61,231 nucleotides of DNA from a virus (IMGVR_UViG_3300043420_000933:1-61231), one strand, 5' to 3'. Positions 1-61,231 are shown, counted from the stretch's first letter. The notes: generated by a model from the sequence alone, not told the origin. A program made the numbers and translations.

Positions 1-489
1 ATATGCTTTCATTTCTCCCTTTTTACCATAACCACCTCTCTTGGTAGGAAACTTACCAGTACCAATTCTAGATCCTTCCTTATCACGTATTGTTTTGATG
101 AGAGCAGATGCACGGGGATCATTGCGGTCATATTTACTAAGAATATCTTCAGCTCGTTTTCTTCTTTCCCCAGTCAATTCCTCAACAATATCATCTCTCC
201 ATTCTTCACTCATATTCACCATAATTGCTTCTGCTGCTTCTGGTGTTTCGGCATAACCTCCATCAAGTAAGTGTGAGAGGATGGTGTCGTAAATATTTTT
301 TTGCTCATCATAGTAAAAAGGTTTTTTCTTTTTAGTAATTGGCTTTTTATTGGCATTCTTTTTTTGTGCTCTTCCATAAAAATCTCCTCTGTTTGTTTGT
401 GCCCTATCATAAGGACCATTAACAGCTCCTTCTCCCATAACAACTTCCATATATGCTTCTTGAAGGTTGCGTAGTTCTTTTGAGTCCAT
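1..489 (-). CDS. Putative internal head protein (partial, 3' end outside window)
   Basis: The gene starts at ATG 489-487 and runs off the left edge, leaving about 163 residues visible. Close to the N-terminus it reads LRNLQEAYMEV; the L-Q-E|A step fits the (L/I)-x-E cleavage rule of the T4 prohead protease gp21. After that come a lysine-rich stretch and a charged, helix-prone region rich in D, E, R and K. No enzyme domain is recognised. It is the most downstream member of a minus-strand run of ORFs with the same type of N-terminus, so I infer a protein packed inside the head and trimmed during maturation. The cleavage-site resemblance is seen; the role is inferred. Confidence 0.7.
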   Translation of the reverse strand, partial: MDSKELRNLQEAYMEVVMGEGAVNGPYDRAQTNRGDFYGRAQKKNANKKPITKKKKPFYYDEQKNIYDTILSHLLDGGYAETPEAAEAIMVNMSEEWRDDIVEELTGERRKRAEDILSKYDRNDPRASALIKTIRDKEGSRIGTGKFPTKRGGYGKKGEMKAY

Positions 490-510
490 TTTTTTATACT
501 TTTTAGTTAT

Positions 511-819
511 TTAGGAAATCTCACCCAGTGCCCGTTGTTTTCTTAATTTCTTAGGATTTTTGGTTCTTGTTGATGGATTGTCTTCATTAGGATAAGAAGA
601 CATTCTATGAGAAGGATAGAGACGTTTATCTCTTCTTGCACTTTCACGACCTGGATAATCAATATCAGTTGGTGATTCTCTTTCTTTTATTCTATCAATT
701 AGAGTTTTATAAACACTAACCTTCTCTGGATTGTCTCTGTGTTTTGCAATCAGGTGTGCTGCCCTAAGTTTAAGTTGTTTAGTTGTTGATTCTTCCAGGA
801 ACTGTGTAAATGTTTTCAT
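511..819 (-). CDS. Putative capsid-targeted internal protein (102 aa)
   Basis: The N-terminus MKTFTQFLEE|S closely matches the T4 IPIII capsid-targeting sequence MKTYQEFIAE|A, including the L-x-E cleavage step. The remaining 90 or so residues are strongly basic and polar, with many R, K, S and P, which suits a DNA-associated internal protein. No catalytic domain is seen. The ATG overlaps the stop of the 17-residue ORF upstream (TAATG), so the two are probably translated together. The packaging role is inferred from the N-terminus and the neighbours. Confidence 0.75.
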   Translation of the reverse strand: MKTFTQFLEESTTKQLKLRAAHLIAKHRDNPEKVSVYKTLIDRIKERESPTDIDYPGRESARRDKRLYPSHRMSSYPNEDNPSTRTKNPKKLRKQRALGEIS

Positions 820-872
820 TAGTCTACCTTCCCTGTCATAAGTCCTGTTATGAACTCTTGATAGGTTTTCAT
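819..872 (-). CDS. 17-residue ORF made almost only of a capsid-targeting sequence
   Basis: This very short ORF encodes MKTYQEFITGLMTGKVD. Its first eight residues are identical to the T4 IPIII targeting sequence MKTYQEFI. The start overlaps the upstream stop (ATGA at 872-869) and the stop overlaps the next start (TAATG at 821-817), an arrangement that favours coupled translation. A purine-rich AGAAG lies just upstream. The expected cleavage glutamate is absent: residues after MKTYQEF are I-T-G, not L/I-x-E. It could be a translated peptide, a decayed internal-protein gene or a coupling leader. Confidence 0.5.
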   Translation of the reverse strand: MKTYQEFITGLMTGKVD

Positions 873-1249
873 TTTTTCTTCTTGGGTGTGCGAATCATTG
901 TATCTGCACCTGCAATTCTATCTGAAGGTGTGCGGTCCCGATAACCTAGATTTCGATACATTTTGGGTAGTTTTTCTTCATATCCTGGTTTTGCAACTGG
1001 AGTCAAAGAAACATTTTTACCAATCTTATCTGCATATCTATGAAGTGCGTCAAATGTTCTTCTTCCAATACCTTCGTTTCTTCGCTTCTCTGGAACCTCA
1101 ATGTTATCTACACGAATATCACCAGAACTTGTAGTATGAACGACATACTTCATTCCTGGTGTTCTTCTTTGTGTGTTTCTTTGAATTGTCTCTAAAGCAT
1201 CAGGTTTTGGTGCCTTTGCTTCTTCCAGGAACTCTCTAAAGGTTTTCAT
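869..1249 (-). CDS. Capsid-targeted GNAT-like acetyltransferase
   Basis: The 126-residue product begins MKTFREFLEE|A, a T4-type capsid-targeting sequence with a prohead-protease site. Residues about 35-105 look like the C-terminal half of a GNAT fold: a strand at 45-52 (RVDNIEV), an acetyl-CoA loop RRNEGIG at 56-62, a helix, and YRNLGYRDR near 98-106. The ATG at 1249 is preferred to the TTG three bases upstream because it overlaps the preceding stop (TGATG). A lysine tail ends the protein. I infer an enzyme loaded into the head and delivered with the DNA, as T4 Alt is; substrate unknown. Confidence 0.65.
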   Translation of the reverse strand: MKTFREFLEEAKAPKPDALETIQRNTQRRTPGMKYVVHTTSSGDIRVDNIEVPEKRRNEGIGRRTFDALHRYADKIGKNVSLTPVAKPGYEEKLPKMYRNLGYRDRTPSDRIAGADTMIRTPKKKK

Positions 1250-1713
1250 CAATAACCACCATCAGTTGAACGTGCCCTTTGTGCTCTTCTCAATTCAACT
1301 TTTTTTACTGGAGATGGACCTGCACTAAAATCTCTTTCTCCTCTATCTCTCTTTTCCTTATCAATCTTTTGCTGTTCTATTTTACCAACACCTCTCTTTC
1401 TTCCAGGTGCTGCTGCTCCACTTCCACCACCACCTTGTGCGTGTCTAGCAGCACCAGGCATACGAGTACCATAAGGTTGAGTTTCCGGATCAATCATTCC
1501 CTGCTTCATTCTACCAGTTGATGCTCTAGGGGATAGTCCTTTTTTTTCAGACTTCTTAACTTTCCACTTTGTTTCACTGCCTTCAGGTTGTCTCTCTACT
1601 CTAGCAGATTTCACTATTAAATGAAGAGGAGTTTTCTTTTCTCCCTTAACTTTATCTTCTTTACGCATTTCAACGAGATATGCTTCTTCCAGGAATTCCT
1701 TAAAAGTTTTCAT
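1249..1713 (-). CDS. Putative capsid-targeted basic internal protein (154 aa)
   Basis: The N-terminus MKTFKEFLEE|A is the same targeting and cleavage signal as in the neighbours. The body is low-complexity and very basic, with a Gly/Ala-rich hinge near residues 93-103 and clusters of K and R throughout, typical of a disordered nucleic-acid-binding protein. No known domain is seen. Its stop overlaps the start of the GNAT-like gene by TGATG. A DNA-condensing internal head protein is the simplest reading. Confidence 0.7.
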   Translation of the reverse strand: MKTFKEFLEEAYLVEMRKEDKVKGEKKTPLHLIVKSARVERQPEGSETKWKVKKSEKKGLSPRASTGRMKQGMIDPETQPYGTRMPGAARHAQGGGGSGAAAPGRKRGVGKIEQQKIDKEKRDRGERDFSAGPSPVKKVELRRAQRARSTDGGY

Positions 1714-1739
1714 CTTTTTATGACTTTTCTTTTATTTAT

Positions 1740-2576
1740 TCAATCTTCACCTCTTCTAGTCTTTCTTCTTTCTTTATTCACAAGAGTAGTAAATGCTCTC
1801 ATAGGACTAATAGCATTACTAATGTCTTTTAATTTTTCACGATTGCCTCTTTCAAATGCGTGAAACTTACCGTGATGAAATCCTGGTTGTTGTGGTTTGA
1901 ACTTTGATACTGGACCTTTATTTGCAACAACTAAGTTTCTTGGGTCATTGCCGTGATACCTCTTCTCTTGTTCTTGCTTCTTCTTATATCTCAACACATC
2001 ACCAGGAGACATATCTTTCATTTCTTTACCAGAAGTTTCTATCTCAGTTGCGTGGTGAAGTTCTGCTCCACGTCTTCTTACTAATCGACGCTTACGTTCA
2101 ACTTTTGCTTTTTCCCTTGGTGTTAGTTGCCCCGTTGCTTGTTTAATTCTTTCTTCTCTTCTTTGCTTTTCTTTTTCTCTAGATTGAATTGAAGCAATTC
2201 CATATCTCGGACTTTCTTTTGTTCCTCTATTTTTAATAAAAGTTCCATCCGGTAGTTTCCCTCCATGATGTTGTATCAACTCATCTTTAGTCGAAAAATG
2301 TTCCTGCCTCCCCTCATCAATTAAATATGCTTCATAAACAAATTCCTCAAAGGTCTTTTTCTTACGATTACGAGCAGGATGAGATACTCTACCGTGGTCT
2401 AGATTTCTTTCTGCCTCACCTCTCTTCTTTCCCCACATTTGCATAAGAGCAGTTCCAGGAGATTCGACGTGTCCTGTTCTTACGAAATCCTTTGGTGATT
2501 GTGCGGCAGATGCTGCCAATGTTGCAAGGAGAAAGGCATTTGCAACTTTCTCCCTCTTTTTTGCTTCGTCAAGCAT
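1740..2576 (-). CDS. HNH-like protein with an internal capsid-targeting motif (278 aa)
   Basis: Residues 1-70 are an extra N-terminal segment with a short Ala/Leu-rich helix (about 12-26). Residues 74-83 read KTFEEFVYEA, the same targeting and cleavage pattern as in the adjacent genes but placed internally. The C-terminal half (about 165-250) has the spacing of an HNH/His-Me-finger centre: paired H174-H175, N214 in DPRNLV and H234-H235-x3-H239. A basic segment lies between. The start is the ATG at 2576; no strong ribosome site is visible, and a hairpin carrying a late promoter lies directly upstream. I infer an internal head protein, possibly a delivered nuclease; the fold assignment is tentative. 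Confidence 0.6.
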   Translation of the reverse strand: MLDEAKKREKVANAFLLATLAASAAQSPKDFVRTGHVESPGTALMQMWGKKRGEAERNLDHGRVSHPARNRKKKTFEEFVYEAYLIDEGRQEHFSTKDELIQHHGGKLPDGTFIKNRGTKESPRYGIASIQSREKEKQRREERIKQATGQLTPREKAKVERKRRLVRRRGAELHHATEIETSGKEMKDMSPGDVLRYKKKQEQEKRYHGNDPRNLVVANKGPVSKFKPQQPGFHHGKFHAFERGNREKLKDISNAISPMRAFTTLVNKERRKTRRGED

Positions 2577-2584
2577 TTAACTAC

Positions 2585-2617
2585 AAAAAGACCTCTGATT
2601 ATTTATCAGAGGTCTTT
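2585..2617. terminator. Perfect hairpin with late promoter in its centre
   Basis: A 10-bp perfect stem (GACCTCTGAT with ATCAGAGGTC) is extended by AAA/TTT on both sides, so it can act as a terminator in either direction. On the minus strand its centre reads GATAAATA (2601-2608), a T4-type late promoter. Transcripts from upstream would contain the whole hairpin; late transcripts starting about six bases past the box would carry only part of the 3' arm into the 1740-2576 gene. Confidence 0.6.
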
Positions 2618-2618
2618 A

Positions 2619-2783
2619 TCAATCACCTTTACCTTCAAGGGTTCTAACAAAAAGTGCGGTAAAAAGTTCCATCTTTTCAGGATGAACTGCTGCTGGATTC
2701 TGATTGATTACATTTTTAAGTGCAACCAATTCATTCCACTCATCATTGGAAAGTTCAGAGTTAAAGTTTTCCGAATAGGTCAT
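2619..2783 (-). CDS. Small conserved cyanophage protein (54 aa)
   Basis: ATG at 2783 opens an acidic 54-residue ORF beginning MTYSENFNSELSNDEWNEL and ending EGKGD. The pattern of aromatic and leucine residues suggests two short helices. I recognise the style from small proteins common in T4-like cyanophages but no function is known. The stop lies at the edge of the hairpin at 2585-2617. Confidence 0.6.
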   Translation of the reverse strand: MTYSENFNSELSNDEWNELVALKNVINQNPAAVHPEKMELFTALFVRTLEGKGD

Positions 2784-2851
2784 AGTAATATCAACTGATG
2801 AGCATATCCTAACATACTATCTAGACAATCACTGGTTTCTTAATGTTGTCT

Positions 2852-3211
2852 TCAGGTTTCTGTGAAGTTTTGCAACGTTTCAATATCCTTTTTAAGTTCC
2901 TCTTCTTGCTTTTTATCGTGATAATAAGACCAAAGAGCATTATGCGCATCCATTAAATAATTTACCCAGAAACCAGCAGGATAGATTCCAAGTGCATCTT
3001 GGAGACCACGATGACTACAACCTTCTTGTTCTGCTTTACACATAATGTACGTGATTGCTTCGACCATATCCATCTTATCTTCTTCAGAAAGCATAAAATA
3101 CTTTCCTACTGCACGTTCTTGTGCCTCTTTATTTGCCTTTTGAAGTGCTTTACAAGCATCAGAGTCCCACCACTCTTGCATTGCTTTACCAAATTCGTTA
3201 GGTTCTGTCAT
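2852..3211 (-). CDS. Hypothetical protein (119 aa)
   Basis: An acidic, helix-rich protein starting MTEPNEFGKAMQEWW. It has two cysteines in the middle (about 85 and 91) in the region KAEQEGCSHRG, and a charged C-terminal helix (KKQEEELKKDIETL). No domain recognised. Its start overlaps the stop of the next upstream gene by four bases, placing it at the end of the small-gene operon 2852-6677. Confidence 0.7.
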   Translation of the reverse strand: MTEPNEFGKAMQEWWDSDACKALQKANKEAQERAVGKYFMLSEEDKMDMVEAITYIMCKAEQEGCSHRGLQDALGIYPAGFWVNYLMDAHNALWSYYHDKKQEEELKKDIETLQNFTET

Positions 3212-3468
3212 TTCTTATAAGACTCCAAAATCATCATTATATCTAATGCACAATCAGGTGGTAGATCTCCCTCATAATCACCATTTGTTGAAAAACGAAA
3301 AGAATATACAGTCTTTTCATCATTCCAATAAGAATTGTCTCTCCAATAAGTATTTTGGTCTTCTTGAGGAACAAACATTCCCTGATCTACACCCTCATAT
3401 TTTGAGAGAGTAATTGCATCAATCTTTTTTTGAATCTCAAAAATTTTATCAAATAAATTAGTTTTCAT
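3208..3468 (-). CDS. Hypothetical protein (86 aa)
   Basis: The ATG at 3468 (MKTNLFDKIFEIQKK) is chosen over an in-frame TTG at 3495 because AAGGAA lies just upstream and the preceding gene ends at 3470. The N-terminal 20 residues form a likely amphipathic helix; the rest is acidic and aromatic (WRDNSYWNDE). Function unknown. Confidence 0.65.
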   Translation of the reverse strand: MKTNLFDKIFEIQKKIDAITLSKYEGVDQGMFVPQEDQNTYWRDNSYWNDEKTVYSFRFSTNGDYEGDLPPDCALDIMMILESYKK

Positions 3469-3469
3469 T

Positions 3470-3694
3470 TCATTCCTTGTTAAAAAATGTACCAAAAAAT
3501 CCCGAATCCCCTGGTCTGCGAGTTTCTAATTTATCAAGCAAAGAATCAGTTACCTGAAGAGATTCAATACGACTAATCATATCGGCAATTACTGCACATA
3601 CCATTGGTCTTTCATTTTTTGCTGCCCAGTGTAAAGCATTTCTTAGGCATCCTTCTGCTTCTTTTAGATTTTCCTCAACTTGATTTGTCAGCAT
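3470..3694 (-). CDS. Conserved small helical protein (74 aa)
   Basis: Starts MLTNQVEENLKEAEG at 3694, with GGAGGA eight bases upstream; an in-frame start at 3715 would lie inside the upstream gene. The protein is predicted to be all-helical, with the stretch NERPMVCAVIADMISRI typical of a small protein widely found in T4-like cyanophages. Function unknown. It is translationally linked to the genes on both sides. Confidence 0.7.
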   Translation of the reverse strand: MLTNQVEENLKEAEGCLRNALHWAAKNERPMVCAVIADMISRIESLQVTDSLLDKLETRRPGDSGFFGTFFNKE

Positions 3695-3695
3695 T

Positions 3696-4295
3696 TCAAC
3701 ATTCCTCCATTCCAATTGGTTGAGTTACTTTTTTCATAAGATAAGATCCTCCCCCATTATCAATCCATTCTACTTGGTCTCCTTCCTTCAGATTTGCTGC
3801 TTCTAGAAGGTCATCAGGAAGATTTACAATCACATCACCAGTCAAACCATCAACCTCAGTAAGAAGCACCCATTTTTTGACTTTATCATAATTTGCATCA
3901 AGTTTTGCTCTCTTATCATAATACTCTGCTTCACGCAGATTATACTCACGAAACTTTTCTTTTTCTTGGTCCGATGCTGCCTTATCACACATTGCATTCA
4001 GTTCTTCTTCAGTATATTGGGAACGTTCTTCTTCCCAGAAAGAAGTCCAAGACTTTTTACACTCTTCTGATGGGTCATCCTTATCACAACTCAGATGACC
4101 TTTACCATTACCATTCAACAGAGAAAGTAATTCATAAAAACGACCTGTATGATGTTTGAAGTAGTGATACTCTTCTTCTACAACTTTTTTAATGACATCA
4201 TAGATTTCTTGTGGAGTTGCTTCTGAGGAAAGCAGAGCATCACTCATCCACTTCTCCAGATTTTCAAGAGAATACTTCTTGTAGTCAAAGTCCAT
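3696..4295 (-). CDS. Cyanophage conserved protein fused to an AbrB-like domain (199 aa)
   Basis: Residues 1-75 form a conserved cyanophage helical module (SLENLEKWMSDAL, then TPQEIYDVI, then YELLSLLNGNGKGH). Residues 85-130 are acidic and helical. Residues about 139-190 look like a SpoVT/AbrB swapped-hairpin domain (VNLPDDLLEAANLKEGDQVE, then GGGSYLMKKV), a small beta fold used for DNA binding in antitoxins and transition-state regulators. The combination suggests a regulator, but the DNA target is unknown. Whether fusion or ancestral state cannot be told from one sequence. Confidence 0.7.
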   Translation of the reverse strand: MDFDYKKYSLENLEKWMSDALLSSEATPQEIYDVIKKVVEEEYHYFKHHTGRFYELLSLLNGNGKGHLSCDKDDPSEECKKSWTSFWEEERSQYTEEELNAMCDKAASDQEKEKFREYNLREAEYYDKRAKLDANYDKVKKWVLLTEVDGLTGDVIVNLPDDLLEAANLKEGDQVEWIDNGGGSYLMKKVTQPIGMEEC

Positions 4296-4467
4296 CGGTA
4301 AAGTCCTTGATTGCTTTCTGTATTATAGCACTGACCTCAGCACCCGTCAAGTCGTTAAGAAACGACCATTTTGGGTCTTGGGGATCCCATGTTGCCGTGA
4401 AAGACCCATCCTCATTCTTGGAGAATCTTAGAGAATCATTCTCTGGGTTTGGGTTGATTACAGACAT
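4285..4467 (-). CDS. Small conserved protein (60 aa)
   Basis: Begins MSVINPNPENDSLRFSK and contains WDPQDPKWSFLNDLTGAE, followed by a terminal helix. This tryptophan-proline pattern is familiar from small cyanophage proteins of unknown role. It overlaps the upstream zinc-ribbon ORF by about 30 bp and the downstream gene by 11 bp. Confidence 0.65.
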   Translation of the reverse strand: MSVINPNPENDSLRFSKNEDGSFTATWDPQDPKWSFLNDLTGAEVSAIIQKAIKDFTDGL

Positions 4468-4639
4468 TACAATAAAAACTAAACTTTTCTTTGAAGTATT
4501 TTACAGGTTGATAGTGCTCGGAGTCAAGTGGTTTTTCCTCTTCACACTTACTACAAATCCTTGTCTTTTTTACTAGACTTTCGGAGTTTTTTAAGTTCCT
4601 TGAGTTCCATTTTAATATTCTTGTAAGCAGTATCCGCAT
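4436..4639 (-). CDS. Small zinc-ribbon protein; start unclear
   Basis: The C-terminal 45 residues carry two cysteine pairs, CSKC and CNVC, separated by about 23 residues including a histidine and aromatic residues, which is a treble-clef or ribbon pattern. The only ATG in frame (4639) lies about 90 bp inside the upstream gene; no ATG, GTG or TTG lies nearer the ribbon. Either a long overlap is used or the true start is non-standard. Possible nucleic-acid-binding or adaptor protein. Confidence 0.5.
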   Translation of the reverse strand: MRILLTRILKWNSRNLKNSESLVKKTRICSKCEEEKPLDSEHYQPVKYFKEKFSFYCNVCNQPKPRE

Positions 4640-4730
4640 CTATCTTACCTCCCATCTCAAGGGCAATAATAATCTCTACTCTTGTACCAAAATGCGCTAG
4701 TGCTCTTTCAAAAGAATCTAATTCATACAT
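4551..4730 (-). CDS. Small conserved protein (59 aa)
   Basis: The ATG at 4730 (MYELDSFERALAHFG) overlaps the preceding stop (ATGTATGA), which supports this start over the upstream in-frame one at 4757. The product is helical with a lysine-rich tail. Function unknown. Confidence 0.65.
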   Translation of the reverse strand: MYELDSFERALAHFGTRVEIIIALEMGGKIDADTAYKNIKMELKELKKLRKSSKKDKDL

Positions 4731-4935
4731 CGTAGTTAATTCCACAACGCTCAGCAATGATATCTATACGACGATCAACCGCCTCAATAGAATTCATTAT
4801 TTCATAGAGTAAATTGCTTGTTTCTACATTCTCTTCTTCCAGTCTTTGAACTTTTGCTTCCAACTCATAAAGTCTCTTATAGACATCATCAATCGGTACA
4901 TCTTCTTCAAAAAACCATTTGCTAAACAAATTCAT
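4723..4935 (-). CDS. Coiled-coil protein (70 aa)
   Basis: Starts MNLFSKWFFEEDVPIDDVY, followed by a heptad-like segment (YELEAKVQRLEEENVET) that predicts a coiled coil. ATG at 4935 overlaps the stop of the GTG-started ORF upstream (ATGA). No function recognised; likely oligomeric. Confidence 0.7.
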   Translation of the reverse strand: MNLFSKWFFEEDVPIDDVYKRLYELEAKVQRLEEENVETSNLLYEIMNSIEAVDRRIDIIAERCGINYDV

Positions 4936-5069
4936 ACGATTCCAACCGATTTTAGATACCTTTGATATGCCATAAAGCGTTGTAAAGATGGAGTGACACC
5001 AAGACTTTCACAACACCTAATATAGGAAACAAATTCCCACCAGGGTGCTGTTGGGTCAGTGTCACTCAC
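4932..5069 (-). CDS. GTG-started small protein (45 aa)
   Basis: A 45-residue ORF starting at GTG 5069 (reads M-SDTDPTAPWWEFVSY...) and ending VGIV. GGGAGG sits seven bases before the GTG and the GTG overlaps the preceding TGA; its own stop overlaps the next ATG. This double coupling plus a good ribosome site makes it convincing despite its size. Contains a CC pair and several aromatics; function unknown. Confidence 0.65.
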   Translation of the reverse strand: MSDTDPTAPWWEFVSYIRCCESLGVTPSLQRFMAYQRYLKSVGIV

Positions 5070-5272
5070 AATTTGCCTCCCACGGTCCCTTCATGAGTTT
5101 TGGTCTCAGGGAAACCTTCCTGCCGTCCTTTAAGATAAAAACGGGTTGCTGATATACATTGCTCTTCAGTGAGAGATGTGATAAGTCCATTTCCGTCTTT
5201 ATCGGTTGAATACCAGAGTCCATATTTCTTTTCTTGAACGTAAAAACAATCATCGTATAACTTGGGTTCCAT
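5066..5272 (-). CDS. Conserved small protein (68 aa)
   Basis: Begins MEPKLYDDCFYVQEKKYG at ATG 5272; the alternative TTG at 5287 is less likely. The sequence continues with GNGLITSLTEEQCISATRFY and is of a type I recognise in T4-like cyanophages. Predicted mixed alpha/beta. Function unknown. Overlaps both neighbours. Confidence 0.65.
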   Translation of the reverse strand: MEPKLYDDCFYVQEKKYGLWYSTDKDGNGLITSLTEEQCISATRFYLKGRQEGFPETKTHEGTVGGKL

Positions 5273-5477
5273 AATTAGGTTCTTCAATTTGAATTAATAC
5301 TTTTGCCTCTTTGTTCCAATGTCGAATTACACCAGCAACAATAAAGCAATTTGTGATTAGATAGGTCACAAAAATAATTGTTCTGATAATTGCAATTCTA
5401 TCAGATTCTTTATCGCATTTAGATGCTTTTTCCCCAAGTGCCTTTGCCCACCACATCCAGGCATTTTTTTTCTTCAC
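5250..5477 (-). CDS. Single-pass membrane protein (75 aa)
   Basis: I place the start at GTG 5477 (M-KKKNAWMWWAKALGEK), which overlaps the upstream TGA; an ATG at 5528 would overlap the upstream gene by 55 bp. Residues about 27-48 (IAIIRTIIFVTYLITNCFIVAG) form one membrane helix, with a basic N-terminal side. Small membrane proteins of this kind are common in cyanophages; role unknown. Confidence 0.6.
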   Translation of the reverse strand: MKKKNAWMWWAKALGEKASKCDKESDRIAIIRTIIFVTYLITNCFIVAGVIRHWNKEAKVLIQIEEPNYGTQVIR

Positions 5478-5725
5478 GATTTTTGTGGTTTCACAAAGAT
5501 TTGATAGTCTGTCTTCTTGAATTTGCATCTATCAATATACTTTTGTGCGTGACTTTCATTTTGAAAATAACAAGTCTTCGTATCCTGTAATTCTTTTCCG
5601 TCTTTATGAATAATTTTTACGGGAAACTGAGTATGGGGAAAATGAGTTTTATCACTCTTACTAATTTTAACTGCTGTATTCTTTTTCTTTGGAGCAGATT
5701 TTTTTGGTTTCTTCTCTTCAGTCAT
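5474..5725 (-). CDS. Basic hypothetical protein (83 aa)
   Basis: The N-terminal 28 residues are lysine-rich and probably disordered (MTEEKKPKKSAPKKKNT). The remainder (FPVKIIHKDGKELQDTKTC, then HAQKYIDRC) looks like a small alpha/beta unit. Function unknown. Starts with ATGA overlap to the upstream gene. Confidence 0.65.
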   Translation of the reverse strand: MTEEKKPKKSAPKKKNTAVKISKSDKTHFPHTQFPVKIIHKDGKELQDTKTCYFQNESHAQKYIDRCKFKKTDYQIFVKPQKS

Positions 5726-5958
5726 TTTTTTTCTTCAAATTCCTTCATAAGTTCCTTTGCCATTTTCATTGAACGTCTATAAATTAGAAAACGAACAATG
5801 GGATTGTCTGGAGAATTTCTAATCCACCAAACAATCTTTTCGTAATCAAAACGAATCAACCTCATCACATAGTTAAATGCCATTGCAATGCTATTATCCG
5901 TTATAATCAAATAAGCAACTATAACGAATAAAATAAACCAAATGTAATAGTAGTTCAT
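5722..5958 (-). CDS. Small membrane-anchored protein (78 aa)
   Basis: One N-terminal membrane helix (residues 4-21, YYIWFILFVIVAYLII), then a conserved amphipathic part containing YVMRLIRFDYEKIVWW and a charged terminal helix. The second half is of a type conserved in T4-like cyanophages. Probably inner-membrane anchored with a cytoplasmic tail; role unknown. Confidence 0.65.
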   Translation of the reverse strand: MNYYYIWFILFVIVAYLIITDNSIAMAFNYVMRLIRFDYEKIVWWIRNSPDNPIVRFLIYRRSMKMAKELMKEFEEKK

Positions 5959-5982
5959 TTATGTAATGTGGTAGATTTTATT

Positions 5983-6228
5983 TTAATCCCAATCGTTAGG
6001 AAGAACTTCCCAATCAAGACCTAAACTATTTAAGTAATTTAATAGTTGTTCTTCATTTTCTGGAAGTTGTTCATCCTCATCAAGACAAAAAGAAGATTCA
6101 CATAATGCTGGACCATACTCTGCTGGTTCATAATATGTTTGGGAACGAGTTTGAATGACATCTTCTACAACTGCTCTCACAAAAACCAAATCATTTTCTT
6201 GTCTCAATTCATCAATTGATAAAATCAT
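5983..6228 (-). CDS. Conserved acidic protein (81 aa)
   Basis: Starts MILSIDELRQENDLVFVRA and contains TRSQTYYEPAEYGPALCE, a block I associate with a conserved cyanophage protein of unknown function. Very acidic C-terminus. Starts four bases inside the end of the upstream gene. Confidence 0.65.
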   Translation of the reverse strand: MILSIDELRQENDLVFVRAVVEDVIQTRSQTYYEPAEYGPALCESSFCLDEDEQLPENEEQLLNYLNSLGLDWEVLPNDWD

Positions 6229-6413
6229 TTTCTTTTTCTGGTTTCCTTTTGAATAAACTTTTTAGCAGTTTCTAAACTATGATGAACACAAATTTGTTCC
6301 CCATTGTAAATGGAAATATATTTTCCCTTACCCCAAGGAACTGCAGCCCACATTCTATTTGGACTAATGTATCCACCAATTCCACTCTCTTCTGTTTTAT
6401 CGGGAGTAGTCAT
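6225..6413 (-). CDS. Hypothetical protein (62 aa)
   Basis: ATG at 6413 (MTTPDKTEESGIGG) is chosen; the in-frame codon at 6422 is TTG. The middle is rich in aromatics (MWAAVPWGKGKYISIYNGEQ), suggesting a small beta sheet, followed by a basic helix. Function unknown. Confidence 0.6.
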   Translation of the reverse strand: MTTPDKTEESGIGGYISPNRMWAAVPWGKGKYISIYNGEQICVHHSLETAKKFIQKETRKRK

Positions 6414-6537
6414 CAAAATCAACGTCAGGATGTAAAAATTCTAGATAGTCCTCAAAATCTACTCCAAGATAAGTAGCAAATTCTTTCAGGTCTTCTATGT
6501 GTTCTTTTTTAATTGTTTCTTCTATGTTTTGAACCAT
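6397..6537 (-). CDS. Small acidic protein (46 aa)
   Basis: ATG at 6537 follows GGAGG by six bases, a strong ribosome site. The product begins MVQNIEETIKKEHIEDLK and ends DVDFDDYSR; acidic and helical. Overlaps the next gene by 17 bp. Function unknown. Confidence 0.6.
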   Translation of the reverse strand: MVQNIEETIKKEHIEDLKEFATYLGVDFEDYLEFLHPDVDFDDYSR

Positions 6538-6548
6538 AAGACCTCCAA

Positions 6549-6677
6549 TCAACCATACTTAGAAATCATTTGATCCATTCTATCTTCTCTATATTCTTCT
6601 TCTTGATTGTCTTCAGTTGTGTCTTGAAATTCATCGTAAATTGTGTCCGAATCTTTTTCTAGAAAAATTGAAGTCAT
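6549..6677 (-). CDS. Small acidic protein (42 aa)
   Basis: First gene of the small-gene operon after the promoter at 6775-6802. ATG at 6677; begins MTSIFLEKDSDTIYDEF and ends RMDQMISKYG. Strongly acidic. Function unknown; a real gene is supported by its position, spacing of 11 bases to the next ATG and lack of any competing frame. Confidence 0.55.
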   Translation of the reverse strand: MTSIFLEKDSDTIYDEFQDTTEDNQEEEYREDRMDQMISKYG

Positions 6678-6716
6678 TTGTAGAAGTGTGTAGGAAGGGT
6701 CGTTTGTATATAGTCA

Positions 6717-6740
6717 GGAAGGGGGGATTACCCCACCTCC
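6717..6740. promoter_or_regulatory. GC-rich leader hairpin
   Basis: A 10-bp stem (GGAAGGGGGG with CCCCACCTCC, two G-T pairs) with a four-base loop stands out in AT-rich surroundings. It lies in the roughly 90-base leader between the promoter at 6775-6802 and the start at 6677. No T-run follows on either strand, so it is more likely an RNA-stability or attenuation element than a simple terminator. Confidence 0.4.
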
Positions 6741-6774
6741 TCTGTGTCGGGTTGCTTAAATTCAACATTCTTTA

Positions 6775-6802
6775 ATTTTAAATTATTATCAAAAAATGTC
6801 AA
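6775..6802 (-). promoter_or_regulatory. Host-type sigma-70 promoter for the small-gene operon
   Basis: TTGACA (6802-6797) and TAAAAT (6780-6775) are separated by 16 bases on the minus strand. The -35 box overlaps the stop codon of the HNH gene upstream. It would start a transcript reading genes 6677 down to 2852. Confidence 0.6.
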
Positions 6803-7188
6803 GGAATTAAATTTTTCATTTTGGATGGATTTTTTATTTGTTCTTCGGTAAGTCTTATCCTTTCTTCAATAGGAAGAGAAATAAAAACTTGCCAAGATGC
6901 TCTCCGTTCTGCAGCACTTTTTTCTCTATGACATTTTTTACATAAAAGTTGGATGTTATCAATTGTTTCCTCAATTTTTACATTTGAATACCACCAATTG
7001 TTTGCAACTCCCCTTTGTTTATATTTCAAATTATGGTCAATGTGGTCAAATTCTAAATCTTCAGTTTTTCCACAAAATGAACATTTGTTTCCTAACCTTT
7101 CTTTGACCTTTTGTTTTCTTTTTACTATGTCTTTTTTTCTCCATTCATTTTGGTATTTTTTGAAATCTTCTTTATTTTTATATGGCAT
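6799..7188 (-). CDS. HNH homing endonuclease
   Basis: A 129-residue free-standing HNH enzyme. A basic N-terminus is followed by CSFCGKTEDLEFDHID (zinc CxxC plus the catalytic DH pair) and CKKCHREKSA (second CxxC and the final H). The C-terminal third is helical and charged and may contact DNA. Such enzymes cut a recipient phage genome at a specific site and spread their own gene. The gene sits between a sigma-70 promoter and a hairpin with an internal late promoter; its codon use is as AT-rich as the surroundings. Confidence 0.85.
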   Translation of the reverse strand: MPYKNKEDFKKYQNEWRKKDIVKRKQKVKERLGNKCSFCGKTEDLEFDHIDHNLKYKQRGVANNWWYSNVKIEETIDNIQLLCKKCHREKSAAERRASWQVFISLPIEERIRLTEEQIKNPSKMKNLIP

Positions 7189-7189
7189 A

Positions 7190-7237
7190 TTCTATTAGGG
7201 ATACCTTTTATTATTTATATGGGTATCCCTCATAGAA
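7190..7237 (-). promoter_or_regulatory. Late promoter inside a long hairpin upstream of HNH gene
   Basis: A 16-bp inverted repeat with one mismatch (arms 7190-7205 and 7222-7237) encloses a 16-base loop. On the minus strand the loop carries a perfect TATAAATA late box (7219-7212). The 3' arm ends one base before the HNH start codon. Full-length read-through RNA would fold and mask the start; RNA started at the late promoter lacks the 5' arm. This is the same logic as known for the T4 td-intron endonuclease I-TevI. Confidence 0.65.
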
Positions 7238-7240
7238 TTA

Positions 7241-8356
7241 TCAAGAAGTAGTTTCTTGGGTTTCGATAAAATCTGCGTCAATTTTATCGTAAAGTTCTAC
7301 AAAACAAGTTTTTGTCTCATCATCAAATCCAGAAAGACAAAGATTGATTGCCTTACTTTTTTTACCAAAAATAGAATATGCTTTTAGAATATGGACTAAA
7401 CGACGAGTTGAAATTACTTCGTCAATGCCACCATCAGCAAAAGTTTTTCTTACAATTTCTGCCCAAGTGCAAAGATGGGAAATAAAATCAGTATGTTCCT
7501 TAATCATAGGAATTTTAAGTGATTCCGCAATTTTAGTCAAAATTTTAGTTTCAACAGAAATAGTAGGATAACTTTGTTCCATCATAATTGGGAAACGGTC
7601 AAGCATAGCAGAGTTCATAACATTAGTGCCGATGAAACGTCCATCATCACTACCCTTGCCCTTCGTGTTGGCAGTTGCAATCACATTGAAACCTGCCTTT
7701 GGATATACCTGCTTACCGATTTTCTTGAGAAACACACCCTTACCCTCAAGAATGGATTGCAGACACATAATCTTATTAGATGCCAGGTCAATCTCATCAA
7801 GGAGGAGAACAGCACCACGTTCCATTGCTTCTACAACAGGACCGTTATGCCACACAGTTTCCCCATTCACGAGACGGAAACCACCAAGCAAATCATCAGA
7901 GTCAGTCTCAATCGTAATATTAACACGAATGAGTTCCCTCTTCAGTTGAGCACAAGATTGCTCAATGCTAAAAGTTTTACCATTACCAGAGAGACCAGTG
8001 ATGAACACAGGATAAAAAATCCCAGACTGAACAACTTTCTTAACATCAGTAAAGTTGCCAAAGCTGACGAAGGTATCATCTTTATCAGGAACGAGGTTTT
8101 GCTTTACATTATCCATAATTGCTACTGGATTAGCAGAAGGAGAAGCATAAGTTTCTTCAAGTTCTTGCACGGTTGCCTCCAGATTCCATTTACCACGACC
8201 CACCTTGTATTGATTCAGATACTTGGAGAGAGTCGCATAGGTTGTATCAAGTTCTGCTGCTACTTCTTTGACAGCATCAGCACCAAACTCGGTGCCATAC
8301 TTTTCTTTCAGAATGGAGAGTGCTTGTTCAATCATAGTGTTAGATTTGGTAGGCAT
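7241..8356 (-). CDS. cobS: MoxR/CobS-type AAA+ ATPase
   Basis: The 371-residue protein has a small N-terminal helix-turn-helix-like part (about 26-60) and an AAA+ core: Walker A GLSGNGKT at 121-128, Walker B VLLLDEID at 183-190, a sensor region IATANTKGKG and an arginine-bearing MLDRFP. It is the homologue usually labelled CobS (cobaltochelatase subunit) in T4-like cyanophages, but the fold is that of MoxR ATPases, which work with VWA-domain partners. The VWA protein at 8891-11074 is the natural partner. True cobalt chelation is doubtful. Transcription probably starts at the box-type promoter 8379-8422. Confidence 0.85.
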   Translation of the reverse strand: MPTKSNTMIEQALSILKEKYGTEFGADAVKEVAAELDTTYATLSKYLNQYKVGRGKWNLEATVQELEETYASPSANPVAIMDNVKQNLVPDKDDTFVSFGNFTDVKKVVQSGIFYPVFITGLSGNGKTFSIEQSCAQLKRELIRVNITIETDSDDLLGGFRLVNGETVWHNGPVVEAMERGAVLLLDEIDLASNKIMCLQSILEGKGVFLKKIGKQVYPKAGFNVIATANTKGKGSDDGRFIGTNVMNSAMLDRFPIMMEQSYPTISVETKILTKIAESLKIPMIKEHTDFISHLCTWAEIVRKTFADGGIDEVISTRRLVHILKAYSIFGKKSKAINLCLSGFDDETKTCFVELYDKIDADFIETQETTS

Positions 8357-8378
8357 CGGTTTGTTTGATTACTCCGTA

Positions 8379-8422
8379 ATTCTACCACGAATTGTGGGTG
8401 AGGGAGTGGTGAGAGGGACAGT
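8379..8422 (-). promoter_or_regulatory. ACTGTCC-box promoter of the AAA+ gene
   Basis: On the minus strand ACTGTCC (8422-8416) is followed after exactly 31 bases by TAGAAT (8384-8379), with the AAA+ start 23 bases further on. No -35 TTGACA is present. The box is the 3' half of an inverted repeat GGACGGT-N6-ACTGTCC that extends to 8435. Same spacing as at 11100-11143, 20751-20794 and 60702-60745. Confidence 0.6.
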
Positions 8423-8437
8423 TCAAAGACCGTCCCT

Positions 8438-8469
8438 CATAAATAACTATGATTAAGTTAATCATAGTT
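8438..8469 (+). promoter_or_regulatory. Late promoter running into a hairpin before plus-strand HNH gene
   Basis: CATAAATA (8438-8445) is a T4-type late box on the plus strand. It runs into a perfect 12-bp inverted repeat (8445-8456 with 8458-8469) that ends two bases before the ATG at 8472. A late start about six bases past the box would remove half of the 5' arm. This gives the endonuclease its own late promoter against the direction of its neighbours. Confidence 0.6.
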
Positions 8470-8471
8470 AT

Positions 8472-8846
8472 ATGAAAACCATAAATGGATTTTCCGAATA
8501 TAAAATATCAAAAGATGGAAAAATATATTCCAAAAAAGGAAAAGTATCAAAAATCTGCAATAATTCCTTTGGTTATCCAGTTGTCAATGTAAAAAATGAT
8601 GAGGGTAAATGGAGAATAAAGGCAGTTCATAGATTATTGGCAGAAACATATATCCCAAATCCAAATAATTTGCCCGAAGTAAATCATAAAGATAGAGATA
8701 GACAAAATTACAATCTTGATAATTTAGAATGGGTCAGCAAATCTGACAACAATAAAAATAGAGTCCAATTTACATCCAATATAGACAAAGAAGTGTGGGC
8801 AATAAATTACCTAAAAAATCTGGGTTATACAGTATATAAAGAGTAA
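8472..8846 (+). CDS. NUMOD4/HNH homing endonuclease on the opposite strand
   Basis: The 124-residue product starts like NUMOD4 (INGFSEYKISKDGKIYSKKG), then has the HNH core: WRIKAVHRLLAETYIPNP, NLPEVNHKDRDRQNYNLDNLEWVS. The H-N-H residues of the VNHKD...NLEWV family are intact. It lies on the plus strand between two minus-strand genes that belong together (AAA+ and VWA), so it is an insertion. The C-terminus is short (ends NLGYTVYKE), so a DNA-binding NUMOD module may be missing. Confidence 0.85.
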   Translation: MKTINGFSEYKISKDGKIYSKKGKVSKICNNSFGYPVVNVKNDEGKWRIKAVHRLLAETYIPNPNNLPEVNHKDRDRQNYNLDNLEWVSKSDNNKNRVQFTSNIDKEVWAINYLKNLGYTVYKE

Positions 8847-8847
8847 G

Positions 8848-8884
8848 AAAAAGGTATAGGGGGGTGCCCAATGGACAGTCCCCC
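8848..8884 (-). terminator. Probable terminator after the VWA gene
   Basis: On the minus strand GGGGG (8884-8880) pairs with CCCCC (8864-8860), with an inner GTCC/GGGC stem, and TTTTT follows at 8852-8848. It lies just past the VWA stop. The ACTGTCC copy here (8879-8873) is part of this stem and lacks a -10 at the proper distance. Confidence 0.4.
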
Positions 8885-8890
8885 AGGTGG

Positions 8891-11074
8891 TCAAGCAACA
8901 AGACTAATGAAGGAACCAAGAAGTTTCTTATTAGTCTTTTTCTTACCCAAAACTTTAGTGAATGCTGTTTTTATCTGTGCTTTCGTTGCGTTCTCGGGAA
9001 CAACAAAGTCCTCATCTTGTGCGAGAGAAGATGATGCAATCACATTGAATTGGTCAAAACCAGTTCCTTGGAATTGAACACAACTGTTCTTGCGATAATC
9101 TGCCTTCACCTTTTCATAGTTCTCTTGACCGTTCCCATACCAACGATAGCAAGTCTGGAAATCACGACCAGGAGTGATACGGAAGTTAATAAGATTCACA
9201 GTCGGGAACCTGTCTTTCACGGTCTGCAGAAGAACTTTAGCATAACGAGGGAAATTATCATAGTCCAGAGCAGGATAGACACGACCAGTCTTCCTATCAC
9301 GAATCGTAGTGCGACTATGCCTCGTATTACCAATGTATTCAGAAGAATCGGGATAACAACCCTTACGAGCAACCGTCACCGAATTCTGGTATCCCTCACC
9401 ATCAGTTAGGAAAACAACATTCACCTTCTGAAGTTTATTCTTTTCCTGGAAATCAGGAATCAGAGAGTGAAGGGCAATCATACTTTCACCGATAGGAGAA
9501 CCCGAAAGGTCCAGGTGAGGAGGAACAATGCCAGCACGTTTCTGATACGCATAGCAAACAGACCAGATATTCTTGAGTTGTTCATCAAGAACTCGGTTAT
9601 TTACTTTACTGGTGAAGAAATTCATCAGACGGAATGACTGTTCTGGAGCAAGAACACCAGCAACCTTTTCATACACAGGAGGATGATTGGGTTGTAGTTC
9701 CATATAGGAATGAGCATCCAGAGTGAAGGCATACACCTCAAAAGGAATGTTTACTTTCTTACAGAACCAAATAAGATTCAGCAGTTGCTTATAAGCATCC
9801 AGAAGGAATTCACCCATTGAACCAGACCAGTCAAGAATGAAGATAAGACCGTGATTCTTACCGTCAGGAACCACAGAAACCTTCTTAAACAGGTCTTCGT
9901 TGAACTTATAGGTGTGGAGTTTAGAAGTGTCTAGAATACCCGTGCGAGCAGTGCTAGACCGAGCATATTGGTCGGCAGACTTCTTACACTCAAACTCTTT
10001 TACCAGATAAGAAACTTCTTTTTCGGCAGACTTCTTGTAGGTATTATATTCCTTAGAAGTAAAATCAAAAGTCTCTTTGTAATAAGAACCACGAGTTTCA
10101 TAGAACTCTTTTGCTTTACGATGGATGAACTCGTTAGGAATTACCATCGTCTCAAGATTCATCTTGGGAAGTTCCACATAATGAGTTTCCTGAGCATACT
10201 TATCTACAAGGTCTTGAGACTTTTCATCAAAAGAACGAGAAGTCTTGGAAGTCAGTTCATCTTTATTGGTTTCACCGTGCTGATTGCTTGCTTCCTGACC
10301 GAAACCACCACCATTAGGTGCTTCCATAGACTTATTCATCTCATCACCGAAAGATTCACCTTCAGTTTGAGACTGACCCTGCGAATCTTGCTCCAGTTCA
10401 GATTTATTCTGACCGTCTTGACCCTCTCCCTCTTGAGAAGAATCAGAAGAACCTTCGGTCTGCTCACCAGCACCCTGAGAAGAATCACCTTCACCAGGAG
10501 TAGGCATAACTTGAACCTCTTGCTTTTTATACTTCACATACTCAGTGATTTCACGAGCAAGTTGAAGCACTTCATCAAAAGTTTCAGTCTGCGAAGCACG
10601 AGTCAGAAACTCATTCTCTTCATCATTGAAACAGATGTTATGAAATGCACCAATCTTGTAGTAAAGATTGATTCGATCAATGAAAGTCAGTTCATCCAGG
10701 TTCTCATCTTTCGTTGAGAAGAAGTCATCGTTGTTCAGTTCATTATACCCATTGTAAAAAGTCCGAGACAGACCAGGATACTTTTTCTTTATCAAACGTT
10801 CTACACGAACATCCTCAAGAACATTCACAAAATCTTTGGGAACTTCAGGATAATCAACAGTCCAGTCAATGTTAGGTGTTGCGAGACTATGCCCTACCTC
10901 GTGGGCCACCAAAAGTGTGTACACTACATCACTTGCGCGGTCCCAAGTCGGTAAAGTGAGAATACGACGGTCCACATCAAACATAGCAGTTGGGACTTTT
11001 CTATGCTCAATGATAATATTTTCCATGGCCAAACATTTGGCCAACATTCCTTTAACTTCTAGATTAACGGACAT
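8891..11074 (-). CDS. cobT: CobT-like protein: HExxH metallopeptidase region plus VWA domain
   Basis: About 727 residues. Near residues 58-62 is HEVGH, a zinc-peptidase signature. A long acidic, Q/S/G/E-rich linker spans roughly 190-290. The C-terminal third is a von Willebrand A domain with the MIDAS motif DWSGSMG (near residue 430) and a later LTDGEG. This architecture is that of the VWA partner of MoxR ATPases and of CobT. I start at ATG 11074 because the first in-frame ATG (11104) lies inside the -10 box of the promoter at 11100-11143. With the AAA+ protein it likely forms a metal-dependent remodelling or proteolytic complex; its target is unknown. Confidence 0.8.
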   Translation of the reverse strand: MSVNLEVKGMLAKCLAMENIIIEHRKVPTAMFDVDRRILTLPTWDRASDVVYTLLVAHEVGHSLATPNIDWTVDYPEVPKDFVNVLEDVRVERLIKKKYPGLSRTFYNGYNELNNDDFFSTKDENLDELTFIDRINLYYKIGAFHNICFNDEENEFLTRASQTETFDEVLQLAREITEYVKYKKQEVQVMPTPGEGDSSQGAGEQTEGSSDSSQEGEGQDGQNKSELEQDSQGQSQTEGESFGDEMNKSMEAPNGGGFGQEASNQHGETNKDELTSKTSRSFDEKSQDLVDKYAQETHYVELPKMNLETMVIPNEFIHRKAKEFYETRGSYYKETFDFTSKEYNTYKKSAEKEVSYLVKEFECKKSADQYARSSTARTGILDTSKLHTYKFNEDLFKKVSVVPDGKNHGLIFILDWSGSMGEFLLDAYKQLLNLIWFCKKVNIPFEVYAFTLDAHSYMELQPNHPPVYEKVAGVLAPEQSFRLMNFFTSKVNNRVLDEQLKNIWSVCYAYQKRAGIVPPHLDLSGSPIGESMIALHSLIPDFQEKNKLQKVNVVFLTDGEGYQNSVTVARKGCYPDSSEYIGNTRHSRTTIRDRKTGRVYPALDYDNFPRYAKVLLQTVKDRFPTVNLINFRITPGRDFQTCYRWYGNGQENYEKVKADYRKNSCVQFQGTGFDQFNVIASSSLAQDEDFVVPENATKAQIKTAFTKVLGKKKTNKKLLGSFISLVA

Positions 11075-11099
11075 CAGGGGTCTGCTTTGAACTTCTAGT

Positions 11100-11143
11100 A
11101 TCATAGCAGGTCCTAAGGGACCTTTAATGGTGGATTGGACAGT
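11100..11143 (-). promoter_or_regulatory. ACTGTCC-box promoter of the VWA gene
   Basis: ACTGTCC (11143-11137) lies exactly 31 bases upstream of TATGAT (11105-11100) on the minus strand. Between them is a palindrome AGGTCC-CTTA-GGACCT. The VWA start at 11074 is about 25 bases downstream. Spacing is identical to that of the other three box promoters. Confidence 0.6.
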
Positions 11144-11217
11144 TTTTCAACTGACACAATGACTTTATGAGTTTTTACTTTTCCTGCGTAAATTTTACCT
11201 GTAATTAGAAGAAAATA
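11113..11217 (-). other. Open frame without a start codon (possible gene remnant)
   Basis: Between the VWA gene and 11295 the minus strand holds a 34-codon open frame ending at TAG 11113, reading TGKIYAGKVKTHKVIVSVEK and then LSNPPLKVP. It looks protein-like (alternating hydrophobic and basic residues) but has no ATG, GTG or TTG at its beginning. The ACTGTCC box lies within its codons. It may be a decayed gene or may use an unusual start. The rest of 11218-11294 shows only a small ATTACT/AGTAAT hairpin. Confidence 0.25.
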
Positions 11218-11293
11218 ACCTCAGAGTTTGTGGATACTTTTCCTTGTCTCTATAATTACTAAAGTAATAGTAGGAACTTCATTTTTTAATTAT

Positions 11294-11322
11294 AAAAAGG
11301 GACAATACCCTTATCCCTTTTA
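11294..11322. terminator. Bidirectional terminator
   Basis: AAAAGGGA and TCCCTTTT form a perfect 8-bp stem around an 11-base loop; on the minus strand the stem is followed by a short T-run. It closes the tail-fibre operon just after the small gene 11324-11479. Confidence 0.6.
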
Positions 11323-11323
11323 T

Positions 11324-11479
11324 TTATTCTTCTTCTTGCCCCTCATTTTCCAAATTACTTAGTGCTTCAAGTGCTCCTTGAACTTTAAGAAATTCTTCTT
11401 TTTTGGCATTAAATTCTTGCTCTAATGCAAGAAGTTCATCACGAATTTGAATTGCTTTTTTTGTTAGAGTCTCTGTCAT
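11324..11479 (-). CDS. Small coiled-coil protein (51 aa)
   Basis: Acidic, helical protein (MTETLTKKAIQIRDELLALE, then FNAKKEEFLKVQGALEALS). ATG at 11479 is preferred because AAGGA lies four bases upstream; an ATG at 11494 would add five residues. Similar short coiled-coil proteins occur beside cyanophage fibre genes. Sits between a late promoter (11519-11526) and a terminator. Confidence 0.6.
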   Translation of the reverse strand: MTETLTKKAIQIRDELLALEQEFNAKKEEFLKVQGALEALSNLENEGQEEE

Positions 11480-11518
11480 TTCTTCCTTAGTCATATGAAT
11501 ATAGAATAACTACGAGGA

Positions 11519-11526
11519 TATTTATG
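11519..11526 (-). promoter_or_regulatory. T4-type late promoter
   Basis: CATAAATA on the minus strand overlaps the stop codon of the large fibre gene and precedes the 11479 start by about 40 bases. Box match only; no -35 is expected for this promoter class. Confidence 0.4.
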
Positions 11527-14500
11527 CGACTCTCATAATGAAAGCGAGAGCATAGTATGGGGGTAAATTTTTACCTGTTCCAGATTCACCTTCAGAATTA
11601 ATGGAAATTCCTGTGGTTTGACTGCTAATGTTTGTTCCATTCACAGTTGAATTACGTGTAGAACTGTTAGATTCCCATCTCCATCCAGATCCCGCTCCAC
11701 CATCATCTGCCGAACTTGCTAATAAATTGTGATTATGACCAGGATCAGTAATACCGTGAGAGTGAGAAACAACAACTGCATCAGCAGAACCACCAGTAGC
11801 ACCTACTCCATAAGCACTTCCAGCACCTACAATAAATCTATCTCGTAGATTTGGAGTGCCATTGGCACCATTACATAATGCCCAACCAGTGGGAATGGAT
11901 GCTGTGCTTCCAGACCACATAATAATTCCACCAACTGGAGTTATTCCTGCCAATGCTGTATTTGCTGTTGTTTGTGCTTTACTTGCAGCAGTTACTGCGT
12001 TGTTTGCTGTTGTTTGTGCTTTACTTGCAGCAGTTACCGCACTATTTGCTGTTGTTTTTACTGTATCTAAACTGGTTCCATCTGTAGTTGATGCAATTGC
12101 CCATTTAAGATTTCCGTTCTGTTCTGTATCAACAGTGAGAACTTGATTATTGCTTCCATTTGGAAGTATTTTTGCAGCATTATCTGAAGTTCCAACAAGA
12201 ATATCACCTTCATTTTCCCAGTCTTGATTAGAAACAAGACTTCCTTGACCACCAAGAGCAAGAATAAAGCAAGGTATTCCCGCAGGAGGTGCATCAACAA
12301 AAACAATTGTATTTGTATATTCTCCATTTTCTTGCTTAATAGAGTAATCAGTAGATGGTTTTTGAATAACACCACCAAGAGAAACAATTAAATTATCAGG
12401 ACCTAAAGGTATAAATGCTTCTGGGGGATTTTCTGGTGTTTGCAATAAAAATTCTTTCGCAGTTCCATCAAAGAATTCACTAATATCTTTTAATATTAAA
12501 GAATTTCCAGTAGGTAAATTTGAAATCGCAATAGGTGGTTGCGGAGTATAACCAAGAGCATTTATAACATCATCTTGTGTCAATGCTGTTTCTGTTCCAT
12601 CTACTCTCAATATATTTGGAACTCCATTCAAAGCACCACCACCAGTTTTCACAAACGAACCGGCAGTTATTGCACCAGTAACTCCAAGACTTCCTCCAAA
12701 AATTGATTGATTGACTGAATTGACAGTCAGTGTTCCATCAGAAACAATTGTTCCTTTTGTGGTAATGTTTCCTGTATTTCCTGCAACAATAAATTTATCA
12801 GTATTAACTGTAATGTCAGATACTGTTAATGTTGCTCCACTTGTATTAACAAGATTAGAAAGATTTAAACTTCCTCTAATAGTTGCAGCACCAACTGAGT
12901 TAACTTCAAATCTTGATGGTGTATTCAGACCTCTCAAAGTTAAAGAACCAAGAACACTTAAGTCACCATCACTATTAACTCTTAGTTTTGTTTCAACTTG
13001 ATTTCTTGCTGTATTCTCACCAACAGAATCAAAGTTTTCTTGCCCTGAGGCAACAGAACTATTTGGACTTGCTAATTTCCAAGAATATCCATCACTTACA
13101 TCAATACCTGCATACCATCTTTGATTGCTCGCAGCATTTGCAAACCAAGAAAGAACTACGTCACCATTTCCTATATTTCTAAGTCTAAAATGACTTCCCC
13201 TTAAGTCTGTTCCATCATTGTTACTTGTATAAGTTGCAGTTCTTGCAGCACCAACTCTAAATCTTTCAATTCCTTGGTTTTGTAAAATAGTATCGGTAGA
13301 ATCATTGTGATTGACTATAAATCCAGAAGTGCTACTTGATGAAAGTTTTGTTCTTCCCCCAGAAACAATTTCTTCAGTGTCCCCAGAAGAAGATATTCCA
13401 ATTATTCCGTGTACTTGTAGTTTTGATGATAGATTCGTAGTTCCTAAGCCAAGATTTCCCGAACCAGTTATAACAAGATTAGTAATACCACCATCAGAGA
13501 ATGCAATTTCATCACCATCAGGTACATTAATGACTAGTCCAGATTTATACTTTTCGGTAGTCTCTACTGCTTGTAATGTTGCTCTTTTTTGTTGAATGGG
13601 TGAATATAAATTCAAACCGGTATGTATTCCAACATCACCAAATGAAACAAGTTTTTCTGTTGGGTTTGTGGTTCCTATGCCAATAGAACCACTAAAATAA
13701 GCACCACCATCTACTTGAAGTAATTGGTTTGAAGTTCCTGTAAAAGTTGTAGTTCCAATTCCAACAAGACCACTTATAAACGTAGAAACTCCAGCAACCT
13801 CTAAATCATAGAATCTACTTATGAGTCTTGGAGCATTTCCACCAGGAACCGAATCCCCTGGATTATGAACATAAATGGCATAATTAGTTTCTCCTGCTCC
13901 AACTCCACTAAAGAAAGCAGTTTTTCTGATATTAATATTAGCAAAATTAACATCACTTAATGTGACATTAGAATCAATTACAAAATCTCCAACAATTTGA
14001 ACATTTTGGAATTTTGACTTTCCCCCAACATAAAAAATTGAATCATTAACACCACCAAAATCTGAAAATGCATTTGAATTTCCAATACCAATTTTATCAA
14101 CTTTAAAGTCTAAAATATCTTTAGATTGACTGATTAAACCAAACTTTTTCCATTCACTATCAACATAAACTTGACCAATATAACCTTCTTCCAAAGTTGG
14201 AATTGATTTGAGAGAAATATTACCACGATTTGCTAAATTTGCATCGGTTGGGGTTGATATTCCAACTGTAAGTAATTTGTAACTAGATGTATCTCCTTTT
14301 ATATAAAGGTTTTTAGTATTAATTCCTTCATCAGATGTATTTACGACTTTTTTATTGAAACTTACTGGTCCATAAAATTGACTTGTTTCTTTTGCTCCAT
14401 CACCACCCTCAACGGTAATTCTTCCTCTTGCTAAAACATTATCAAAAGTTGCATCCAATTTATTATTATTTGTTCCTTCTGCATCATCTCCAGTGAAACT

Positions 14501-17500
14501 AAGAATTGGAGCCTCAACAATTTTTTCTTCACCAGTGGATGAACTTAGTTTCTTTGCACCAGAATAGAATTCACCAACATCGTTCATTCCTGTATAAACA
14601 ACCACTCCACCTTTTTGCTTTCTTGCTTGTGATACAAGAACATCATCCTCTGTTAAAATTCTAGTTTGCTTTTGTGGCATACCAGTGGAATAGTTTCCTG
14701 GACCATATCCAAGATATTCAAAAGTATGTCCAGATGCTCTCATAAATGAAGGTCTACGAACCTCCATTGGCATTACATTTATTTTCTTAACTTGTGTTCC
14801 TGCTTCCGCAGTAGTTTTAAATGTACTGAATGCACCACGAAGAACATTAAAAGTGTTCGTAGATGTTGAATTTGTAAGACGAATAATTTCATTGTTTATG
14901 GAGACATAATCACCACGTTCAAATCCTTTAGAACTTGTTAATGTAATCGATGTGCTATCTAAAAGAATTGCTGATGAAATTGTTGTTGTAATTCCAGCAT
15001 AAAAATAAGATGCTCTAGAACCAAGAGTGTCTTCACCTCTAGACAAAACAAGTTCATTTGAACTCAAAGAGTGCTTCAGGAGTGTACCTGTAGTTGAAAC
15101 TGCAGTTTGAGTTACAACCCCAACCCCAACATTAAAAGTAAATGTGGTTAATCCAACGTTTTCCTTTACAACAAATGTTTTATCATAAATTGTATGTCCA
15201 CTACCAACAATTGTAAATTTATTTCCTCTAAGCAATCCGTGGGCAATATTTGTTGTGACTGTAACTATTCCCGTATTAACATCATTAAATCTAAAAGAAT
15301 TGATACCAATACCTTTGGATGATAGCATTGCCAATGGAGTTCTTCCATTCGTATTTGGTTGATATGATGGAACTCCACTTGGAACATAAATTTCAATAGA
15401 TTTTGCAGATGGAACACTTAGAATCTTATAAACACCATCAATTTCTGTGGTGTTGAATCCACGTATTTCCAATGCATCCCCAACATTGTTATTAATCTCT
15501 AAAACTTCTGCTTTTGCGTAAATCGTTGGAGTGATTCCAGATGGACCAGAGACATCCAAAACATCCCCTACAGAATACATTGACCCACTATCAACTATTT
15601 TAACTAAGTTTGCATTAATTGTTCCAGTTGAACCAACAACAGGAACATAGAGAGAAGCATTCTGACCAGTTCCTCCAACCAAAGATGATGAATATATTGT
15701 GGTATTACCATATCCAGCACCTGATGTTCCTGCACCTGTTGGGCTTTTTATTGCTATTGACTTAATTGAATTTAAATTGTGTTCAATGCTTGTATGTAAT
15801 GTGACTGTAGTATACCCAGTTCCCGATACAACAACACCAGTAATTCCAAATCCAACATTTGTGTTCTTTATGAAGGAATTTATTGCCTCTCTTGTAATAG
15901 ATTTTCTTCTATCGTTAGTTATAACTTTTCCAATCACAGATGCATCAGCATAACTGACTACCTCTGATGGGTCTGACTCAAAATTATCACGATCAATTTG
16001 TGGATATAAGTTTCTTACATCTTGATTGAATGCTTTACTTGAAAGATTGTATCCAATATCTGAGGAAGGAGAAACATTTGATGATAAAACAATTAAATGA
16101 TAAACTCCATCTTGACCATATATTCCAGGAATATGAGGTTTAATTGTATCTACTCTATAGATATAAAAATCATTTTCATATTGTTCTCTAGATACTAAAG
16201 GTATATCTCTTCTTTCTTGATTTGTATCTCTTTCATTAATTAAGTTAGAAAATGTTCCAGGATTTACTTTTACACCAGAAATTTCATATGTGAAAGTCTT
16301 AGAACTTGGTACAGAATTAATTACATATGAACCATTATAAGATGAAGTAATTCCAACTCCAGATTGGTTATTTGTACTCTTAACCTTTTGTACTTTAACT
16401 TTATCCCCAACAGAAAATTTGTGAGGTTTTTCTGTTGTAATAGTTACTGTTTGCTTTCCTCCCGAAAGAGCACCAACTGATGCATTTGTTATAATTTTTT
16501 CATTTCTCAAATATGCTGGTGGTGTTAAATCAGTAATGCTTTGATTGTAATCAAAAGAAATTGGACTAATTCCTACATTTTTTGATTCCTGCAGTACAAA
16601 TCCTGCTTGTGGTGGTCTTGCACTAGTAAATTCCTTTGGGACTACATATCTTATTCTATAAATTCTATCCCGAATTGCACGATTGTCTAATTTTCTCTTT
16701 AAAAATGTAGATGATGTTTCATTTCCTAGAGACGTTGTTCCAAATCCAACAATAGATGGGAATATCTGATTATCTGATGAATTGCTACTTAAAATATACC
16801 ATTGCCCATTTGCATCATCGTACTGGATGGGACTTCCAATGTCTCCAGGTTTTTTATCTGTTACAGAACTTACAACGGTAAGAACACCACCTCTATCATT
16901 TATTCCTTTTATCTCATTTCCTGCGATTGCATCATTCAAAGAATATGCAAGTTTTACTTCATTTTGATTCAATCCTGTCGTAATTGCATATGCAACAACA
17001 CCTGCAGTAAGTCCGTTTGGAACTTCACCAGTATCCGAAAAAACTCTAACACTTTCTCCGTTAATTAGTTGATGATTAGTGCTTAAAGATAAAACATTAT
17101 TAGAAATATCGTTTAAATTGCCAATTCTAGATACTTGGTATGATTTGTATGCAGTAACTCCAACACCAGAAACAACTGGCATTAATATTGGAGCAGAGTA
17201 AACTGTTTGGGCAGTTCCAATTACTATGTTCAGATTTAATTTATCATTCGTCTTTGCGCCAATCTTAAATCCATCTACATCTTTTGATGGTAAAACTTCT
17301 TTATTCTTATAATCATAAAGATATAATTTTTCTGTAGAACCTACTGAAATAACCTTTGATACGTCAAGTGATAACCAATTGATGTTAGTTTCTGGTTCAT
17401 CTACTTCTTTTGGAGGGATAATATGAGTAATGTAACCAACATCATCTCTATCAAATGATTCATTCCTGTATCCAACAGACTCAAGTGAAATTGCACCAAA

Positions 17501-19045
17501 GTTTGAGTTTGAGTTGGTGATACTCATATCACCACCAGATTCAGTTACAAAATGCTTTGCAAAACCGATGGCAAAGATAGAAACACACTGAACGAAACCA
17601 TTATTTGAAACACGAATGTGGAAACTTTCATAATCTGGTTTATAGATTGCATTGCCGTTTATGTGCAATGGCCTTTCACTACTTGTGAGTGCTAAAACAT
17701 CATTTCCTTCATATGTTCCTGTAGTTTTATTATAAACAATAAATGCATTATCATCTTTTTGTAAAGATACCCCAGTGAACTGGGCAACAACCATACTCTT
17801 GAATCCATCTGCTTTGTTTCCATCTGCCCACATTCCACACAATCCATATGCAGAACGAATAGAACAGTTGAACACATAAGGTGATGCAGAACTTACACTA
17901 TCTGCTTCAATTGTTACGATACCAGTTTCATAATCATCAACTTGTGGATTTGGATTTGATGGTGAAGAGGTTGATGTATAAGTAAAAGTGGATACACCAA
18001 TAACTTCTTTAACTGTAAATGAACCATTAAATGATGCAGCATCTGTTGTAATTCCAGAAATTAAAATTGGACTATCAACAAAGAGTCCGTGAGGAATTTC
18101 ATCACCTGTTTGAAGATTTTTTGTTGTAACTGTAATTACGTTTGTTGCTTGAGTTACACCGTCTCCACCACTAATACTTGAAATACCAATCGGATTTGCT
18201 TGCAGTTCACCTACAATTCTAAACTCATCTTTAGATGGTTCAAAATCATCAAGAGTTGGATAATCAAGAACTCCTCTTCCAGTAATATCACCATATGCCC
18301 TTGCAACCTTGTAGTAATACATATCAAGGTCAGACAAATCAGTTTGCTCTGTCCCAAGAGCAACTTTATTCACACCATCAGCATAAGCGAACGAAACTAC
18401 CTTATGGTGCGAAAAATTAGGAACAAAACGATTGTCAGTATAATCTCTAAATACAGTCTTTGTTTGGTCTGCATCTAAAAATGTAAAGGTGCTGAAGTAA
18501 CAAGTACCAGTTACATTAAAAATGCTTGTATTATCAATAGATGAGTCCTCTGGATTTGGAACATAAAGAGGACGAATCTTTGTTTTTCTTAAATCATATC
18601 CAATAATTGAAGTTCCACGAGGGAGAATGACACCACCAAGAACAGAGTTAAACTTATATAAATCGTTATTTGTGTCTAGAATGTCATAATTTGTATTATC
18701 ATTCAGTTCTGGTAAAGTTGATTCAACCCAAGTGGAAACACCTGTTCTTTTTTTATAAATTGCCTCAGAACCTTGTTTTGTGATTGAAAATCCGGGTCTA
18801 TTATCAATATAATGAGTTCCCGGATAAACTAAAATAGTTGTTCTATCGATTCTATCGTTGTTTTTACCACTCTGGTATGAAAATCTTGCAGCTTCTATTA
18901 ATGCTCTTTGAATTGTCTTAAATGGACGAGTTAAAGAATTGCCTTGATTTTCGTAACTATCTGTAGCATCAAAATCTGATGGATTTACGTAAAGAATATT
19001 TCCTTCAGCATTACGAAGAAAATTTTCTAATCTTGACAGAGGCAT
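11522..19045 (-). CDS. Very large tail-fibre/virion protein with tail-collar C-terminus (2507 aa)
   Basis: The N-terminus (about 1-600) resembles the start of cyanophage beta-helical fibre proteins: ILYVNPSDF, SLTRPFKTIQRALIEAAR, ILVYPGTHYI, then repeated SITNSNSNFGAISLESVGY. The middle is long beta-rich sequence with many GxGYTTV-like units. Residues about 1650-2050 contain several IGIGTTNPTEKL-type fibre modules. Near 2340 two 14-residue repeats (SAVTAASKAQTTAN) encode a short coiled segment. The last 140 residues are a phage tail-collar domain: GWALCNGANGTPNLRDRF, HSHGITDPGHNHN with paired histidines, and a final LPPYYALAFIMRVA. It likely forms a distal fibre contacting the host. Start ATG 19045, the only one near a late promoter. 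Confidence 0.85.
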   Translation of the reverse strand: MPLSRLENFLRNAEGNILYVNPSDFDATDSYENQGNSLTRPFKTIQRALIEAARFSYQSGKNNDRIDRTTILVYPGTHYIDNRPGFSITKQGSEAIYKKRTGVSTWVESTLPELNDNTNYDILDTNNDLYKFNSVLGGVILPRGTSIIGYDLRKTKIRPLYVPNPEDSSIDNTSIFNVTGTCYFSTFTFLDADQTKTVFRDYTDNRFVPNFSHHKVVSFAYADGVNKVALGTEQTDLSDLDMYYYKVARAYGDITGRGVLDYPTLDDFEPSKDEFRIVGELQANPIGISSISGGDGVTQATNVITVTTKNLQTGDEIPHGLFVDSPILISGITTDAASFNGSFTVKEVIGVSTFTYTSTSSPSNPNPQVDDYETGIVTIEADSVSSASPYVFNCSIRSAYGLCGMWADGNKADGFKSMVVAQFTGVSLQKDDNAFIVYNKTTGTYEGNDVLALTSSERPLHINGNAIYKPDYESFHIRVSNNGFVQCVSIFAIGFAKHFVTESGGDMSITNSNSNFGAISLESVGYRNESFDRDDVGYITHIIPPKEVDEPETNINWLSLDVSKVISVGSTEKLYLYDYKNKEVLPSKDVDGFKIGAKTNDKLNLNIVIGTAQTVYSAPILMPVVSGVGVTAYKSYQVSRIGNLNDISNNVLSLSTNHQLINGESVRVFSDTGEVPNGLTAGVVAYAITTGLNQNEVKLAYSLNDAIAGNEIKGINDRGGVLTVVSSVTDKKPGDIGSPIQYDDANGQWYILSSNSSDNQIFPSIVGFGTTSLGNETSSTFLKRKLDNRAIRDRIYRIRYVVPKEFTSARPPQAGFVLQESKNVGISPISFDYNQSITDLTPPAYLRNEKIITNASVGALSGGKQTVTITTEKPHKFSVGDKVKVQKVKSTNNQSGVGITSSYNGSYVINSVPSSKTFTYEISGVKVNPGTFSNLINERDTNQERRDIPLVSREQYENDFYIYRVDTIKPHIPGIYGQDGVYHLIVLSSNVSPSSDIGYNLSSKAFNQDVRNLYPQIDRDNFESDPSEVVSYADASVIGKVITNDRRKSITREAINSFIKNTNVGFGITGVVVSGTGYTTVTLHTSIEHNLNSIKSIAIKSPTGAGTSGAGYGNTTIYSSSLVGGTGQNASLYVPVVGSTGTINANLVKIVDSGSMYSVGDVLDVSGPSGITPTIYAKAEVLEINNNVGDALEIRGFNTTEIDGVYKILSVPSAKSIEIYVPSGVPSYQPNTNGRTPLAMLSSKGIGINSFRFNDVNTGIVTVTTNIAHGLLRGNKFTIVGSGHTIYDKTFVVKENVGLTTFTFNVGVGVVTQTAVSTTGTLLKHSLSSNELVLSRGEDTLGSRASYFYAGITTTISSAILLDSTSITLTSSKGFERGDYVSINNEIIRLTNSTSTNTFNVLRGAFSTFKTTAEAGTQVKKINVMPMEVRRPSFMRASGHTFEYLGYGPGNYSTGMPQKQTRILTEDDVLVSQARKQKGGVVVYTGMNDVGEFYSGAKKLSSSTGEEKIVEAPILSFTGDDAEGTNNNKLDATFDNVLARGRITVEGGDGAKETSQFYGPVSFNKKVVNTSDEGINTKNLYIKGDTSSYKLLTVGISTPTDANLANRGNISLKSIPTLEEGYIGQVYVDSEWKKFGLISQSKDILDFKVDKIGIGNSNAFSDFGGVNDSIFYVGGKSKFQNVQIVGDFVIDSNVTLSDVNFANINIRKTAFFSGVGAGETNYAIYVHNPGDSVPGGNAPRLISRFYDLEVAGVSTFISGLVGIGTTTFTGTSNQLLQVDGGAYFSGSIGIGTTNPTEKLVSFGDVGIHTGLNLYSPIQQKRATLQAVETTEKYKSGLVINVPDGDEIAFSDGGITNLVITGSGNLGLGTTNLSSKLQVHGIIGISSSGDTEEIVSGGRTKLSSSSTSGFIVNHNDSTDTILQNQGIERFRVGAARTATYTSNNDGTDLRGSHFRLRNIGNGDVVLSWFANAASNQRWYAGIDVSDGYSWKLASPNSSVASGQENFDSVGENTARNQVETKLRVNSDGDLSVLGSLTLRGLNTPSRFEVNSVGAATIRGSLNLSNLVNTSGATLTVSDITVNTDKFIVAGNTGNITTKGTIVSDGTLTVNSVNQSIFGGSLGVTGAITAGSFVKTGGGALNGVPNILRVDGTETALTQDDVINALGYTPQPPIAISNLPTGNSLILKDISEFFDGTAKEFLLQTPENPPEAFIPLGPDNLIVSLGGVIQKPSTDYSIKQENGEYTNTIVFVDAPPAGIPCFILALGGQGSLVSNQDWENEGDILVGTSDNAAKILPNGSNNQVLTVDTEQNGNLKWAIASTTDGTSLDTVKTTANSAVTAASKAQTTANNAVTAASKAQTTANTALAGITPVGGIIMWSGSTASIPTGWALCNGANGTPNLRDRFIVGAGSAYGVGATGGSADAVVVSHSHGITDPGHNHNLLASSADDGGAGSGWRWESNSSTRNSTVNGTNISSQTTGISINSEGESGTGKNLPPYYALAFIMRVA
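11950..12060 (-). repeat. 42-bp tandem repeat inside the fibre gene
   Basis: Two nearly identical 42-bp units and a partial third encode SAVTAASKAQTTAN, a 14-residue alanine-rich repeat. It probably forms a trimeric coiled-coil spacer before the collar domain and can change length by slippage. Confidence 0.6.
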
Positions 19046-19054
19046 TTTATTAGC

Positions 19055-19083
19055 ACTATAAATCTTTTATAGTTATATTTAGA
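19055..19083 (-). promoter_or_regulatory. Late promoter followed by a hairpin
   Basis: TCTAAATA (19083-19076) is a late box; a perfect 8-bp hairpin (ACTATAAA with TTTATAGT, 19073-19055) lies directly downstream, before the fibre start at 19045. A start about six bases past the box would begin within the 5' arm. Confidence 0.5.
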
Positions 19084-19156
19084 CAAAAACCCTATGACAA
19101 AAAATTTTGCGGGAAATTTTTTCCACCCTTTTTGTAATTAAAAGTCAATTTTGGTT

Positions 19157-19429
19157 TTAGTCATCGCAGGGTAGCAGTTCTGGATTTTCTAACTCCAATT
19201 CAAACATAAGTGGATGGCATTCTTCAAGCATCAGATAATAAGAAGATTGATATAAATCTTCTGGTTCATATGACAATTCATTATTTGCATGTTCCACAAT
19301 TTCTGTAGTGTGCATTCCAGAGTGCGGTAATTCATCAAACGTAAATGGAATACCATTTATGAAATACATAAGAACAATTTCTTTTCCACAATTATACCAA
19401 CAGTACGTAGTGTCTATGCGGTACTTCAT
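19157..19429 (-). CDS. Hypothetical protein (90 aa)
   Basis: Starts MKYRIDTTYCWYNCGKEIV and ends in an acidic tail (ELENPELLPCDD). Contains CxxxxxC near the N-terminus and many aromatics. No domain recognised. Upstream, TTGACA-N16-TAAATA (19475-19448) could serve as promoter. It belongs to a small-gene pocket inside the structural cluster. Confidence 0.6.
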   Translation of the reverse strand: MKYRIDTTYCWYNCGKEIVLMYFINGIPFTFDELPHSGMHTTEIVEHANNELSYEPEDLYQSSYYLMLEECHPLMFELELENPELLPCDD

Positions 19430-19459
19430 AGAACGAACCCTATTTTCTATATTTAGAGA

Positions 19460-19633
19460 TTAACTCGAATATGTCAATTCACCACGAAGTTCTGCCAATT
19501 TTGCCTCTGCAAGACACTGAACACAAGTCCAATAGGTTTCTCCACTGATGGGAAAAAACTCTTCGGTAAAATGAGAAGCAATATCTTCCTGCATTCCTTG
19601 AAGTTCCCGAAGAGTTTCACGACTAATTTGCAT
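19460..19633 (-). CDS. Small hypothetical protein (57 aa)
   Basis: ATG 19633 opens a 57-codon frame, MQISRETLRELQGMQED... with CVQC near residue 40 in GETYWTCVQCLAEAKL. A single CxxC with an upstream histidine could be half a zinc site. About 25 bases separate the start from the -10 of a consensus promoter. Function unknown. Confidence 0.6.
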   Translation of the reverse strand: MQISRETLRELQGMQEDIASHFTEEFFPISGETYWTCVQCLAEAKLAELRGELTYSS

Positions 19634-19657
19634 TTTGATGTTATTCAGTACTCTAAC

Positions 19658-19686
19658 AGTCTAGCACGAAAACTTTGAGTTGTCAA
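19658..19686 (-). promoter_or_regulatory. Consensus sigma-70 promoter
   Basis: TTGACA (19686-19681), 17-base spacer, TAGACT (19663-19658) on the minus strand, just upstream of the 57-residue ORF. One of the best matches to a bacterial vegetative promoter in the window; its -10 is identical to that at 20168-20173. Confidence 0.7.
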
Positions 19687-19696
19687 GTGAAACTTT

Positions 19697-19915
19697 TCAT
19701 TCCCTACTGTTATTGTAAAAATATTCATACCTTTTTTCGCATTCAATAATTCTATTAACGATTTCTGATGGGCACTCAGTTATATCGTCCATATGACCAA
19801 CTAACTTATAGTTAAAATGCGGATTACGAAAAAGATGTTCAGTATCTGATGCGGAATATGTAAAATAATCTGCATTACAATTCATTCCACATATCCATAA
19901 ATTTGTTTTGCTCAA
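19697..19915 (-). CDS. Hypothetical protein; true start uncertain
   Basis: From a TTG at 19915 the frame encodes 72 residues (SKTNLWICGMNCNADYFTYS...). AGAAG lies upstream of the TTG. The same frame stays open for a further 35 or so codons upstream and reads like protein (RFHLYYKKPKGFNPSEKIRR), but holds no ATG or GTG. Either the start is non-standard or the N-terminus has been lost. The interval 19916-20192 otherwise holds two small hairpins and a promoter. Confidence 0.5.
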   Translation of the reverse strand: MSKTNLWICGMNCNADYFTYSASDTEHLFRNPHFNYKLVGHMDDITECPSEIVNRIIECEKRYEYFYNNSRE

Positions 19916-20046
19916 ATTAATTCTTCTAATTTTTTCAGAAGGATTGAATCCTTTAGGTTTTTTATAATATAGATGAAATCTGTTCGGACTATCAGTGTTT
20001 ATTCTTTTAAATTTACAAGCACTTATGATCCTTAAGGTAGTTAATT

Positions 20047-20075
20047 AGTTCCCTTCGGGAACTTTCCTTCGGAAA
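20047..20075. promoter_or_regulatory. Two consecutive TTC(G)-loop hairpins
   Basis: AGTTCCC-TTC-GGGAACT (7 bp) is followed at once by TTTCC-TTC-GGAAA (5 bp). C(TTCG)G loops are typical of very stable RNA hairpins in T4-like phages. They sit in the leader between the promoter at 20168-20196 and gene 19697-19915; on the plus strand an AT-rich tract follows. Possible attenuator or RNA-end protector. Confidence 0.45.
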
Positions 20076-20167
20076 CTATCTAGATCTTTATTCTTTATTT
20101 TCTTTATTAAGGTTATTAAAGTCTTTAAGAATTAATTACTAGAGTGATCTTCATCGGTGACAAAGTT

Positions 20168-20196
20168 AGTCTATAGTCATCAGAGACCCTTGTCAA
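20168..20196 (-). promoter_or_regulatory. Consensus sigma-70 promoter
   Basis: TTGACA (20196-20191), 17-base spacer, TAGACT (20173-20168) on the minus strand. The -35 overlaps the stop codon of the metallopeptidase gene. It would produce a leader of about 250 bases before gene 19697-19915, or a short RNA ending at the hairpins at 20047-20075. Confidence 0.7.
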
Positions 20197-20642
20197 CCCC
20201 CATCTAGAAATGTTATGAATTCCTGATAAAGAATAGATTCTTGTTCTTCTGCCTCGATCTCATGAGGTTGGTTGACATAATTAAGACCATCGATTATAAT
20301 TCCATTCCAGTACCTCTTCGAGTGCCTGATCTTCAACCACCCTTGACAAAACTGATAAACATGGTATAATTCATGAAGCAGTGTCCCAATGTAGTTGTCA
20401 ATCTCCAGTGTCTTCTCTAGTTCAATCAAAAAACTTCTAGGATTTTCTCCGCATTCTTCATAAGGAGAAATGTCACAATAACCATAAACACCATCTTCCG
20501 TTAGATCCCTATGATCGATAATAATTTCTAGATCATAATTCAGGAAATACTTCTTGGAAAACCAGTCCACAATTGTAGTACAGAGATTTTCACGCCTTTT
20601 CCCGTTTTCGATTTCAAGTTCCAACATAAGAAAAAATGACAT
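20193..20642 (-). CDS. SprT-like zinc metallopeptidase
   Basis: About 149 residues from ATG 20642 (MSFFLMLELEIENGKRREN); upstream in-frame starts are TTG. HELYH lies at residues 90-94 within GTLLHELYHVYQFCQGW, with a downstream glutamate-rich helix (HEIEAEEQE) that supplies the third ligand in SprT/M48-type enzymes. The protein is short, so it is probably a minimal protease domain. Its promoter is the box type at 20751-20794. Substrate unknown; a role in clearing host or DNA-bound proteins is inference. Confidence 0.65.
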   Translation of the reverse strand: MSFFLMLELEIENGKRRENLCTTIVDWFSKKYFLNYDLEIIIDHRDLTEDGVYGYCDISPYEECGENPRSFLIELEKTLEIDNYIGTLLHELYHVYQFCQGWLKIRHSKRYWNGIIIDGLNYVNQPHEIEAEEQESILYQEFITFLDGG

Positions 20643-20750
20643 ACGACAGTCTAGTAAACCAATGCATGAACCAAAGAAATGATCCAATGAATATAATTCT
20701 ATCTAATCTGTTAAACTCCATCTTGATGTGGTTTGGTCTTGTGTGGTCTT

Positions 20751-20794
20751 ATGATAGTGCTGTCCTCGTAGGGTGCGATGAGTCGGTGGACAGT
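20751..20794 (-). promoter_or_regulatory. ACTGTCC-box promoter of the metallopeptidase gene
   Basis: ACTGTCC (20794-20788) is exactly 31 bases upstream of TATCAT (20756-20751) on the minus strand. The gene start at 20642 lies about 100 bases downstream. No TTGACA at -35. Confidence 0.6.
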
Positions 20795-20807
20795 TTTGAT
20801 TCTGGCA

Positions 20808-20840
20808 CAAAAAAAGAACCATCTGGGTTTGATGGTTCTT
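20808..20840 (-). terminator. Terminator of the LamG adhesin operon
   Basis: AAGAACCATC and GATGGTTCTT form a perfect 10-bp stem with a 7-base loop; on the minus strand it is followed by TTTTTTT (20815-20809). It lies 21 bases after the LamG gene stop and insulates the box promoter downstream. Confidence 0.8.
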
Positions 20841-20861
20841 ATGGTTTTGAATTCTTGTTGA

Positions 20862-22247
20862 TTAGAAGTTAGGGAACGGCTGCGTCGGAGGGGTGAAGTT
20901 ACTGGTGTATCGGGCGATGCCTGGGGTGACGCGATATTCGTCGATGTAGGCGTTAAGGTCTCGCGTAGTATCGGTAGATTTCCATTTGCCGATAAACAGT
21001 TCATAGCCTGAACCCCCGTTTACTGAGTTTGTCCCAACAGTTACGCTGGCAACTTGAATTCCTTCCCGAAAAAGCAAGAGACTTGAACCATTCCTAACTC
21101 CCGCAAAGTGCATCCAGGCACCGCTTGTCATGGCTGATGGATCTGTAGCAATATACCCACTTGGGGTTGGGTCGAAATATACACCAAAACTCATTTTATT
21201 TGAATTTGTTAGTTCAAAAAAACAAGCCTCTGTATTCCCATTTATATAGCTGTATATTCTCTTGTAAGCATTAGGCAAGGAAGGTAGATAAATCCAGAAC
21301 TCTACCGTCCAGTCGCTAGATCCAAAATCAAAAGCTCCCCCGTTATATCCTATGTTTAGATAGTCTCCACTTCCATCAAAATAGATGCTGCTGCCGCCAA
21401 ACTTACTCTGTGCCGTGCTGATCTGAGCATCACCATATGCAGTGACGGTCTTAGGCGACGGACTGCTGTCTGTGATTGTCGTGCTGCCGTTGGCGCCATC
21501 GCCGTGTAGCAGCAGGCTAGTTGCGTAGAAGTATGGATCCTGATCAGGACGTATAAAAGCTTGGAACGGCTGCGTTGGTGGGGTGAAGTTACTGGTGTAG
21601 CGAGCGACGCCTTTGGTGATGCGGAGGTCGTCTAAATTAGCGGCTGGAGTAAGGAAAGAACTACCGCCAGAAACAAAGGCTCCGATAACAACCGTCCCAA
21701 AAGTGTTGACAAGATTTGTGGAATTAGAGACTGTGCTGCCTTGTTGTGTGCCATCGTAAAACAAACGCAAGGATGTCCCCGAACGCGACAAGGCAAGATG
21801 GACAAACTGATTTGCTGAAAAGTTTAACGTTGTAATTACGTCAGTCCCTGCTACTCTAACGATCAAGAGGGGACTATAATCTACGTCAAGCTGCTGATAT
21901 ATACCAATTCCTCCATAGTTCATTCCAAAGTCAAGAATGCCGCCAAGGGTGTCGGAAGTTCGCCGCCACCACCCTTCAATCGTAAAATCTCCAGTGCCAA
22001 ACTCAAAGGCAGCACTACTTGGGACAGTCAAATAATCCCCACTCCCATCAAACGCAATACTGCTTCCGTTCCACTTACTCTGCGCCGTACTGATCTTTGC
22101 ATCCGCAACCGCCGTCACCACCTTTGTATTGCGGCTGCTATCCCGAATGTCGGTGCTGTTATTCGCACCATCTCCGCTCAACAGCAGTGACACCGCACCG
22201 TAATAAGGGTCAGGGTTGAGGGAGGTTTTGGTTAGTTTGTAGGTCAC
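20862..22247 (-). CDS. Adhesin with two tandem LamG (concanavalin-like) domains
   Basis: 461 residues from GTG 22247, chosen because GGAGG lies seven bases upstream and the GTG overlaps the preceding TGA. Two homologous halves each start with SLLL-GDGAN-ST, continue with STAQSK-GGSSI-FDGSGDYL, and end in ARYTSNFTPPTQPF, which marks a tandem duplication of a Laminin_G_3 beta-sandwich. LamG domains bind glycans and appear in phage receptor-binding proteins. The DNA is visibly richer in G+C than the flanking fibre genes, suggesting acquisition by transfer. Confidence 0.75.
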   Translation of the reverse strand: MTYKLTKTSLNPDPYYGAVSLLLSGDGANNSTDIRDSSRNTKVVTAVADAKISTAQSKWNGSSIAFDGSGDYLTVPSSAAFEFGTGDFTIEGWWRRTSDTLGGILDFGMNYGGIGIYQQLDVDYSPLLIVRVAGTDVITTLNFSANQFVHLALSRSGTSLRLFYDGTQQGSTVSNSTNLVNTFGTVVIGAFVSGGSSFLTPAANLDDLRITKGVARYTSNFTPPTQPFQAFIRPDQDPYFYATSLLLHGDGANGSTTITDSSPSPKTVTAYGDAQISTAQSKFGGSSIYFDGSGDYLNIGYNGGAFDFGSSDWTVEFWIYLPSLPNAYKRIYSYINGNTEACFFELTNSNKMSFGVYFDPTPSGYIATDPSAMTSGAWMHFAGVRNGSSLLLFREGIQVASVTVGTNSVNGGSGYELFIGKWKSTDTTRDLNAYIDEYRVTPGIARYTSNFTPPTQPFPNF

Positions 22248-22996
22248 AGTCCGAACCTCCACTTAAGGGCGTTGTAGTTTTGTTGGATTTCTGCTGCTGT
22301 GAGTGCTCTGTTGTATGCCTGAATAGATGCAATTTTTCCATTAAAAGTTCCAATCTGATTCCTAGGAACATCAGCATTTATGCTAACTAGGTATGAATTA
22401 GTCCCTAAAGCACGAACTCCACTTCCTTCAGTATAAACATAAGAGGTTGATGGTATTGAATTTCTATACATTATCGGATCACTGCCACTAATGTGTGTTA
22501 CTGCCAAATTATACCAAGTGTTAGTTTGAATGTATCCAGTAGGTGGATGGTAAAAAGATCTTCCACTTGGCCCAGTCCATCCATATATTCCATTTGCATA
22601 CACTAATGGGTTATAGTCATCGATGTCGGTTCTTCCCTTTAAGTATAAGTAATGTTCAGCATTTCCGCTATAATACCACACCGAGATCGTAAGAGCGGTA
22701 GGGAAATTTAAAGAAGAGGAGTGTGATATTGTCGAATAGTCATTCACTCCATCAAAACTCAAAGACCCACCATTAGCACTACTAAAAGTCGGTCCATTCG
22801 TTAAAGCAGCATTATTACCATTGCCACTTATATCAGTCCAAGTAGTGCCGGTGCCAGGATACGAAAGGGGTGTGCCAGCATCCAATAGTAAGCTCAGCCC
22901 GTCAGACACAATACCAGAAGATTGGATATAGGCGGTGACGTTGCTGACAGTATTTTTCTGCAACGTCACCTTCCCCGGAATAGAAATCGGACTCAT
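22244..22996 (-). CDS. LamG-domain structural protein (250 aa)
   Basis: An N-terminal strand-rich segment (MSPISIPGKVTLQKN) is followed by a LamG domain, about 35-250: SLLLDAGTPLSYPGTGTTW, DISGNGNNAAL, SFDGVNDYSTI, and a terminal LTAAEIQQNYNALKWRFG that is typical of this family in phage and bacterial surface proteins. Begins by ATGA overlap with the preceding gene. Probably displays a glycan-binding head on the fibre or baseplate. Confidence 0.75.
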   Translation of the reverse strand: MSPISIPGKVTLQKNTVSNVTAYIQSSGIVSDGLSLLLDAGTPLSYPGTGTTWTDISGNGNNAALTNGPTFSSANGGSLSFDGVNDYSTISHSSSLNFPTALTISVWYYSGNAEHYLYLKGRTDIDDYNPLVYANGIYGWTGPSGRSFYHPPTGYIQTNTWYNLAVTHISGSDPIMYRNSIPSTSYVYTEGSGVRALGTNSYLVSINADVPRNQIGTFNGKIASIQAYNRALTAAEIQQNYNALKWRFGL

Positions 22997-23676
22997 GGGA
23001 TTGCAGCTCCGATGTCAGTCATAAGGGTTGAAACGCGGGCGTCAAGTAGGGCGAGGTCTAGGGCTTCTCCGATGGAGTAGAAGGCGATGCGGGCGTCTGA
23101 CTTAATAGCCAAGTCATTCCTTGTGAAAATAAATACATTGAGATTAACTGGAGTTCCGCTTGTCTCCGCAATCGTGGACGTGACGTGATTTCTTCTGCTT
23201 TCGTAAGAACCGCCAGCAAGCCTTGAAAATCCTAAAAAATTTGCGCCAATTACCGCCGTGGCGAAGGTGCCAGTGTCGCTACTGGGAACGTAATAAATGT
23301 AGCCTATGTGACGCATTTCAAGTCCCCCAGCGTTTGTCTCAGGTATTCGTGCTCCTATCAAAATCTTATTGGCGTTATCTGGTATATTGGCGTAACATGA
23401 AACGTGTCTGTTGTCCTGCGGATCAGCATTGTTATTCCGACCGCTATCCAAATACTTTGTACTCCCATCACCAACCAACCCAGTTTCCCTGTCGTAATCC
23501 GCAGCGACAAAGTTAAAGTTCGTGGGCGCAGCACCTTTCAACGGGTACAACGCACCATCCAAACCATCCCAAGCTGCCATGATGCAGCAGGCTTTGATTG
23601 CGTCCCACGTTCCATCAGTCTTACACCCTTTGACAAAGGTGTTGATTGCATTAGCAAGGTCTACGGCTTGTGTCAT
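22993..23676 (-). CDS. Cassette protein, paralogue A (227 aa)
   Basis: Shares with the next gene upstream the blocks DG-WDAIKA-C, GAL-PLKG-APTN-NFV, DYDR-TGLVGDGSTKYLDS and ADPQDN-H, and a C-terminal IAFYSIGEALDLALLDARV. Beta-rich, likely another concanavalin-like or adhesin module. I do not recognise a named family with certainty. Tandem duplication with 23673-24533 is clear; coupled by ATGA. Confidence 0.7.
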   Translation of the reverse strand: MTQAVDLANAINTFVKGCKTDGTWDAIKACCIMAAWDGLDGALYPLKGAAPTNFNFVAADYDRETGLVGDGSTKYLDSGRNNNADPQDNRHVSCYANIPDNANKILIGARIPETNAGGLEMRHIGYIYYVPSSDTGTFATAVIGANFLGFSRLAGGSYESRRNHVTSTIAETSGTPVNLNVFIFTRNDLAIKSDARIAFYSIGEALDLALLDARVSTLMTDIGAAIP

Positions 23677-24533
23677 GACAACGTACCTCCTGCGCGATAA
23701 CCACCACCGATGTAGCTAGCAGCATCCAGATCCATCGTAGACAAATCAGGTAAACCGGCAGTTTGTGTATAGGTGATAAGGTTCATAAGACGGGTTACGC
23801 GAGTGTCTAGCTTTTCAAGGTCGATGGCTTCGCCGATGGAGTAGAAGGAGAGGCGACCGTTATAGAAGTAATTGCTGCTGCCACTTCGGTTAAAGACAAA
23901 GTAGCTGCCTGCAATCGTCGTTGCAGTGCTGACTCCTGTAATTAAAGACGAAGCATTGTTTAGGCGAACAGTAAAGCTCGCGGATGAATTTCTGGAAAAC
24001 CCTAGAAATGGATCTGAATTTCCGGCTGATGAATATAAAGCCCCACGCGATGAAAACCGGTATGAATTGAAGTAATCAATGTAATTATGTTGACTTGATG
24101 ATCCGAGCGAACCTAAAGCACCGATTCTAGTGCCGCCTAGATTTGACGCAAAGCTCGAATCGTAAACAGCGAGGTGTTGGTTGTCTTGTGGGTCTGCTGT
24201 ATTCAAACGATTGCTATCAAGATACTTTGTACTCCCATCCCCCACCAACCCAGTCTTCCTGTCGTAATCACCAGAGACGAAATTGTTGTTCGTTGGAGCC
24301 GTCCCCTTCAGCGGTACAAGCGCACCACTTAAGGTTCTAGCTCCAGCAAGGATGCAGGATGCCTTGATGGCATCCCAGATCCCGTCCAGTTTGCAGCCAA
24401 CCACGAAGTCGCTGATAGCCAAAGCAACATCACCTTCGATGGCTTGACCGTCAGCGGCTTCGACACCAGCAAGATACGCCTGCGCATCGGGATCCGTTAT
24501 TCCGTTGAACCCAGAACTCCACACTAAACTCAT
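23673..24533 (-). CDS. Cassette protein, paralogue B (286 aa)
   Basis: The start MSLVWSSGFNGITDPDAQAY at ATG 24533 overlaps the upstream stop (ATGA); an in-frame start at 24569 would lie within the upstream gene. After a 45-residue N-terminal extension it parallels paralogue A block by block, ending with a Gly-rich tail (GGGYRAGG). Probably a structural adhesin component; function inferred from context only. Confidence 0.7.
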   Translation of the reverse strand: MSLVWSSGFNGITDPDAQAYLAGVEAADGQAIEGDVALAISDFVVGCKLDGIWDAIKASCILAGARTLSGALVPLKGTAPTNNNFVSGDYDRKTGLVGDGSTKYLDSNRLNTADPQDNQHLAVYDSSFASNLGGTRIGALGSLGSSSQHNYIDYFNSYRFSSRGALYSSAGNSDPFLGFSRNSSASFTVRLNNASSLITGVSTATTIAGSYFVFNRSGSSNYFYNGRLSFYSIGEAIDLEKLDTRVTRLMNLITYTQTAGLPDLSTMDLDAASYIGGGYRAGGTLS

Positions 24534-24976
24534 ACGACCACTTCCCCCGGAGCCACATACTCTTTCCACACACCATCGGTGAACTCATAGACCTTACCAG
24601 TCACCGGATCAGTCCACTGGTCACCATCAATCCACTCAACATTCACGACTTCTTCAGTAATTTCACCAGTGTCCGGGTCAGTCACCTCGTTTGTGGTAGT
24701 ACCATTGTGCGGCGGATAAATCACAACGTAGGGAATGGCATCGGCACCTGTATATGCCGGATTGCCACGACCATCAGCAAGGAACCGTGGTTGAACGATA
24801 CCCTTAAAATAAGGCCCAACCTCGTAGTGTTCAGCACGTTGCCTCACAATCTCGATAATACTTGCCATAAAATACTCCTCAGGAGTCTTGGCGGTCGTGC
24901 TGCCTTGTACGGTTGCGAACTCAGCGGCAATTGCAGGTAATAAGTGTTCCGGGATGTCGATAGTGAATTTAGCCAT
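24530..24976 (-). CDS. Cassette protein of unknown function (148 aa)
   Basis: AGGAG precedes the ATG at 24976 by eight bases. Residues 1-65 are helical (FTIDIPEHLLPAIAAEFATV) and residues 66-148 are beta-rich with a repeated T-D-P pattern (VTDPDTGEITEE, WTDPVTGKVYEF). First gene of the GC-richer cassette. It may attach the adhesins to the fibre; this is inference. Confidence 0.65.
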   Translation of the reverse strand: MAKFTIDIPEHLLPAIAAEFATVQGSTTAKTPEEYFMASIIEIVRQRAEHYEVGPYFKGIVQPRFLADGRGNPAYTGADAIPYVVIYPPHNGTTTNEVTDPDTGEITEEVVNVEWIDGDQWTDPVTGKVYEFTDGVWKEYVAPGEVVV

Positions 24977-24989
24977 TTTTTATTCTCCT

Positions 24990-25871
24990 TTAGGTAGTAG
25001 TGGACTTAATGACAGCAAAACCAATAATAATTGCTTCTCCAAGAGTAGTTAGTCCAACATTAGTGACATTAATATTGGCAGAACTACTAGCAGCTTGTGC
25101 ATTGAGAGAATAACTACCAGCAGTTCCTCCACTAACATGGTTCAATATCAACAAATCATTAGAAGAAATAGAACCATTTGTAAGTGTGAAGGTAACAGCG
25201 GTTCCAGGCGAAAGATTTGCATTATGCATTGTGATTCTTCCAGATGAAGCTGTCAGTTCAACTCCAGTGCTTTTGTTGGTTTGCTGAGTTACTACACCAC
25301 CTCCAGAAATATAACCAAAAGTACCAGTAGTCGAAGCATAACCAAGATTTCCACCACCAGCATAACCAGCATTATTAAATTGAACTGCACCATTGACACC
25401 ACTGACTAGTGCAACAACACCTGTTGCATCAGGGAAACTAATATATCTATCTGCTGTGGGAGTGATTGATTGAACTGTTGTTGTATAAGTCTCAACTCCA
25501 ACTAAACTTATATCACCACGAACATCAAGGGTTGATATTGGATTTGTGGTTCCAATACCAAGTCTTGCTGGAGATTCAGTGAATACTAAATTGTTTGTTG
25601 ATATTCCTACACTGTTAACTCCAACTCCAGAAGCAAGAGTTGGATATACTGGATCACTTGTATTGACTTGAGTATCAACATAAAATGCCGTAACTCCTTC
25701 TAGGTTAGATCCATCACCATAATAAGTAACAATACCAGTTGTGGCAGTTACAATACCTGATGATATTTCTACTGTTCCTAATGTAGTAATCCCAGTAATA
25801 TTTGTATTACCAGCGTCAATAATATTCCTACTATCATCTATAATAGTAGAATTAGAAATTTTAATAGCCAT
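24990..25871 (-). CDS. Short tail-fibre protein (293 aa)
   Basis: Begins MAIKISNSTIIDDSRNI and has the cyanophage fibre modules YYGDGSNLEGVTAF and LGIGTTNPISTLDVRG. Residues about 205-293 (SSGRITMHNANLSPGTAVTF through EAIIIGFAVIKSTTT) form a beta-rich C-terminal head common in phage fibre tips. It shares a 77-bp identical stretch with the next fibre gene. Late promoter TATAAATA at 25912-25905 lies 34 bases upstream. Confidence 0.8.
   Translation of the reverse strand: MAIKISNSTIIDDSRNIIDAGNTNITGITTLGTVEISSGIVTATTGIVTYYGDGSNLEGVTAFYVDTQVNTSDPVYPTLASGVGVNSVGISTNNLVFTESPARLGIGTTNPISTLDVRGDISLVGVETYTTTVQSITPTADRYISFPDATGVVALVSGVNGAVQFNNAGYAGGGNLGYASTTGTFGYISGGGVVTQQTNKSTGVELTASSGRITMHNANLSPGTAVTFTLTNGSISSNDLLILNHVSGGTAGSYSLNAQAASSSANINVTNVGLTTLGEAIIIGFAVIKSTTT
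25633..25709 (-). repeat. 77-bp identical repeat, copy A
   Basis: Identical over 77 bp to 26701-26777 in the neighbouring fibre gene, with further near-identity on both sides. It encodes the fibre module around GSNLEGVTAF. Direct repeats of this length in adjacent fibre genes allow homologous exchange of tips. Confidence 0.85.
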
Positions 25872-25904
25872 CTACCGTCCTCGTTTACACTAGGTAGTTT
25901 TTAT

Positions 25905-25912
25905 TATTTATA
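25905..25912 (-). promoter_or_regulatory. T4-type late promoter
   Basis: Perfect TATAAATA on the minus strand, overlapping the stop codon of the upstream fibre gene and preceding the 25871 start by about 34 bases. Confidence 0.6.
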
Positions 25913-28493
25913 TAATTGTCAAATTTTGTTGTATTCTTTTCTCCAATTCTTCAATTTTGACTTGTTGTTCCTTCACACATTCAATCAATAAACCAATAAG
26001 ACCATTATAATTGACAGTCTTGGGGTCAGTGTCACTTACTAGTTCTGGTAGGACATTCTGTAAGTCATCTGCGACAACACCCATTGAAGGTTTATTGTCG
26101 CTAATCCAGTTGAATGATACTCCAATGATTTGTGATATTTTTTCGATTGGAGTTTCTATTGGTTTGATATTAGTTTTTAATTTGGAATCTGATGCGGAGT
26201 TAAAATCTGTTGCAGTTACAATACCAGAAATATAAACATCTCCACGAACATCTAAGTTTGATGTTGGGTAGGTAGTTCCAATACCAACATTTCCACTTAC
26301 ATAAGCGTTACCAGAAATTTGAAGTGGATACGAAGCACCTAATGTTGGAGTTGTATTTGCAAATCCACCAGCACGAAGCCAAGAATTTCCGTCTGCTTGA
26401 TAAGTTGAATCAGAAACAAAGTTCCAGATTCCTCCTAGTCCCCAGGTTCCTCCTGTTCCCACTGCTCCGTCAAAATGCCAAATATGATCTACATTTGGTG
26501 CAGTTTGTGGATTTGTCCAGGTGGTGATGCCACCGCCGACTAAACTACTAATTACAAAAGCGCCATCTCTAGATATAATTGGTCCATCAATATCTAAATT
26601 ACTTACTGGATTTGTAGTTCCAATACCGAGACTTGATGTAGATTCAACAAAAACAAGTTTAGTCGTTGATATTCCTACACTATTAACTCCAACTCCACTC
26701 GCAAGAGTTGGATATACTGGATCACTTGTATTGACTTGAGTATCAACATAAAATGCCGTAACTCCTTCTAGGTTAGAGCCATCGCCATAGTAAACAACAG
26801 TGGTAACACCAGGATTTGATGAGGTTATGATACCTGCTGATATTTGAACTGAACCTAAGGTTGTAATCCCAGAAACAGTCAATGAAGTTATAGACCCAAT
26901 ACCACCAATAACATTTGTGGCAGTTTTTGCAAAACCTACTTCAGTTGTATTAATATCAAATCCATCTAGATTATATGCAGTTGTTGCAAAAGATGCTGTG
27001 GATGCTGTGCCTGTTAGATTTCCTACAAAAGTAAGAGCAGTAACAATACCTGTAGAGAAGATATTTCCTGCGGTTACAACTCCTAATGTAGAAACACCAG
27101 AAACAGAAAGTTGTGTAACAGAAGCAATGCCACCAACTACATCTGTTGCTACACCAGCATTAGAAGCATAAGTAGCAACACCAGCAGTATTGGCATAAGT
27201 AGCAATGCCTGCTAAATCGGCATAATCAGCAGTGGCAACATTACCACTAATATCAATATTATAAGTGCCAGTGAGTCTAGCAGCATTAATAGTACCAGTT
27301 GTAATATTAGCAGCATCTGCTAAGTTAGTTGCCGTTGTTGCTGTGCCTGTTAAGTTACCTACAAAACCACCAACGGAAGTAGTAACTCCAGAAACATTAA
27401 GTTGTGATGCTCCAACACTACTTAAAGTCGTGATTCCAGATACCGAGAGTTGAGTAACAGAAGCAATACCACCAATTACATTAGTTGCTATACCAGAATT
27501 TCTAGCATATGCTACTTCTAAGTCACCAGCAGCAACACCATCCAAAGTAAATGCTGTGGTGGCAAAAGATGCTGTGGATGCTGTGCCTGTTAAGTTACCT
27601 ACAAAAGTTGGAGCAGTTACAATACCAGAAGCATTGATATTTCTTACAACTGCTAAATCATTCTCAGTGAATTGGACTGCCCCTGCTGCGAGTCTTGTGC
27701 CTGATGGGAATTGAGTGCTACCAATACCTATCGCATAATTACTTAACCAGGCATCAGTATTAAGTCCAGCAAAAGACCCTGCCTTAAACCACATAATTTT
27801 CTTATATGTGGCAGGTAGTGTCTCACCAACACCAGGATTTGTAAGAGTAATAAGTGGATTACCCTCAGTAGAAGCAACAGCAATACCACCGTGATTTGCT
27901 GTGGTGTCATTAGAGACATCATTACCAGAGATATCAGTTGTAAATCCAAGGACAATATCTGCGTCAGTAACTCTAAACTCATTAACAAGAATGTAACCTG
28001 CCGTGCCACCAACTGTAATGTTTCCAGTGACATTCAGGTTATTATTGACTTGTAAATCATTTCCAATCGTTACATTTCCACTAATTGTTGGATTTGGTGC
28101 GAAAGAAATAACTGGAGTAGACCCTTCTCCCGTGCCTCCAGTTACAGTAATTTCATTTGTTGTGCCAGAAATTGACTCTACATAATCACCAAATGTATCA
28201 GTGCCTAATCCAACACTATTAGGTTGAATGGTTGCTGCGAGTGATACATTACCAGTGCCGTCAAAGGCAATTGGTGAGGCAACAACATCACCAGTGATTT
28301 CAAAAGTCCTTGCGGTTTCTAGTTTTGTAGCAGTAGAGATTGTACCAGTTATTGCTTCATTGAAGGTGGAAATCCCAGATACTATAACATTTCCACCAAC
28401 ATCAAGAGTTGCTTGTGGATTTATCGTATTGATTCCAACTTTTTTGTCTTTGAGGACAAAACTATTAGAAAATCTAATGCGGTTATCGGACAT
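25908..28493 (-). CDS. Tail fibre with S74 intramolecular chaperone (861 aa)
   Basis: The N-terminus VGINTINPQATLDVGG and several later modules of the same kind (LGIGTTNPVSNLDI) build a repetitive fibre shaft. The middle has repeated GNLTGTA-TASFATTA and VTQLSVSGITTLG units. The last 95 residues (from SDSKLKTNIKPIE, through SMGVVADDLQNVLPEL, to a coiled-coil end) are a Peptidase_S74 chaperone that trimerises the fibre and then cuts itself off; the S-D and K residues at the cleavage site are present. A CTAAATAG late box lies at 28524-28517. Confidence 0.85.
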   Translation of the reverse strand: MSDNRIRFSNSFVLKDKKVGINTINPQATLDVGGNVIVSGISTFNEAITGTISTATKLETARTFEITGDVVASPIAFDGTGNVSLAATIQPNSVGLGTDTFGDYVESISGTTNEITVTGGTGEGSTPVISFAPNPTISGNVTIGNDLQVNNNLNVTGNITVGGTAGYILVNEFRVTDADIVLGFTTDISGNDVSNDTTANHGGIAVASTEGNPLITLTNPGVGETLPATYKKIMWFKAGSFAGLNTDAWLSNYAIGIGSTQFPSGTRLAAGAVQFTENDLAVVRNINASGIVTAPTFVGNLTGTASTASFATTAFTLDGVAAGDLEVAYARNSGIATNVIGGIASVTQLSVSGITTLSSVGASQLNVSGVTTSVGGFVGNLTGTATTATNLADAANITTGTINAARLTGTYNIDISGNVATADYADLAGIATYANTAGVATYASNAGVATDVVGGIASVTQLSVSGVSTLGVVTAGNIFSTGIVTALTFVGNLTGTASTASFATTAYNLDGFDINTTEVGFAKTATNVIGGIGSITSLTVSGITTLGSVQISAGIITSSNPGVTTVVYYGDGSNLEGVTAFYVDTQVNTSDPVYPTLASGVGVNSVGISTTKLVFVESTSSLGIGTTNPVSNLDIDGPIISRDGAFVISSLVGGGITTWTNPQTAPNVDHIWHFDGAVGTGGTWGLGGIWNFVSDSTYQADGNSWLRAGGFANTTPTLGASYPLQISGNAYVSGNVGIGTTYPTSNLDVRGDVYISGIVTATDFNSASDSKLKTNIKPIETPIEKISQIIGVSFNWISDNKPSMGVVADDLQNVLPELVSDTDPKTVNYNGLIGLLIECVKEQQVKIEELEKRIQQNLTII
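26701..26777 (-). repeat. 77-bp identical repeat, copy B
   Basis: Second copy of the repeat at 25633-25709, within the S74 fibre gene and in the same orientation and reading frame. Confidence 0.85.
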
Positions 28494-28520
28494 TTCTTGT
28501 TACTCTCTCTATTTTACTAT

Positions 28521-28649
28521 TTAGTTTGATGTAGTTGCCAAAGAAACCTTAATATTTTCGACATTTCCACTCACCCAAATAACATTTTTTGGAGTCTTTG
28601 CACTCAACTTAGCAGTTTTACTTTGGTCGCCTGGAAGTAGTATTTTCAT
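28521..28649 (-). CDS. Small structural-cluster protein (42 aa)
   Basis: ATG 28649 (MKILLPGDQSKTAKLSAKTP) follows the stop of the upstream gene by one base. Beta-prone 42-residue product. Larger readings of this frame overlap the upstream gene and are not supported. Function unknown; possibly a small fibre-associated protein. Confidence 0.55.
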   Translation of the reverse strand: MKILLPGDQSKTAKLSAKTPKNVIWVSGNVENIKVSLATTSN

Positions 28650-28650
28650 C

Positions 28651-28989
28651 TTATGTTGGTAAAGTGACAGATCCATTGACAAGAGCATTGCCTTCGACAT
28701 TTTTGGTTCTTGTTCCATCAGGCGCAACCAAAAATACATCATAATAATATCTACCAGGAGTCAATGTTGCGGTAATAGTCCTTAATAAATCAATATCCAA
28801 CAATGATGTAGTTGTATTAAGAGTAGTCACAAAAGAATAACCAGTTGTTGCGCTAGGATGTTTCTTTAATGTCGCAAGAGCAGTATAGTTTACTAATGAC
28901 GCAGCACTTTCATCTGGGTTCTTGATATTATAAGTTTCAGTAAAATCTGCCCCTTGTTCTATGGTGATATTGACTACATTAACTGCCAT
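28651..28989 (-). CDS. Conserved baseplate/fibre-associated protein (112 aa)
   Basis: A compact beta-rich protein: VNITIEQGADFTETYNI, then KKHP, then a TATLTPGRYYYDVFLVAPDG unit, resembling an immunoglobulin-like fold or upper-baseplate connector seen in many tailed phages. Its ATG overlaps the stop of the preceding gene (TAATG). Probably links fibre proteins to the baseplate. Confidence 0.7.
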   Translation of the reverse strand: MAVNVVNITIEQGADFTETYNIKNPDESAASLVNYTALATLKKHPSATTGYSFVTTLNTTTSLLDIDLLRTITATLTPGRYYYDVFLVAPDGTRTKNVEGNALVNGSVTLPT

Positions 28990-31934
28990 TAGAGTTCGGT
29001 TCCCTTTCTGGTGAGTTTGACTGTGTTATGTGCATAAGTGGGAGTAAACTTCAATCTTGCATTTCCTCCACTGATGTCTGCACTATATTCACCAAGAGAT
29101 TCAAGATTTGCAATGCCAGCATATTCAACAATAGATACATCAGTAGAAGCAGAACCAACAGATTGAAGAAGCATTACATCACTGACTTGGAAACTTTCAA
29201 TCAATGATGTAGTATTAAAACTAAATCCAGTTCCAACTGTTGTGTCATAGATTGATTGTAAGTCAGTATTATTAATCGTAAGAGTTTCTCCTACTTCATA
29301 TCCAGAACCACTATTAGTAATAGAAACAGAAGAAACACTACCACCAATATATGCATCTGGGTTGGATGTAATATCATATCCAAGTGTAATATAGTCAGTG
29401 CCAGCAGAATCTTTTGTGAGTCTAAAGGTATTGGAATCTATTGGGTCGATGTAATAGATTGTTGTACCACCATAACCAGGCCCAGATTCTAGATTGAAAC
29501 TAGAATCATAACCAATCACACTAGTGAGTGCTGCGCCAACAAAAGGACTGAGTGTTGGGGAGTCAATTGTAAATGATGGATTCGTGGTATATCCTAGACC
29601 AGTTGTGGCAGTTACAGAATAAATCCCAAGACCAACAGTGCTTCCAACTCCAGGAGTTGTAACTGTTGCAGTGACTGGCATATCAGCAGATGTATAACCA
29701 TAACCAGAGTTATTAACTTCAATGCTAGTTAAAATGACATCAGTAACTGTTGCTGCTGCACCAGAACCACCACCTCCAGTGAAACCAATAGCTGGTTTTG
29801 ATGTTCCAAATCCTGCACCTGGAGATAAGACACTAATATTGGTTACAACCATTTGAGTAATTGTGATTGCAGCACCAACACCAGCAGAATCATTAGTAAT
29901 AGTTACTGTTGGGGGGACAGTATATCCAGAACCAACATTTGTAATATCAATATCAGTGATTCCACCGGAACCATCAACAGAACCAAGAATCATTGTTGCA
30001 TCAGTTCCAATACCACCAACAGGATTGATTGTGATAGTTGTAGTTCCTGTATTGTATCCAGTGCCAGGTGTGATTTGAATACCAGCATCACTAATACCAA
30101 GACCAACTCTTGTGACTGGAGTAGAAGTTGGAGTTTGGTCATAAGTAACTGTTGGTGATGATGTATAGGCAGAACCAGGATTGGTTACGGTGAATGTAGA
30201 AATACCAAAACCAACATAACCAGTGGCAGTAACTCCATTTCCAACAGGAGAACTATAGGTCACTGTTGGTGCAATATTGGTGACAATACCAGAAGTGTTT
30301 AATGTGACATTTGTAACTTTCATTGAAACATCAGTTACAATCGCAGTACTTCCAACTCCAACTCCTGCAACTGGATTTCCTACAATAATAGGAGAATCTA
30401 CTACAATATTTGGAGTTGTTGTAAATCCTACTCCAGCAGTTGTAATCCCAATGGATGTTAGTTTCGATTGCTCATAATCAGTAGGATCTAAAGTTGTATC
30501 TAATAAAACACTAAATCCTGTTGGGATTCCAGCAATACTACTAGAAGTAGTAAAGATTCCACCAAATGACTGAGTGATTGGGTATGCGGGAGCAGTTACT
30601 GTGATTGTTGCTTCTGCTCCTGTTCCAATACCAGAAGAAATGAGAACTACATTGTTATAAGTTCCTGGGGAATAATTTACTCCCGCATTAAGATCAGAAA
30701 CAGATAGAGAGCCAAGATTCAGTTGGTTGTTTGTGGTTACCTGAAGATTGTATCTTGCACTACGATATTGAGAAGTATTAAAGGAATCAATAACAATTTC
30801 ATTTGTTGATGCCGTCGTTACAATTCCTGGTGCTTCGGAAAAACTTTGTGCAATAATCTGGTCAGCACGAATAATTCCACTAACATCCAAAGAATATTCA
30901 GGTTGAGTGCCGATTCCAAGTCTTACTGAAGATGGATTATAGTAAAGTCCATTGGAATCTACATAAAGACTCGAAAAATCATTAGTTGTTGATGAAAACC
31001 CAATATAATAAAGTTGATTGTTGGTTGCTTCTTTTGTCGATACAGATTCTGCTATAGCTACCGGAGCACTTTGTCCCACAACTCCCCAAGCTGGTGGACT
31101 ATCACCATTAGAAAGCAGTGCTTCTCCGGGTTGTCCCGAATTTCCAAGATAATCATAAACTAATCCATAAAACCTAGATGAACCAAAAACATCTAGTTTA
31201 TATGCTGGTAATGTAGAACCGATACCAACATTACCATTTAATGTTTTTACGACAGTAGATGCGACACCTACATTCAGGTTGCTGATAAAAATATTATCTA
31301 CTGTGCTGTTATCAAAATAAGAGTTATCTGCAGTGATAAAACCAACAACTGCAGTATTAACTCCTATTTGACCTGATATATTTGCATTACCAACTACATC
31401 AAGTTTTTGTGTTGGAAGAGTAGAACCAATACCAATATTACCACTTCTAAATACAACTCCAGATGCACCTTGAAGAAATCCAGTTCCTGGATCGTGATAT
31501 GGAATCTCGTAGGGATTTCCAGGTGCAACCAAGTCAGTAACTTGGATTCTTACGGTCGCAATGCCTGTTTGATCTTCTGGGTTTGGCCCAACATAATCTA
31601 CGGTTACGCCAGTTCCAACAAAATTGAAGACATTGAAACTATTTGCAATGCCTACTTGAACATCATTATTAAAAATAGTAAATGAACCGGGCGACAAATC
31701 ACCAACAATCAAAGAAGTGGATGGAACCCAATATCGTTTTCCCGTTTCTCCGCCAATATTCAATAGAACATATTGATCTCCTGGAGGAGCAGGATTGACA
31801 GAAACCGCAGAAGGCCCAATCAGTGGGTCTCCCAAATCAGGTTCGGCTTGTTCTAATCCAAGAAACTCATAACGGTCACTTGTGATTCCTGATTGAGGAG
31901 TCTTTTTGACTCTTCCAGAGATTATTTTTGCCAT
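28989..31934 (-). CDS. Tail-fibre protein with GxGYTxxPxVTI repeats (981 aa)
   Basis: The first 60 residues (VKKTPQSGITSDRYEFLGLE) look like an attachment domain. Modules IGIGSTLPTQKLDVVG and IGSTLPAYKLDVFG follow. Residues about 440-900 consist of many repeats of the form SGxGYTxxPTVTI, each a short beta unit of about 30-45 residues. The end (YSADISGGNARLKFTPTYAH) is a conserved fibre C-terminus. Virion structural protein. Confidence 0.8.
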   Translation of the reverse strand: MAKIISGRVKKTPQSGITSDRYEFLGLEQAEPDLGDPLIGPSAVSVNPAPPGDQYVLLNIGGETGKRYWVPSTSLIVGDLSPGSFTIFNNDVQVGIANSFNVFNFVGTGVTVDYVGPNPEDQTGIATVRIQVTDLVAPGNPYEIPYHDPGTGFLQGASGVVFRSGNIGIGSTLPTQKLDVVGNANISGQIGVNTAVVGFITADNSYFDNSTVDNIFISNLNVGVASTVVKTLNGNVGIGSTLPAYKLDVFGSSRFYGLVYDYLGNSGQPGEALLSNGDSPPAWGVVGQSAPVAIAESVSTKEATNNQLYYIGFSSTTNDFSSLYVDSNGLYYNPSSVRLGIGTQPEYSLDVSGIIRADQIIAQSFSEAPGIVTTASTNEIVIDSFNTSQYRSARYNLQVTTNNQLNLGSLSVSDLNAGVNYSPGTYNNVVLISSGIGTGAEATITVTAPAYPITQSFGGIFTTSSSIAGIPTGFSVLLDTTLDPTDYEQSKLTSIGITTAGVGFTTTPNIVVDSPIIVGNPVAGVGVGSTAIVTDVSMKVTNVTLNTSGIVTNIAPTVTYSSPVGNGVTATGYVGFGISTFTVTNPGSAYTSSPTVTYDQTPTSTPVTRVGLGISDAGIQITPGTGYNTGTTTITINPVGGIGTDATMILGSVDGSGGITDIDITNVGSGYTVPPTVTITNDSAGVGAAITITQMVVTNISVLSPGAGFGTSKPAIGFTGGGGSGAAATVTDVILTSIEVNNSGYGYTSADMPVTATVTTPGVGSTVGLGIYSVTATTGLGYTTNPSFTIDSPTLSPFVGAALTSVIGYDSSFNLESGPGYGGTTIYYIDPIDSNTFRLTKDSAGTDYITLGYDITSNPDAYIGGSVSSVSITNSGSGYEVGETLTINNTDLQSIYDTTVGTGFSFNTTSLIESFQVSDVMLLQSVGSASTDVSIVEYAGIANLESLGEYSADISGGNARLKFTPTYAHNTVKLTRKGTEL

Positions 31935-31938
31935 TTAC

Positions 31939-32289
31939 TTACTGTTTTGCGGTTTCTAGGATACTCAATACAATATTCAATTCATTATCAGCACTTGCCT
32001 GAACTTTTATAACATCATTAGTCTCAAGTGCTAATCTTCCATCAGGCACTAGACTTACACTATCATTTGGTGGAACATAAGCACCATTTGCAAACTTATA
32101 ATCAGTTGGAGTTTCTCCTGGACGAGAATGTAATGCAGTCACTTGTGATGTGGTGCTAGATGTCAGATTAGTAACCTGCGCTAGAATCACAATCGCAGAA
32201 ACACCAACAGGACAAGTGTAAATACCAACTGTTCCTGTTGTAATTGGTTTTCTTATTGTTTTAAAACTATTAAGTGCTACTGCTGCCAT
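31939..32289 (-). CDS. Conserved virion protein (116 aa)
   Basis: Beta-rich 116-residue product starting MAAVALNSFKTIRKPITTG. The pattern (VYTCPVGVSAIVILAQVTN-like core, then YVPPNDSVSL) suggests a small beta sandwich. Lies between two fibre genes with three-base gaps. Structural role inferred from context. Confidence 0.7.
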   Translation of the reverse strand: MAAVALNSFKTIRKPITTGTVGIYTCPVGVSAIVILAQVTNLTSSTTSQVTALHSRPGETPTDYKFANGAYVPPNDSVSLVPDGRLALETNDVIKVQASADNELNIVLSILETAKQ

Positions 32290-32291
32290 TT

Positions 32292-35200
32292 TTAGTTACC
32301 TAGTGCAATGATAAGTGGGGTTACTGTATTTAATAAACTTTGGTTGAATGCTCTACCAGAAATTGTACCAGTCAATTGATTAATTGTTACATCATCACCA
32401 ATTTTAAAGTTACCTGCTTGGTCTGTACTGGTATAAACAACTTCACCACCATTGAGTTTGACAACTTCATTTTCTTGTATTGCGACACCACCAAGAGCAG
32501 GTTTTGCTGTATTGATGTTATTTCCAGAACCAACCCACTCAAAAGAATGTGATGATGTAATCTGGAGACTCAACCTATTAAAATAAACTGTAGTTCCAGT
32601 ACTTACTGTATTATTTAGATTTGTATTGAGAGTGACTGTTGAGATTCCTGCACTTGGTAGAGTTGCAGATTCAACGGTATAGTAGATTGGAGTTAGATTT
32701 AATGTTGCAGTTGCAGTTACTCCAGCACCAGTAGGTCCGGCAATTGTAATTTGTGGATTGTCTCCCAATCTATATTGACTACCAGTGCTGATGATGTCAA
32801 TTGATGATACTTGACCAAAAGTATTAATGTTTGCAGATGCTTCTGCTCGAATTCCATTAGGTCCAGTTGGAGAATCAATAGTTACTGTTGGTGCCTGAGT
32901 ATATCCAAATCCACCATCATCTACTGTAATACTTTGTACTTCATAATATAACTCACCAAAATGAAGAGTTTGTCCGTCATAAGGTCTTAAGTTTCCAATA
33001 CCAGAAACTTCAATAACTGCTTGGTCTGCTGCTGCTTCTGTATTTGCAATACCTGTGTAATGATAAATGGATTTGCTATTATAATCACCAACACCATCAG
33101 CAACAAGACCAAATCTACCAAAGGAAGAGTTAGAGTTTGTAATATCACATTGTCCACCAGAACCAGTAAAGATTGCAATATCATCGCAAATAGTAAAGAT
33201 AGAAACTAACTGTGCATACGCACCGTTAGTAATTGAAACTCCAATACCACCTTGATTGTATTGAGTGTAAGAGTCAACGCTCATTGTACCAGTAACACCA
33301 ATATCATCTTGGTCTCCTGGTTCTGCTTCAAATCCATCAACTTTCATTCCAATACTTCCAGGAACAAAGTTAGTGCAGTTTCTTACATAAGGACCTTGTG
33401 TGATAGGGCCAACACCTGGAGAATATGGTGGGAATACAACACCACCACCTTCATAAGTATGTGGAATCGTAGAAACACCAGTATTGACAACAAATGTAGT
33501 TCCAGTTCCAATCACTTCAGTAACTCTAAAGTCATAACCAAGATTTCCTGTTGGATATAGGGTAGTTGTTCCTGCTCCACTGGTGCAAGAGAACTCTAGG
33601 TCGTGGAGTCTTACGAACTGACCGACTTTAACAACAGCACCTGGAGCAGTGATTGTTGTGATTCCAGTTGTATTATCATAAGAAGCAGTGGTAACACCAA
33701 TGGCACGATTGACTACAAATCCACCACCAACATAGTTGTGTGCGATTGTGGAAACACCAGTGTTGATAACAAATGAACCATCATTATTAACTGATTCTAC
33801 ATCAAACTGATAACCATAAGCACCTGATGGATACCTTTGAGTGCCAATAGAACCACCAGAAGTGCAATCAAAGAGTAAATCTCTAACCTCTACGATGTCT
33901 CCTGGTTTAACTGATAATGTTGGAGCAAGTATTGTTGTTTCACCAGAAGTGTTGTCGTAAACAGCACTTGTAACTCCAACAACAGTAGTGAATCCAATAC
34001 CGGAATTTCCTGGGAATGTCGTATTGATTCCAGCACCAAGAACTGATAGTCCTTGGTCTAGGATTGTGGTTACGACTCCAACACAAGAGTAGATTGCAGA
34101 AACAACATTAGCACAAGAACCAATGTCTTCATTAGAACCAGTTGCTACATCTGCCTGCATCGCAAGGTCTTTAACTTGACTGTATTGTGTCTGGTAGTTT
34201 CCATTCCAAGAAACATTATTGATACAAGATCGAGCGATGCCTGCAGCATAGTTTAGAGCATCAATCGTTGCTTCTTTTACACTATATCCATTTGTATCGG
34301 TTCCAGTGATATGAAGAAGTGAACCAGCATCATCAAAATAAGACCTACCAGCACCAACACACTTGAGATTTCCACCTCTTGTAATGTCGTGTATAACTGC
34401 TTTCATTACATCTTTAATGTCATCACTACAGTTAATTGGAGCAATAGGACTACCAGAACCATCAACAACTACAAATGCTGGATTCTTATAGTCGGTGCTT
34501 GTTAGATAACCAACAGTTTCTGCTGCGATAAAATCTAGATTATAACGAATCATCCTTGCGGCATCAAAGAATCTATCTGTTGATACACCTGCAAGTGGTT
34601 GTAGTGCTACGATTGCAGCACCATCAGTCATTGTATTGCCAATAAAACTTAGGTCAGTAATGTGACAGCTATTATTGACATAAAATAGGTCTCTATCAGT
34701 ATACTTTGGAGTTACGACACAGTTACGAAGTTCTGTTCCCTCAACAGCAACTCTTCTTGTGAGATAGATTGGGTTTTCTTCGACATAAACTCCAGGGAAA
34801 ACTTTGATTGTATCTCCTGGGAATGCAATCGCCGCTGCTGCCTTAATAGTTCTCTTTGAGTCACTTTCGGTTAATCCACTATTTGTGTCACTACCGTTTT
34901 GAGTTACAAAGATTGTCTTACCGATTGGGAAATATGAGTCGATATTGACGACGCCTTTTCCTTGTGCCTGGGTGGATGATAACCGAACACCAATACCTGC
35001 TGTGATTTGAGTGACGATTCCGGTGAGAACTTCACCGCTTCCAAGATATGCAAGAGCATCAACTGTAGTTGCAGTTACTGTTTCTGCTACTGATACATTT
35101 GTTGCTGTGAGGAATCCAACAGTAGCAACACCAACAGATGCAAATCCTACAGTAGCAACACCAACAGATGCAAATCCAATATTTGCATTATTAATTGTTG

Positions 35201-36266
35201 CAATTCCAATAGAAGCAGCAGTAGCAACTATCCCTCCGATGAAATTGCCAGAAAATGTACCTGCAGTTAAAATACCCGATACCTGTGCATTTGCAAAAGT
35301 TCCAAATCCTATTGTTGCAATTCCAATTGACGCTCCAGTTCCAACTAACAGATTTGATGTAATTCTAGTGTTATTGATAAAATCAAGAGTAGAATCATAT
35401 GCAGAAAGTGTATTTACTCCAATTACACTACTTGCAGTAAGAATTCCTAGAGTTGCATTAGGTGAATTTAAATTAGTTGCAGTAAGAAAACCAACAGTGG
35501 CAGTTCCGGAAACACGGACATTGGTTGCTGTTAAGAATCCAACAGTAGCAGCACTTGATACTCTTATGTTTGCAAATGTTCCAAACCCAATCGTTGCAAC
35601 TCCAACAGAAGCAAATCCTATTGATGCTAAATTAATTACAGTTAAACTTGTTGTTGTTGTAAGACCAGAAACACCTAAAGAATTTATTGTTCCAATTCCG
35701 GTAATATTTAAATTAACACCAGAAACTGTTCCACCAGAAAGATTAACTGCTGTGGTAGCAGTAGCAGCATTTCCACCAATATCAATACTTTGGAAAGTTC
35801 CAGGGGTAATAATATTTGCAGTGTTTGCTGTCCCTACACTAATATCGTAAAATCCAGATAATCTTTCGGAAGGAACTATGCCATCTATAATATTTGATGC
35901 GTCGGTTAAAGAATCAGAAGAAGATGCAGAGTTAACGGAAATTGGATAATATCCAGATAATCTTGCACTACTAATTGTTCCTGCATTAATATTTGCAGCA
36001 TTCGTTAGGTTATTTGCAGTCGTTACAGATATATTATAACTTCCAGATAATCTTGAAGTGCTTACAATTCCAGATGAAATATTAGCAGCATTGTTTAATG
36101 TATCGGCACTTGTTGCGTTTCCCTCAAGAGGTCCAACAAATTTACTTGCGGTAATTGTAGTAGCACCAACTATTCCACTATTTGTGAGATTGAGATTATC
36201 CCCAGGTGCTAATTCCTCAATCTGTTGAGTTGTTGGATTTGCTATAAGTGGAAATCTGTCCGCCAT
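32292..36266 (-). CDS. Large fibre/baseplate protein with pectin-lyase-like beta helix (1324 aa)
   Basis: Residues 1-130 hold repeats of NAANISSG-STSRLSG-YNISV. Residues about 160-400 hold short repeats GFASVGVATVGF and ATVGFLTATN, in part 27-bp direct repeats (35095-35180). Residues about 435-1000 start with IFVTQNGSDTNSGLTESDS and GDTIKVFPGVYVEENPIYL, the entry of a right-handed beta helix as in pectate lyase and tailspikes. The end is beta-rich with GGFGYTQAPTVTID. Possible polysaccharide-binding or cleaving spike; no catalytic residues could be assigned. Confidence 0.8.
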   Translation of the reverse strand: MADRFPLIANPTTQQIEELAPGDNLNLTNSGIVGATTITASKFVGPLEGNATSADTLNNAANISSGIVSTSRLSGSYNISVTTANNLTNAANINAGTISSARLSGYYPISVNSASSSDSLTDASNIIDGIVPSERLSGFYDISVGTANTANIITPGTFQSIDIGGNAATATTAVNLSGGTVSGVNLNITGIGTINSLGVSGLTTTTSLTVINLASIGFASVGVATIGFGTFANIRVSSAATVGFLTATNVRVSGTATVGFLTATNLNSPNATLGILTASSVIGVNTLSAYDSTLDFINNTRITSNLLVGTGASIGIATIGFGTFANAQVSGILTAGTFSGNFIGGIVATAASIGIATINNANIGFASVGVATVGFASVGVATVGFLTATNVSVAETVTATTVDALAYLGSGEVLTGIVTQITAGIGVRLSSTQAQGKGVVNIDSYFPIGKTIFVTQNGSDTNSGLTESDSKRTIKAAAAIAFPGDTIKVFPGVYVEENPIYLTRRVAVEGTELRNCVVTPKYTDRDLFYVNNSCHITDLSFIGNTMTDGAAIVALQPLAGVSTDRFFDAARMIRYNLDFIAAETVGYLTSTDYKNPAFVVVDGSGSPIAPINCSDDIKDVMKAVIHDITRGGNLKCVGAGRSYFDDAGSLLHITGTDTNGYSVKEATIDALNYAAGIARSCINNVSWNGNYQTQYSQVKDLAMQADVATGSNEDIGSCANVVSAIYSCVGVVTTILDQGLSVLGAGINTTFPGNSGIGFTTVVGVTSAVYDNTSGETTILAPTLSVKPGDIVEVRDLLFDCTSGGSIGTQRYPSGAYGYQFDVESVNNDGSFVINTGVSTIAHNYVGGGFVVNRAIGVTTASYDNTTGITTITAPGAVVKVGQFVRLHDLEFSCTSGAGTTTLYPTGNLGYDFRVTEVIGTGTTFVVNTGVSTIPHTYEGGGVVFPPYSPGVGPITQGPYVRNCTNFVPGSIGMKVDGFEAEPGDQDDIGVTGTMSVDSYTQYNQGGIGVSITNGAYAQLVSIFTICDDIAIFTGSGGQCDITNSNSSFGRFGLVADGVGDYNSKSIYHYTGIANTEAAADQAVIEVSGIGNLRPYDGQTLHFGELYYEVQSITVDDGGFGYTQAPTVTIDSPTGPNGIRAEASANINTFGQVSSIDIISTGSQYRLGDNPQITIAGPTGAGVTATATLNLTPIYYTVESATLPSAGISTVTLNTNLNNTVSTGTTVYFNRLSLQITSSHSFEWVGSGNNINTAKPALGGVAIQENEVVKLNGGEVVYTSTDQAGNFKIGDDVTINQLTGTISGRAFNQSLLNTVTPLIIALGN

Positions 36267-36313
36267 TACTTATTGCGAGTTCTTTTTTGTTATACTATAT
36301 AGGTGCCAATGCA

Positions 36314-38158
36314 TCACAAGATATTTTGTGAATTAAATTTTCCATTATCTTCATTAAAATAATATGAATTTGGTTCAAACTCTGAAAAATCAGTAGAAAT
36401 TAACGAATTTAAATCTCTTTTCAGATTATTTAATTCAACCTGAGAATTAATTTTACCTTGCAATAAGCAAAATGCTTGTCCTTCAAGTTTATCTCTAATT
36501 CTTCTCAGTGCTAATGATGACCCTATTAAATTATCAATTTGAGGAAGATTTCTACTTATGATTGTATCTCTTTCACTTTCTTTGGTTGTTATATTAGTTG
36601 CTAATTGTTGACAATAAGAACCATCCAATCCACCAGAAGGAACTGGATAAGGACCACCTGGTGTTCCAGTATATCCAATACCATATCTAACACTTGAAGT
36701 GGAACCAACAGAAATTTTAATTGTTTCTCCTATTTCCGCATATTCTTCTGCGCTTCCCACTAAAATTCCTTCCGAATCATAAGTATATGTAATCTTTAAT
36801 GGCCAACTTCTATTTCCAAAATAATATCTTGAAAATCCTGCACCACACTCTGGTTCTGGTGCATATTTTGGTCCCAAAATTTCTTCCCATTTAAATGGAC
36901 CAACTGGTTTTCCATTATTCACTCTAACCAATTTGTGTCCAACACCAATAGTAGAATTATCTAAAACACCAACTTTTATTGGATTTATTGGATTATTATT
37001 AATATCAAATTCGAAAACATCTTCTTGTGTCTTTCTTATGACTAAGAAATTAGTACTACTTGCAGAACCAATTGAATTTTTACTTAAATTTAATGTAGGT
37101 AAAGTCTCAATAACCCCAACTTTAAAAATTTCAGGTTCAGTTGTCGCAATTCCAACTATAGCAGACTGATTTAAAATTAAACTATCAACAATAACACTTG
37201 TTGATATAAATCCTCCAATACCAGAACCACCAGCATTTGGATCCCAAATATCAGATTGCAAGATTGTTGTTGTTCCAATTCCAACAATAATTGTATTATT
37301 TGGTAAAATTCCAGAAAGATTAATCGCATAATTTGTTGATATTCCAGTTGTAGTCCCAGTCCCAACACCAGATAATATTGTACTGCCCACAGAAATGGAA
37401 CCACGAAAATCAACCGAAGACAATGAAAATAAAGTAGTTCCAAATCCAACCACTGATGGTATATTTGCCTTTGAAAATACAACAGGATTATCTATATTGT
37501 CAATTATTTCATCCCCTATTAGAATTCCTGTTGTTCCTCCTGCACTTATAATTGTGAGACTACTTTTTGCCACTCCAATATTACCATCAAAATCCAAAGG
37601 TGTGTAAACACCATAGTCTTGGTTTTGAGGTTTTCTATAGTACTTTGCACCATATTTGGAATAATCTATTCTCAAACTTGGACTTTCTTCTACAGCATAT
37701 TCTGATAATATTATAATGTCATTTACGTCACCAAATGTTTCATATGTTGATTGTTTACTTAAATTCCAATATAAACTATTAGAACACCCAGCAGCAACTC
37801 TTGCATCGTAGGCAACTTTTACTTCATTGATAGATGAATTAATTTCATTTGATAGAGAAACAATTTTTTTATCAATATTCCCAATCAAAATATCATATTG
37901 ATCAATTTTTAAATCAAGTAAAGTTAATTGATTTTCAATTTGTTTTTTCTCCTCTTCTTTGAACTTTATATCTTGTCTTAGGTCTTTTTTGAACTTTTCA
38001 GATAATGTAGTTTCTCTTTCTGTTGATTTTTTTTGAAAATCATCTAATTCAGTCAAAGAATCTGAAAAAATACTCTTTGGATAATTTCCCAAATAATAAT
38101 CTTGAGATATTCCTATACTTTCAAAGAATTCATCTATATTTTTATAATCTACTCCCAT
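36314..38158 (-). CDS. Virion structural protein with terminal coiled coils (614 aa)
   Basis: Residues 30-110 are a long predicted coiled coil (KEEEKKQIENQLTLLDLKI). The centre (150-500) is beta-rich with GSTILSGVGTGTTTGIS. Residues 510-590 form a second helical part (LATNITTKESERDTIISRN). Such helix-beta-helix proteins lie beside the gp5 spike in cyanophages; no name is certain. Confidence 0.7.
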   Translation of the reverse strand: MGVDYKNIDEFFESIGISQDYYLGNYPKSIFSDSLTELDDFQKKSTERETTLSEKFKKDLRQDIKFKEEEKKQIENQLTLLDLKIDQYDILIGNIDKKIVSLSNEINSSINEVKVAYDARVAAGCSNSLYWNLSKQSTYETFGDVNDIIILSEYAVEESPSLRIDYSKYGAKYYRKPQNQDYGVYTPLDFDGNIGVAKSSLTIISAGGTTGILIGDEIIDNIDNPVVFSKANIPSVVGFGTTLFSLSSVDFRGSISVGSTILSGVGTGTTTGISTNYAINLSGILPNNTIIVGIGTTTILQSDIWDPNAGGSGIGGFISTSVIVDSLILNQSAIVGIATTEPEIFKVGVIETLPTLNLSKNSIGSASSTNFLVIRKTQEDVFEFDINNNPINPIKVGVLDNSTIGVGHKLVRVNNGKPVGPFKWEEILGPKYAPEPECGAGFSRYYFGNRSWPLKITYTYDSEGILVGSAEEYAEIGETIKISVGSTSSVRYGIGYTGTPGGPYPVPSGGLDGSYCQQLATNITTKESERDTIISRNLPQIDNLIGSSLALRRIRDKLEGQAFCLLQGKINSQVELNNLKRDLNSLISTDFSEFEPNSYYFNEDNGKFNSQNIL

Positions 38159-38160
38159 AA

Positions 38161-39018
38161 TTAAATCACCTCAGGATAGTTGTTATTTTTTTCTTCTTCA
38201 TATTCTACAATTAATTTATCTACATCTTTTCTTTCTGCATATACAATATAACTACAATCAACTGGACCACCAGCATTATTTACTATATTAATTCTACAAC
38301 CCCATTCAATGTTCTTAACATAAAGTTCTTGATAAAATGAATGAGGTGTTAAACTTATAGTAATTGTTTCCGGATCTACGAGACCTCTCCAATAATCCGG
38401 AAGTTCAATTATATTTGAATTGGTGAGTCTTCCACGATAATATACTCCAATTTCTGGTCCTTCTAAGCAAGTATGAACTAATCTGTGCCCTTGTTTTATT
38501 GGGTGTGGTATGTCGAATTTTTTAAATGGTGCTGCAACTGATGCAAATACTCCCAGTTTTGCTTCACAAGTTCCAAATAACCCAAAAGTTGCTTCTATCT
38601 TTGGAGTTATTGTGACTGCATTACAAGCCTTTGGGCCATTAGTAATTTGAGCTGCATTGTTTAGTTTCAATCCAAAAATTGCTTTCATTGCAGAGGCAAT
38701 TTCTGCTCCAAGTTTATTAATAAATCCAAGTTTATTTGTAACTGCAGTATCATTAATAACTCCTGCAGTGTTTGTGATGCCAGCAAAATTTGATATTCCA
38801 GCAACTTCAAGAGACACAGGAGCAGCAAGTCCAGGCAAAGGTGGTCCAATCATACAAGTTGCTCTTGCCACTCCAATCTGTGGAGTTAAACCAATATAAC
38901 AAGGACCATTGATGACTGCAGTTCCTGGGGTGAGTTTATCGGTAGCAGTCAAAAAAGACATATCCAATTGACCTACAATTAACTTTTCACCAGCATTAAC
39001 AACTGTAAAATCTGCCAT
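38161..39018 (-). CDS. Spike-region virion protein with conserved C-terminal domain (285 aa)
   Basis: Residues 1-160 are repetitive, beta-helix-like and rich in alanine and isoleucine. Residues about 165-275 form a conserved domain: KKFDIPHPIKQGHRLVHTCL, EGPEIGVYYRGRL, ELPDYWRGLVDPETITI and GGPVDCSYIVYAERKDVD, very frequent at the C-terminus of cyanophage fibre and spike proteins. Its place directly after the spike gene suggests a baseplate tip or associated fibre. Confidence 0.75.
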   Translation of the reverse strand: MADFTVVNAGEKLIVGQLDMSFLTATDKLTPGTAVINGPCYIGLTPQIGVARATCMIGPPLPGLAAPVSLEVAGISNFAGITNTAGVINDTAVTNKLGFINKLGAEIASAMKAIFGLKLNNAAQITNGPKACNAVTITPKIEATFGLFGTCEAKLGVFASVAAPFKKFDIPHPIKQGHRLVHTCLEGPEIGVYYRGRLTNSNIIELPDYWRGLVDPETITISLTPHSFYQELYVKNIEWGCRINIVNNAGGPVDCSYIVYAERKDVDKLIVEYEEEKNNNYPEVI

Positions 39019-39020
39019 AA

Positions 39021-39590
39021 TTAATCAGAACAAATGGAAGCAAAGAATTTTTTAAATCTGGCAATAGCATCTAATATTTTACCTAAAACTGAAGATTTAT
39101 CCGAGTCTATTCCTGATTGAACTTCTGCTTGTGTATTTGCACTAACGGATGCAGTTCCTCCTGTTACTGAAGCATTATTTGATGCTGCAATTGTCACATT
39201 TGTTCCTTGTGCAGTAATCGTTGGAGCATCTAAATGTACTATTTTGGATGCTTGAAATGTGATTTCTCCTCCACCCACACCATCAACAGCAACAAAACGA
39301 ATGTTTGCTGCTTTTATTGTAATAGTTCCTAAAGGTGCTTCTAATATTATTCCTCCATTTTCAGCACGAATAATTTTTGCTGGTTCTTGTTCATTTGTTA
39401 TTTTTCTTCCAACAACTTCCTTTGATGTTTTATCTGCAATAAGATCTAAATCACCATTTTCATAGTAAATAAATCCTTGTCCCTTCTTTGTTGTGCAAGA
39501 ATAATCTATCTTCCCATTATGAGGACTTTCTACTCCACAGGCTTCTATAAAATGATCAGTTTGTCTTAAATGCGGATCTGGAGTTGTCAT
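39021..39590 (-). CDS. Separate baseplate spike (gp5 C-terminal-like beta helix, 189 aa)
   Basis: ATG at 39590 (MTTPDPHLRQTDHF) overlaps the gp5 stop; an upstream in-frame codon is TTG. Residues 40-150 consist of regular short beta strands with IILEAPLGTITIKAANI and ITFQASKIVHLDAPTIT, the look of the gp5C/VgrG needle helix. A helical tail with two cysteines ends the protein. In T4 this needle is part of gp5; here it is its own gene. Confidence 0.75.
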   Translation of the reverse strand: MTTPDPHLRQTDHFIEACGVESPHNGKIDYSCTTKKGQGFIYYENGDLDLIADKTSKEVVGRKITNEQEPAKIIRAENGGIILEAPLGTITIKAANIRFVAVDGVGGGEITFQASKIVHLDAPTITAQGTNVTIAASNNASVTGGTASVSANTQAEVQSGIDSDKSSVLGKILDAIARFKKFFASICSD

Positions 39591-41800
39591 ACACAATCTA
39601 TCACTGAGGTTACTGCGATTCCAGAGACTGCTGGAATACCAGTTGTTGAAGAATAATTTGGAGTAAATTGCATAACTGGAATGAGTTCTGCTCCTACCCC
39701 TGTGCTGGTATTTATAGTTAATATAGGAATGTCCTTAAATCTTCCAGTAATATTTGTCGGCATTTTAATATCCACAATTGCTCCACTTTCTGGAGAAACA
39801 ATTAATTCGTAAGTATTTTCCCCATCTATAACTTTATCTCCAGTTGTATATCCATAACCTGGTTTATCCACAACAATGTCAGTAACTATTCCTGTTATAG
39901 ACGAACTTATTCCAGGTGCAGTTGTTCCAAGACCAACTACGTTCGTTGCAAGACCAATATTACCTTTACAATAACCATTTCCAGAATTTAGAATTATAAC
40001 TCTATTGATTCCACCATCTTTTTCATCAACTTCAATTCTTGCAGTTGCACCTAAACCATAATTACTTTTATCGACAATTCTAACATCTGTTGTTCCATTT
40101 TGATAACCAAATCCTCTATTGATAATTTGAACAGAGAATATTTTACCACCATCACTAACTATTGGAATTGCTTTAGCACCGACTCCATCACCAGTGATAT
40201 AAACCTGTGGTGGTATGCAAGTTTTCCATCTACTTCCAATTGGCATTCTCATTAAATCATCTTGATTTTGTGGATTGATAACTTTAGAAGAACAAGATAC
40301 ATTGCTAAGTGCTCTATCAATTAATCCACCAAATCCAGATCCAAATGTATCAACTGCAGAATACAGAGAAGTATCACGAAGAGAATCTTCTATTGCATTT
40401 CCTGCTTGAGCAGAAGTTTTAAACACATTTACACTACTAACCATCTTCTTCCAATCATCTGCCTCTTTCTCACTTGGACCAAACTTTGCTGCCCAAGTAT
40501 AAGGTTGTTTGCAAGCAAGTCCAGTACATTCAAGAAAACTAAAAATTTGAGATGCCAATGAACTTGCTTGATTTAAAATTCCAGAAATTGTTCCCAATCC
40601 ACCAGTTAACCAACTAATACCAGACATTATTCCAGATAATGCGTTTTCAATTGAATCCATTAATTTAGCAAGGATACCAGCAGTCCATTCTTCTGCCGCA
40701 CAAAGAGGAACATTTACTGTTCTATTCACCAAATCACTTAATGCATCTGTAATAAAATCCAAAAGACTTGATGGAAGTTTTTCTAGAATACAAAAAATTG
40801 CATCAAGAATTTTCTTCATTGATTCCAAAACAATCTTTTGTTGAGGCTGTGGGACAACAAGACCAACTAATTTTCTAAATGCCCAAGTAATACATTTAAA
40901 AATTGTGTTTCTTAAATTATTAATAATCAGTTTTACGATGCCAAGTATAGACCTAGCAGTATTACGAATTTGGTTTTGTATATCTACAATTTCATTTAAT
41001 ACAGTATCTACATAAACATCTAAGTATCTATCCAATCCATTTGTAATTGCCATAAAGCTTTGAAGAGCTTGTGAGATATCTCCAATTAATCCATTTTGAC
41101 AACCATTAGGTATTGTAATTTCTATGTCTGCCTTTTTTGCAACTTGCCAAATTGATGCAGCATCAAATTGAAGTCTATCTCCATACTGAGGAAACACACG
41201 AGTAGTCCCAGTATAAAATCCAACATTTGAATTAAAAGCAAGATCTACTTTATCTTTTGTTGATAGTGGAGAAGTTTCTGTTTGAGGATTTTCAGGAACA
41301 ATGGACTTACGTTTTCTTGCACTTCTTTGAGTTGCTGGGATGTTATTTCCAGGATGACCAGTGAATGGTTTAAATTGAGAACTTTTTTCTTTTGCTATTG
41401 ATTCTTCACTAATTAAATTCTTAACACCATCACTACGATGAAGCAACCCAATTACCACTGGTTGCTGGGCATCGTCACCATCAATAAAAAATCCAAAGCA
41501 AGTCTCCCCACCTTTTAGATTGGTTGTAGCACCCATTCCACCCTGACTACTTCCAAATGCAGGGTCCATCATAATCTGTGCCCAAGGCAAATCATCGTCA
41601 GGAAGGACATTGCCATCAAAAGTATGATGTCCAACAATCCTTACTTTACATCTTGCTGCCCATACTTTACCATCGGAACCTTTTTCTTCGGAAAACTGAG
41701 ACTTACTTTTCCAAGAATTTTGATTTGCTACTTGACCAATCCACCAATAAAAACCATCTTTGCCGATGTAATTGGATTTTAATAATGCTTCTTCAATCAT
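39587..41800 (-). CDS. 5: Baseplate hub protein gp5 (OB-fold, no lysozyme)
   Basis: Residues about 15-125 match the gp5 N-terminal OB fold: GFYWWIGQVANQNSW, RCKVRIVGHHTFDGN, LPDDDLPWAQIMMDP, GETCFGFFIDGDDAQQPVVI. Residues 200-480 are long amphipathic helices (RSILGIVKLIINNLRNTIF), and 540-730 are beta units with GFGYQNG and GYGYTTGD. The T4 lysozyme domain is absent; cell-wall activity is carried by the two hub lysins upstream. The product should form the trimeric hub below gp27. Confidence 0.85.
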   Translation of the reverse strand: MIEEALLKSNYIGKDGFYWWIGQVANQNSWKSKSQFSEEKGSDGKVWAARCKVRIVGHHTFDGNVLPDDDLPWAQIMMDPAFGSSQGGMGATTNLKGGETCFGFFIDGDDAQQPVVIGLLHRSDGVKNLISEESIAKEKSSQFKPFTGHPGNNIPATQRSARKRKSIVPENPQTETSPLSTKDKVDLAFNSNVGFYTGTTRVFPQYGDRLQFDAASIWQVAKKADIEITIPNGCQNGLIGDISQALQSFMAITNGLDRYLDVYVDTVLNEIVDIQNQIRNTARSILGIVKLIINNLRNTIFKCITWAFRKLVGLVVPQPQQKIVLESMKKILDAIFCILEKLPSSLLDFITDALSDLVNRTVNVPLCAAEEWTAGILAKLMDSIENALSGIMSGISWLTGGLGTISGILNQASSLASQIFSFLECTGLACKQPYTWAAKFGPSEKEADDWKKMVSSVNVFKTSAQAGNAIEDSLRDTSLYSAVDTFGSGFGGLIDRALSNVSCSSKVINPQNQDDLMRMPIGSRWKTCIPPQVYITGDGVGAKAIPIVSDGGKIFSVQIINRGFGYQNGTTDVRIVDKSNYGLGATARIEVDEKDGGINRVIILNSGNGYCKGNIGLATNVVGLGTTAPGISSSITGIVTDIVVDKPGYGYTTGDKVIDGENTYELIVSPESGAIVDIKMPTNITGRFKDIPILTINTSTGVGAELIPVMQFTPNYSSTTGIPAVSGIAVTSVIDCV

Positions 41801-42002
41801 CGTAAATTTTACATTCAGAGGAGTCAGGATTTAATGAACAAAATAATTCAAACGTTGTTGGTGTTTGAGTTGCCGTAGGATTATTTTTTTGATACTCAAA
41901 AAGGTCTTCAAGGTATGAACTCAAATATCTTTTTCTTTGCTTATTTATTGAGGATTCTTCCAACTCCTCACAAATTTCGTTTATAGTTTCTTGTAAATCC
42001 AT
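41793..42002 (-). CDS. Small conserved hub-region protein (69 aa)
   Basis: Acidic helical protein, MDLQETINEICEELEES..., ending FELFCSLNPDSSECKIYDD. This pair (helix plus LNPDSxECKIY end) is regularly found next to gp5 in T4-like cyanophages. Overlaps gp5 by eight bases. Role unknown, possibly assembly chaperone. Confidence 0.7.
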   Translation of the reverse strand: MDLQETINEICEELEESSINKQRKRYLSSYLEDLFEYQKNNPTATQTPTTFELFCSLNPDSSECKIYDD

Positions 42003-42007
42003 TTTTC

Positions 42008-43321
42008 TTATGTGTTTTGGGAACTATAGAGACCATAACTATCACGGATTAATTTTACACTTGTAACCATTTGGTTTCCTTCAAAATGATGTCTTAATTC
42101 TTTAATTAAATATTTTCCACTTTGTTCATCATCTGCCTCTTTTTTATCAGATCTTGTGATCTTTGGAAACTGGGCATTTATAATGTCTCCAACTTTGAGT
42201 CTTATATTGCAAGGTATAACCATATTTAGTGATTGCGTGAACAATAAATTATATCTAGAATAAGACATTGACATATCAGCACCACTCCTTGACTTACCAC
42301 TTATCGTACCATCGTTGTTTAAATTTCCTCTATCAGAAACTTTAACCATAATTCTACTAATACTATCTCCAAATTCATCAGAAACAGCAATGCTTTCTGC
42401 TGCACCTAGTTTATTTTTAACTTGGTCTTTTAATGTATACCTATAAATGTCTAAAGTATTTGAATACAAATCAAAATAATATGTTTTATTTGCATACATA
42501 CCAACTCTCAAGGATTTCATTAAATCAATATTCTTTTCGTACTTATAATTTAAAATTCTAAAATTTGTTTCTACATTATTACTCTCAATGATTGGAGCAT
42601 ATTGATAATTGTATATTGATTCATTATCAGCACTATTGTTTTGAATCTTAGTACTTGATACTAAACTATCAATGCTTCTAAAATTAAATCCATCTTTATT
42701 TTCATAGAATAAAAAACCTGCAGTTCCTTTTGCTATCCCACTATTATTTCCACCCGACGTTCCAGAGTTTTGTCCATTTGCGGGAACTGCTTTTGGTCCC
42801 AACCAAGTTAAAGTATGAAATGGTTTGCGATTATTTCCAATGAAAGAATAATCATTTGAAGTTGCTTCTATATTTTCATTCTTAAATTTTTTAGTTTTTA
42901 ATACATCCTTTAAAATTTTAGTTACTGTAGTTTGAATGTTTCCTGTATATTTTCTTTCACATCTAGTAGTGTCATTTGTTAAACCTTCACGAGAAACTAA
43001 GTGCAATGTGAACATCTCATTAGTTTGTTGTGCATCAAGATTACTGACCTTATAAACATAAAAAGCATTATCACCATCAAATAAAAATTCACCAAATGCA
43101 GTATCAACACTGATAGAAACTTTTTCTCCACCACGAATTGGTAAAAGATTAAACAAACTTGTACTATTAACTATTTGAGCAGTAGCAGTTATGCAAGGGG
43201 ATAAAATATCCTCAAAGTAATCAAAAAACAATAATGAATTGGTAATATCAATTTTTTTACTACCATCCAGTGATTGTATAATGAAATAATTCGGTTTAAA
43301 TGCTGCTACAGATTGAGACAT
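42008..43321 (-). CDS. 27: Baseplate hub protein, gp27-like (437 aa)
   Basis: Residues 15-200 show the tail-tube-like beta domains of hub proteins (ITNSLLFFDYFEDILSPC, then GGEKVSISVDT). A Gly/Ser/Asn-rich loop lies near 180-195. The C-terminal half has LRVGMYANKTYYFDLYS and a final GKYLIKELRHHFEGNQMVTS, typical of gp27/VgrG-type hubs. Position between the hub lysins and gp5 agrees with T4 gene order. Start overlaps the upstream stop (TAATG). Confidence 0.75.
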   Translation of the reverse strand: MSQSVAAFKPNYFIIQSLDGSKKIDITNSLLFFDYFEDILSPCITATAQIVNSTSLFNLLPIRGGEKVSISVDTAFGEFLFDGDNAFYVYKVSNLDAQQTNEMFTLHLVSREGLTNDTTRCERKYTGNIQTTVTKILKDVLKTKKFKNENIEATSNDYSFIGNNRKPFHTLTWLGPKAVPANGQNSGTSGGNNSGIAKGTAGFLFYENKDGFNFRSIDSLVSSTKIQNNSADNESIYNYQYAPIIESNNVETNFRILNYKYEKNIDLMKSLRVGMYANKTYYFDLYSNTLDIYRYTLKDQVKNKLGAAESIAVSDEFGDSISRIMVKVSDRGNLNNDGTISGKSRSGADMSMSYSRYNLLFTQSLNMVIPCNIRLKVGDIINAQFPKITRSDKKEADDEQSGKYLIKELRHHFEGNQMVTSVKLIRDSYGLYSSQNT

Positions 43322-45420
43322 TAGCTTGCTGACAGATTAGTAAGTAACATAGTTTTCATAAGACTATTTACCACCTGTCCTTCATCTGGACCAGGAAGAA
43401 TTACAGTGCCTCCCCCACCTCCACCAACTGGAATAAAGACTGGTTTTTGTTGCCCACCTCCACCTTGAGGACTCATCATCATTGGTATAATTGTTGTAAC
43501 CTGTTGTAGTTGATTATAAGAAGGATATTGTTGGAGATTTTGAATCATTCCAGATTGATATGCAGCCATTGCTTCTGGTGTCAAATCCGGACCTCCCATT
43601 CCAGGTCTCTTTGATGCATCCATTATTGCTTTAATTCTGGAGAGATTTGAATTTGGATCACTTGCTTCATTTGCGATAATAGATTTATGATATATTACAT
43701 TTAATTTCTGTGCTTTTGCTAATTTTTCAACCAATTCAGCAGTTTTCAAATTATATTCCTTTTCTCCAGGAGCACCAGTTTCACCTTTTGTCACATCAGC
43801 GTGTCCTGCAAAAATATGATATGCACGTTTAGGGTCTTTCATCATTGCTTCAACTATTCTTCTTGCATTTGCTTCAGCACCTAGTGCCATATCTGTTTCT
43901 AGAATGTTTCCACCTCTATTTGTAACACCCAATCCTCCTCTAAAATTTTTACCATAAGTCCCGAAACTAGACACAAGTGCTTGAGAGACAGCAGTATCTG
44001 GACTAGTATTACTTGGGATTAATCCTGTTTTTTGTCCTTTTGCATTTGGGTCTGCGTGCAATTCTAAAACAAAAGGATTAGAACCTGCTCCCGAAACTCC
44101 TGCCTTTGGTTTTACTTTTACATTTCCACCAAATCTGAAATACTTATCTCCTTCACTTGTTGGAATTTCAAATCTTTTACTGCCTTGCCTAACCTCAAAG
44201 TGAACGTGAGGTCCAGTAGAGTTACCAGTGCTTCCGACATTTCCAATTACAGTTCCAGGTTCTATTTGTTGTCCCTCTTTAACTGATATTTTGCTTAGGT
44301 GTCCATAAAAACTACTAGAACCACCAGGATGTGCAATTTGTACTGAATATCCATACCCACCATCATTCCATCTCGCATATGAGACCTGACCAGGTTGAAT
44401 CACACTTACTGGGGTTCCTTCTGTAATAGCATAATCAACACCCTGATGTAGTCTTCCCCATCTCCAACCATAAGGAGATGATGTATAATTACTAGGCATC
44501 TGACCACCCCCAGCAGTCATATCTTGAAGTTTCCCAGGAAGTTCTGGAGCATCAGGAATTGCATCTGGGTCAAGTCCGTAATCCAACATCATTTCATCAG
44601 AACCAGCAGCAGATGCGGCAGCATTTACCATTGAAGCAAATGACTTATAAACAAAGTTTTCAAACTTTCCTACAGAGTCACTAAATCTGTTTATTATATC
44701 ACCAAATCCACTTTCTTGAACTGATGCTTTTTGTTGCTGTTCTTGTGCTTTTAGTCTTTCCTCAACTTTGCCAGACACACCTCCAGCACCACTAGTTGCA
44801 AGTTCATATGTTCTATCTGCAGCATAACCACCAAGAAATCCACCTGCCATACTTCCAATCACAAAACCAAGTCCAGGGATTGGAATCAATGCTTGTCCAA
44901 TAGCACCACCAAGCAATGAACCAGCAAGATTTCCTACTGCACCTGATGCTGCTTGTCCTACACTTTCACCTTCTGCTAATCCCTGAGCAAAATCTAATCC
45001 AGAAAAAACTGCATTCAGAATACCTACAGATTTGAGTCCCCCAAATTGTAACTTGGAACCAGAGACCTTTGGTTTTGGTGGTCTTAATCCTCTGGTATTT
45101 TGAGGGGCACCCATTTTTCCTTTTGGTGGAAACATATTATCAAGGAAACCAGCAACATCAATTGCTCCTCCAAATAAAGATGATAATAAATTTCCAGGGG
45201 AACCAAAACTTGATGCAATGTTTAAGTTTGCAAGTTCTTTAATTTTTCTTTTTTCTGGTAACTTTATTTTATTGATTTCTTTATTCTGAGTATTTAAAAA
45301 TTTAGAAAAGTCAATAACTTCTTTTTGAATTCCTTTTAGTTTTCTTGAAGAATCTCCACTAAAAGAAACTATGTTATTGGAAGCAGCAACTAAAGGGGAA
45401 GAAAGTACTTTTTTCATCAT
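43321..45420 (-). CDS. Hub-associated tail lysin: M23 endopeptidase plus amidase-like domain (699 aa)
   Basis: Residues 150-200 are Gly/Ala-rich with membrane-like helices. Residues 315-412 are an M23 peptidase: GRLHQGVD (H325, D329), H374 and HVHFE (H405, H407), all zinc or catalytic residues present. Residues 448-602 carry motifs of an N-acetylmuramoyl-alanine amidase: LHADP (H455), GGNILET (E508), then FAGHADVTKGETGAPGEKEYN (H540, E555), but in an order opposite to the usual one. The C-terminal 90 residues (LTPEAMAAYQSGM, then a Gly-rich tail) resemble those of the next gene. It should open peptidoglycan during DNA delivery. Confidence 0.8.
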   Translation of the reverse strand: MMKKVLSSPLVAASNNIVSFSGDSSRKLKGIQKEVIDFSKFLNTQNKEINKIKLPEKRKIKELANLNIASSFGSPGNLLSSLFGGAIDVAGFLDNMFPPKGKMGAPQNTRGLRPPKPKVSGSKLQFGGLKSVGILNAVFSGLDFAQGLAEGESVGQAASGAVGNLAGSLLGGAIGQALIPIPGLGFVIGSMAGGFLGGYAADRTYELATSGAGGVSGKVEERLKAQEQQQKASVQESGFGDIINRFSDSVGKFENFVYKSFASMVNAAASAAGSDEMMLDYGLDPDAIPDAPELPGKLQDMTAGGGQMPSNYTSSPYGWRWGRLHQGVDYAITEGTPVSVIQPGQVSYARWNDGGYGYSVQIAHPGGSSSFYGHLSKISVKEGQQIEPGTVIGNVGSTGNSTGPHVHFEVRQGSKRFEIPTSEGDKYFRFGGNVKVKPKAGVSGAGSNPFVLELHADPNAKGQKTGLIPSNTSPDTAVSQALVSSFGTYGKNFRGGLGVTNRGGNILETDMALGAEANARRIVEAMMKDPKRAYHIFAGHADVTKGETGAPGEKEYNLKTAELVEKLAKAQKLNVIYHKSIIANEASDPNSNLSRIKAIMDASKRPGMGGPDLTPEAMAAYQSGMIQNLQQYPSYNQLQQVTTIIPMMMSPQGGGGQQKPVFIPVGGGGGGTVILPGPDEGQVVNSLMKTMLLTNLSAS

Positions 45421-47180
45421 CCATCTACTATGTTATAAACCATTCTTGAATATAAAACTAAAAAGTTATCGGTGTTTGCTGAAGGCAACAATGGAACCGA
45501 TGGACCATTTTTTTGAGTTGCCGGTGGTGCTGAAACACCCCCTCCACCACCTTGAGATTGTTGAGGCATTGTTCCAGACAAATCTATCGGAACAATATTT
45601 GTTTGTGATTGTGCTACTGTCTGAGCAGGTTGGGAAACATTAGTTGCTAAGTTTTTGTATTGTTCTAATTTTCCAGACATATATGCCGCAGCAGATTCAG
45701 GGGTTAACTCATCATAACTACCCCCTATTCCTGGTTTTGGTGCAGAAACTTGACCTAATGTTGATGGACCTTTTCCCTTTCCACCTATGAATTTATTAGA
45801 ACCCCTATCAAAATAAACACCTCCCCCTTCATATTTCCTGCCTCTAAAATAAAGTCCACCCCCAATGTCTCTTGCGGATGTTTGTGACATAACACCTTGA
45901 GTTTTAAAATCTTCCAGTACTTTTAGGGCTGATGATGGGTCACCTCCCCCAAACATTTTTGCAAGATTTTCAAGTCCATTTGGACCTTCTGAAATCTCTT
46001 TTAATTTGGCAATTCTTTCTTGGGGATTTTTTCCAAGTTTTGCTGCAATTGGACCATAAATTTTTTGAGCATCTTTATCCGCACTTTCAACATAAATTGC
46101 AGAAGAAATCGGACTAAATTGTTCCCTAGCAGTGACTTGACCAAACAAATCACCATACCCAGAATGATTTTTAGCAGCACGATTTATCATTACTTGCATA
46201 ACATCTGCTTGATTTTGTGCTCCAGATGCTTCCAAAGTAGATGTAAATGCTGCAAGATTTTCACCTGCAGTTCCAGTGCTAACTACTGGAGTGCCATCAC
46301 GACCTCCACCTCCACTAGAACTTCCACCTCCACCAGAACCACCTCCTCCACCACTAGGAGGTTTAGTACCTTTTCCAATACCAACCATCGTATTGATTGC
46401 TGCAATAAATCTCTCTATTGCAGAACCAAAAATTGATATAATATCTCCACCATCTCCTGGTTGAAACATTCCTGCTCTGATTTCATCAACATTGGAAAGG
46501 GCATTGACTGTACCAGCACCAACAGCACCCACTCCAAGAGCACCAGCACCAAGGGCAAGCATTTTGCCTCTTCCTTTAAACATATTCCCAAGTCCTCTTG
46601 GTGCGCTCTTTCTGACACCACCCATAGGAACATCAACATCAATATCAATTCCACCTCCACCACCAGGAGTTGCTTTTGGGAGATTTGATAATTGTTTTAC
46701 TATCTTTACAATAACCTGACGAATTAATTTTGCAACTTCAAAACTTTCAGTAAATGATTTAGAAAGATTTTTTAAATTATCACTTATTCCATTTACAAAT
46801 TTTTTGTTCCCAAAAAACTGAATGAATTGTATTACACTCTTATATGTACTTAAAAATTTACTTAGAATACCAGTTGGTTTTGCGGATTCAACATCAGATA
46901 CTCTTTTCTTATAATCTGCAGTAAAACTTTGAAGAGTATTATTTAAAGTACTTGTTATATTGTTTGTAATATTTGTAGAAATAGTACTTACAATTGAATC
47001 TACTGAAGATGGAACTGGTTTTGCAGTGCCTCTCTGAAATCCTACTATTTTATTTGCGGCAGAAGCAATTGAAGATGTTCCAAGAAAAGAATCACCAGAA
47101 ATAAAATTTTTGGCGAGTTGTTGGTTTGTATTCTGCTTACCTACTATTCTTTCTGGGTTCAGAACCGAACCTATTGCCAT
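45417..47180 (-). CDS. Hub-associated tail protein with SleB-like cell-wall hydrolase domain (587 aa)
   Basis: Residues 1-170 are helical. A Gly/Ala helix lies at 207-225 and a glycine-serine linker at 276-294. Residues about 303-370 resemble SleB/hydrolase_2 enzymes: ENLAAFTSTLEASGAQNQAD, VMINRAAKNHSG and AREQFSP, where a glutamate (about E316) would be catalytic. The tail (LTPESAAAYMSGKLEQY and a Gly/Gln-rich end) is shared with the M23 protein. Probably the second wall-degrading hub component. Late box CAATAAATA overlaps the upstream stop at 47202-47210. Confidence 0.7.
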   Translation of the reverse strand: MAIGSVLNPERIVGKQNTNQQLAKNFISGDSFLGTSSIASAANKIVGFQRGTAKPVPSSVDSIVSTISTNITNNITSTLNNTLQSFTADYKKRVSDVESAKPTGILSKFLSTYKSVIQFIQFFGNKKFVNGISDNLKNLSKSFTESFEVAKLIRQVIVKIVKQLSNLPKATPGGGGGIDIDVDVPMGGVRKSAPRGLGNMFKGRGKMLALGAGALGVGAVGAGTVNALSNVDEIRAGMFQPGDGGDIISIFGSAIERFIAAINTMVGIGKGTKPPSGGGGGSGGGGSSSGGGGRDGTPVVSTGTAGENLAAFTSTLEASGAQNQADVMQVMINRAAKNHSGYGDLFGQVTAREQFSPISSAIYVESADKDAQKIYGPIAAKLGKNPQERIAKLKEISEGPNGLENLAKMFGGGDPSSALKVLEDFKTQGVMSQTSARDIGGGLYFRGRKYEGGGVYFDRGSNKFIGGKGKGPSTLGQVSAPKPGIGGSYDELTPESAAAYMSGKLEQYKNLATNVSQPAQTVAQSQTNIVPIDLSGTMPQQSQGGGGGVSAPPATQKNGPSVPLLPSANTDNFLVLYSRMVYNIVDG

Positions 47181-47204
47181 CTTACTTTTTTCTTTTGAAA
47201 TTAT

Positions 47205-47378
47205 TTATTGAGCATTTTGTTGTTTTAGTTTCTCGTCTTCAATGTGTTGTTGAAGAAGTGCTAAGTAAATATCTCTTTCCCAAGGCATCATATTTTCAAC
47301 ATCCCCAATCGGCCATTTATGAAATTGAAGTAATGCAAAATTAATTCTAAAGTATGACTCCAATTCCATATATGCCAT
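47205..47378 (-). CDS. 51: Small ORF at the gp51 position, -1 frame to gp26 (57 aa)
   Basis: ATG 47378 opens MAYMELESYFRINFALLQFH..., ending QQHIEDEKLKQQNAQ. In T4, gene 51 (hub assembly) follows gene 26; here this ORF begins two bases after the gp26 stop and in its -1 frame. The sequence pattern (a helix with FHKWPIGDVENMMPWERDIY) is that of small second-frame tail chaperones. It may be made alone or as a gp26 fusion through the slippery site at 47387-47393. Gene symbol by position only. Confidence 0.6.
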   Translation of the reverse strand: MAYMELESYFRINFALLQFHKWPIGDVENMMPWERDIYLALLQQHIEDEKLKQQNAQ

Positions 47379-47380
47379 AC

Positions 47381-48109
47381 TCAACCGAAAAAAGATGTTA
47401 AACCCTCCAACGTAACTTCACTTTCCATTCCAGTTTTTGGATTCTTAACTTTTACTTTATGTGCAAGTTTTGGCATCGTATTAAAGAAATTTTCAACCTG
47501 CTTGAATTGATTAGCATCAAGTGTTTCAATCCAAGAAACTAATTCCTTTTTTGTGCAATCAGATGCTGCCCAACTTTCTTCCTCATTAAAAATTACATCA
47601 ATACAAGAGGCAATAATGTCCAAAGACTTTTCAATATTTGATGCACTTTGTTCTGTACTAAAATCAAAGTTGTTTTTAATGAACTGGTCTAAAGATGGAT
47701 ATTTCATTCTTAAAACTAAAGAACTATCAAGTTTAATATCCGTACTATGGTTTTCTTCTTTTTGAACTTGAATTTCATCAATATAAATTGTGACTGGAAC
47801 TTGAGTTTCCATATCATCACTACAAGTGATAATTAAGTCAACAGATTCACCAACAGATTTTGAACGAAGGTTTAAGAACAAATATTCAATGTCAAAAGTT
47901 GGAAGTTCTTCTATTTTAATTCCTTTGGTTAAAATGCAATCTTTTAATACTTGTTTAATTGCACTTGTAATTTCTTTTGTATCTTGACTTTCAAGAGCAA
48001 GAATTAATATCTTTTCTTCTTTGACTAGAAATGGTCTGTATTTAATTGTTTTTCCAGTTGAGGGTAAAACCAATTCATATGTTGGTACAGAAATCTTAGG
48101 TAATGGCAT
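47381..48109 (-). CDS. 26: Baseplate hub assembly protein gp26-like (242 aa)
   Basis: Starts MPLPKISVPTYELVLPSTGK, then KYRPFLVKEEKILILALES, the entry of the T4 baseplate-protein family (gp26/gp51 group). The middle has ELPTFDIEYLFLNLRSKSVGE, and the C-terminus LTSFFG stops at 47381. Helical second half. It acts in hub assembly in T4. A late box AATAAATA lies at 48138-48131. Confidence 0.8.
   Translation of the reverse strand: MPLPKISVPTYELVLPSTGKTIKYRPFLVKEEKILILALESQDTKEITSAIKQVLKDCILTKGIKIEELPTFDIEYLFLNLRSKSVGESVDLIITCSDDMETQVPVTIYIDEIQVQKEENHSTDIKLDSSLVLRMKYPSLDQFIKNNFDFSTEQSASNIEKSLDIIASCIDVIFNEEESWAASDCTKKELVSWIETLDANQFKQVENFFNTMPKLAHKVKVKNPKTGMESEVTLEGLTSFFG
47387..47393 (-). promoter_or_regulatory. 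Candidate -1 ribosomal frameshift site
   Basis: In the gp26 frame the end reads TCT TTT TTC GGT TGA. T-TTT-TTC is a canonical X_XXY_YYZ slippery heptamer, one codon before the stop. A -1 slip continues in frame into the 57-residue ORF (AGT ATG GCA ...). Seen directly; use not shown. Confidence 0.5.
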
Positions 48110-48137
48110 AATTCAATAGTTCAGTTCTTTTATTTAT

Positions 48138-48836
48138 TTACGTCCTTGCTTTGTGTTTTTCAATCACATAACGTGAATAACTAAAAGTAACTATTGTTTT
48201 AGTGATTGTACTTCCTTCATAAGTTACTGGCATTGCTGCTATGTTTGTAGGAAATGCATCAATTAAACGATAAGTTATTCTTGGTACATCATTAGTTGTA
48301 TCCAAATCTCTTTCAAATTTTACAATTGATATAATTCTTTTATATGAGTCGGGATATCTAAGTCTAAAAAAGTCTGGACGATTTTTTGCGTTTCCTTGTC
48401 CTCTCGGATTTGGTTGAAACTCTCCACCATCTGTATAAATGGGATTGATATAATTCATCCATTCCTCAAAAAGACGAATAAGTTTATAATCATAATCAAC
48501 ATAGAAAGTCATCGTCACGTCAGGATAAACTCTTTTAGTTGGAAATCTTTCTATCACCCCTTGACGTGACCCAATCTCCTCTGTAACATCAAAAGTTGCA
48601 CCAGGAAGTGAGGTCTCTGCACAATAAAAATCAAATAAATTTGAGACTTCCAAATTATCTGTAATTTCAGCTTTTTTCAACCATCCCATCAAATTAACAT
48701 CATTATTAGTCAAGTGCAATGATACTTTAAATTGACTAGTGAGAGATAATTTACTAAAGATTTTTAATGCTTCATCTGTTGTCTTATACAAAAAACCAAC
48801 TTCAGGTTGTCCTGCTCCTGGTCCTCTTGATGCCAT
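48138..48836 (-). CDS. 54: Tail-tube-like baseplate protein, gp54-like (232 aa)
   Basis: The core CAETSLPGATFDVTEEIGSR, QGVIERFPTKRVYPDVTMTF, YVDYDYKLIRLFEEWMNYI has the tail-tube fold pattern shared by gp19, gp48 and gp54, and the size and position fit the gp54 tube initiator. The C-terminus (TKTIVTFSYSRYVIEKHK) is the usual closing strand. The exact name is less sure than the fold. First gene of the minus-strand tail cluster. Confidence 0.7.
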   Translation of the reverse strand: MASRGPGAGQPEVGFLYKTTDEALKIFSKLSLTSQFKVSLHLTNNDVNLMGWLKKAEITDNLEVSNLFDFYCAETSLPGATFDVTEEIGSRQGVIERFPTKRVYPDVTMTFYVDYDYKLIRLFEEWMNYINPIYTDGGEFQPNPRGQGNAKNRPDFFRLRYPDSYKRIISIVKFERDLDTTNDVPRITYRLIDAFPTNIAAMPVTYEGSTITKTIVTFSYSRYVIEKHKART

Positions 48837-48837
48837 T

Positions 48838-48845
48838 TATAAATA
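48838..48845 (+). promoter_or_regulatory. T4-type late promoter for the plus-strand tail/head genes
   Basis: Perfect TATAAATA, 23 bases before the gp4 start, in the 31-base divergent gap between the gp54-like gene and gp4. It is the only promoter candidate for the plus-strand block 48868-52537. Confidence 0.7.
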
Positions 48846-48867
48846 CGATTAAGATTATATAATATGT

Positions 48868-49332
48868 ATGCCTCGTAACGAAGATAGTAAATATAGACAA
48901 GGAAAATACAGACCACAAAACCCAGAAAAATATAATGGTGACCCAACAAATATAGTTTATAGGTCATCATATGAATTAAAGTTTATGCAATATTGTGACC
49001 TAACTGAAAGTGTGAATACCTGGAAATCTGAAGAGTTTTGGATTCCCTATCGTTCTCCAATTGACAATAAAATTCACAGATATTTTCCAGACTTCTTTGT
49101 TAAATATAAAGACAAAAATGGAAATAACAGACACCTAGTTGTAGAGATTAAACCACAAAAAGATTTAAAGATGCCAGAAACAAACCCAAAAAGAAAAACA
49201 AAATCTTGGGCATACGCAGTCAAAACTTGGGCAGTCAATCAAGCAAAGTGGGAAGCAGCAAGAGAATATTGTGCTGATAGAAATTATGAGTTCCGTGTGC
49301 TGACAGAAAAAGAATTAGGTATAAAAATATGA
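48868..49332 (+). CDS. 4: Head completion protein gp4
   Basis: 154 residues matching T4 gp4 along its length: YRQGKYRPQNPEKYNGDPTN, IVYRSSYELKFMQYCD, HRYFPDFFVKYKDKNG and VEIKPQKDL. The fold is TnsA-like (E, D and K in a nuclease-type arrangement: F-PDF, VEIK). It finishes the head before tail joining. Starts the plus-strand operon and overlaps the next gene by four bases. Confidence 0.85.
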   Translation: MPRNEDSKYRQGKYRPQNPEKYNGDPTNIVYRSSYELKFMQYCDLTESVNTWKSEEFWIPYRSPIDNKIHRYFPDFFVKYKDKNGNNRHLVVEIKPQKDLKMPETNPKRKTKSWAYAVKTWAVNQAKWEAAREYCADRNYEFRVLTEKELGIKI

Positions 49333-49826
49333 TAGCAGAAGAAATTATAAAAGGAACAGGAGGAAAATATAAAAGCACTAGTTGGTATGTGAATTCTTTG
49401 ATGAATTCTTTATTAGAATATAATAAAAAAAATATTAATCAGTTGGATACGAGTTTTATTATTCCAGGAGATTTGGTATTTTTTATGTATAGTGCTAAGT
49501 ACCCTCAACGATATGATTATTGGGATATGCATCCTTTATCTTATATCATTGAAGTGAATCCAAGAGAAGGTTCTTTTTTGGGTTCAAACCTCCATTATCT
49601 GACACCAAAATATCGTGAAGCAGTTGCAAATTCTTATCTAAATAAATCAGGTATTGTAAATGCACCCAAGAAAACTTTACATAAATATCTCTTCTCTGGA
49701 GTAATGAGTGATTTCTTCAAAGTGCCTGAAGGAGAATGGGGAGGAGTATCCTTACTTCCTACAGAGAAATTTGTAGATAAAAGAGGACAACCAGTATTTA
49801 AAACTAAAGTTTGGGACGCACCATAA
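49329..49826 (+). CDS. Conserved structural-block protein (165 aa)
   Basis: MIAEEIIKGTGGKYKSTSWY..., with conserved-looking IPGDLVFFMYSAKYPQRYDY, FLGSNLHYLTPKYREAVANS and LHKYLFSGVMSDFFKVPEGE. It regularly lies between gp4 and the baseplate genes in this phage group, but I know no assigned function. Probably a head-tail or baseplate component. Confidence 0.7.
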   Translation: MIAEEIIKGTGGKYKSTSWYVNSLMNSLLEYNKKNINQLDTSFIIPGDLVFFMYSAKYPQRYDYWDMHPLSYIIEVNPREGSFLGSNLHYLTPKYREAVANSYLNKSGIVNAPKKTLHKYLFSGVMSDFFKVPEGEWGGVSLLPTEKFVDKRGQPVFKTKVWDAP

Positions 49827-51386
49827 ATGGCGTATGTAACACTAAAAGATGAATATTATACTTCTGGTTTAGGTCCTCTTGGTCCTAGTCCTCTTGGAAT
49901 TAGATATGACCCAGAAACTGGCGATTATGAATTAAAAGCAAAAAGTGCTCTAGGTTATGATGTTGGAATTGGTCTAGCAATATTTTTTAAGAATGGTAGT
50001 TGGACAAGTGATGCAATAATAGACCCAAAATTATTTGTAGATGGTGATCCAAATAAACCAACACAATTAGCAAAAGATTTAGCAATTGATATTAATAAAA
50101 AAGCATATGCTGCATATCAAACTTTAGGGGGGTCAGCAAAAGGAAATAAAATTAACGCAGCAGCACAACCACAAAACCAAGGAAGATTTATTGTTAATAA
50201 TTCTTTTCCCGGAACAAATCCTGGAATTGCTTCTGCCGTACCGGGTGGGAATGCCCTTACTTCCCCACCCGGACAAGGAAACTTTTTTGATCCTGGTCTG
50301 GGAATACAAGATATATACAAAGATTTTAAAAGTGTTAACGAAGATGATTTGTTTAAAAAATACAAGGGTGGTATTTTAAAATACCCACTGGATATTCTTG
50401 AAAATGAACAAGATACCCTTCATATTGAAATGTTTAGGTATCGTCCACCTCTTGGGGACTTATTTGATCCAGCACCAGGAACAACAGTAAATATTGCTGA
50501 AATATTTACAAGTGGAGTTCAAAGAAATAGTGCATTAAAAGGTGGACTAAAAGATCGTATAGGAACCGTCATTTTACCAATTCCTGCAGGAATATCAGAC
50601 TCCAATAATGTGGAGTGGGGGGATGATAAAATGAATAATATGACAATTGCAGTGACTGGTGCTGTTTCTCAAAATTTAGGTGGAGCTGTTGCTGCAGCAG
50701 CTGGAACTCAACTTGCTGCAGCTTTTGCAGATTTTAAAAAGGTTCCCTTACCAAAGGCAAATATAAATCAATTACTATTGCTGGGAATGGCAAATCCAAG
50801 TTTTAATAGTCCTGAATTAAAAACAGCATTAATGTCAATGATATTAAAAAATGCTCAGTTTAATGTTTCACCAGAAAGTATTTTAGCAAGAGGTGTCGGA
50901 TTAGTTCCCAATTCAAATCTTGAGTTATTGTTTAGAGGTCCAACTCTCCGTCAATTCCAATTTGCATATCGTTTTAGTCCAAGAAGTGAAGGAGAGGCAA
51001 AAGATGTAAGAAGAATTATTAGATTCTTCAAGCAAGGAAGTGCTGCTAGAAAACTAAATGCATCAGGAGGTGCTGGACAAGCATCAGTTTTTCTTGGTTC
51101 TCCAAATGTATTTAAGTTGGAATACAAAACAACAAATCAAGATCCTATTGCAGGAGTAAATAAATTTAAAATATGTGCTCTTCAAGGAGTGTCTGTAAAT
51201 TATGCACCTGATGGTCAATGGTCTGCATACGAAAAAGGGCAACCTGTTTCCTATACAATGACACTAGGATTTCAAGAAATTGAACCAATTTATGAGAGTG
51301 ATTATCAAGATACTATCTTCAAAAAGAATAATATTGATTTAGGAAATGATTATGCAAAAATTACCGACGACGATATAGGATACTGA
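49827..51386 (+). CDS. 48: Baseplate tail-tube cap gp48
   Basis: 519 residues. The C-terminal part (about 350-505) has the family core NSNLELLFRGPTLRQFQFAY, RFSPRSEGEAKDVRRIIRFF, KQGSAARK, NKFKICALQGVSVNYAPDG and YTMTLGFQEIEPIY. The N-terminal 180 residues are Gly/Pro/Asn-rich and longer than in T4 gp48 (364 residues). It caps the hub and starts the tail tube. Stop and next start are one base apart. Confidence 0.8.
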   Translation: MAYVTLKDEYYTSGLGPLGPSPLGIRYDPETGDYELKAKSALGYDVGIGLAIFFKNGSWTSDAIIDPKLFVDGDPNKPTQLAKDLAIDINKKAYAAYQTLGGSAKGNKINAAAQPQNQGRFIVNNSFPGTNPGIASAVPGGNALTSPPGQGNFFDPGLGIQDIYKDFKSVNEDDLFKKYKGGILKYPLDILENEQDTLHIEMFRYRPPLGDLFDPAPGTTVNIAEIFTSGVQRNSALKGGLKDRIGTVILPIPAGISDSNNVEWGDDKMNNMTIAVTGAVSQNLGGAVAAAAGTQLAAAFADFKKVPLPKANINQLLLLGMANPSFNSPELKTALMSMILKNAQFNVSPESILARGVGLVPNSNLELLFRGPTLRQFQFAYRFSPRSEGEAKDVRRIIRFFKQGSAARKLNASGGAGQASVFLGSPNVFKLEYKTTNQDPIAGVNKFKICALQGVSVNYAPDGQWSAYEKGQPVSYTMTLGFQEIEPIYESDYQDTIFKKNNIDLGNDYAKITDDDIGY

Positions 51387-51387
51387 T

Positions 51388-52230
51388 ATGTCATACTTTA
51401 GAGAACTTCCCAATTTTGAGTATATCTCAAACTTTCCAAATCAAAGTTTTAATGATGATTACACAATAACAAAAAATCTATTTAAAAGAGCAAAAATCAG
51501 AGATGACATTGCAAATTCTGTTACTGCATTTGAATATTATCAAATAACAGACAATGAAAGACCAGACCAAGTAGCACAAAAAGTTTATAATGATTCAAGT
51601 CTAGACTGGGTTATTTTAATCACAAATAACATCACAAATTTAAATGATCAATGGCCTTTAGATAATAATAGTCTTTACAAATACCTATTAGACAAATATG
51701 GTGATGATGAAACTATAGGAGAAGTTCATCATTATGAAACAATAGAAGTTAGAGATGATTTTGATAGATTAATCATTCCTGGTGGTTTACAAGTTGACCC
51801 ACAAAAAACACTATCATTTACAACAAATTCTACAGATACTGAATATAATCTATCTGAGTTTCCAAGTGCTGATGCAGACAATGTAATTACAATTAATTTA
51901 AATCAATTTGTTCGTGTTTTTGGTAATTATGTAACAAACGAAAATACAGATGCCATTGTAAAAGATATTGAAACTAACAAATCATTTTTACAAGTAAAGG
52001 CAAGAGATACTGATACCCCAATCTCAATTACAAATACTTTATCCGATTGGCCCAATAGTTGGGGTGGAAGTTTTACAGTAGTAGGAAGAAATAGCATATC
52101 AACAACAATACAAGTCGGTGATGTTGTATTTGATAATGATGTTGTGTTAGACCCAACATTGTATGAAATTGTTGGAGAACTTCAAGATGGAAAAGTAGTT
52201 CCAGTGTTTAAATTCTTACCTCAATCCTAA
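51388..52230 (+). CDS. 53: Baseplate wedge protein gp53
   Basis: The N-terminal 110 residues match gp53: FKRAKIRDDIANSVTAFEYY, QITDNERPDQVAQKVYNDSS and LDWVILITNNI, which includes a LysM-like motif. The rest (280 residues in total, longer than the 196 of T4) is beta-rich and probably decorates the wedge. It links wedges to the hub. Confidence 0.85.
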   Translation: MSYFRELPNFEYISNFPNQSFNDDYTITKNLFKRAKIRDDIANSVTAFEYYQITDNERPDQVAQKVYNDSSLDWVILITNNITNLNDQWPLDNNSLYKYLLDKYGDDETIGEVHHYETIEVRDDFDRLIIPGGLQVDPQKTLSFTTNSTDTEYNLSEFPSADADNVITINLNQFVRVFGNYVTNENTDAIVKDIETNKSFLQVKARDTDTPISITNTLSDWPNSWGGSFTVVGRNSISTTIQVGDVVFDNDVVLDPTLYEIVGELQDGKVVPVFKFLPQS

Positions 52231-52243
52231 ATAAAAATAAAAA

Positions 52244-52537
52244 ATGGCAACTCCATTACCTGGTGTAAAAGTAAAAATAACTACACAAAAACAAGATACT
52301 AAAATTACTTCACCTACTGGAAACATAGTATCAACAAAAGATAGTTTTAAAGTGGTTACAAATTATGAATATGAAGTTGACCAAAATGAAAAGAAAAGAC
52401 TTATTTTAATCCTAAAACCAGAATACCTATCCGTTTTCATAAGTGATATGAAGAATATTATGAAATATGATGAGTCTTCTCAATACATAAACCGAACAAC
52501 TAAACGTGGTTATAATCCAAAAATCACAGGGATTTGA
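52244..52537 (+). CDS. Small structural-block protein (97 aa)
   Basis: Lysine-rich 97-residue protein, MATPLPGVKVKITTQKQDTK..., with YEYEVDQNEKKRLILILKPE and a helical end. Last gene of the plus-strand block. Function unknown. A tRNA-like stretch at its 3' end is accidental. Confidence 0.65.
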   Translation: MATPLPGVKVKITTQKQDTKITSPTGNIVSTKDSFKVVTNYEYEVDQNEKKRLILILKPEYLSVFISDMKNIMKYDESSQYINRTTKRGYNPKITGI

Positions 52538-52548
52538 ACCCTACGGAC

Positions 52549-52578
52549 AAAAAAAATACCCCCGATTTTTTCGAGGGT
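52549..52578 (-). terminator. Terminator of the gp32 operon
   Basis: On the minus strand ACCCTCGA pairs with TCGGGGGT (one G-T pair) and is followed by A and then eight T (52556-52549). It lies 28 bases after the gp32 stop. On the plus strand no T-run follows the stem. Confidence 0.8.
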
Positions 52579-52606
52579 AAAATGAATTTAAAAGTTGATT
52601 TTAAAA

Positions 52607-53545
52607 TCAGGACTCTGCCAACTTTTGGAAGTATGAGAGAGCATCGTCCTCATCTTCATCATCTTCACTACTAGAAAATTTACTAGAACTCAAACTATTC
52701 AGTTCTGAACGAAGATTGCTTGGGAGTTCAGAAGACTTTCCAGTCCTTTCATTTTCCCATTCTTTTTCTTCATCAATAGTTTCTGGATCTTGCATCTTAG
52801 GAACACCACGAAGACCCAAAGTGTACTCAAGACGTTTTTTCAAATCATCATATGACTTGAATTGGGATGCATCAGTAAAATCATTCAGATTATGAAGAGA
52901 CTTATAGATTTTCTCAAGTTCATCGTCATCATCAAGAAGAATTGAAGGTGAAGCAAACTCTGATTTATCGTAGTTCCAATATCCATCTTTCTTGACTAGT
53001 TTCAGTTTGAAGTTTGCTCCTTTCCAAAAGTCAAATGGGTTGATTGGTTCTTCATCATCAAATTCAGGTTGCATTGCTGCAGTAATCTTATCAAAAACTT
53101 TTTTGCCAAACTTATAAAGGAATACTCTACCTTCATTTGCAGGATTGACAGGATCCTTTACAACATAAATGTTTGCAAAATATGAAAGTTTGCGTTTTTG
53201 TTTACGTGCTTCATCTTTATCTCGTTCAGAACCAGAGTTCCAAAGAACACGATTCTTTTCGCATACAGGGCAGTTTTGACCCAAAGTGGTAAGACAATTA
53301 TCAATCAACCAACCACCAGGACCTTGGAATGCGTGGGACCAAACTTGAACCCAAGGAAGGTCACAACCATCTGGAGCAGGAAGAAAACGAATAATTGCTG
53401 AACCAGTTCCACCTTTATCCATTACAGGTTTCCAAAAACGTTCGTCTTCTTTGGAACCATTATCATTTAATTTTTCAACTTGTTTAATAAGTTTTTCAGT
53501 CAAGGAACCCATTTTGGATTGCTTTTTGAGATCCTGAAAGCTCAT
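52607..53545 (-). CDS. 32: Single-stranded DNA-binding protein gp32
   Basis: 312 residues. N-terminal basic B region (MSFQDLKKQSKMGSLTEKL), zinc ligands H71, C84, C92 and C95 in the T4 order, an OB core (SYFANIYVVKDPVNPANEGR, VFLYKFGKKVFDKI, NPFDFWKGANFKLKLVKK), then a disordered acidic tail (SSSEDDEDEDDALSYF) that in T4 binds replication partners. It coats DNA in replication, recombination and repair. Start ATG 53545 with GGAG eight bases upstream and its own sigma-70 promoter. Confidence 0.95.
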   Translation of the reverse strand: MSFQDLKKQSKMGSLTEKLIKQVEKLNDNGSKEDERFWKPVMDKGGTGSAIIRFLPAPDGCDLPWVQVWSHAFQGPGGWLIDNCLTTLGQNCPVCEKNRVLWNSGSERDKDEARKQKRKLSYFANIYVVKDPVNPANEGRVFLYKFGKKVFDKITAAMQPEFDDEEPINPFDFWKGANFKLKLVKKDGYWNYDKSEFASPSILLDDDDELEKIYKSLHNLNDFTDASQFKSYDDLKKRLEYTLGLRGVPKMQDPETIDEEKEWENERTGKSSELPSNLRSELNSLSSSKFSSSEDDEDEDDALSYFQKLAES

Positions 53546-53590
53546 TTGTATTCTCCGTATTAGTAGTATTGAGACGTATTGTACGTATTA

Positions 53591-53619
53591 ATTGTAGCAG
53601 GCATTCGGTCAATCGTCAA
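53591..53619 (-). promoter_or_regulatory. Sigma-70 promoter of gp32
   Basis: TTGACG (53619-53614), 17-base spacer, TACAAT (53596-53591) on the minus strand. It lies across the stop of the upstream gene; the gp32 leader of about 40 bases contains a repeated ACGTATT that could matter for gp32 self-regulation. Confidence 0.7.
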
Positions 53620-53941
53620 GAGAATCCTCAAGTGCATTGATGGATTTCTCCATCTTCTCGAATAACACAGACACATTATTCACTGGACCAATTCCAAACA
53701 TTTGTGCTGATTCAAGAATCGCATTTTTCATCTCTATTGCATCTGGATCATCAGACAAAGAAATTCTAAAAATAAAGTTTTTTTGTTTTTCTAGAAACAA
53801 CTTCATCTTACCGAGATGCTCCTTTTTCCTTTCTTTACTGAAGAAAGGAAGTTCAAACATTTCTTTAAATATTTCTTTCTGAAGATCATCAAGTTCTTTC
53901 AATGATTCTCTGACCACATCTGAATCAAAAAATCTACTCAT
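53609..53941 (-). CDS. DUF1825-like protein (110 aa)
   Basis: MSRFFDSDVVRESLKELDDL..., with KMKLFLEKQKNFIFRISLSD and a C-terminal MFGIGPVNNVSVLFEKMEKS. This pattern (FFDSxxV, a central LE-x-x-x-F-x-x-R-x-x-LSDD, then FG...FEKM) is that of DUF1825, a family of cyanobacteria and their phages. All-helical. Lying between gp59 and gp32, it probably serves DNA metabolism or transcription; function unknown. Confidence 0.65.
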   Translation of the reverse strand: MSRFFDSDVVRESLKELDDLQKEIFKEMFELPFFSKERKKEHLGKMKLFLEKQKNFIFRISLSDDPDAIEMKNAILESAQMFGIGPVNNVSVLFEKMEKSINALEDSLDD

Positions 53942-54528
53942 AGTACATTCTCCTTCAGAATTTTTTTATACCTATCTACTTCTATATTTAGAAAGGGTTT
54001 ATATTTTTTAATTCTTAAACTTACGGATTCCCACACTGGATCAGTAAGTTTCTTATCAAATCTTTTTACATAATCAAGAATTATATCAAGTACAACCATC
54101 GTTTCTAAAGACACCTCCTTAGAAAAATATAACTTTAATATTTCTGGATGACGATTTGTACTAATATCAAACATTTTTTCAAAATTTTCTTTTGTAAAAA
54201 TACTTTCTATTTCACTTTTAAATAAGTAAGTCAATGACTGGGACTTTTTTAACCAATTGGAATAAACATCTTCTCCGCACTTAATAATCTCACCAATCCA
54301 AAGTGATTGTGGGTCATCACATTCAACAAAATTTGCAACAAAATATGCTTTGATTTCTTCGTCATTTTTTTGACGAGAGGTTCTTTCAAAAAAATACCTA
54401 TCTTTTCTCTTATGAAAAGAGTCCAGAGATGCTCTGGACTTTCCACAGTATTTAAAGTAATCGTAGTTTTCTTTTGTAAAATGATTTTTGAACGCAAGAT
54501 ACTGACGGAATACTTCAAACGGGGTCAT
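53938..54528 (-). CDS. 59: Helicase loader gp59
   Basis: About 196 residues from ATG 54528 (MTPFEVFRQYLAFKNHFTKE), preferred over the in-frame ATG at 54567, which lies inside the upstream remnant ORF. Family features: YDYFKYCGKSRASLDSFHKR, KDRYFFERTSRQKND, ANFVECDDPQSLWIGEI, and the helical C-terminal domain. In T4 it loads the gp41 helicase onto gp32-covered forks. Confidence 0.85.
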   Translation of the reverse strand: MTPFEVFRQYLAFKNHFTKENYDYFKYCGKSRASLDSFHKRKDRYFFERTSRQKNDEEIKAYFVANFVECDDPQSLWIGEIIKCGEDVYSNWLKKSQSLTYLFKSEIESIFTKENFEKMFDISTNRHPEILKLYFSKEVSLETMVVLDIILDYVKRFDKKLTDPVWESVSLRIKKYKPFLNIEVDRYKKILKENVL

Positions 54529-54694
54529 TATATTTTTTCCATCCTTTATAGTGTTTTCTTTTTTCATTTAAAACTTCACTTATAGAACCTTCATTCAAAT
54601 TAAATTTTCTACATAAAGTTCTAACACCTTTACCTTCATATACAACTCCATCAGGAGAAATTAGTTTGTATTCTTTTTCTAATTTTTTGGATAT
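54515..54694 (-). pseudogene. Homing-endonuclease remnant (NUMOD-like module), no start codon
   Basis: A 59-codon frame ending at TGA 54515 reads KEYKLISPDGVVYEG, GVRTLCRKFNLNEGSISEVL and NEKRKHYKGWKKYNDPV, the pattern of a NUMOD/IENR DNA-binding helix of phage homing endonucleases. At the expected start there is ATA (54694) after AAGGGAG and a 12-bp hairpin, as if ATG had mutated. No nuclease core is present. It sits between gp33 and gp59, inserted like the other endonucleases here. Confidence 0.6.
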
Positions 54695-54703
54695 TAATAC
54701 TCT

Positions 54704-54762
54704 CCCTTATAAATAGTAATGCGAACAAACCAGGCATTATTATATAGTTTATTTTATAAGGG
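54704..54762 (-). promoter_or_regulatory. Long hairpin before the endonuclease remnant
   Basis: CCCTTATAAAATA (54762-54750) pairs with TATTTATAAGGG (54715-54704) over 12 bp with one bulge, enclosing a 34-base loop. The 5' arm overlaps the end of gp33. The loop has the AT-rich TATATAATAATG but no exact late box. Architecture parallels the hairpins at 7190-7237 and 57258-57312. Confidence 0.5.
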
Positions 54763-55008
54763 TAATTTAGCACGAGTAGTTTTTTTCAAAAAATTCAATT
54801 GAGTAGCATCATTTTTAATTTTTTCTTTCAATGGTTTTGAAATTAATTTTGATATTGTCTCAATCTCAATACTATTTTCTTCGCAATAAGTAACAATTGC
54901 ATCAATATAATTAATTTTAGAGTTTTTTACAATGCTCTCTATATCTTGAGCAAATTTTTGAGGACATAAAAATTTGCTCTTTAATTCGTCTTTGAGTTTA
55001 TCATTCAT
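54754..55008 (-). CDS. 33: Late-transcription co-activator gp33
   Basis: 84 residues from ATG 55008 (MNDKLKDELKSKFLCPQKFA), which overlaps the upstream stop by eight bases; longer readings lie inside the upstream gene. The core SKINYIDAIVTYCEENSIEI and LISKPLKEKIKNDATQLNFL aligns with T4 gp33 (short helical protein that bridges RNA polymerase and the sliding clamp at late promoters). Its presence agrees with the many TATAAATA boxes. Confidence 0.75.
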   Translation of the reverse strand: MNDKLKDELKSKFLCPQKFAQDIESIVKNSKINYIDAIVTYCEENSIEIETISKLISKPLKEKIKNDATQLNFLKKTTRAKLPL

Positions 55009-55678
55009 ATTCGTGAAGTTTATCTCTAACAAATTCTCTAATATATTCGGTGAGTAATTTGATGTATTTTGATTTGTCATATTCTTCATATACAACGCAT
55101 TCTCCATTTTCGCAAGACATAATGATTACAAATTTCTTTACCATTATACCAGTAAGTTCATATAACATACAAGCATAAGCAGCACATTGAACAAAATAAT
55201 GTTCAATCCAATCTCTTGGTTTTGGTTTTTTGGATGTTTTGAAATCTATAATTGCTAATTCCTGATTGTATTCTGCAATACAATCCACTGTTCCTGCAAT
55301 TCCCAACACTTTACTATACAGAGAATTTTCAAGTGCGTGAATATTATTTATATTATTCAGATAAGGTCTAGCAATTCCAAACAAAACCTGAGAAATAGGC
55401 AAGATATCTTTTGGTAATTGTTCATTTTTCAAATACATCTCACACAAAGTATGCATATCAGTTCCACGACTAGTTGCTTGCTTTGTGATTTTGTTTGCAG
55501 TTTCCTCCCCAACTTTTTGCCTCCACTCTGCAAAAAATTGACGATTTTTATGACTCGTTACAGAAGTGATGGAAACAAGTTTTAAAAGTTCATCCTCATC
55601 AGGTACAGAATAATATCTTACCCCATCAATCGTTTCTCTCTCAAGTTTAGGTAATTCAATATCAATATAATTAAACAT
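55001..55678 (-). CDS. PD-(D/E)XK exonuclease (Cas4/MGME1-like)
   Basis: 225 residues. Motifs in order: GTDMHTLCEMYL (RecB-like alpha helix with H), LYSKVLGIAGTVDCIAEYNQ (G-x-x-D), LAIIDFKTSKKPK (the D-x-K pair) and HYFVQCAAYACMLYEL (Q-x-x-x-Y). This is the full RecB-nuclease signature. Conserved in T4-like cyanophages, where it is annotated as exonuclease; likely acts in recombination or host-DNA breakdown. Confidence 0.8.
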   Translation of the reverse strand: MFNYIDIELPKLERETIDGVRYYSVPDEDELLKLVSITSVTSHKNRQFFAEWRQKVGEETANKITKQATSRGTDMHTLCEMYLKNEQLPKDILPISQVLFGIARPYLNNINNIHALENSLYSKVLGIAGTVDCIAEYNQELAIIDFKTSKKPKPRDWIEHYFVQCAAYACMLYELTGIMVKKFVIIMSCENGECVVYEEYDKSKYIKLLTEYIREFVRDKLHEYE

Positions 55679-55696
55679 TAAGACCCCACTCTTCCT

Positions 55697-56455
55697 TTAA
55701 AGACTCAAAGTTTCTTTAGCAATAATAAACTCTCGAACTAAACCTGACCTAACAATATCATCTACACCAAATTCAATAATATCAAAAGACGGCATGGTGC
55801 GTAAAATTTTCATAAAATCAATAATACCATTTTTTTCACTTGTTTTTATAAGGTCACTTTGAGTAGCATCTCCACAAAACATAATTTTACAATTTTCACC
55901 AACACGAGTAATAATAGAGCATAACTCATGGAAATTTGCGTTCTGGAATTCATCAACAATCACAATAGCATTATCAAGAGTCGTTCCACGAAGGAATGAG
56001 GTAGACCAAAACTTAATGGTTTCTTGTGACTTTAAATTTCCATAAAGCATTTCAAAGTCTGCATCAGAAGGCATCTGGAACATATACTTAACCATATTCT
56101 TGTAAGGAATCTGGTAAATATCTGCTTTATCATCGTGACTCCCAGGCAAGAATCCAATTTCACGAGTTGCAACTAATGAACGAACAATATAAACTCTTTC
56201 ATAAGGAGTTACTTCATCAAGTACATCTTGAAGAGCATTGTAAAGAGTAATAAAAGTTTTACCTGTACCAGCACAACCATAAGCAACAATATGCTTTTGA
56301 TTTTTATAAGATTCAAAAAGTTTCTTTTGATTTTCTGTCAAAGGTTCAATATCAATCAGGTAATCTGAACTGATTGGTTTTCTCCTCTTCATTTGTTTTG
56401 CAGTCATACCAATACCAATTGGTTGATTGTCATTACTTCTTCTTTTTCTTGCCAT
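55697..56455 (-). CDS. phoH: PhoH-like P-loop ATPase
   Basis: 252 residues: basic N-terminus, Walker A GCAGTGKT at 60-67, a region RVYIVRSLVATREIGFLPGS typical of PhoH, Walker B AIVIVDEFQNA near 160, and a motif MFCGDATQSDL near 195. This is the helicase-like PhoH family present in most marine myoviruses; the biological role is still unclear (RNA or phosphate-starvation links). Confidence 0.9.
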   Translation of the reverse strand: MARKRRSNDNQPIGIGMTAKQMKRRKPISSDYLIDIEPLTENQKKLFESYKNQKHIVAYGCAGTGKTFITLYNALQDVLDEVTPYERVYIVRSLVATREIGFLPGSHDDKADIYQIPYKNMVKYMFQMPSDADFEMLYGNLKSQETIKFWSTSFLRGTTLDNAIVIVDEFQNANFHELCSIITRVGENCKIMFCGDATQSDLIKTSEKNGIIDFMKILRTMPSFDIIEFGVDDIVRSGLVREFIIAKETLSL

Positions 56456-56486
56456 TAAAATTTCTGTAAGTGATTTGCAATTTTTA

Positions 56487-56582
56487 CTATATGATTAGTA
56501 AATAAGGTTTAGATATAACTTCAAGATTATAGAATTTATCTCCCACTTTTAATTCGGGATGTTTCATATAATTCTTAGGCAC
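56487..56582 (-). pseudogene. Truncated fragment resembling the start of a phage AP2/HNH-type protein
   Basis: From GTG 56582 (or ATG 56567) a short frame reads PKNYMKHPELKVGDKFYNLE and VISKPYLLII before TAG. The stretch HPELKVGDKFYNLEVIS is like the N-terminus of longer phage DNA-binding homing proteins. It ends after about 31 residues, so it is probably decayed. TATAAATG lies upstream. The remaining bases to 56604 hold nothing else I recognise. Confidence 0.35.
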
Positions 56583-56604
56583 AAACCTGGTTGGAATGAT
56601 GCAT

Positions 56605-56844
56605 TTATATTGGTTTTACGTTTGACCCAGGAACCTTTGAAACTTTAGAAAGAACTTCGTTCCAAGAAGGGTTTCTACTGACGTGTTTGCTCAATAAATC
56701 TCCAACCTCTCCAACATTCATTTGTGATGGGATGAGTGGTTTGAGGTGAGGATTTTCTTTGAGATATGGTTCTTTTTCTGCCATATACATCCACTTCTCA
56801 AAAATTTCTCCAGTTTCAGTATTTTCAAATCGGTATGTTGGCAA
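56605..56844 (-). CDS. Small conserved protein, FmdB-like start (79 aa)
   Basis: I place the start at TTG 56844 because GGAGG lies eight bases upstream and the reading begins (M)PTYRFENTETGEIFEKW, as in related cyanophage proteins of the FmdB-like type. An ATG at 56868 would be inside the HNH gene. The zinc cysteines of true FmdB ribbons are absent. Continues KEPYLKENPHLKPLIPSQ and SWNEVLSKVSKVPGS. Function unknown. Confidence 0.65.
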   Translation of the reverse strand: MPTYRFENTETGEIFEKWMYMAEKEPYLKENPHLKPLIPSQMNVGEVGDLLSKHVSRNPSWNEVLSKVSKVPGSNVKPI

Positions 56845-57250
56845 AATTATACCTCCAAATTTTTTCAATATGATTTAAAAAATTTTCACTATCTAACCTA
56901 TGTTTCATATAATTACATGTTGAACAGCATGGTTTTACATTTAATAATGTATATCCTTTTGAATTTTCTATTCTATCCAGACCATTTATCGGAACTCTTG
57001 TTCCAGCACTCATATGAACTTTTCCTTCTTTTAAAATCGGAGAAGATCCACAGATATAACAATTTTGCTGAACTAAATTAGACCATTCTTCAAATGTTAA
57101 ATCCCAATATATATTTCTATGATTTGGATTTGCATCACATTTTTGAACCGTATAAATTTTTCTCAAGTATGTTTGTTCTGGAATAAGTGTTTTACTATAA
57201 ACTCTTTTTTTAGAATAATTATTAGACCGTTGTTTTTCTTGCAAATCCAT
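56825..57250 (-). CDS. HNH homing endonuclease
   Basis: 141 residues. Basic N-terminus; zinc pair CYICGSSP; NGLDRIENSKGYTLLNVKPC (the D-R and N residues of the HNH core) and CCSTCNYMKHRL (second zinc pair and helix). Phage-type free-standing homing enzyme; it overlaps the next gene by 20 bp, as intron-less insertions often do. Preceded by a hairpin containing a late promoter. Confidence 0.85.
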   Translation of the reverse strand: MDLQEKQRSNNYSKKRVYSKTLIPEQTYLRKIYTVQKCDANPNHRNIYWDLTFEEWSNLVQQNCYICGSSPILKEGKVHMSAGTRVPINGLDRIENSKGYTLLNVKPCCSTCNYMKHRLDSENFLNHIEKIWRYNFANIPI

Positions 57251-57257
57251 AATTATT

Positions 57258-57312
57258 AAATAGGTAGGTTACATATATATTTATGTAGAATAAGTATGCA
57301 ACCTACTTATTT
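57258..57312 (-). promoter_or_regulatory. Late promoter inside a long hairpin upstream of HNH gene
   Basis: An 18-bp inverted repeat (arms 57312-57295 and 57275-57258; one mismatch and one G-T pair) encloses CATAAATA (57285-57278) on the minus strand. The 3' arm ends seven bases before the HNH start. Late RNA would begin just before the 3' arm and be unable to fold, while read-through RNA would fold. The rest of 57313-57351 shows no feature. Confidence 0.65.
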
Positions 57313-57351
57313 GTTGGGCATAAAGTTATAATTTCAAGATAAATTTATTTA

Positions 57352-58104
57352 TTATGGACTCAAACGAGCACGATGTAATCTTTTTTCTTCATAATACTTC
57401 CAAACATTAGGTGCCCATTTTTGAAGTTCAGGAATAAAACCTTCACATAGTGCTTGAATCTCAAGTTGAGCATCAAGTTTCGAACGAAGATCCATAAAGT
57501 GAAGAACAGAACGAAGATTGAAAGACACTACAAAATTCTGACGAATTGCCTGAGGGAGATAATCACGAATATGTTCTTCACACATTCCCTGCTCATAGTA
57601 ATCAGCATACTCCTTACACTCATCCAGAATACGTTCTAATTTGCGTTGACGATGTTCTTGAGTCCATTCATACTTCTTACCCTTACGATTGGTATAGAAC
57701 CCCTGAGGACGCACATAGAACACTTCTTCAATATCAAGTTCTTTCTTGGCAACTTTTACTACACGCTTACCAGTATAACGCTGAGATTGAACATCCCAAG
57801 AAGTTCCAATACGATGAGTCCTTGCCTGAACAATTACATTATGAACGAATCCAGATACTGAAAAAGTAATTGCAGGGTGCTCCAATGGACCCCAATGCCC
57901 CCTTTCGTTCGCAAGAAGTTGTTCCACAATCCACTCACCACATTCTTGGTGATTAGGTACTTTGACTTCGTGAATAGGAACTTCAGAATAATCTCCTTTT
58001 CCTGCCTGCCAAATTACCTGTTCTGGAATTGGGTAGGATTGCAGTTTTACAACTTGAAGTCTCTTATCAAGTTCCAGAAGATCTTTTGCTTTAATAGGTT
58101 TCAT
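57352..58104 (-). CDS. thyX: Flavin-dependent thymidylate synthase ThyX
   Basis: 250 residues with the ThyX signature RTHRIGTSWDVQSQRY at 95-110, the preceding VSGFVHNVIVQA helix and a C-terminal block QAIRQNFVVSFNLRSVLHFM, DLRSKLDAQLEI (substrate and FAD contacts). It makes dTMP from dUMP using CH2-THF, NADPH and FAD, feeding phage DNA synthesis. Start overlaps the upstream stop (ATGA). Confidence 0.95.
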   Translation of the reverse strand: MKPIKAKDLLELDKRLQVVKLQSYPIPEQVIWQAGKGDYSEVPIHEVKVPNHQECGEWIVEQLLANERGHWGPLEHPAITFSVSGFVHNVIVQARTHRIGTSWDVQSQRYTGKRVVKVAKKELDIEEVFYVRPQGFYTNRKGKKYEWTQEHRQRKLERILDECKEYADYYEQGMCEEHIRDYLPQAIRQNFVVSFNLRSVLHFMDLRSKLDAQLEIQALCEGFIPELQKWAPNVWKYYEEKRLHRARLSP

Positions 58105-58268
58105 TTCTTACCAAATCCTTTTGATGTTTTTGATTCTAGTTCTGAGAGTTCTTCTTTCAATGTTCGCAGTTGTTGTTTCATTTCTATAATTTTTTCTTCG
58201 GTATAAAGATGATCTTGTTTTACAAGTCTCTCAAGTAATTTTATAAGTTCTTTTGCTCTGCTAGTCAT
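58101..58268 (-). CDS. Coiled-coil small protein (55 aa)
   Basis: MTSRAKELIKLLERLVKQDH, then KIIEMKQQLRTLKEELSELE, a clear heptad pattern, ending SKGFGKK. Overlaps thyX by ATGA and the upstream gene by eight bases. Similar short coils sit upstream of thyX in cyanophages. Role unknown. Confidence 0.65.
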   Translation of the reverse strand: MTSRAKELIKLLERLVKQDHLYTEEKIIEMKQQLRTLKEELSELESKTSKGFGKK

Positions 58269-58434
58269 CTAAATCAGAATCCTCAAAAATTTCGTCGTAA
58301 TCTAAAATTGGTCTCTTTCTTACTTCTGGTTCAGTATAAGAGTACGCAGAAACATCAGAATAAACTTCTGCTTTTAGAGAGTCAACCAATAATTCAAGAT
58401 TACGGACTATAAGTTTTAGTTTTTCTTTGTCCAT
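58261..58434 (-). CDS. Small acidic protein (57 aa)
   Basis: MDKEKLKLIVRNLELLVDSL..., followed by YSDVSAYSYTEPEV and an acidic end (YDEIFEDSDLDD). Coiled-coil N-terminal part. First gene of the thyX transcript; about 20 bases from the -10 at 58461-58456. Function unknown. Confidence 0.65.
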   Translation of the reverse strand: MDKEKLKLIVRNLELLVDSLKAEVYSDVSAYSYTEPEVRKRPILDYDEIFEDSDLDD

Positions 58435-58455
58435 AAGATACCATTCTCTCTCAAA

Positions 58456-58489
58456 ATTTTAGCATAAAAAGGGGGTTGAATCAACCCCC
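58456..58489 (-). promoter_or_regulatory. Overlapping terminator and sigma-70 promoter
   Basis: GGGGGTT-GATTC-AACCCCC (58489-58471) followed by TTTTT ends the upstream transcript. Within the same bases TTGATT (58484-58479), a 17-base spacer and an extended -10 TGCTAAAAT (58464-58456) form a promoter for the thyX group. Termination and initiation thus share one 34-bp element. Confidence 0.65.
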
Positions 58490-58497
58490 ATTCAAAA

Positions 58498-58755
58498 TTA
58501 TTTTTTTGTTTTTTTATCTTTAACTTGATAATTATATGACTTTGGATTTATCGTTCCTTCTGACCACTTAATATTCATAACACTTCCTTTTCCATATTGA
58601 TCATAATAATTGTCAAATACCTCCACAAAAGAACCTGCCTGAACAATATCATACCTTGTTTCTTTATTTTCTTGATACGTGACCAAATAAGAATTTCTCG
58701 GTAAAGATTTATTATTTGATACAGAAGGATCACAATTTTTATGTATTAAGTGCAT
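58498..58755 (-). CDS. Conserved hypothetical protein (85 aa)
   Basis: ATG 58755 (MHLIHKNCDPSVSNNKSLPR) lies two bases after the upstream stop; the in-frame codon at 58776 is TTG. Contains YLVTYQENKETRYDIVQAGS and FVEVFDNYYDQYGKGSV, a conserved cyanophage pattern. Lysine tail. Function unknown. Confidence 0.65.
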   Translation of the reverse strand: MHLIHKNCDPSVSNNKSLPRNSYLVTYQENKETRYDIVQAGSFVEVFDNYYDQYGKGSVMNIKWSEGTINPKSYNYQVKDKKTKK

Positions 58756-58757
58756 AA

Positions 58758-59348
58758 TCAACTTCTGTTTCCCCAAGTAATATCAGGATAAGCTTCAGAA
58801 ACTATTTCTTGAGTTAGTTTATATTTTGTTTGTAGTTTTTTATCCTTACAAAGACAAATAATTTCTGCTTCAAGTGGATGCAAACCCTCTAGTAAATTGA
58901 CAAAAATATTTTCTCTCCTAATTCCATTTAAAGAATCATTCCCACCTTTTACAAAATTATAGAGAAGTGTATATTCTTTTCTAAGGGTAGAATATTTTTG
59001 GTCAATTGCCCCAATTGAAGAATCACTCATTTGTTTAATTGAATCTTCAATTCTTTCAGACATCGTAGATGTCTTCATTGTATTATCACCAAAGAAAGGA
59101 ACATCTCCTTCTGGTAAAAGTGAAATTACTGACTCATCAAAATTCCAAATAAAAATTGCCTTTAACGAGTCGTGTTCATATTTTTTAAGAACTTCAACTT
59201 TTTTTGCGTTTGTTCGTTGAGCATTAACAAGATTCAATACTTCAAAAGCAAATGGATTTGCTGGCAATTCAATGTTTTCATTTAAAACTTTTTTTGCTCT
59301 TGAAGTAGGTTTTCTAGTTGTTGTTTTTTCTTTTGTAGTCATTGTCAT
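58758..59348 (-). CDS. Conserved cyanophage protein, DUF6433-like (196 aa)
   Basis: Lys/Thr-rich start, then NPFAFEVLNLVNAQRTNAKK, EVLKKYEHDSLKAIFIWNFD, SVISLLPEGDVPF and a helical end with EAEIICLCKDKKLQTKYKLT. I associate this layout with DUF6433 of T4-like cyanophages; no biochemical role is known. A late box GATAAATA lies at 59388-59381. Confidence 0.65.
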   Translation of the reverse strand: MTMTTKEKTTTRKPTSRAKKVLNENIELPANPFAFEVLNLVNAQRTNAKKVEVLKKYEHDSLKAIFIWNFDESVISLLPEGDVPFFGDNTMKTSTMSERIEDSIKQMSDSSIGAIDQKYSTLRKEYTLLYNFVKGGNDSLNGIRRENIFVNLLEGLHPLEAEIICLCKDKKLQTKYKLTQEIVSEAYPDITWGNRS

Positions 59349-59380
59349 AAAATTAATACAGAATTAGATTAATTAAAATT

Positions 59381-59388
59381 TATTTATC
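59381..59388 (-). promoter_or_regulatory. T4-type late promoter
   Basis: GATAAATA on the minus strand, overlapping the stop of the membrane-protein gene and about 33 bases before the start at 59348. Confidence 0.5.
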
Positions 59389-59626
59389 ATTCACCATCAT
59401 CGTCATCAGATACATCATCAAAATAGTCTGGTTCAAATCTTACTGAAACAATTTCTTGGTCTATTAACTCACCATTTTTATTGTAAAACTCTGGATGATA
59501 TGCAATTTGTTTTGGTCCTTCTTGGTAGTTCATCATATATTCTCTAGCACTCCACCCAATGAAGAGTCCTACTATAAAAAACAAAACAATTAAAAAAGAA
59601 CCAAATACTAAAGTTATTGCTGACAT
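59387..59626 (-). CDS. Small membrane protein (79 aa)
   Basis: Residues 4-27 form one membrane helix (ITLVFGSFLIVLFFIVGLFI), followed by GWSAREYMMNYQEG and a very acidic tail (DDVSDDDDGE) that would face the cytoplasm. Small bitopic proteins with acidic tails recur in cyanophages; role unknown. Confidence 0.65.
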   Translation of the reverse strand: MSAITLVFGSFLIVLFFIVGLFIGWSAREYMMNYQEGPKQIAYHPEFYNKNGELIDQEIVSVRFEPDYFDDVSDDDDGE

Positions 59627-59643
59627 TGTTCTTCTCCGAGAGA

Positions 59644-59829
59644 CTACTTTTTTTTCATTATATCAAATTCAATCTTGAGATGCATCTCTCTTTTGAGTAG
59701 AGAAAATACTTTTTCAAAATTGAATGTTTTTGATATCAATTTTGTTTCTACTTTCTCTTCTCCTTTTTTTCTAAGCATTAATTCAAAACCACGATTAATG
59801 CTATATTTTTCAGAATTATTTATGGACAC
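59644..59829 (-). CDS. Hypothetical basic protein (61 aa), start uncertain
   Basis: Frame reads SINNSEKYSINRGFELML and KTFNFEKVFSLLKREMHLKI. No ATG at the front: TTG 59835 overlaps the glutaredoxin stop, GTG 59829 follows, and ATG 59778 would give 44 residues. A late box CATAAATA (59824-59817) within this start region would favour the shorter form in late RNA. Function unknown. Confidence 0.45.
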   Translation of the reverse strand: MSINNSEKYSINRGFELMLRKKGEEKVETKLISKTFNFEKVFSLLKREMHLKIEFDIMKKK

Positions 59830-59831
59830 GA

Positions 59832-60080
59832 TCAAAGCATACTATTTTCTTGCAAATATGAAATTGTATCAGCGCATCCACCAATATGCTTGTCATTCAA
59901 AATCACTTGAGGAAAAGTTGAACCTTCCCCAAATTCTGCATAAAATTGTTCTCTATTGAAATCTGTATTAAGTTCATAAGAGATAACATCGTATCCCTTT
60001 GACTCACTTAAAAGATTTAAAACCATTTTTACCTTATCACAATAAGGGCAACCTTGCTTTGAATAAATTGTAAAATTCAT
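59832..60080 (-). CDS. grx: Glutaredoxin
   Basis: 82 residues with the dithiol active site GCPYC at 10-14, the cis-proline in TFPQVILN and GGCADTISYL at the glutathione site. It provides electrons, probably to ribonucleotide reductase, as in other T4-like phages. Length and motif order are standard. Confidence 0.95.
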   Translation of the reverse strand: MNFTIYSKQGCPYCDKVKMVLNLLSESKGYDVISYELNTDFNREQFYAEFGEGSTFPQVILNDKHIGGCADTISYLQENSML

Positions 60081-60084
60081 AATA

Positions 60085-60456
60085 CTACCAAACCTTATTT
60101 TTTCTTTGTGGGTACTTATAGAGCACCTGCTCCTGTTTATTTTCCATCCATTTTAGTATAGCACGTCTTTTTTCTTCTGTAAAAAAAATTTGACCTGAAA
60201 ACCAATCTTCCCAATAAGTATGTTTTTTATCTTGATTGCAATTGTGGCAACAACAAACAACATTGTTTGTGAAATCTGTTCCACCTTTTGATCTTGGAAT
60301 AATATGATCAATTGTAAGGTTTTCTTCAGAATCACAATAAGCACATTTATGATTCCAATGTTCTTTAATGTGTTGCCTCCATATTCGTTTTGCTTCCCCA
60401 GAACTTGTCGTGTAAAGATTGAACAAGTACTCTTTGGACGAATGAAGAGGAGTCAT
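60085..60456 (-). CDS. HNH endonuclease (McrA-like)
   Basis: 123 residues. A front part SSGEAKRIWRQHIKEHWNHK precedes the zinc pair CAYC, the core LTIDHIIPRSKGGTDFTNNV (D-H and N) and CHNCNQDK with the final zinc pair. The layout matches a conserved cyanophage HNH protein, so it may be a resident gene rather than a mobile one. Its ATG lies in the 3' arm of a hairpin next to a late promoter. Confidence 0.85.
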   Translation of the reverse strand: MTPLHSSKEYLFNLYTTSSGEAKRIWRQHIKEHWNHKCAYCDSEENLTIDHIIPRSKGGTDFTNNVVCCCHNCNQDKKHTYWEDWFSGQIFFTEEKRRAILKWMENKQEQVLYKYPQRKNKVW

Positions 60457-60484
60457 AAGTTACTGCGACTTATGATTATTTATT
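60454..60484 (-). promoter_or_regulatory. Late promoter and start-codon hairpin of HNH gene
   Basis: AATAAATA (60484-60477) runs into the inverted repeat CATAAGT-N7-ACTTATG (60474-60454), whose 3' arm contains the ATG of the HNH gene. A late start about six bases past the box would shorten the 5' arm to AAGT. Confidence 0.55.
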
Positions 60485-60581
60485 TGATGATTACAGGTTC
60501 TCCTTGACCTTCTGGAAGTTTGATTTGTGGTAGTTTCTCTAGTTCTTTAACTTCCCAAGATCCACCAACACCACCATCCAT
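60480..60581 (-). CDS. Small ORF (33 aa), start uncertain
   Basis: Frame reads MDGGVGGSWEVKELEKLPQI and KLPEGQGEPVIIK. It stays open upstream through GTG 60587 and 60590 (VVNMDGG). No clear ribosome site. The regular sequence suggests a real short protein. Between 60597 and 60688 I see only a 6-bp AGAACT/AGTTCT inverted repeat. Confidence 0.4.
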   Translation of the reverse strand: MDGGVGGSWEVKELEKLPQIKLPEGQGEPVIIK

Positions 60582-60688
60582 ATTCACCACAATCAAACAT
60601 GTTCACTATTCAACTCCGAGTGGTTTTATGTACGAATACTGGGGAGACTGATCCTTACAGAACTCATTCGTCGTTTAGTTCTTATGAC

Positions 60689-60745
60689 GGACAGTAATAG
60701 GACTGTCCACCACTGACCCCACTGACCTATAAAGTCCAGTAGAAT
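60689..60745 (+). promoter_or_regulatory. ACTGTCC-box promoter of the right-end plus-strand genes
   Basis: ACTGTCC (60702-60708) is followed after exactly 31 bases by TAGAAT (60740-60745) on the plus strand; the gene start is at 60770. The box is half of a perfect 7-bp inverted repeat GGACAGT-AATAGG-ACTGTCC (60689-60708). Confidence 0.65.
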
Positions 60746-60769
60746 ACTGTTGTCAAATTAAACTGCCAA

Positions 60770-60961
60770 ATGAAAAGAAATCTTGTTATTGCATTTGTCA
60801 TTTCCCAGATTGTTGAACTTGGAATCTTCTGGTTGATTTCTGGTCAAAATCTCAATATTTTCTTTGCATTAGTTGGAGTTGATCTCATTCTCACTGCAAT
60901 TTTCTGTAGGGAACAACTCAACAATTTTGTTTCTATTCTTCTGAACAATGAACAAAATTGA
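60770..60961 (+). CDS. Small two-helix membrane protein (63 aa)
   Basis: MKRNLVIAFVISQIVELGIF (helix 1, about 5-24) and a second hydrophobic helix (about 29-45, IFFALVGVDLILTAIF) predict two membrane passes with a short loop. Ends LLNNEQN, overlapping the next ATG by 14 bp. No family recognised. First gene after the box promoter. Confidence 0.65.
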   Translation: MKRNLVIAFVISQIVELGIFWLISGQNLNIFFALVGVDLILTAIFCREQLNNFVSILLNNEQN

Positions 60962-61231
60962 ACTAGCACAAAACCCAAACACACCACAAGAAACATTAAA
61001 AGTCCTTGCGACTGATGAGTATTATAGTGTTCGTCGTTGGATAGCAGAAAACCCAAACACACCACAAGAAACATTAAAAGTCCTTGCGACTGATGAGAAT
61101 TATTGTGTTCGTTATTGGGTAGCACAAAACCCAAACACACCACAAGAAACATTAAAAGTCCTTGCGACTGATGAGAGTTCTTATGTTCGTTGTTGGGTAG
61201 CAGTAAACCCAAACACATCACAAGAGATCTT
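60948..61231 (+). CDS. 26-residue-repeat protein, LRV/HEAT-like (partial, 3' end outside)
   Basis: From ATG 60948 the frame stays open to the window edge (94 codons). Three full units of 26 residues follow each other, consensus NPNTPQETLKVLATDE then Y-VR-WVA, of the variant leucine-rich (LRV) type that forms a superhelical solenoid. DNA copies are spaced exactly 78 bp (60971, 61049, 61127) with long identical cores, so the array is recent or gene-converted. It probably binds a protein partner. No catalytic part is visible. Confidence 0.8.
   Translation, partial: MNKIELAQNPNTPQETLKVLATDEYYSVRRWIAENPNTPQETLKVLATDENYCVRYWVAQNPNTPQETLKVLATDESSYVRCWVAVNPNTSQEI
60971..61231 (+). repeat. 78-bp tandem repeats coding the solenoid
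   Basis: At least three head-to-tail copies with about 45 bp of near-identical core (from AAACCCAAACACACC to GCGACTGATGAG) and a variable part that changes a few surface residues. A fourth copy begins at the edge of the window. Confidence 0.85.

What the first reader, a model, noticed from the sequence alone, without database searches (positions are those of the whole stretch)
1..2576. Cluster of proteins with T4-type capsid-targeting N-termini
Four ORFs start or contain M/K-K-T-F/Y-x-x-F-(L/V)-x-E|A/S, the IPIII targeting and gp21 cleavage signal; a fifth has LQE|A and a sixth is the bare signal. Their bodies differ (basic disordered, GNAT-like, HNH-like), so different cargos have been put under one packaging tag. 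Such head-packed proteins are delivered with DNA and act first in the host.
Basis: partly seen in the sequence, partly recalled or inferred. Interest (0 to 1): 0.65.

Follow-up and report, generated by a model that had tools for sequence, protein, structure and literature searches.

The report
Cyanophage head-cargo gene cassette island
A freshwater cyanobacterial virus carries a row of unrelated genes that each begin with the short address label phage T4 uses to load proteins into its head, and related viruses show that different cargos are swapped behind that label, which suggests a way to recognise proteins that such viruses inject into their hosts.

Summary
On the minus strand, ORFs at 1713, 1249 and 819 begin MKTFxxFLEE|A/S; ORF 1740-2576 carries the signal internally (KKTFEEFVYE|A). 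Dinucleotide shuffles give none. The signal matches the T4 IPIII capsid-targeting sequence at its four tested positions (4, 7, 8, 10), and the same regex hits exactly ipII and ipIII in all six frames of T4. The 'bare signal' (872-819) is a deletion scar of a tagged gene. ORF1 lacks the targeting half, but its S-SCSM1 homologue was found in virions.

Support for head packaging: tagged bodies are strongly basic (72 families, median pI 9.6 against 6.2), two genes have T4-type late promoters, relatives encode gp21/22/23, and tagged SAM lyase, kinase and cytidylyltransferase occur in published cyanophage virions. The strict rule alone is not significant there (3 of 7 detected, P=0.11); the wider rule (8 of 12, P=4e-4) was partly post hoc.

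The locus is a syntenic cargo island: one N-terminal module plus tag is joined to five different bodies in related contigs. The mini-GNAT and HNH-like cargos are plausible injected effectors with unknown targets. This is a new variant of the T4 internal-protein system.

The parts
1740..2576 (-). 278-aa ORF: ~70-aa conserved N-terminal module (NTm, MLDEAKKREKVANAFLLATLAASAAQ...), then internal capsid-targeting tag, then HNH-like nuclease cargo
   Evidence: (HNH_2, E 0.02, 3 of 12 relatives)
2331..2360 (-). internal tag KKTFEEFVYE|A (residues 73-82); second gp21-like site LIDE|G just after
   Evidence: sequence; conserved as KKKTFxEFVxE[AS] in relatives
1827..2066 (-). HNH-like core: conserved HHxT (174-177), YHGxxPxN (207-214), late His-rich segment
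   Evidence: alignment A1
1249..1713 (-). 154-aa basic cargo, probably disordered (BAS); mature pI 10.4
1684..1713 (-). N-terminal tag MKTFKEFLEE|A
869..1249 (-). 126-aa mini-GNAT acetyltransferase cargo; mature pI 10.3; CoA-loop-like RNEGIG
1220..1249 (-). N-terminal tag MKTFREFLEE|A
819..872 (-). deletion scar: MKTYQEFIT joined to GLMTGKVD*, the two ends of the CWPGYKKKG-type tagged gene that relatives keep whole at this position
   Evidence: 25 of 27 nt match the 3' end of the L005 gene
511..819 (-). 102-aa basic cargo (SML); mature pI 10.3
790..819 (-). N-terminal tag MKTFTQFLEE|S
1..489 (-). ORF1 (cut by the window edge): MDSKELRNLQE|AYMEV start, no targeting half; homologue of S-SCSM1 ORF89, a protein found in virions by MS
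1733..1740 (-). T4-type late promoter-like AATAAATA, 26 nt before the 1713 start
2600..2607 (-). T4-type late promoter-like GATAAATA, 30 nt before the 2576 start; overlaps a terminator-like hairpin

Best explanation
This is a late-expressed cassette island encoding internal head proteins of a T4-like freshwater cyanophage. (1) Each cargo is made late, with the virion proteins. (2) Its tag (aromatic at 4, F at 7) docks it on the prohead scaffold core. (3) The prohead protease gp21 cuts after the tag's Glu (LEE|A/S), freeing a small, very basic mature protein that stays with the packaged DNA. (4) Cargo is ejected with the DNA into the cyanobacterium and acts at once: a mini-GNAT modifying a host or defence protein, an HNH nuclease cutting host or competitor DNA, and basic DNA-associated proteins. 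(5) Cargos are exchanged between phages by recombination at the tag, leaving fusions and deletion scars. Tag identity, cargo diversity and cassette exchange are shown from sequence; late expression and packaging are supported indirectly; cleavage, ejection and targets are inferred.
For: Tag: three exact matches, none in shuffles; matches IPIII at positions 4 and 7 (targeting) and 8 and 10 (processing) as mapped experimentally (PMC9026906); T4 six-frame control gives only ipII and ipIII. Physical type: mature bodies of 72 tagged families have median pI 9.56 against 6.17 in 631 other ORFs (P=8e-14), the window's four 10.3-10.5; pI was not used to select them. Timing: 11 of 21 ATAAATA sites lie 26-40 nt before a start codon (0.5 expected, maximum 3 in 500 shifts), two of them before tagged genes. 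Machinery: relative G001 has gp21 (PF03420, 1.4e-35), gp22 and gp23. Virion detection in other phages: S-CREM2 SAM lyase MKDFDSFLEE, kinase VKRFDAFLTE, cytidylyltransferase MKNFSSFLTEA, Cas9-annotated protein RFASFMAEA, gp13 MKDLHSFLTE; S-SCSM1 NMNAT MKSFLQFLKEA; S-SZBM1 cytidylyltransferase MRFRQFIIEA; Morganella phage MP1 gp136 MKTFQEFINEA, 59% coverage. ORF1 homologue SSCSM1_89 is in virions. Swapping: the same NTm+tag is joined to HNHa, HNHb, HNHc, BAS or a CWP-type body.
Against: No proteomics exists for this phage. With the strict tag rule only 3 of 7 tagged proteins in four MS-characterised phages were detected (P=0.11); the broader rule (8 of 12, P=4e-4) was partly shaped by S-CREM2. 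Several tagged small proteins were not detected (SSCSM1_30, SSZBM1_191 and 192, MP1 gp135). The S-CREM2 authors warn that co-purification is possible (PMC10665884). The HNH assignment is weak and its model poor. No target is known.
Confidence: 0.78

Rival explanations
1. The tag is a docking signal for some other virion part or complex (tail, baseplate, membrane); the LEE|A match is incidental and nothing is cut or kept in the head.
For: Cleavage was not observed for these proteins. The NTm module contains a hydrophobic stretch, compatible with membrane or tail association.
Against: The tag agrees with IPIII at both the targeting and the processing positions. The L002 cargo fusion keeps only the cleavage half (DEDLEE|A) exactly at the cargo boundary. 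The basic mature bodies resemble T4 internal proteins.
Confidence: 0.1
2. The proteins act inside the producing cell, and the presence of tagged proteins in virion preparations of related phages is contamination by abundant late proteins.
For: The S-CREM2 authors raise this possibility. Some tagged proteins are not detected.
Against: NMNAT/cytidylyltransferases recur in independent proteomes (S-SM1, S-SCSM1, S-SZBM1, S-CREM2), and those I could read all bear a tag. Kinases of S-CREM2 and S-CRM01, both reported in virions, both begin with a tag-like sequence.
Confidence: 0.08
3. The shared N-terminus is only common descent of duplicated genes whose bodies diverged, with no packaging role.
For: Tags within one locus are slightly more alike in codons than expected (0.627 against 0.562, P=0.012).
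Against: Bodies include unrelated folds (GNAT, HNH-like, ADP-ribosyltransferase, CTP-transferase, P-loop/zeta toxin, DPBB). The same NTm+tag carries different bodies in different phages, so tags move independently of bodies.
Confidence: 0.04

Closest known systems
T4 internal proteins IPII/IPIII (and IPI) with their capsid-targeting sequence, processed by gp21
   Same: Same 10-residue signal with the same functional positions; L/I-x-E cleavage motif; small, very basic mature proteins; T4-type late promoter motifs
   Different: Bodies show no homology to IPs; several tagged genes or remnants lie in one row; one tag is internal behind a ~70-aa module; cargos include enzyme-like folds and swap at the tag
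Virion-carried enzymes of cyanophages (NMNAT/cytidylyltransferase T4-GC190, APH-like kinase, SAM lyase; S-SM1, S-SCSM1, S-SZBM1, S-CREM2, S-CRM01)
   Same: Same kind of N-terminal tag; reported in virions
   Different: Different cargos, elsewhere in the genome; the held papers searched here do not connect them with the T4 signal
phiKZ/SPN3US head ejection proteins with propeptides cut by the prohead protease
   Same: Propeptide cleavage and ejection of many head proteins (PMC9026906)
   Different: Different propeptides and protease specificity; no short interchangeable tag (own knowledge, not tested here)
AcrVA5 and other small GNATs
   Same: GNAT fold similar in size to the window's GNAT cargo (Foldseek prob 1.0, TMt 0.62)
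   Different: About 20% identity; no evidence for an anti-CRISPR role; other GNATs match as well

Membership tests
T4-type capsid-targeted internal proteins | Targeting residues: aromatic at 4, F at 7 | tested here: met
   Met by ORFs at 819, 1249, 1713 and, internally, 2576; not met by ORF1 (1-489)
T4-type capsid-targeted internal proteins | gp21 processing motif L/I(V)-x-E followed by A/S/G | tested here: met
   LEE|S, LEE|A, LEE|A, VYE|A and IDE|G, ORF1 LQE|A; the bare remnant fails (ITG)
T4-type capsid-targeted internal proteins | Small, basic mature protein | tested here: met
   pI 10.3-10.5, 10.8-22.9 kDa
T4-type capsid-targeted internal proteins | Late expression | tested here: inconclusive
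   Late promoter-like motif before two of the genes, strong positional statistics; no transcript data
T4-type capsid-targeted internal proteins | Phage encodes gp21 protease and gp22 scaffold | tested here: inconclusive
   Not in this 61-kb fragment; present in relative G001
T4-type capsid-targeted internal proteins | Protein present and cleaved in virions | not testable with these tools
   Only relatives and analogues have proteomes
IPI/IPII/IPIII protein families (mature bodies) | Sequence homology of the mature body | tested here: not met
   PHROG 2667 'internal head protein' matches weakly and only residues 1-15 of the GNAT protein
GNAT acetyltransferase superfamily | GNAT fold | tested here: met
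   Model pLDDT 77; Foldseek top hits are GNATs, prob 1.0; Pfam below cut-off, E 0.027
GNAT acetyltransferase superfamily | Acetyl-CoA loop [QR]xxGx[GA] | tested here: met
   RNEGIG in the window, RGKGIA in relatives
HNH endonuclease | HH...N...H catalytic pattern and fold | tested here: inconclusive
   Invariant HHxT and YHGxxPxN; HNH_2 E 0.02 in 3 of 12 relatives; structure model poor, pLDDT 56

The most novel reading that the evidence does not exclude
The 10-residue tag is a general, interchangeable packaging code across aquatic T4-like phages. Recombination at the tag shuffles a large, mostly unknown arsenal of head-delivered effectors (nucleases, acetyltransferases, ADP-ribosyltransferases, zeta-toxin-like kinases, SAM lyases, NMNATs), so injected effectors can be found by the tag alone. 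The window's mini-GNAT and HNH cargos would be such counter-defence or host-takeover effectors.
Probability: 0.5. Interest if true: 0.8.

Novelty: new variant of a known kind. Interest (0 to 1): 0.62.

Why it matters
If true, a short sequence rule identifies which of the many unknown genes in abundant aquatic myoviruses make proteins injected at the first moment of infection, where counter-defence matters most. It would also explain why NMNATs, kinases and SAM lyases keep appearing in cyanophage virion proteomes. The rule is cheap to test by N-terminal peptide analysis of existing MS data, and it points to natural modular cassettes for loading proteins into phage heads.

Tried and rejected
Close homologues of BAS (1249-1713) and of the HNH ORF in named phages: none. 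PDB search with the HNH profile: no relevant hit. A fold search on the HNH model was not run because its confidence was too low.

The bare signal as a functional micro-peptide: rejected, it is a deletion scar. ORF1 as a bearer of the same tag: rejected, it has only the cleavage half, although its homologue is a virion protein.

Strict-rule MS enrichment alone is not significant and is reported as such. Morganella phage MP1 was chosen as a fresh test with the rules already fixed: 1 of 2 tagged CDS was detected.

Tag codon homogenisation is only weak evidence for recombination at the tag (P=0.012 against locus codon usage). In alignment A3 the invariant M1, K2, F7 and E10 are forced by the selection pattern and are not used as evidence.

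Full report
WHAT IS THERE. The window is a 61-kb IMG/VR virus record whose DNA matches among named phages are nearly all Synechococcus phages. On the minus strand at its left end lie, in order of transcription: a 278-aa ORF (2576-1740), a 154-aa ORF (1713-1249), a 126-aa ORF (1249-869), a 17-codon ORF (872-819), a 102-aa ORF (819-511) and an ORF cut by the window edge (489-1). Several overlap by a few bases. Three start with MKTFxxFLEE[AS]. The 278-aa ORF carries KKTFEEFVYEA at residues 73-83. A degenerate DNA pattern for the tag hits three times and never in 100 shuffles.

THE TAG IS THE T4 SIGNAL. In T4 the IPIII capsid-targeting sequence is the first ten residues. Mutants showed that residues 4 and 7 matter for targeting and 8 and 10 for processing by gp21, which cuts after L/I-x-E (PMC9026906). 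The window tags agree at all four positions. Applied to all six frames of T4, the strict regular expression hits exactly ipII and ipIII.

CARGO. The bodies are unrelated. The 126-aa protein is a mini-GNAT: model pLDDT 77, and Foldseek's top hits are GNATs with probability 1.0, among them the anti-CRISPR AcrVA5. The 278-aa protein has an HNH-like pattern (HHxT, YHGxxPxN) and a weak HNH_2 match in relatives; its model is poor. The 154-aa and 102-aa bodies match no Pfam family. Mature pI values of the four are 10.3-10.5.

THE ISLAND IN RELATIVES. Scans of viral contigs with the HNH and GNAT proteins gave 34 loci, some on the same contigs. Upstream markers and gene order are conserved while cargos vary: upA > upB > NTm-tag-[HNHa | HNHb | HNHc | BAS | CWP-type] > BAS > [GNAT | GN2 | IHH | none] > [CWP | ALA | IHH | SML] > MDS-type gene. 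The N-terminal module plus tag is joined in frame to different bodies in different contigs, so the exchange point is at or near the tag. Cargos are also fused: in L002 a tagged protein runs into the GNAT through HNDEDLEE|AKAPKS, which keeps the cleavage half of the tag at the boundary. L006 has NTm-tag-CWP-type-HNH in one ORF.

THE BARE SIGNAL IS A SCAR. The 17-codon ORF MKTYQEFIT|GLMTGKVD* is the start and the end of the CWPGYKKKG-type gene that relatives keep at this position: L023 8650-9498 begins MKTYQEFITEAKKCW and ends KTGIMTGKVD*. The last 27 nt match L005 at 25 positions.

ORF1. It has LQE|A but no targeting half. It matches S-SCSM1 ORF89 both at the first 16 residues and in a central segment at 44% identity. 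S-SCSM1 ORF89 is labelled a virion protein in a record whose virion proteome was determined by MS.

HOW WIDESPREAD. With the other loci this gave 191 distinct tagged proteins in 72 body families that BLASTP does not join. Pfam domains among them include CTP-transferase, ADP-ribosyltransferase, zeta toxin/AAA, GNAT and DPBB. Their mature bodies are far more basic than neighbouring ORFs (median pI 9.56 against 6.17, P=8e-14). This property was not used for selection and is what the T4 internal proteins are known for.

VIRION EVIDENCE. In S-CREM2 (52 proteins by MS; PMC10665884) the non-structural virion proteins other than the two endolysins carry tag-like N-termini: SAM lyase MKDFDSFLEE, kinase VKRFDAFLTE, cytidylyltransferase MKNFSSFLTEA, and the Cas9-annotated protein with an internal RFASFMAEA; so does hypothetical protein 13, MKDLHSFLTE. 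S-SCSM1 NMNAT (MKSFLQFLKEA), S-SZBM1 cytidylyltransferase (MRFRQFIIEA) and Morganella phage MP1 gp136 (MKTFQEFINEA) are also in virions. T4-GC190, the cytidylyltransferase cluster, was found in S-SM1 virions (PMC3037559); its members in S-SM2, P-SSM2 and S-SRM01 carry tag-like starts.

The statistics are mixed. With the strict rule, 3 of 7 tagged proteins in four phages were detected (1.26 expected, P=0.11). With the functional-position rule 8 of 12 were (2.35 expected, P=4e-4), but that rule was widened after seeing S-CREM2. Small tagged proteins such as SSCSM1_30 could be missed by MS for technical reasons, but this is unproven.

TIMING AND MACHINERY. ATAAATA motifs cluster 26-40 nt before start codons (11 of 21 sites, 0.5 expected), and two of them precede tagged genes. 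gp21, gp22 and gp23 are present in the related 247-kb contig G001; the window fragment does not reach that region.

MECHANISM. Shown from sequence: tag identity, cargo diversity, exchange at the tag, basic cargo. Supported indirectly: late expression and head packaging. Inferred: docking on the scaffold, gp21 cleavage, ejection with DNA, and the effector roles of the GNAT and HNH cargos.

NOVELTY. That T4-like phages may use the signal to load various proteins has been proposed (PMC9026906). In the held library only that review contains both 'capsid targeting sequence' and 'cyanophage', and further searches found no report linking the signal to cyanophage virion enzymes or to a swap island. 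Most subscription journals are absent from that library, so earlier reports cannot be excluded.

Noticed in passing
T4 AF158101 18966-19130 (gp61.1): T4 gp61.1, annotated as hypothetical, begins MKTFKEFIKE|D, a capsid-targeting-like start.
   Followed up: no
S-SCSM1 91626-91835 (ORF93): A 69-aa protein labelled a virion protein ends in KKRTFKEFLEYIE*, a tag-like sequence at the C-terminus instead of the N-terminus.
   Followed up: no
L002 6014-6979; L006 7230-8669: Natural fusions of two or three cargos; L002 keeps LEE|A at the cargo boundary, a possible polyprotein cut by gp21.
   Followed up: partly
window 1-2576 tags: All three N-terminal tags use TTC CTG GAA GAA for FLEE although CTG is only about 8% of Leu codons in the window; tags within a locus are slightly homogenised.
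   Followed up: partly
G004 118139-119560: An ORF resembling a copia-type reverse transcriptase (by eye) on a contig otherwise related to cyanophages; possibly a chimeric contig.
   Followed up: no
window 6799-7188 and 8472-8846: Two small ORFs that look like HNH/NUMOD homing endonucleases (by eye), each preceded by a late promoter-like ATAAATA.
   Followed up: no
S-P4 64680-66269; P-RSM4 106025-107122 (T4-GC119): The AKKCWPGYxKKGTQKLFGKTYNRCVK motif of the CWP cargo sits inside a larger cyanophage protein, annotated 'structural' in S-P4; T4-GC119 is described as part of a possible mobile carbon-metabolism cassette.
   Followed up: partly
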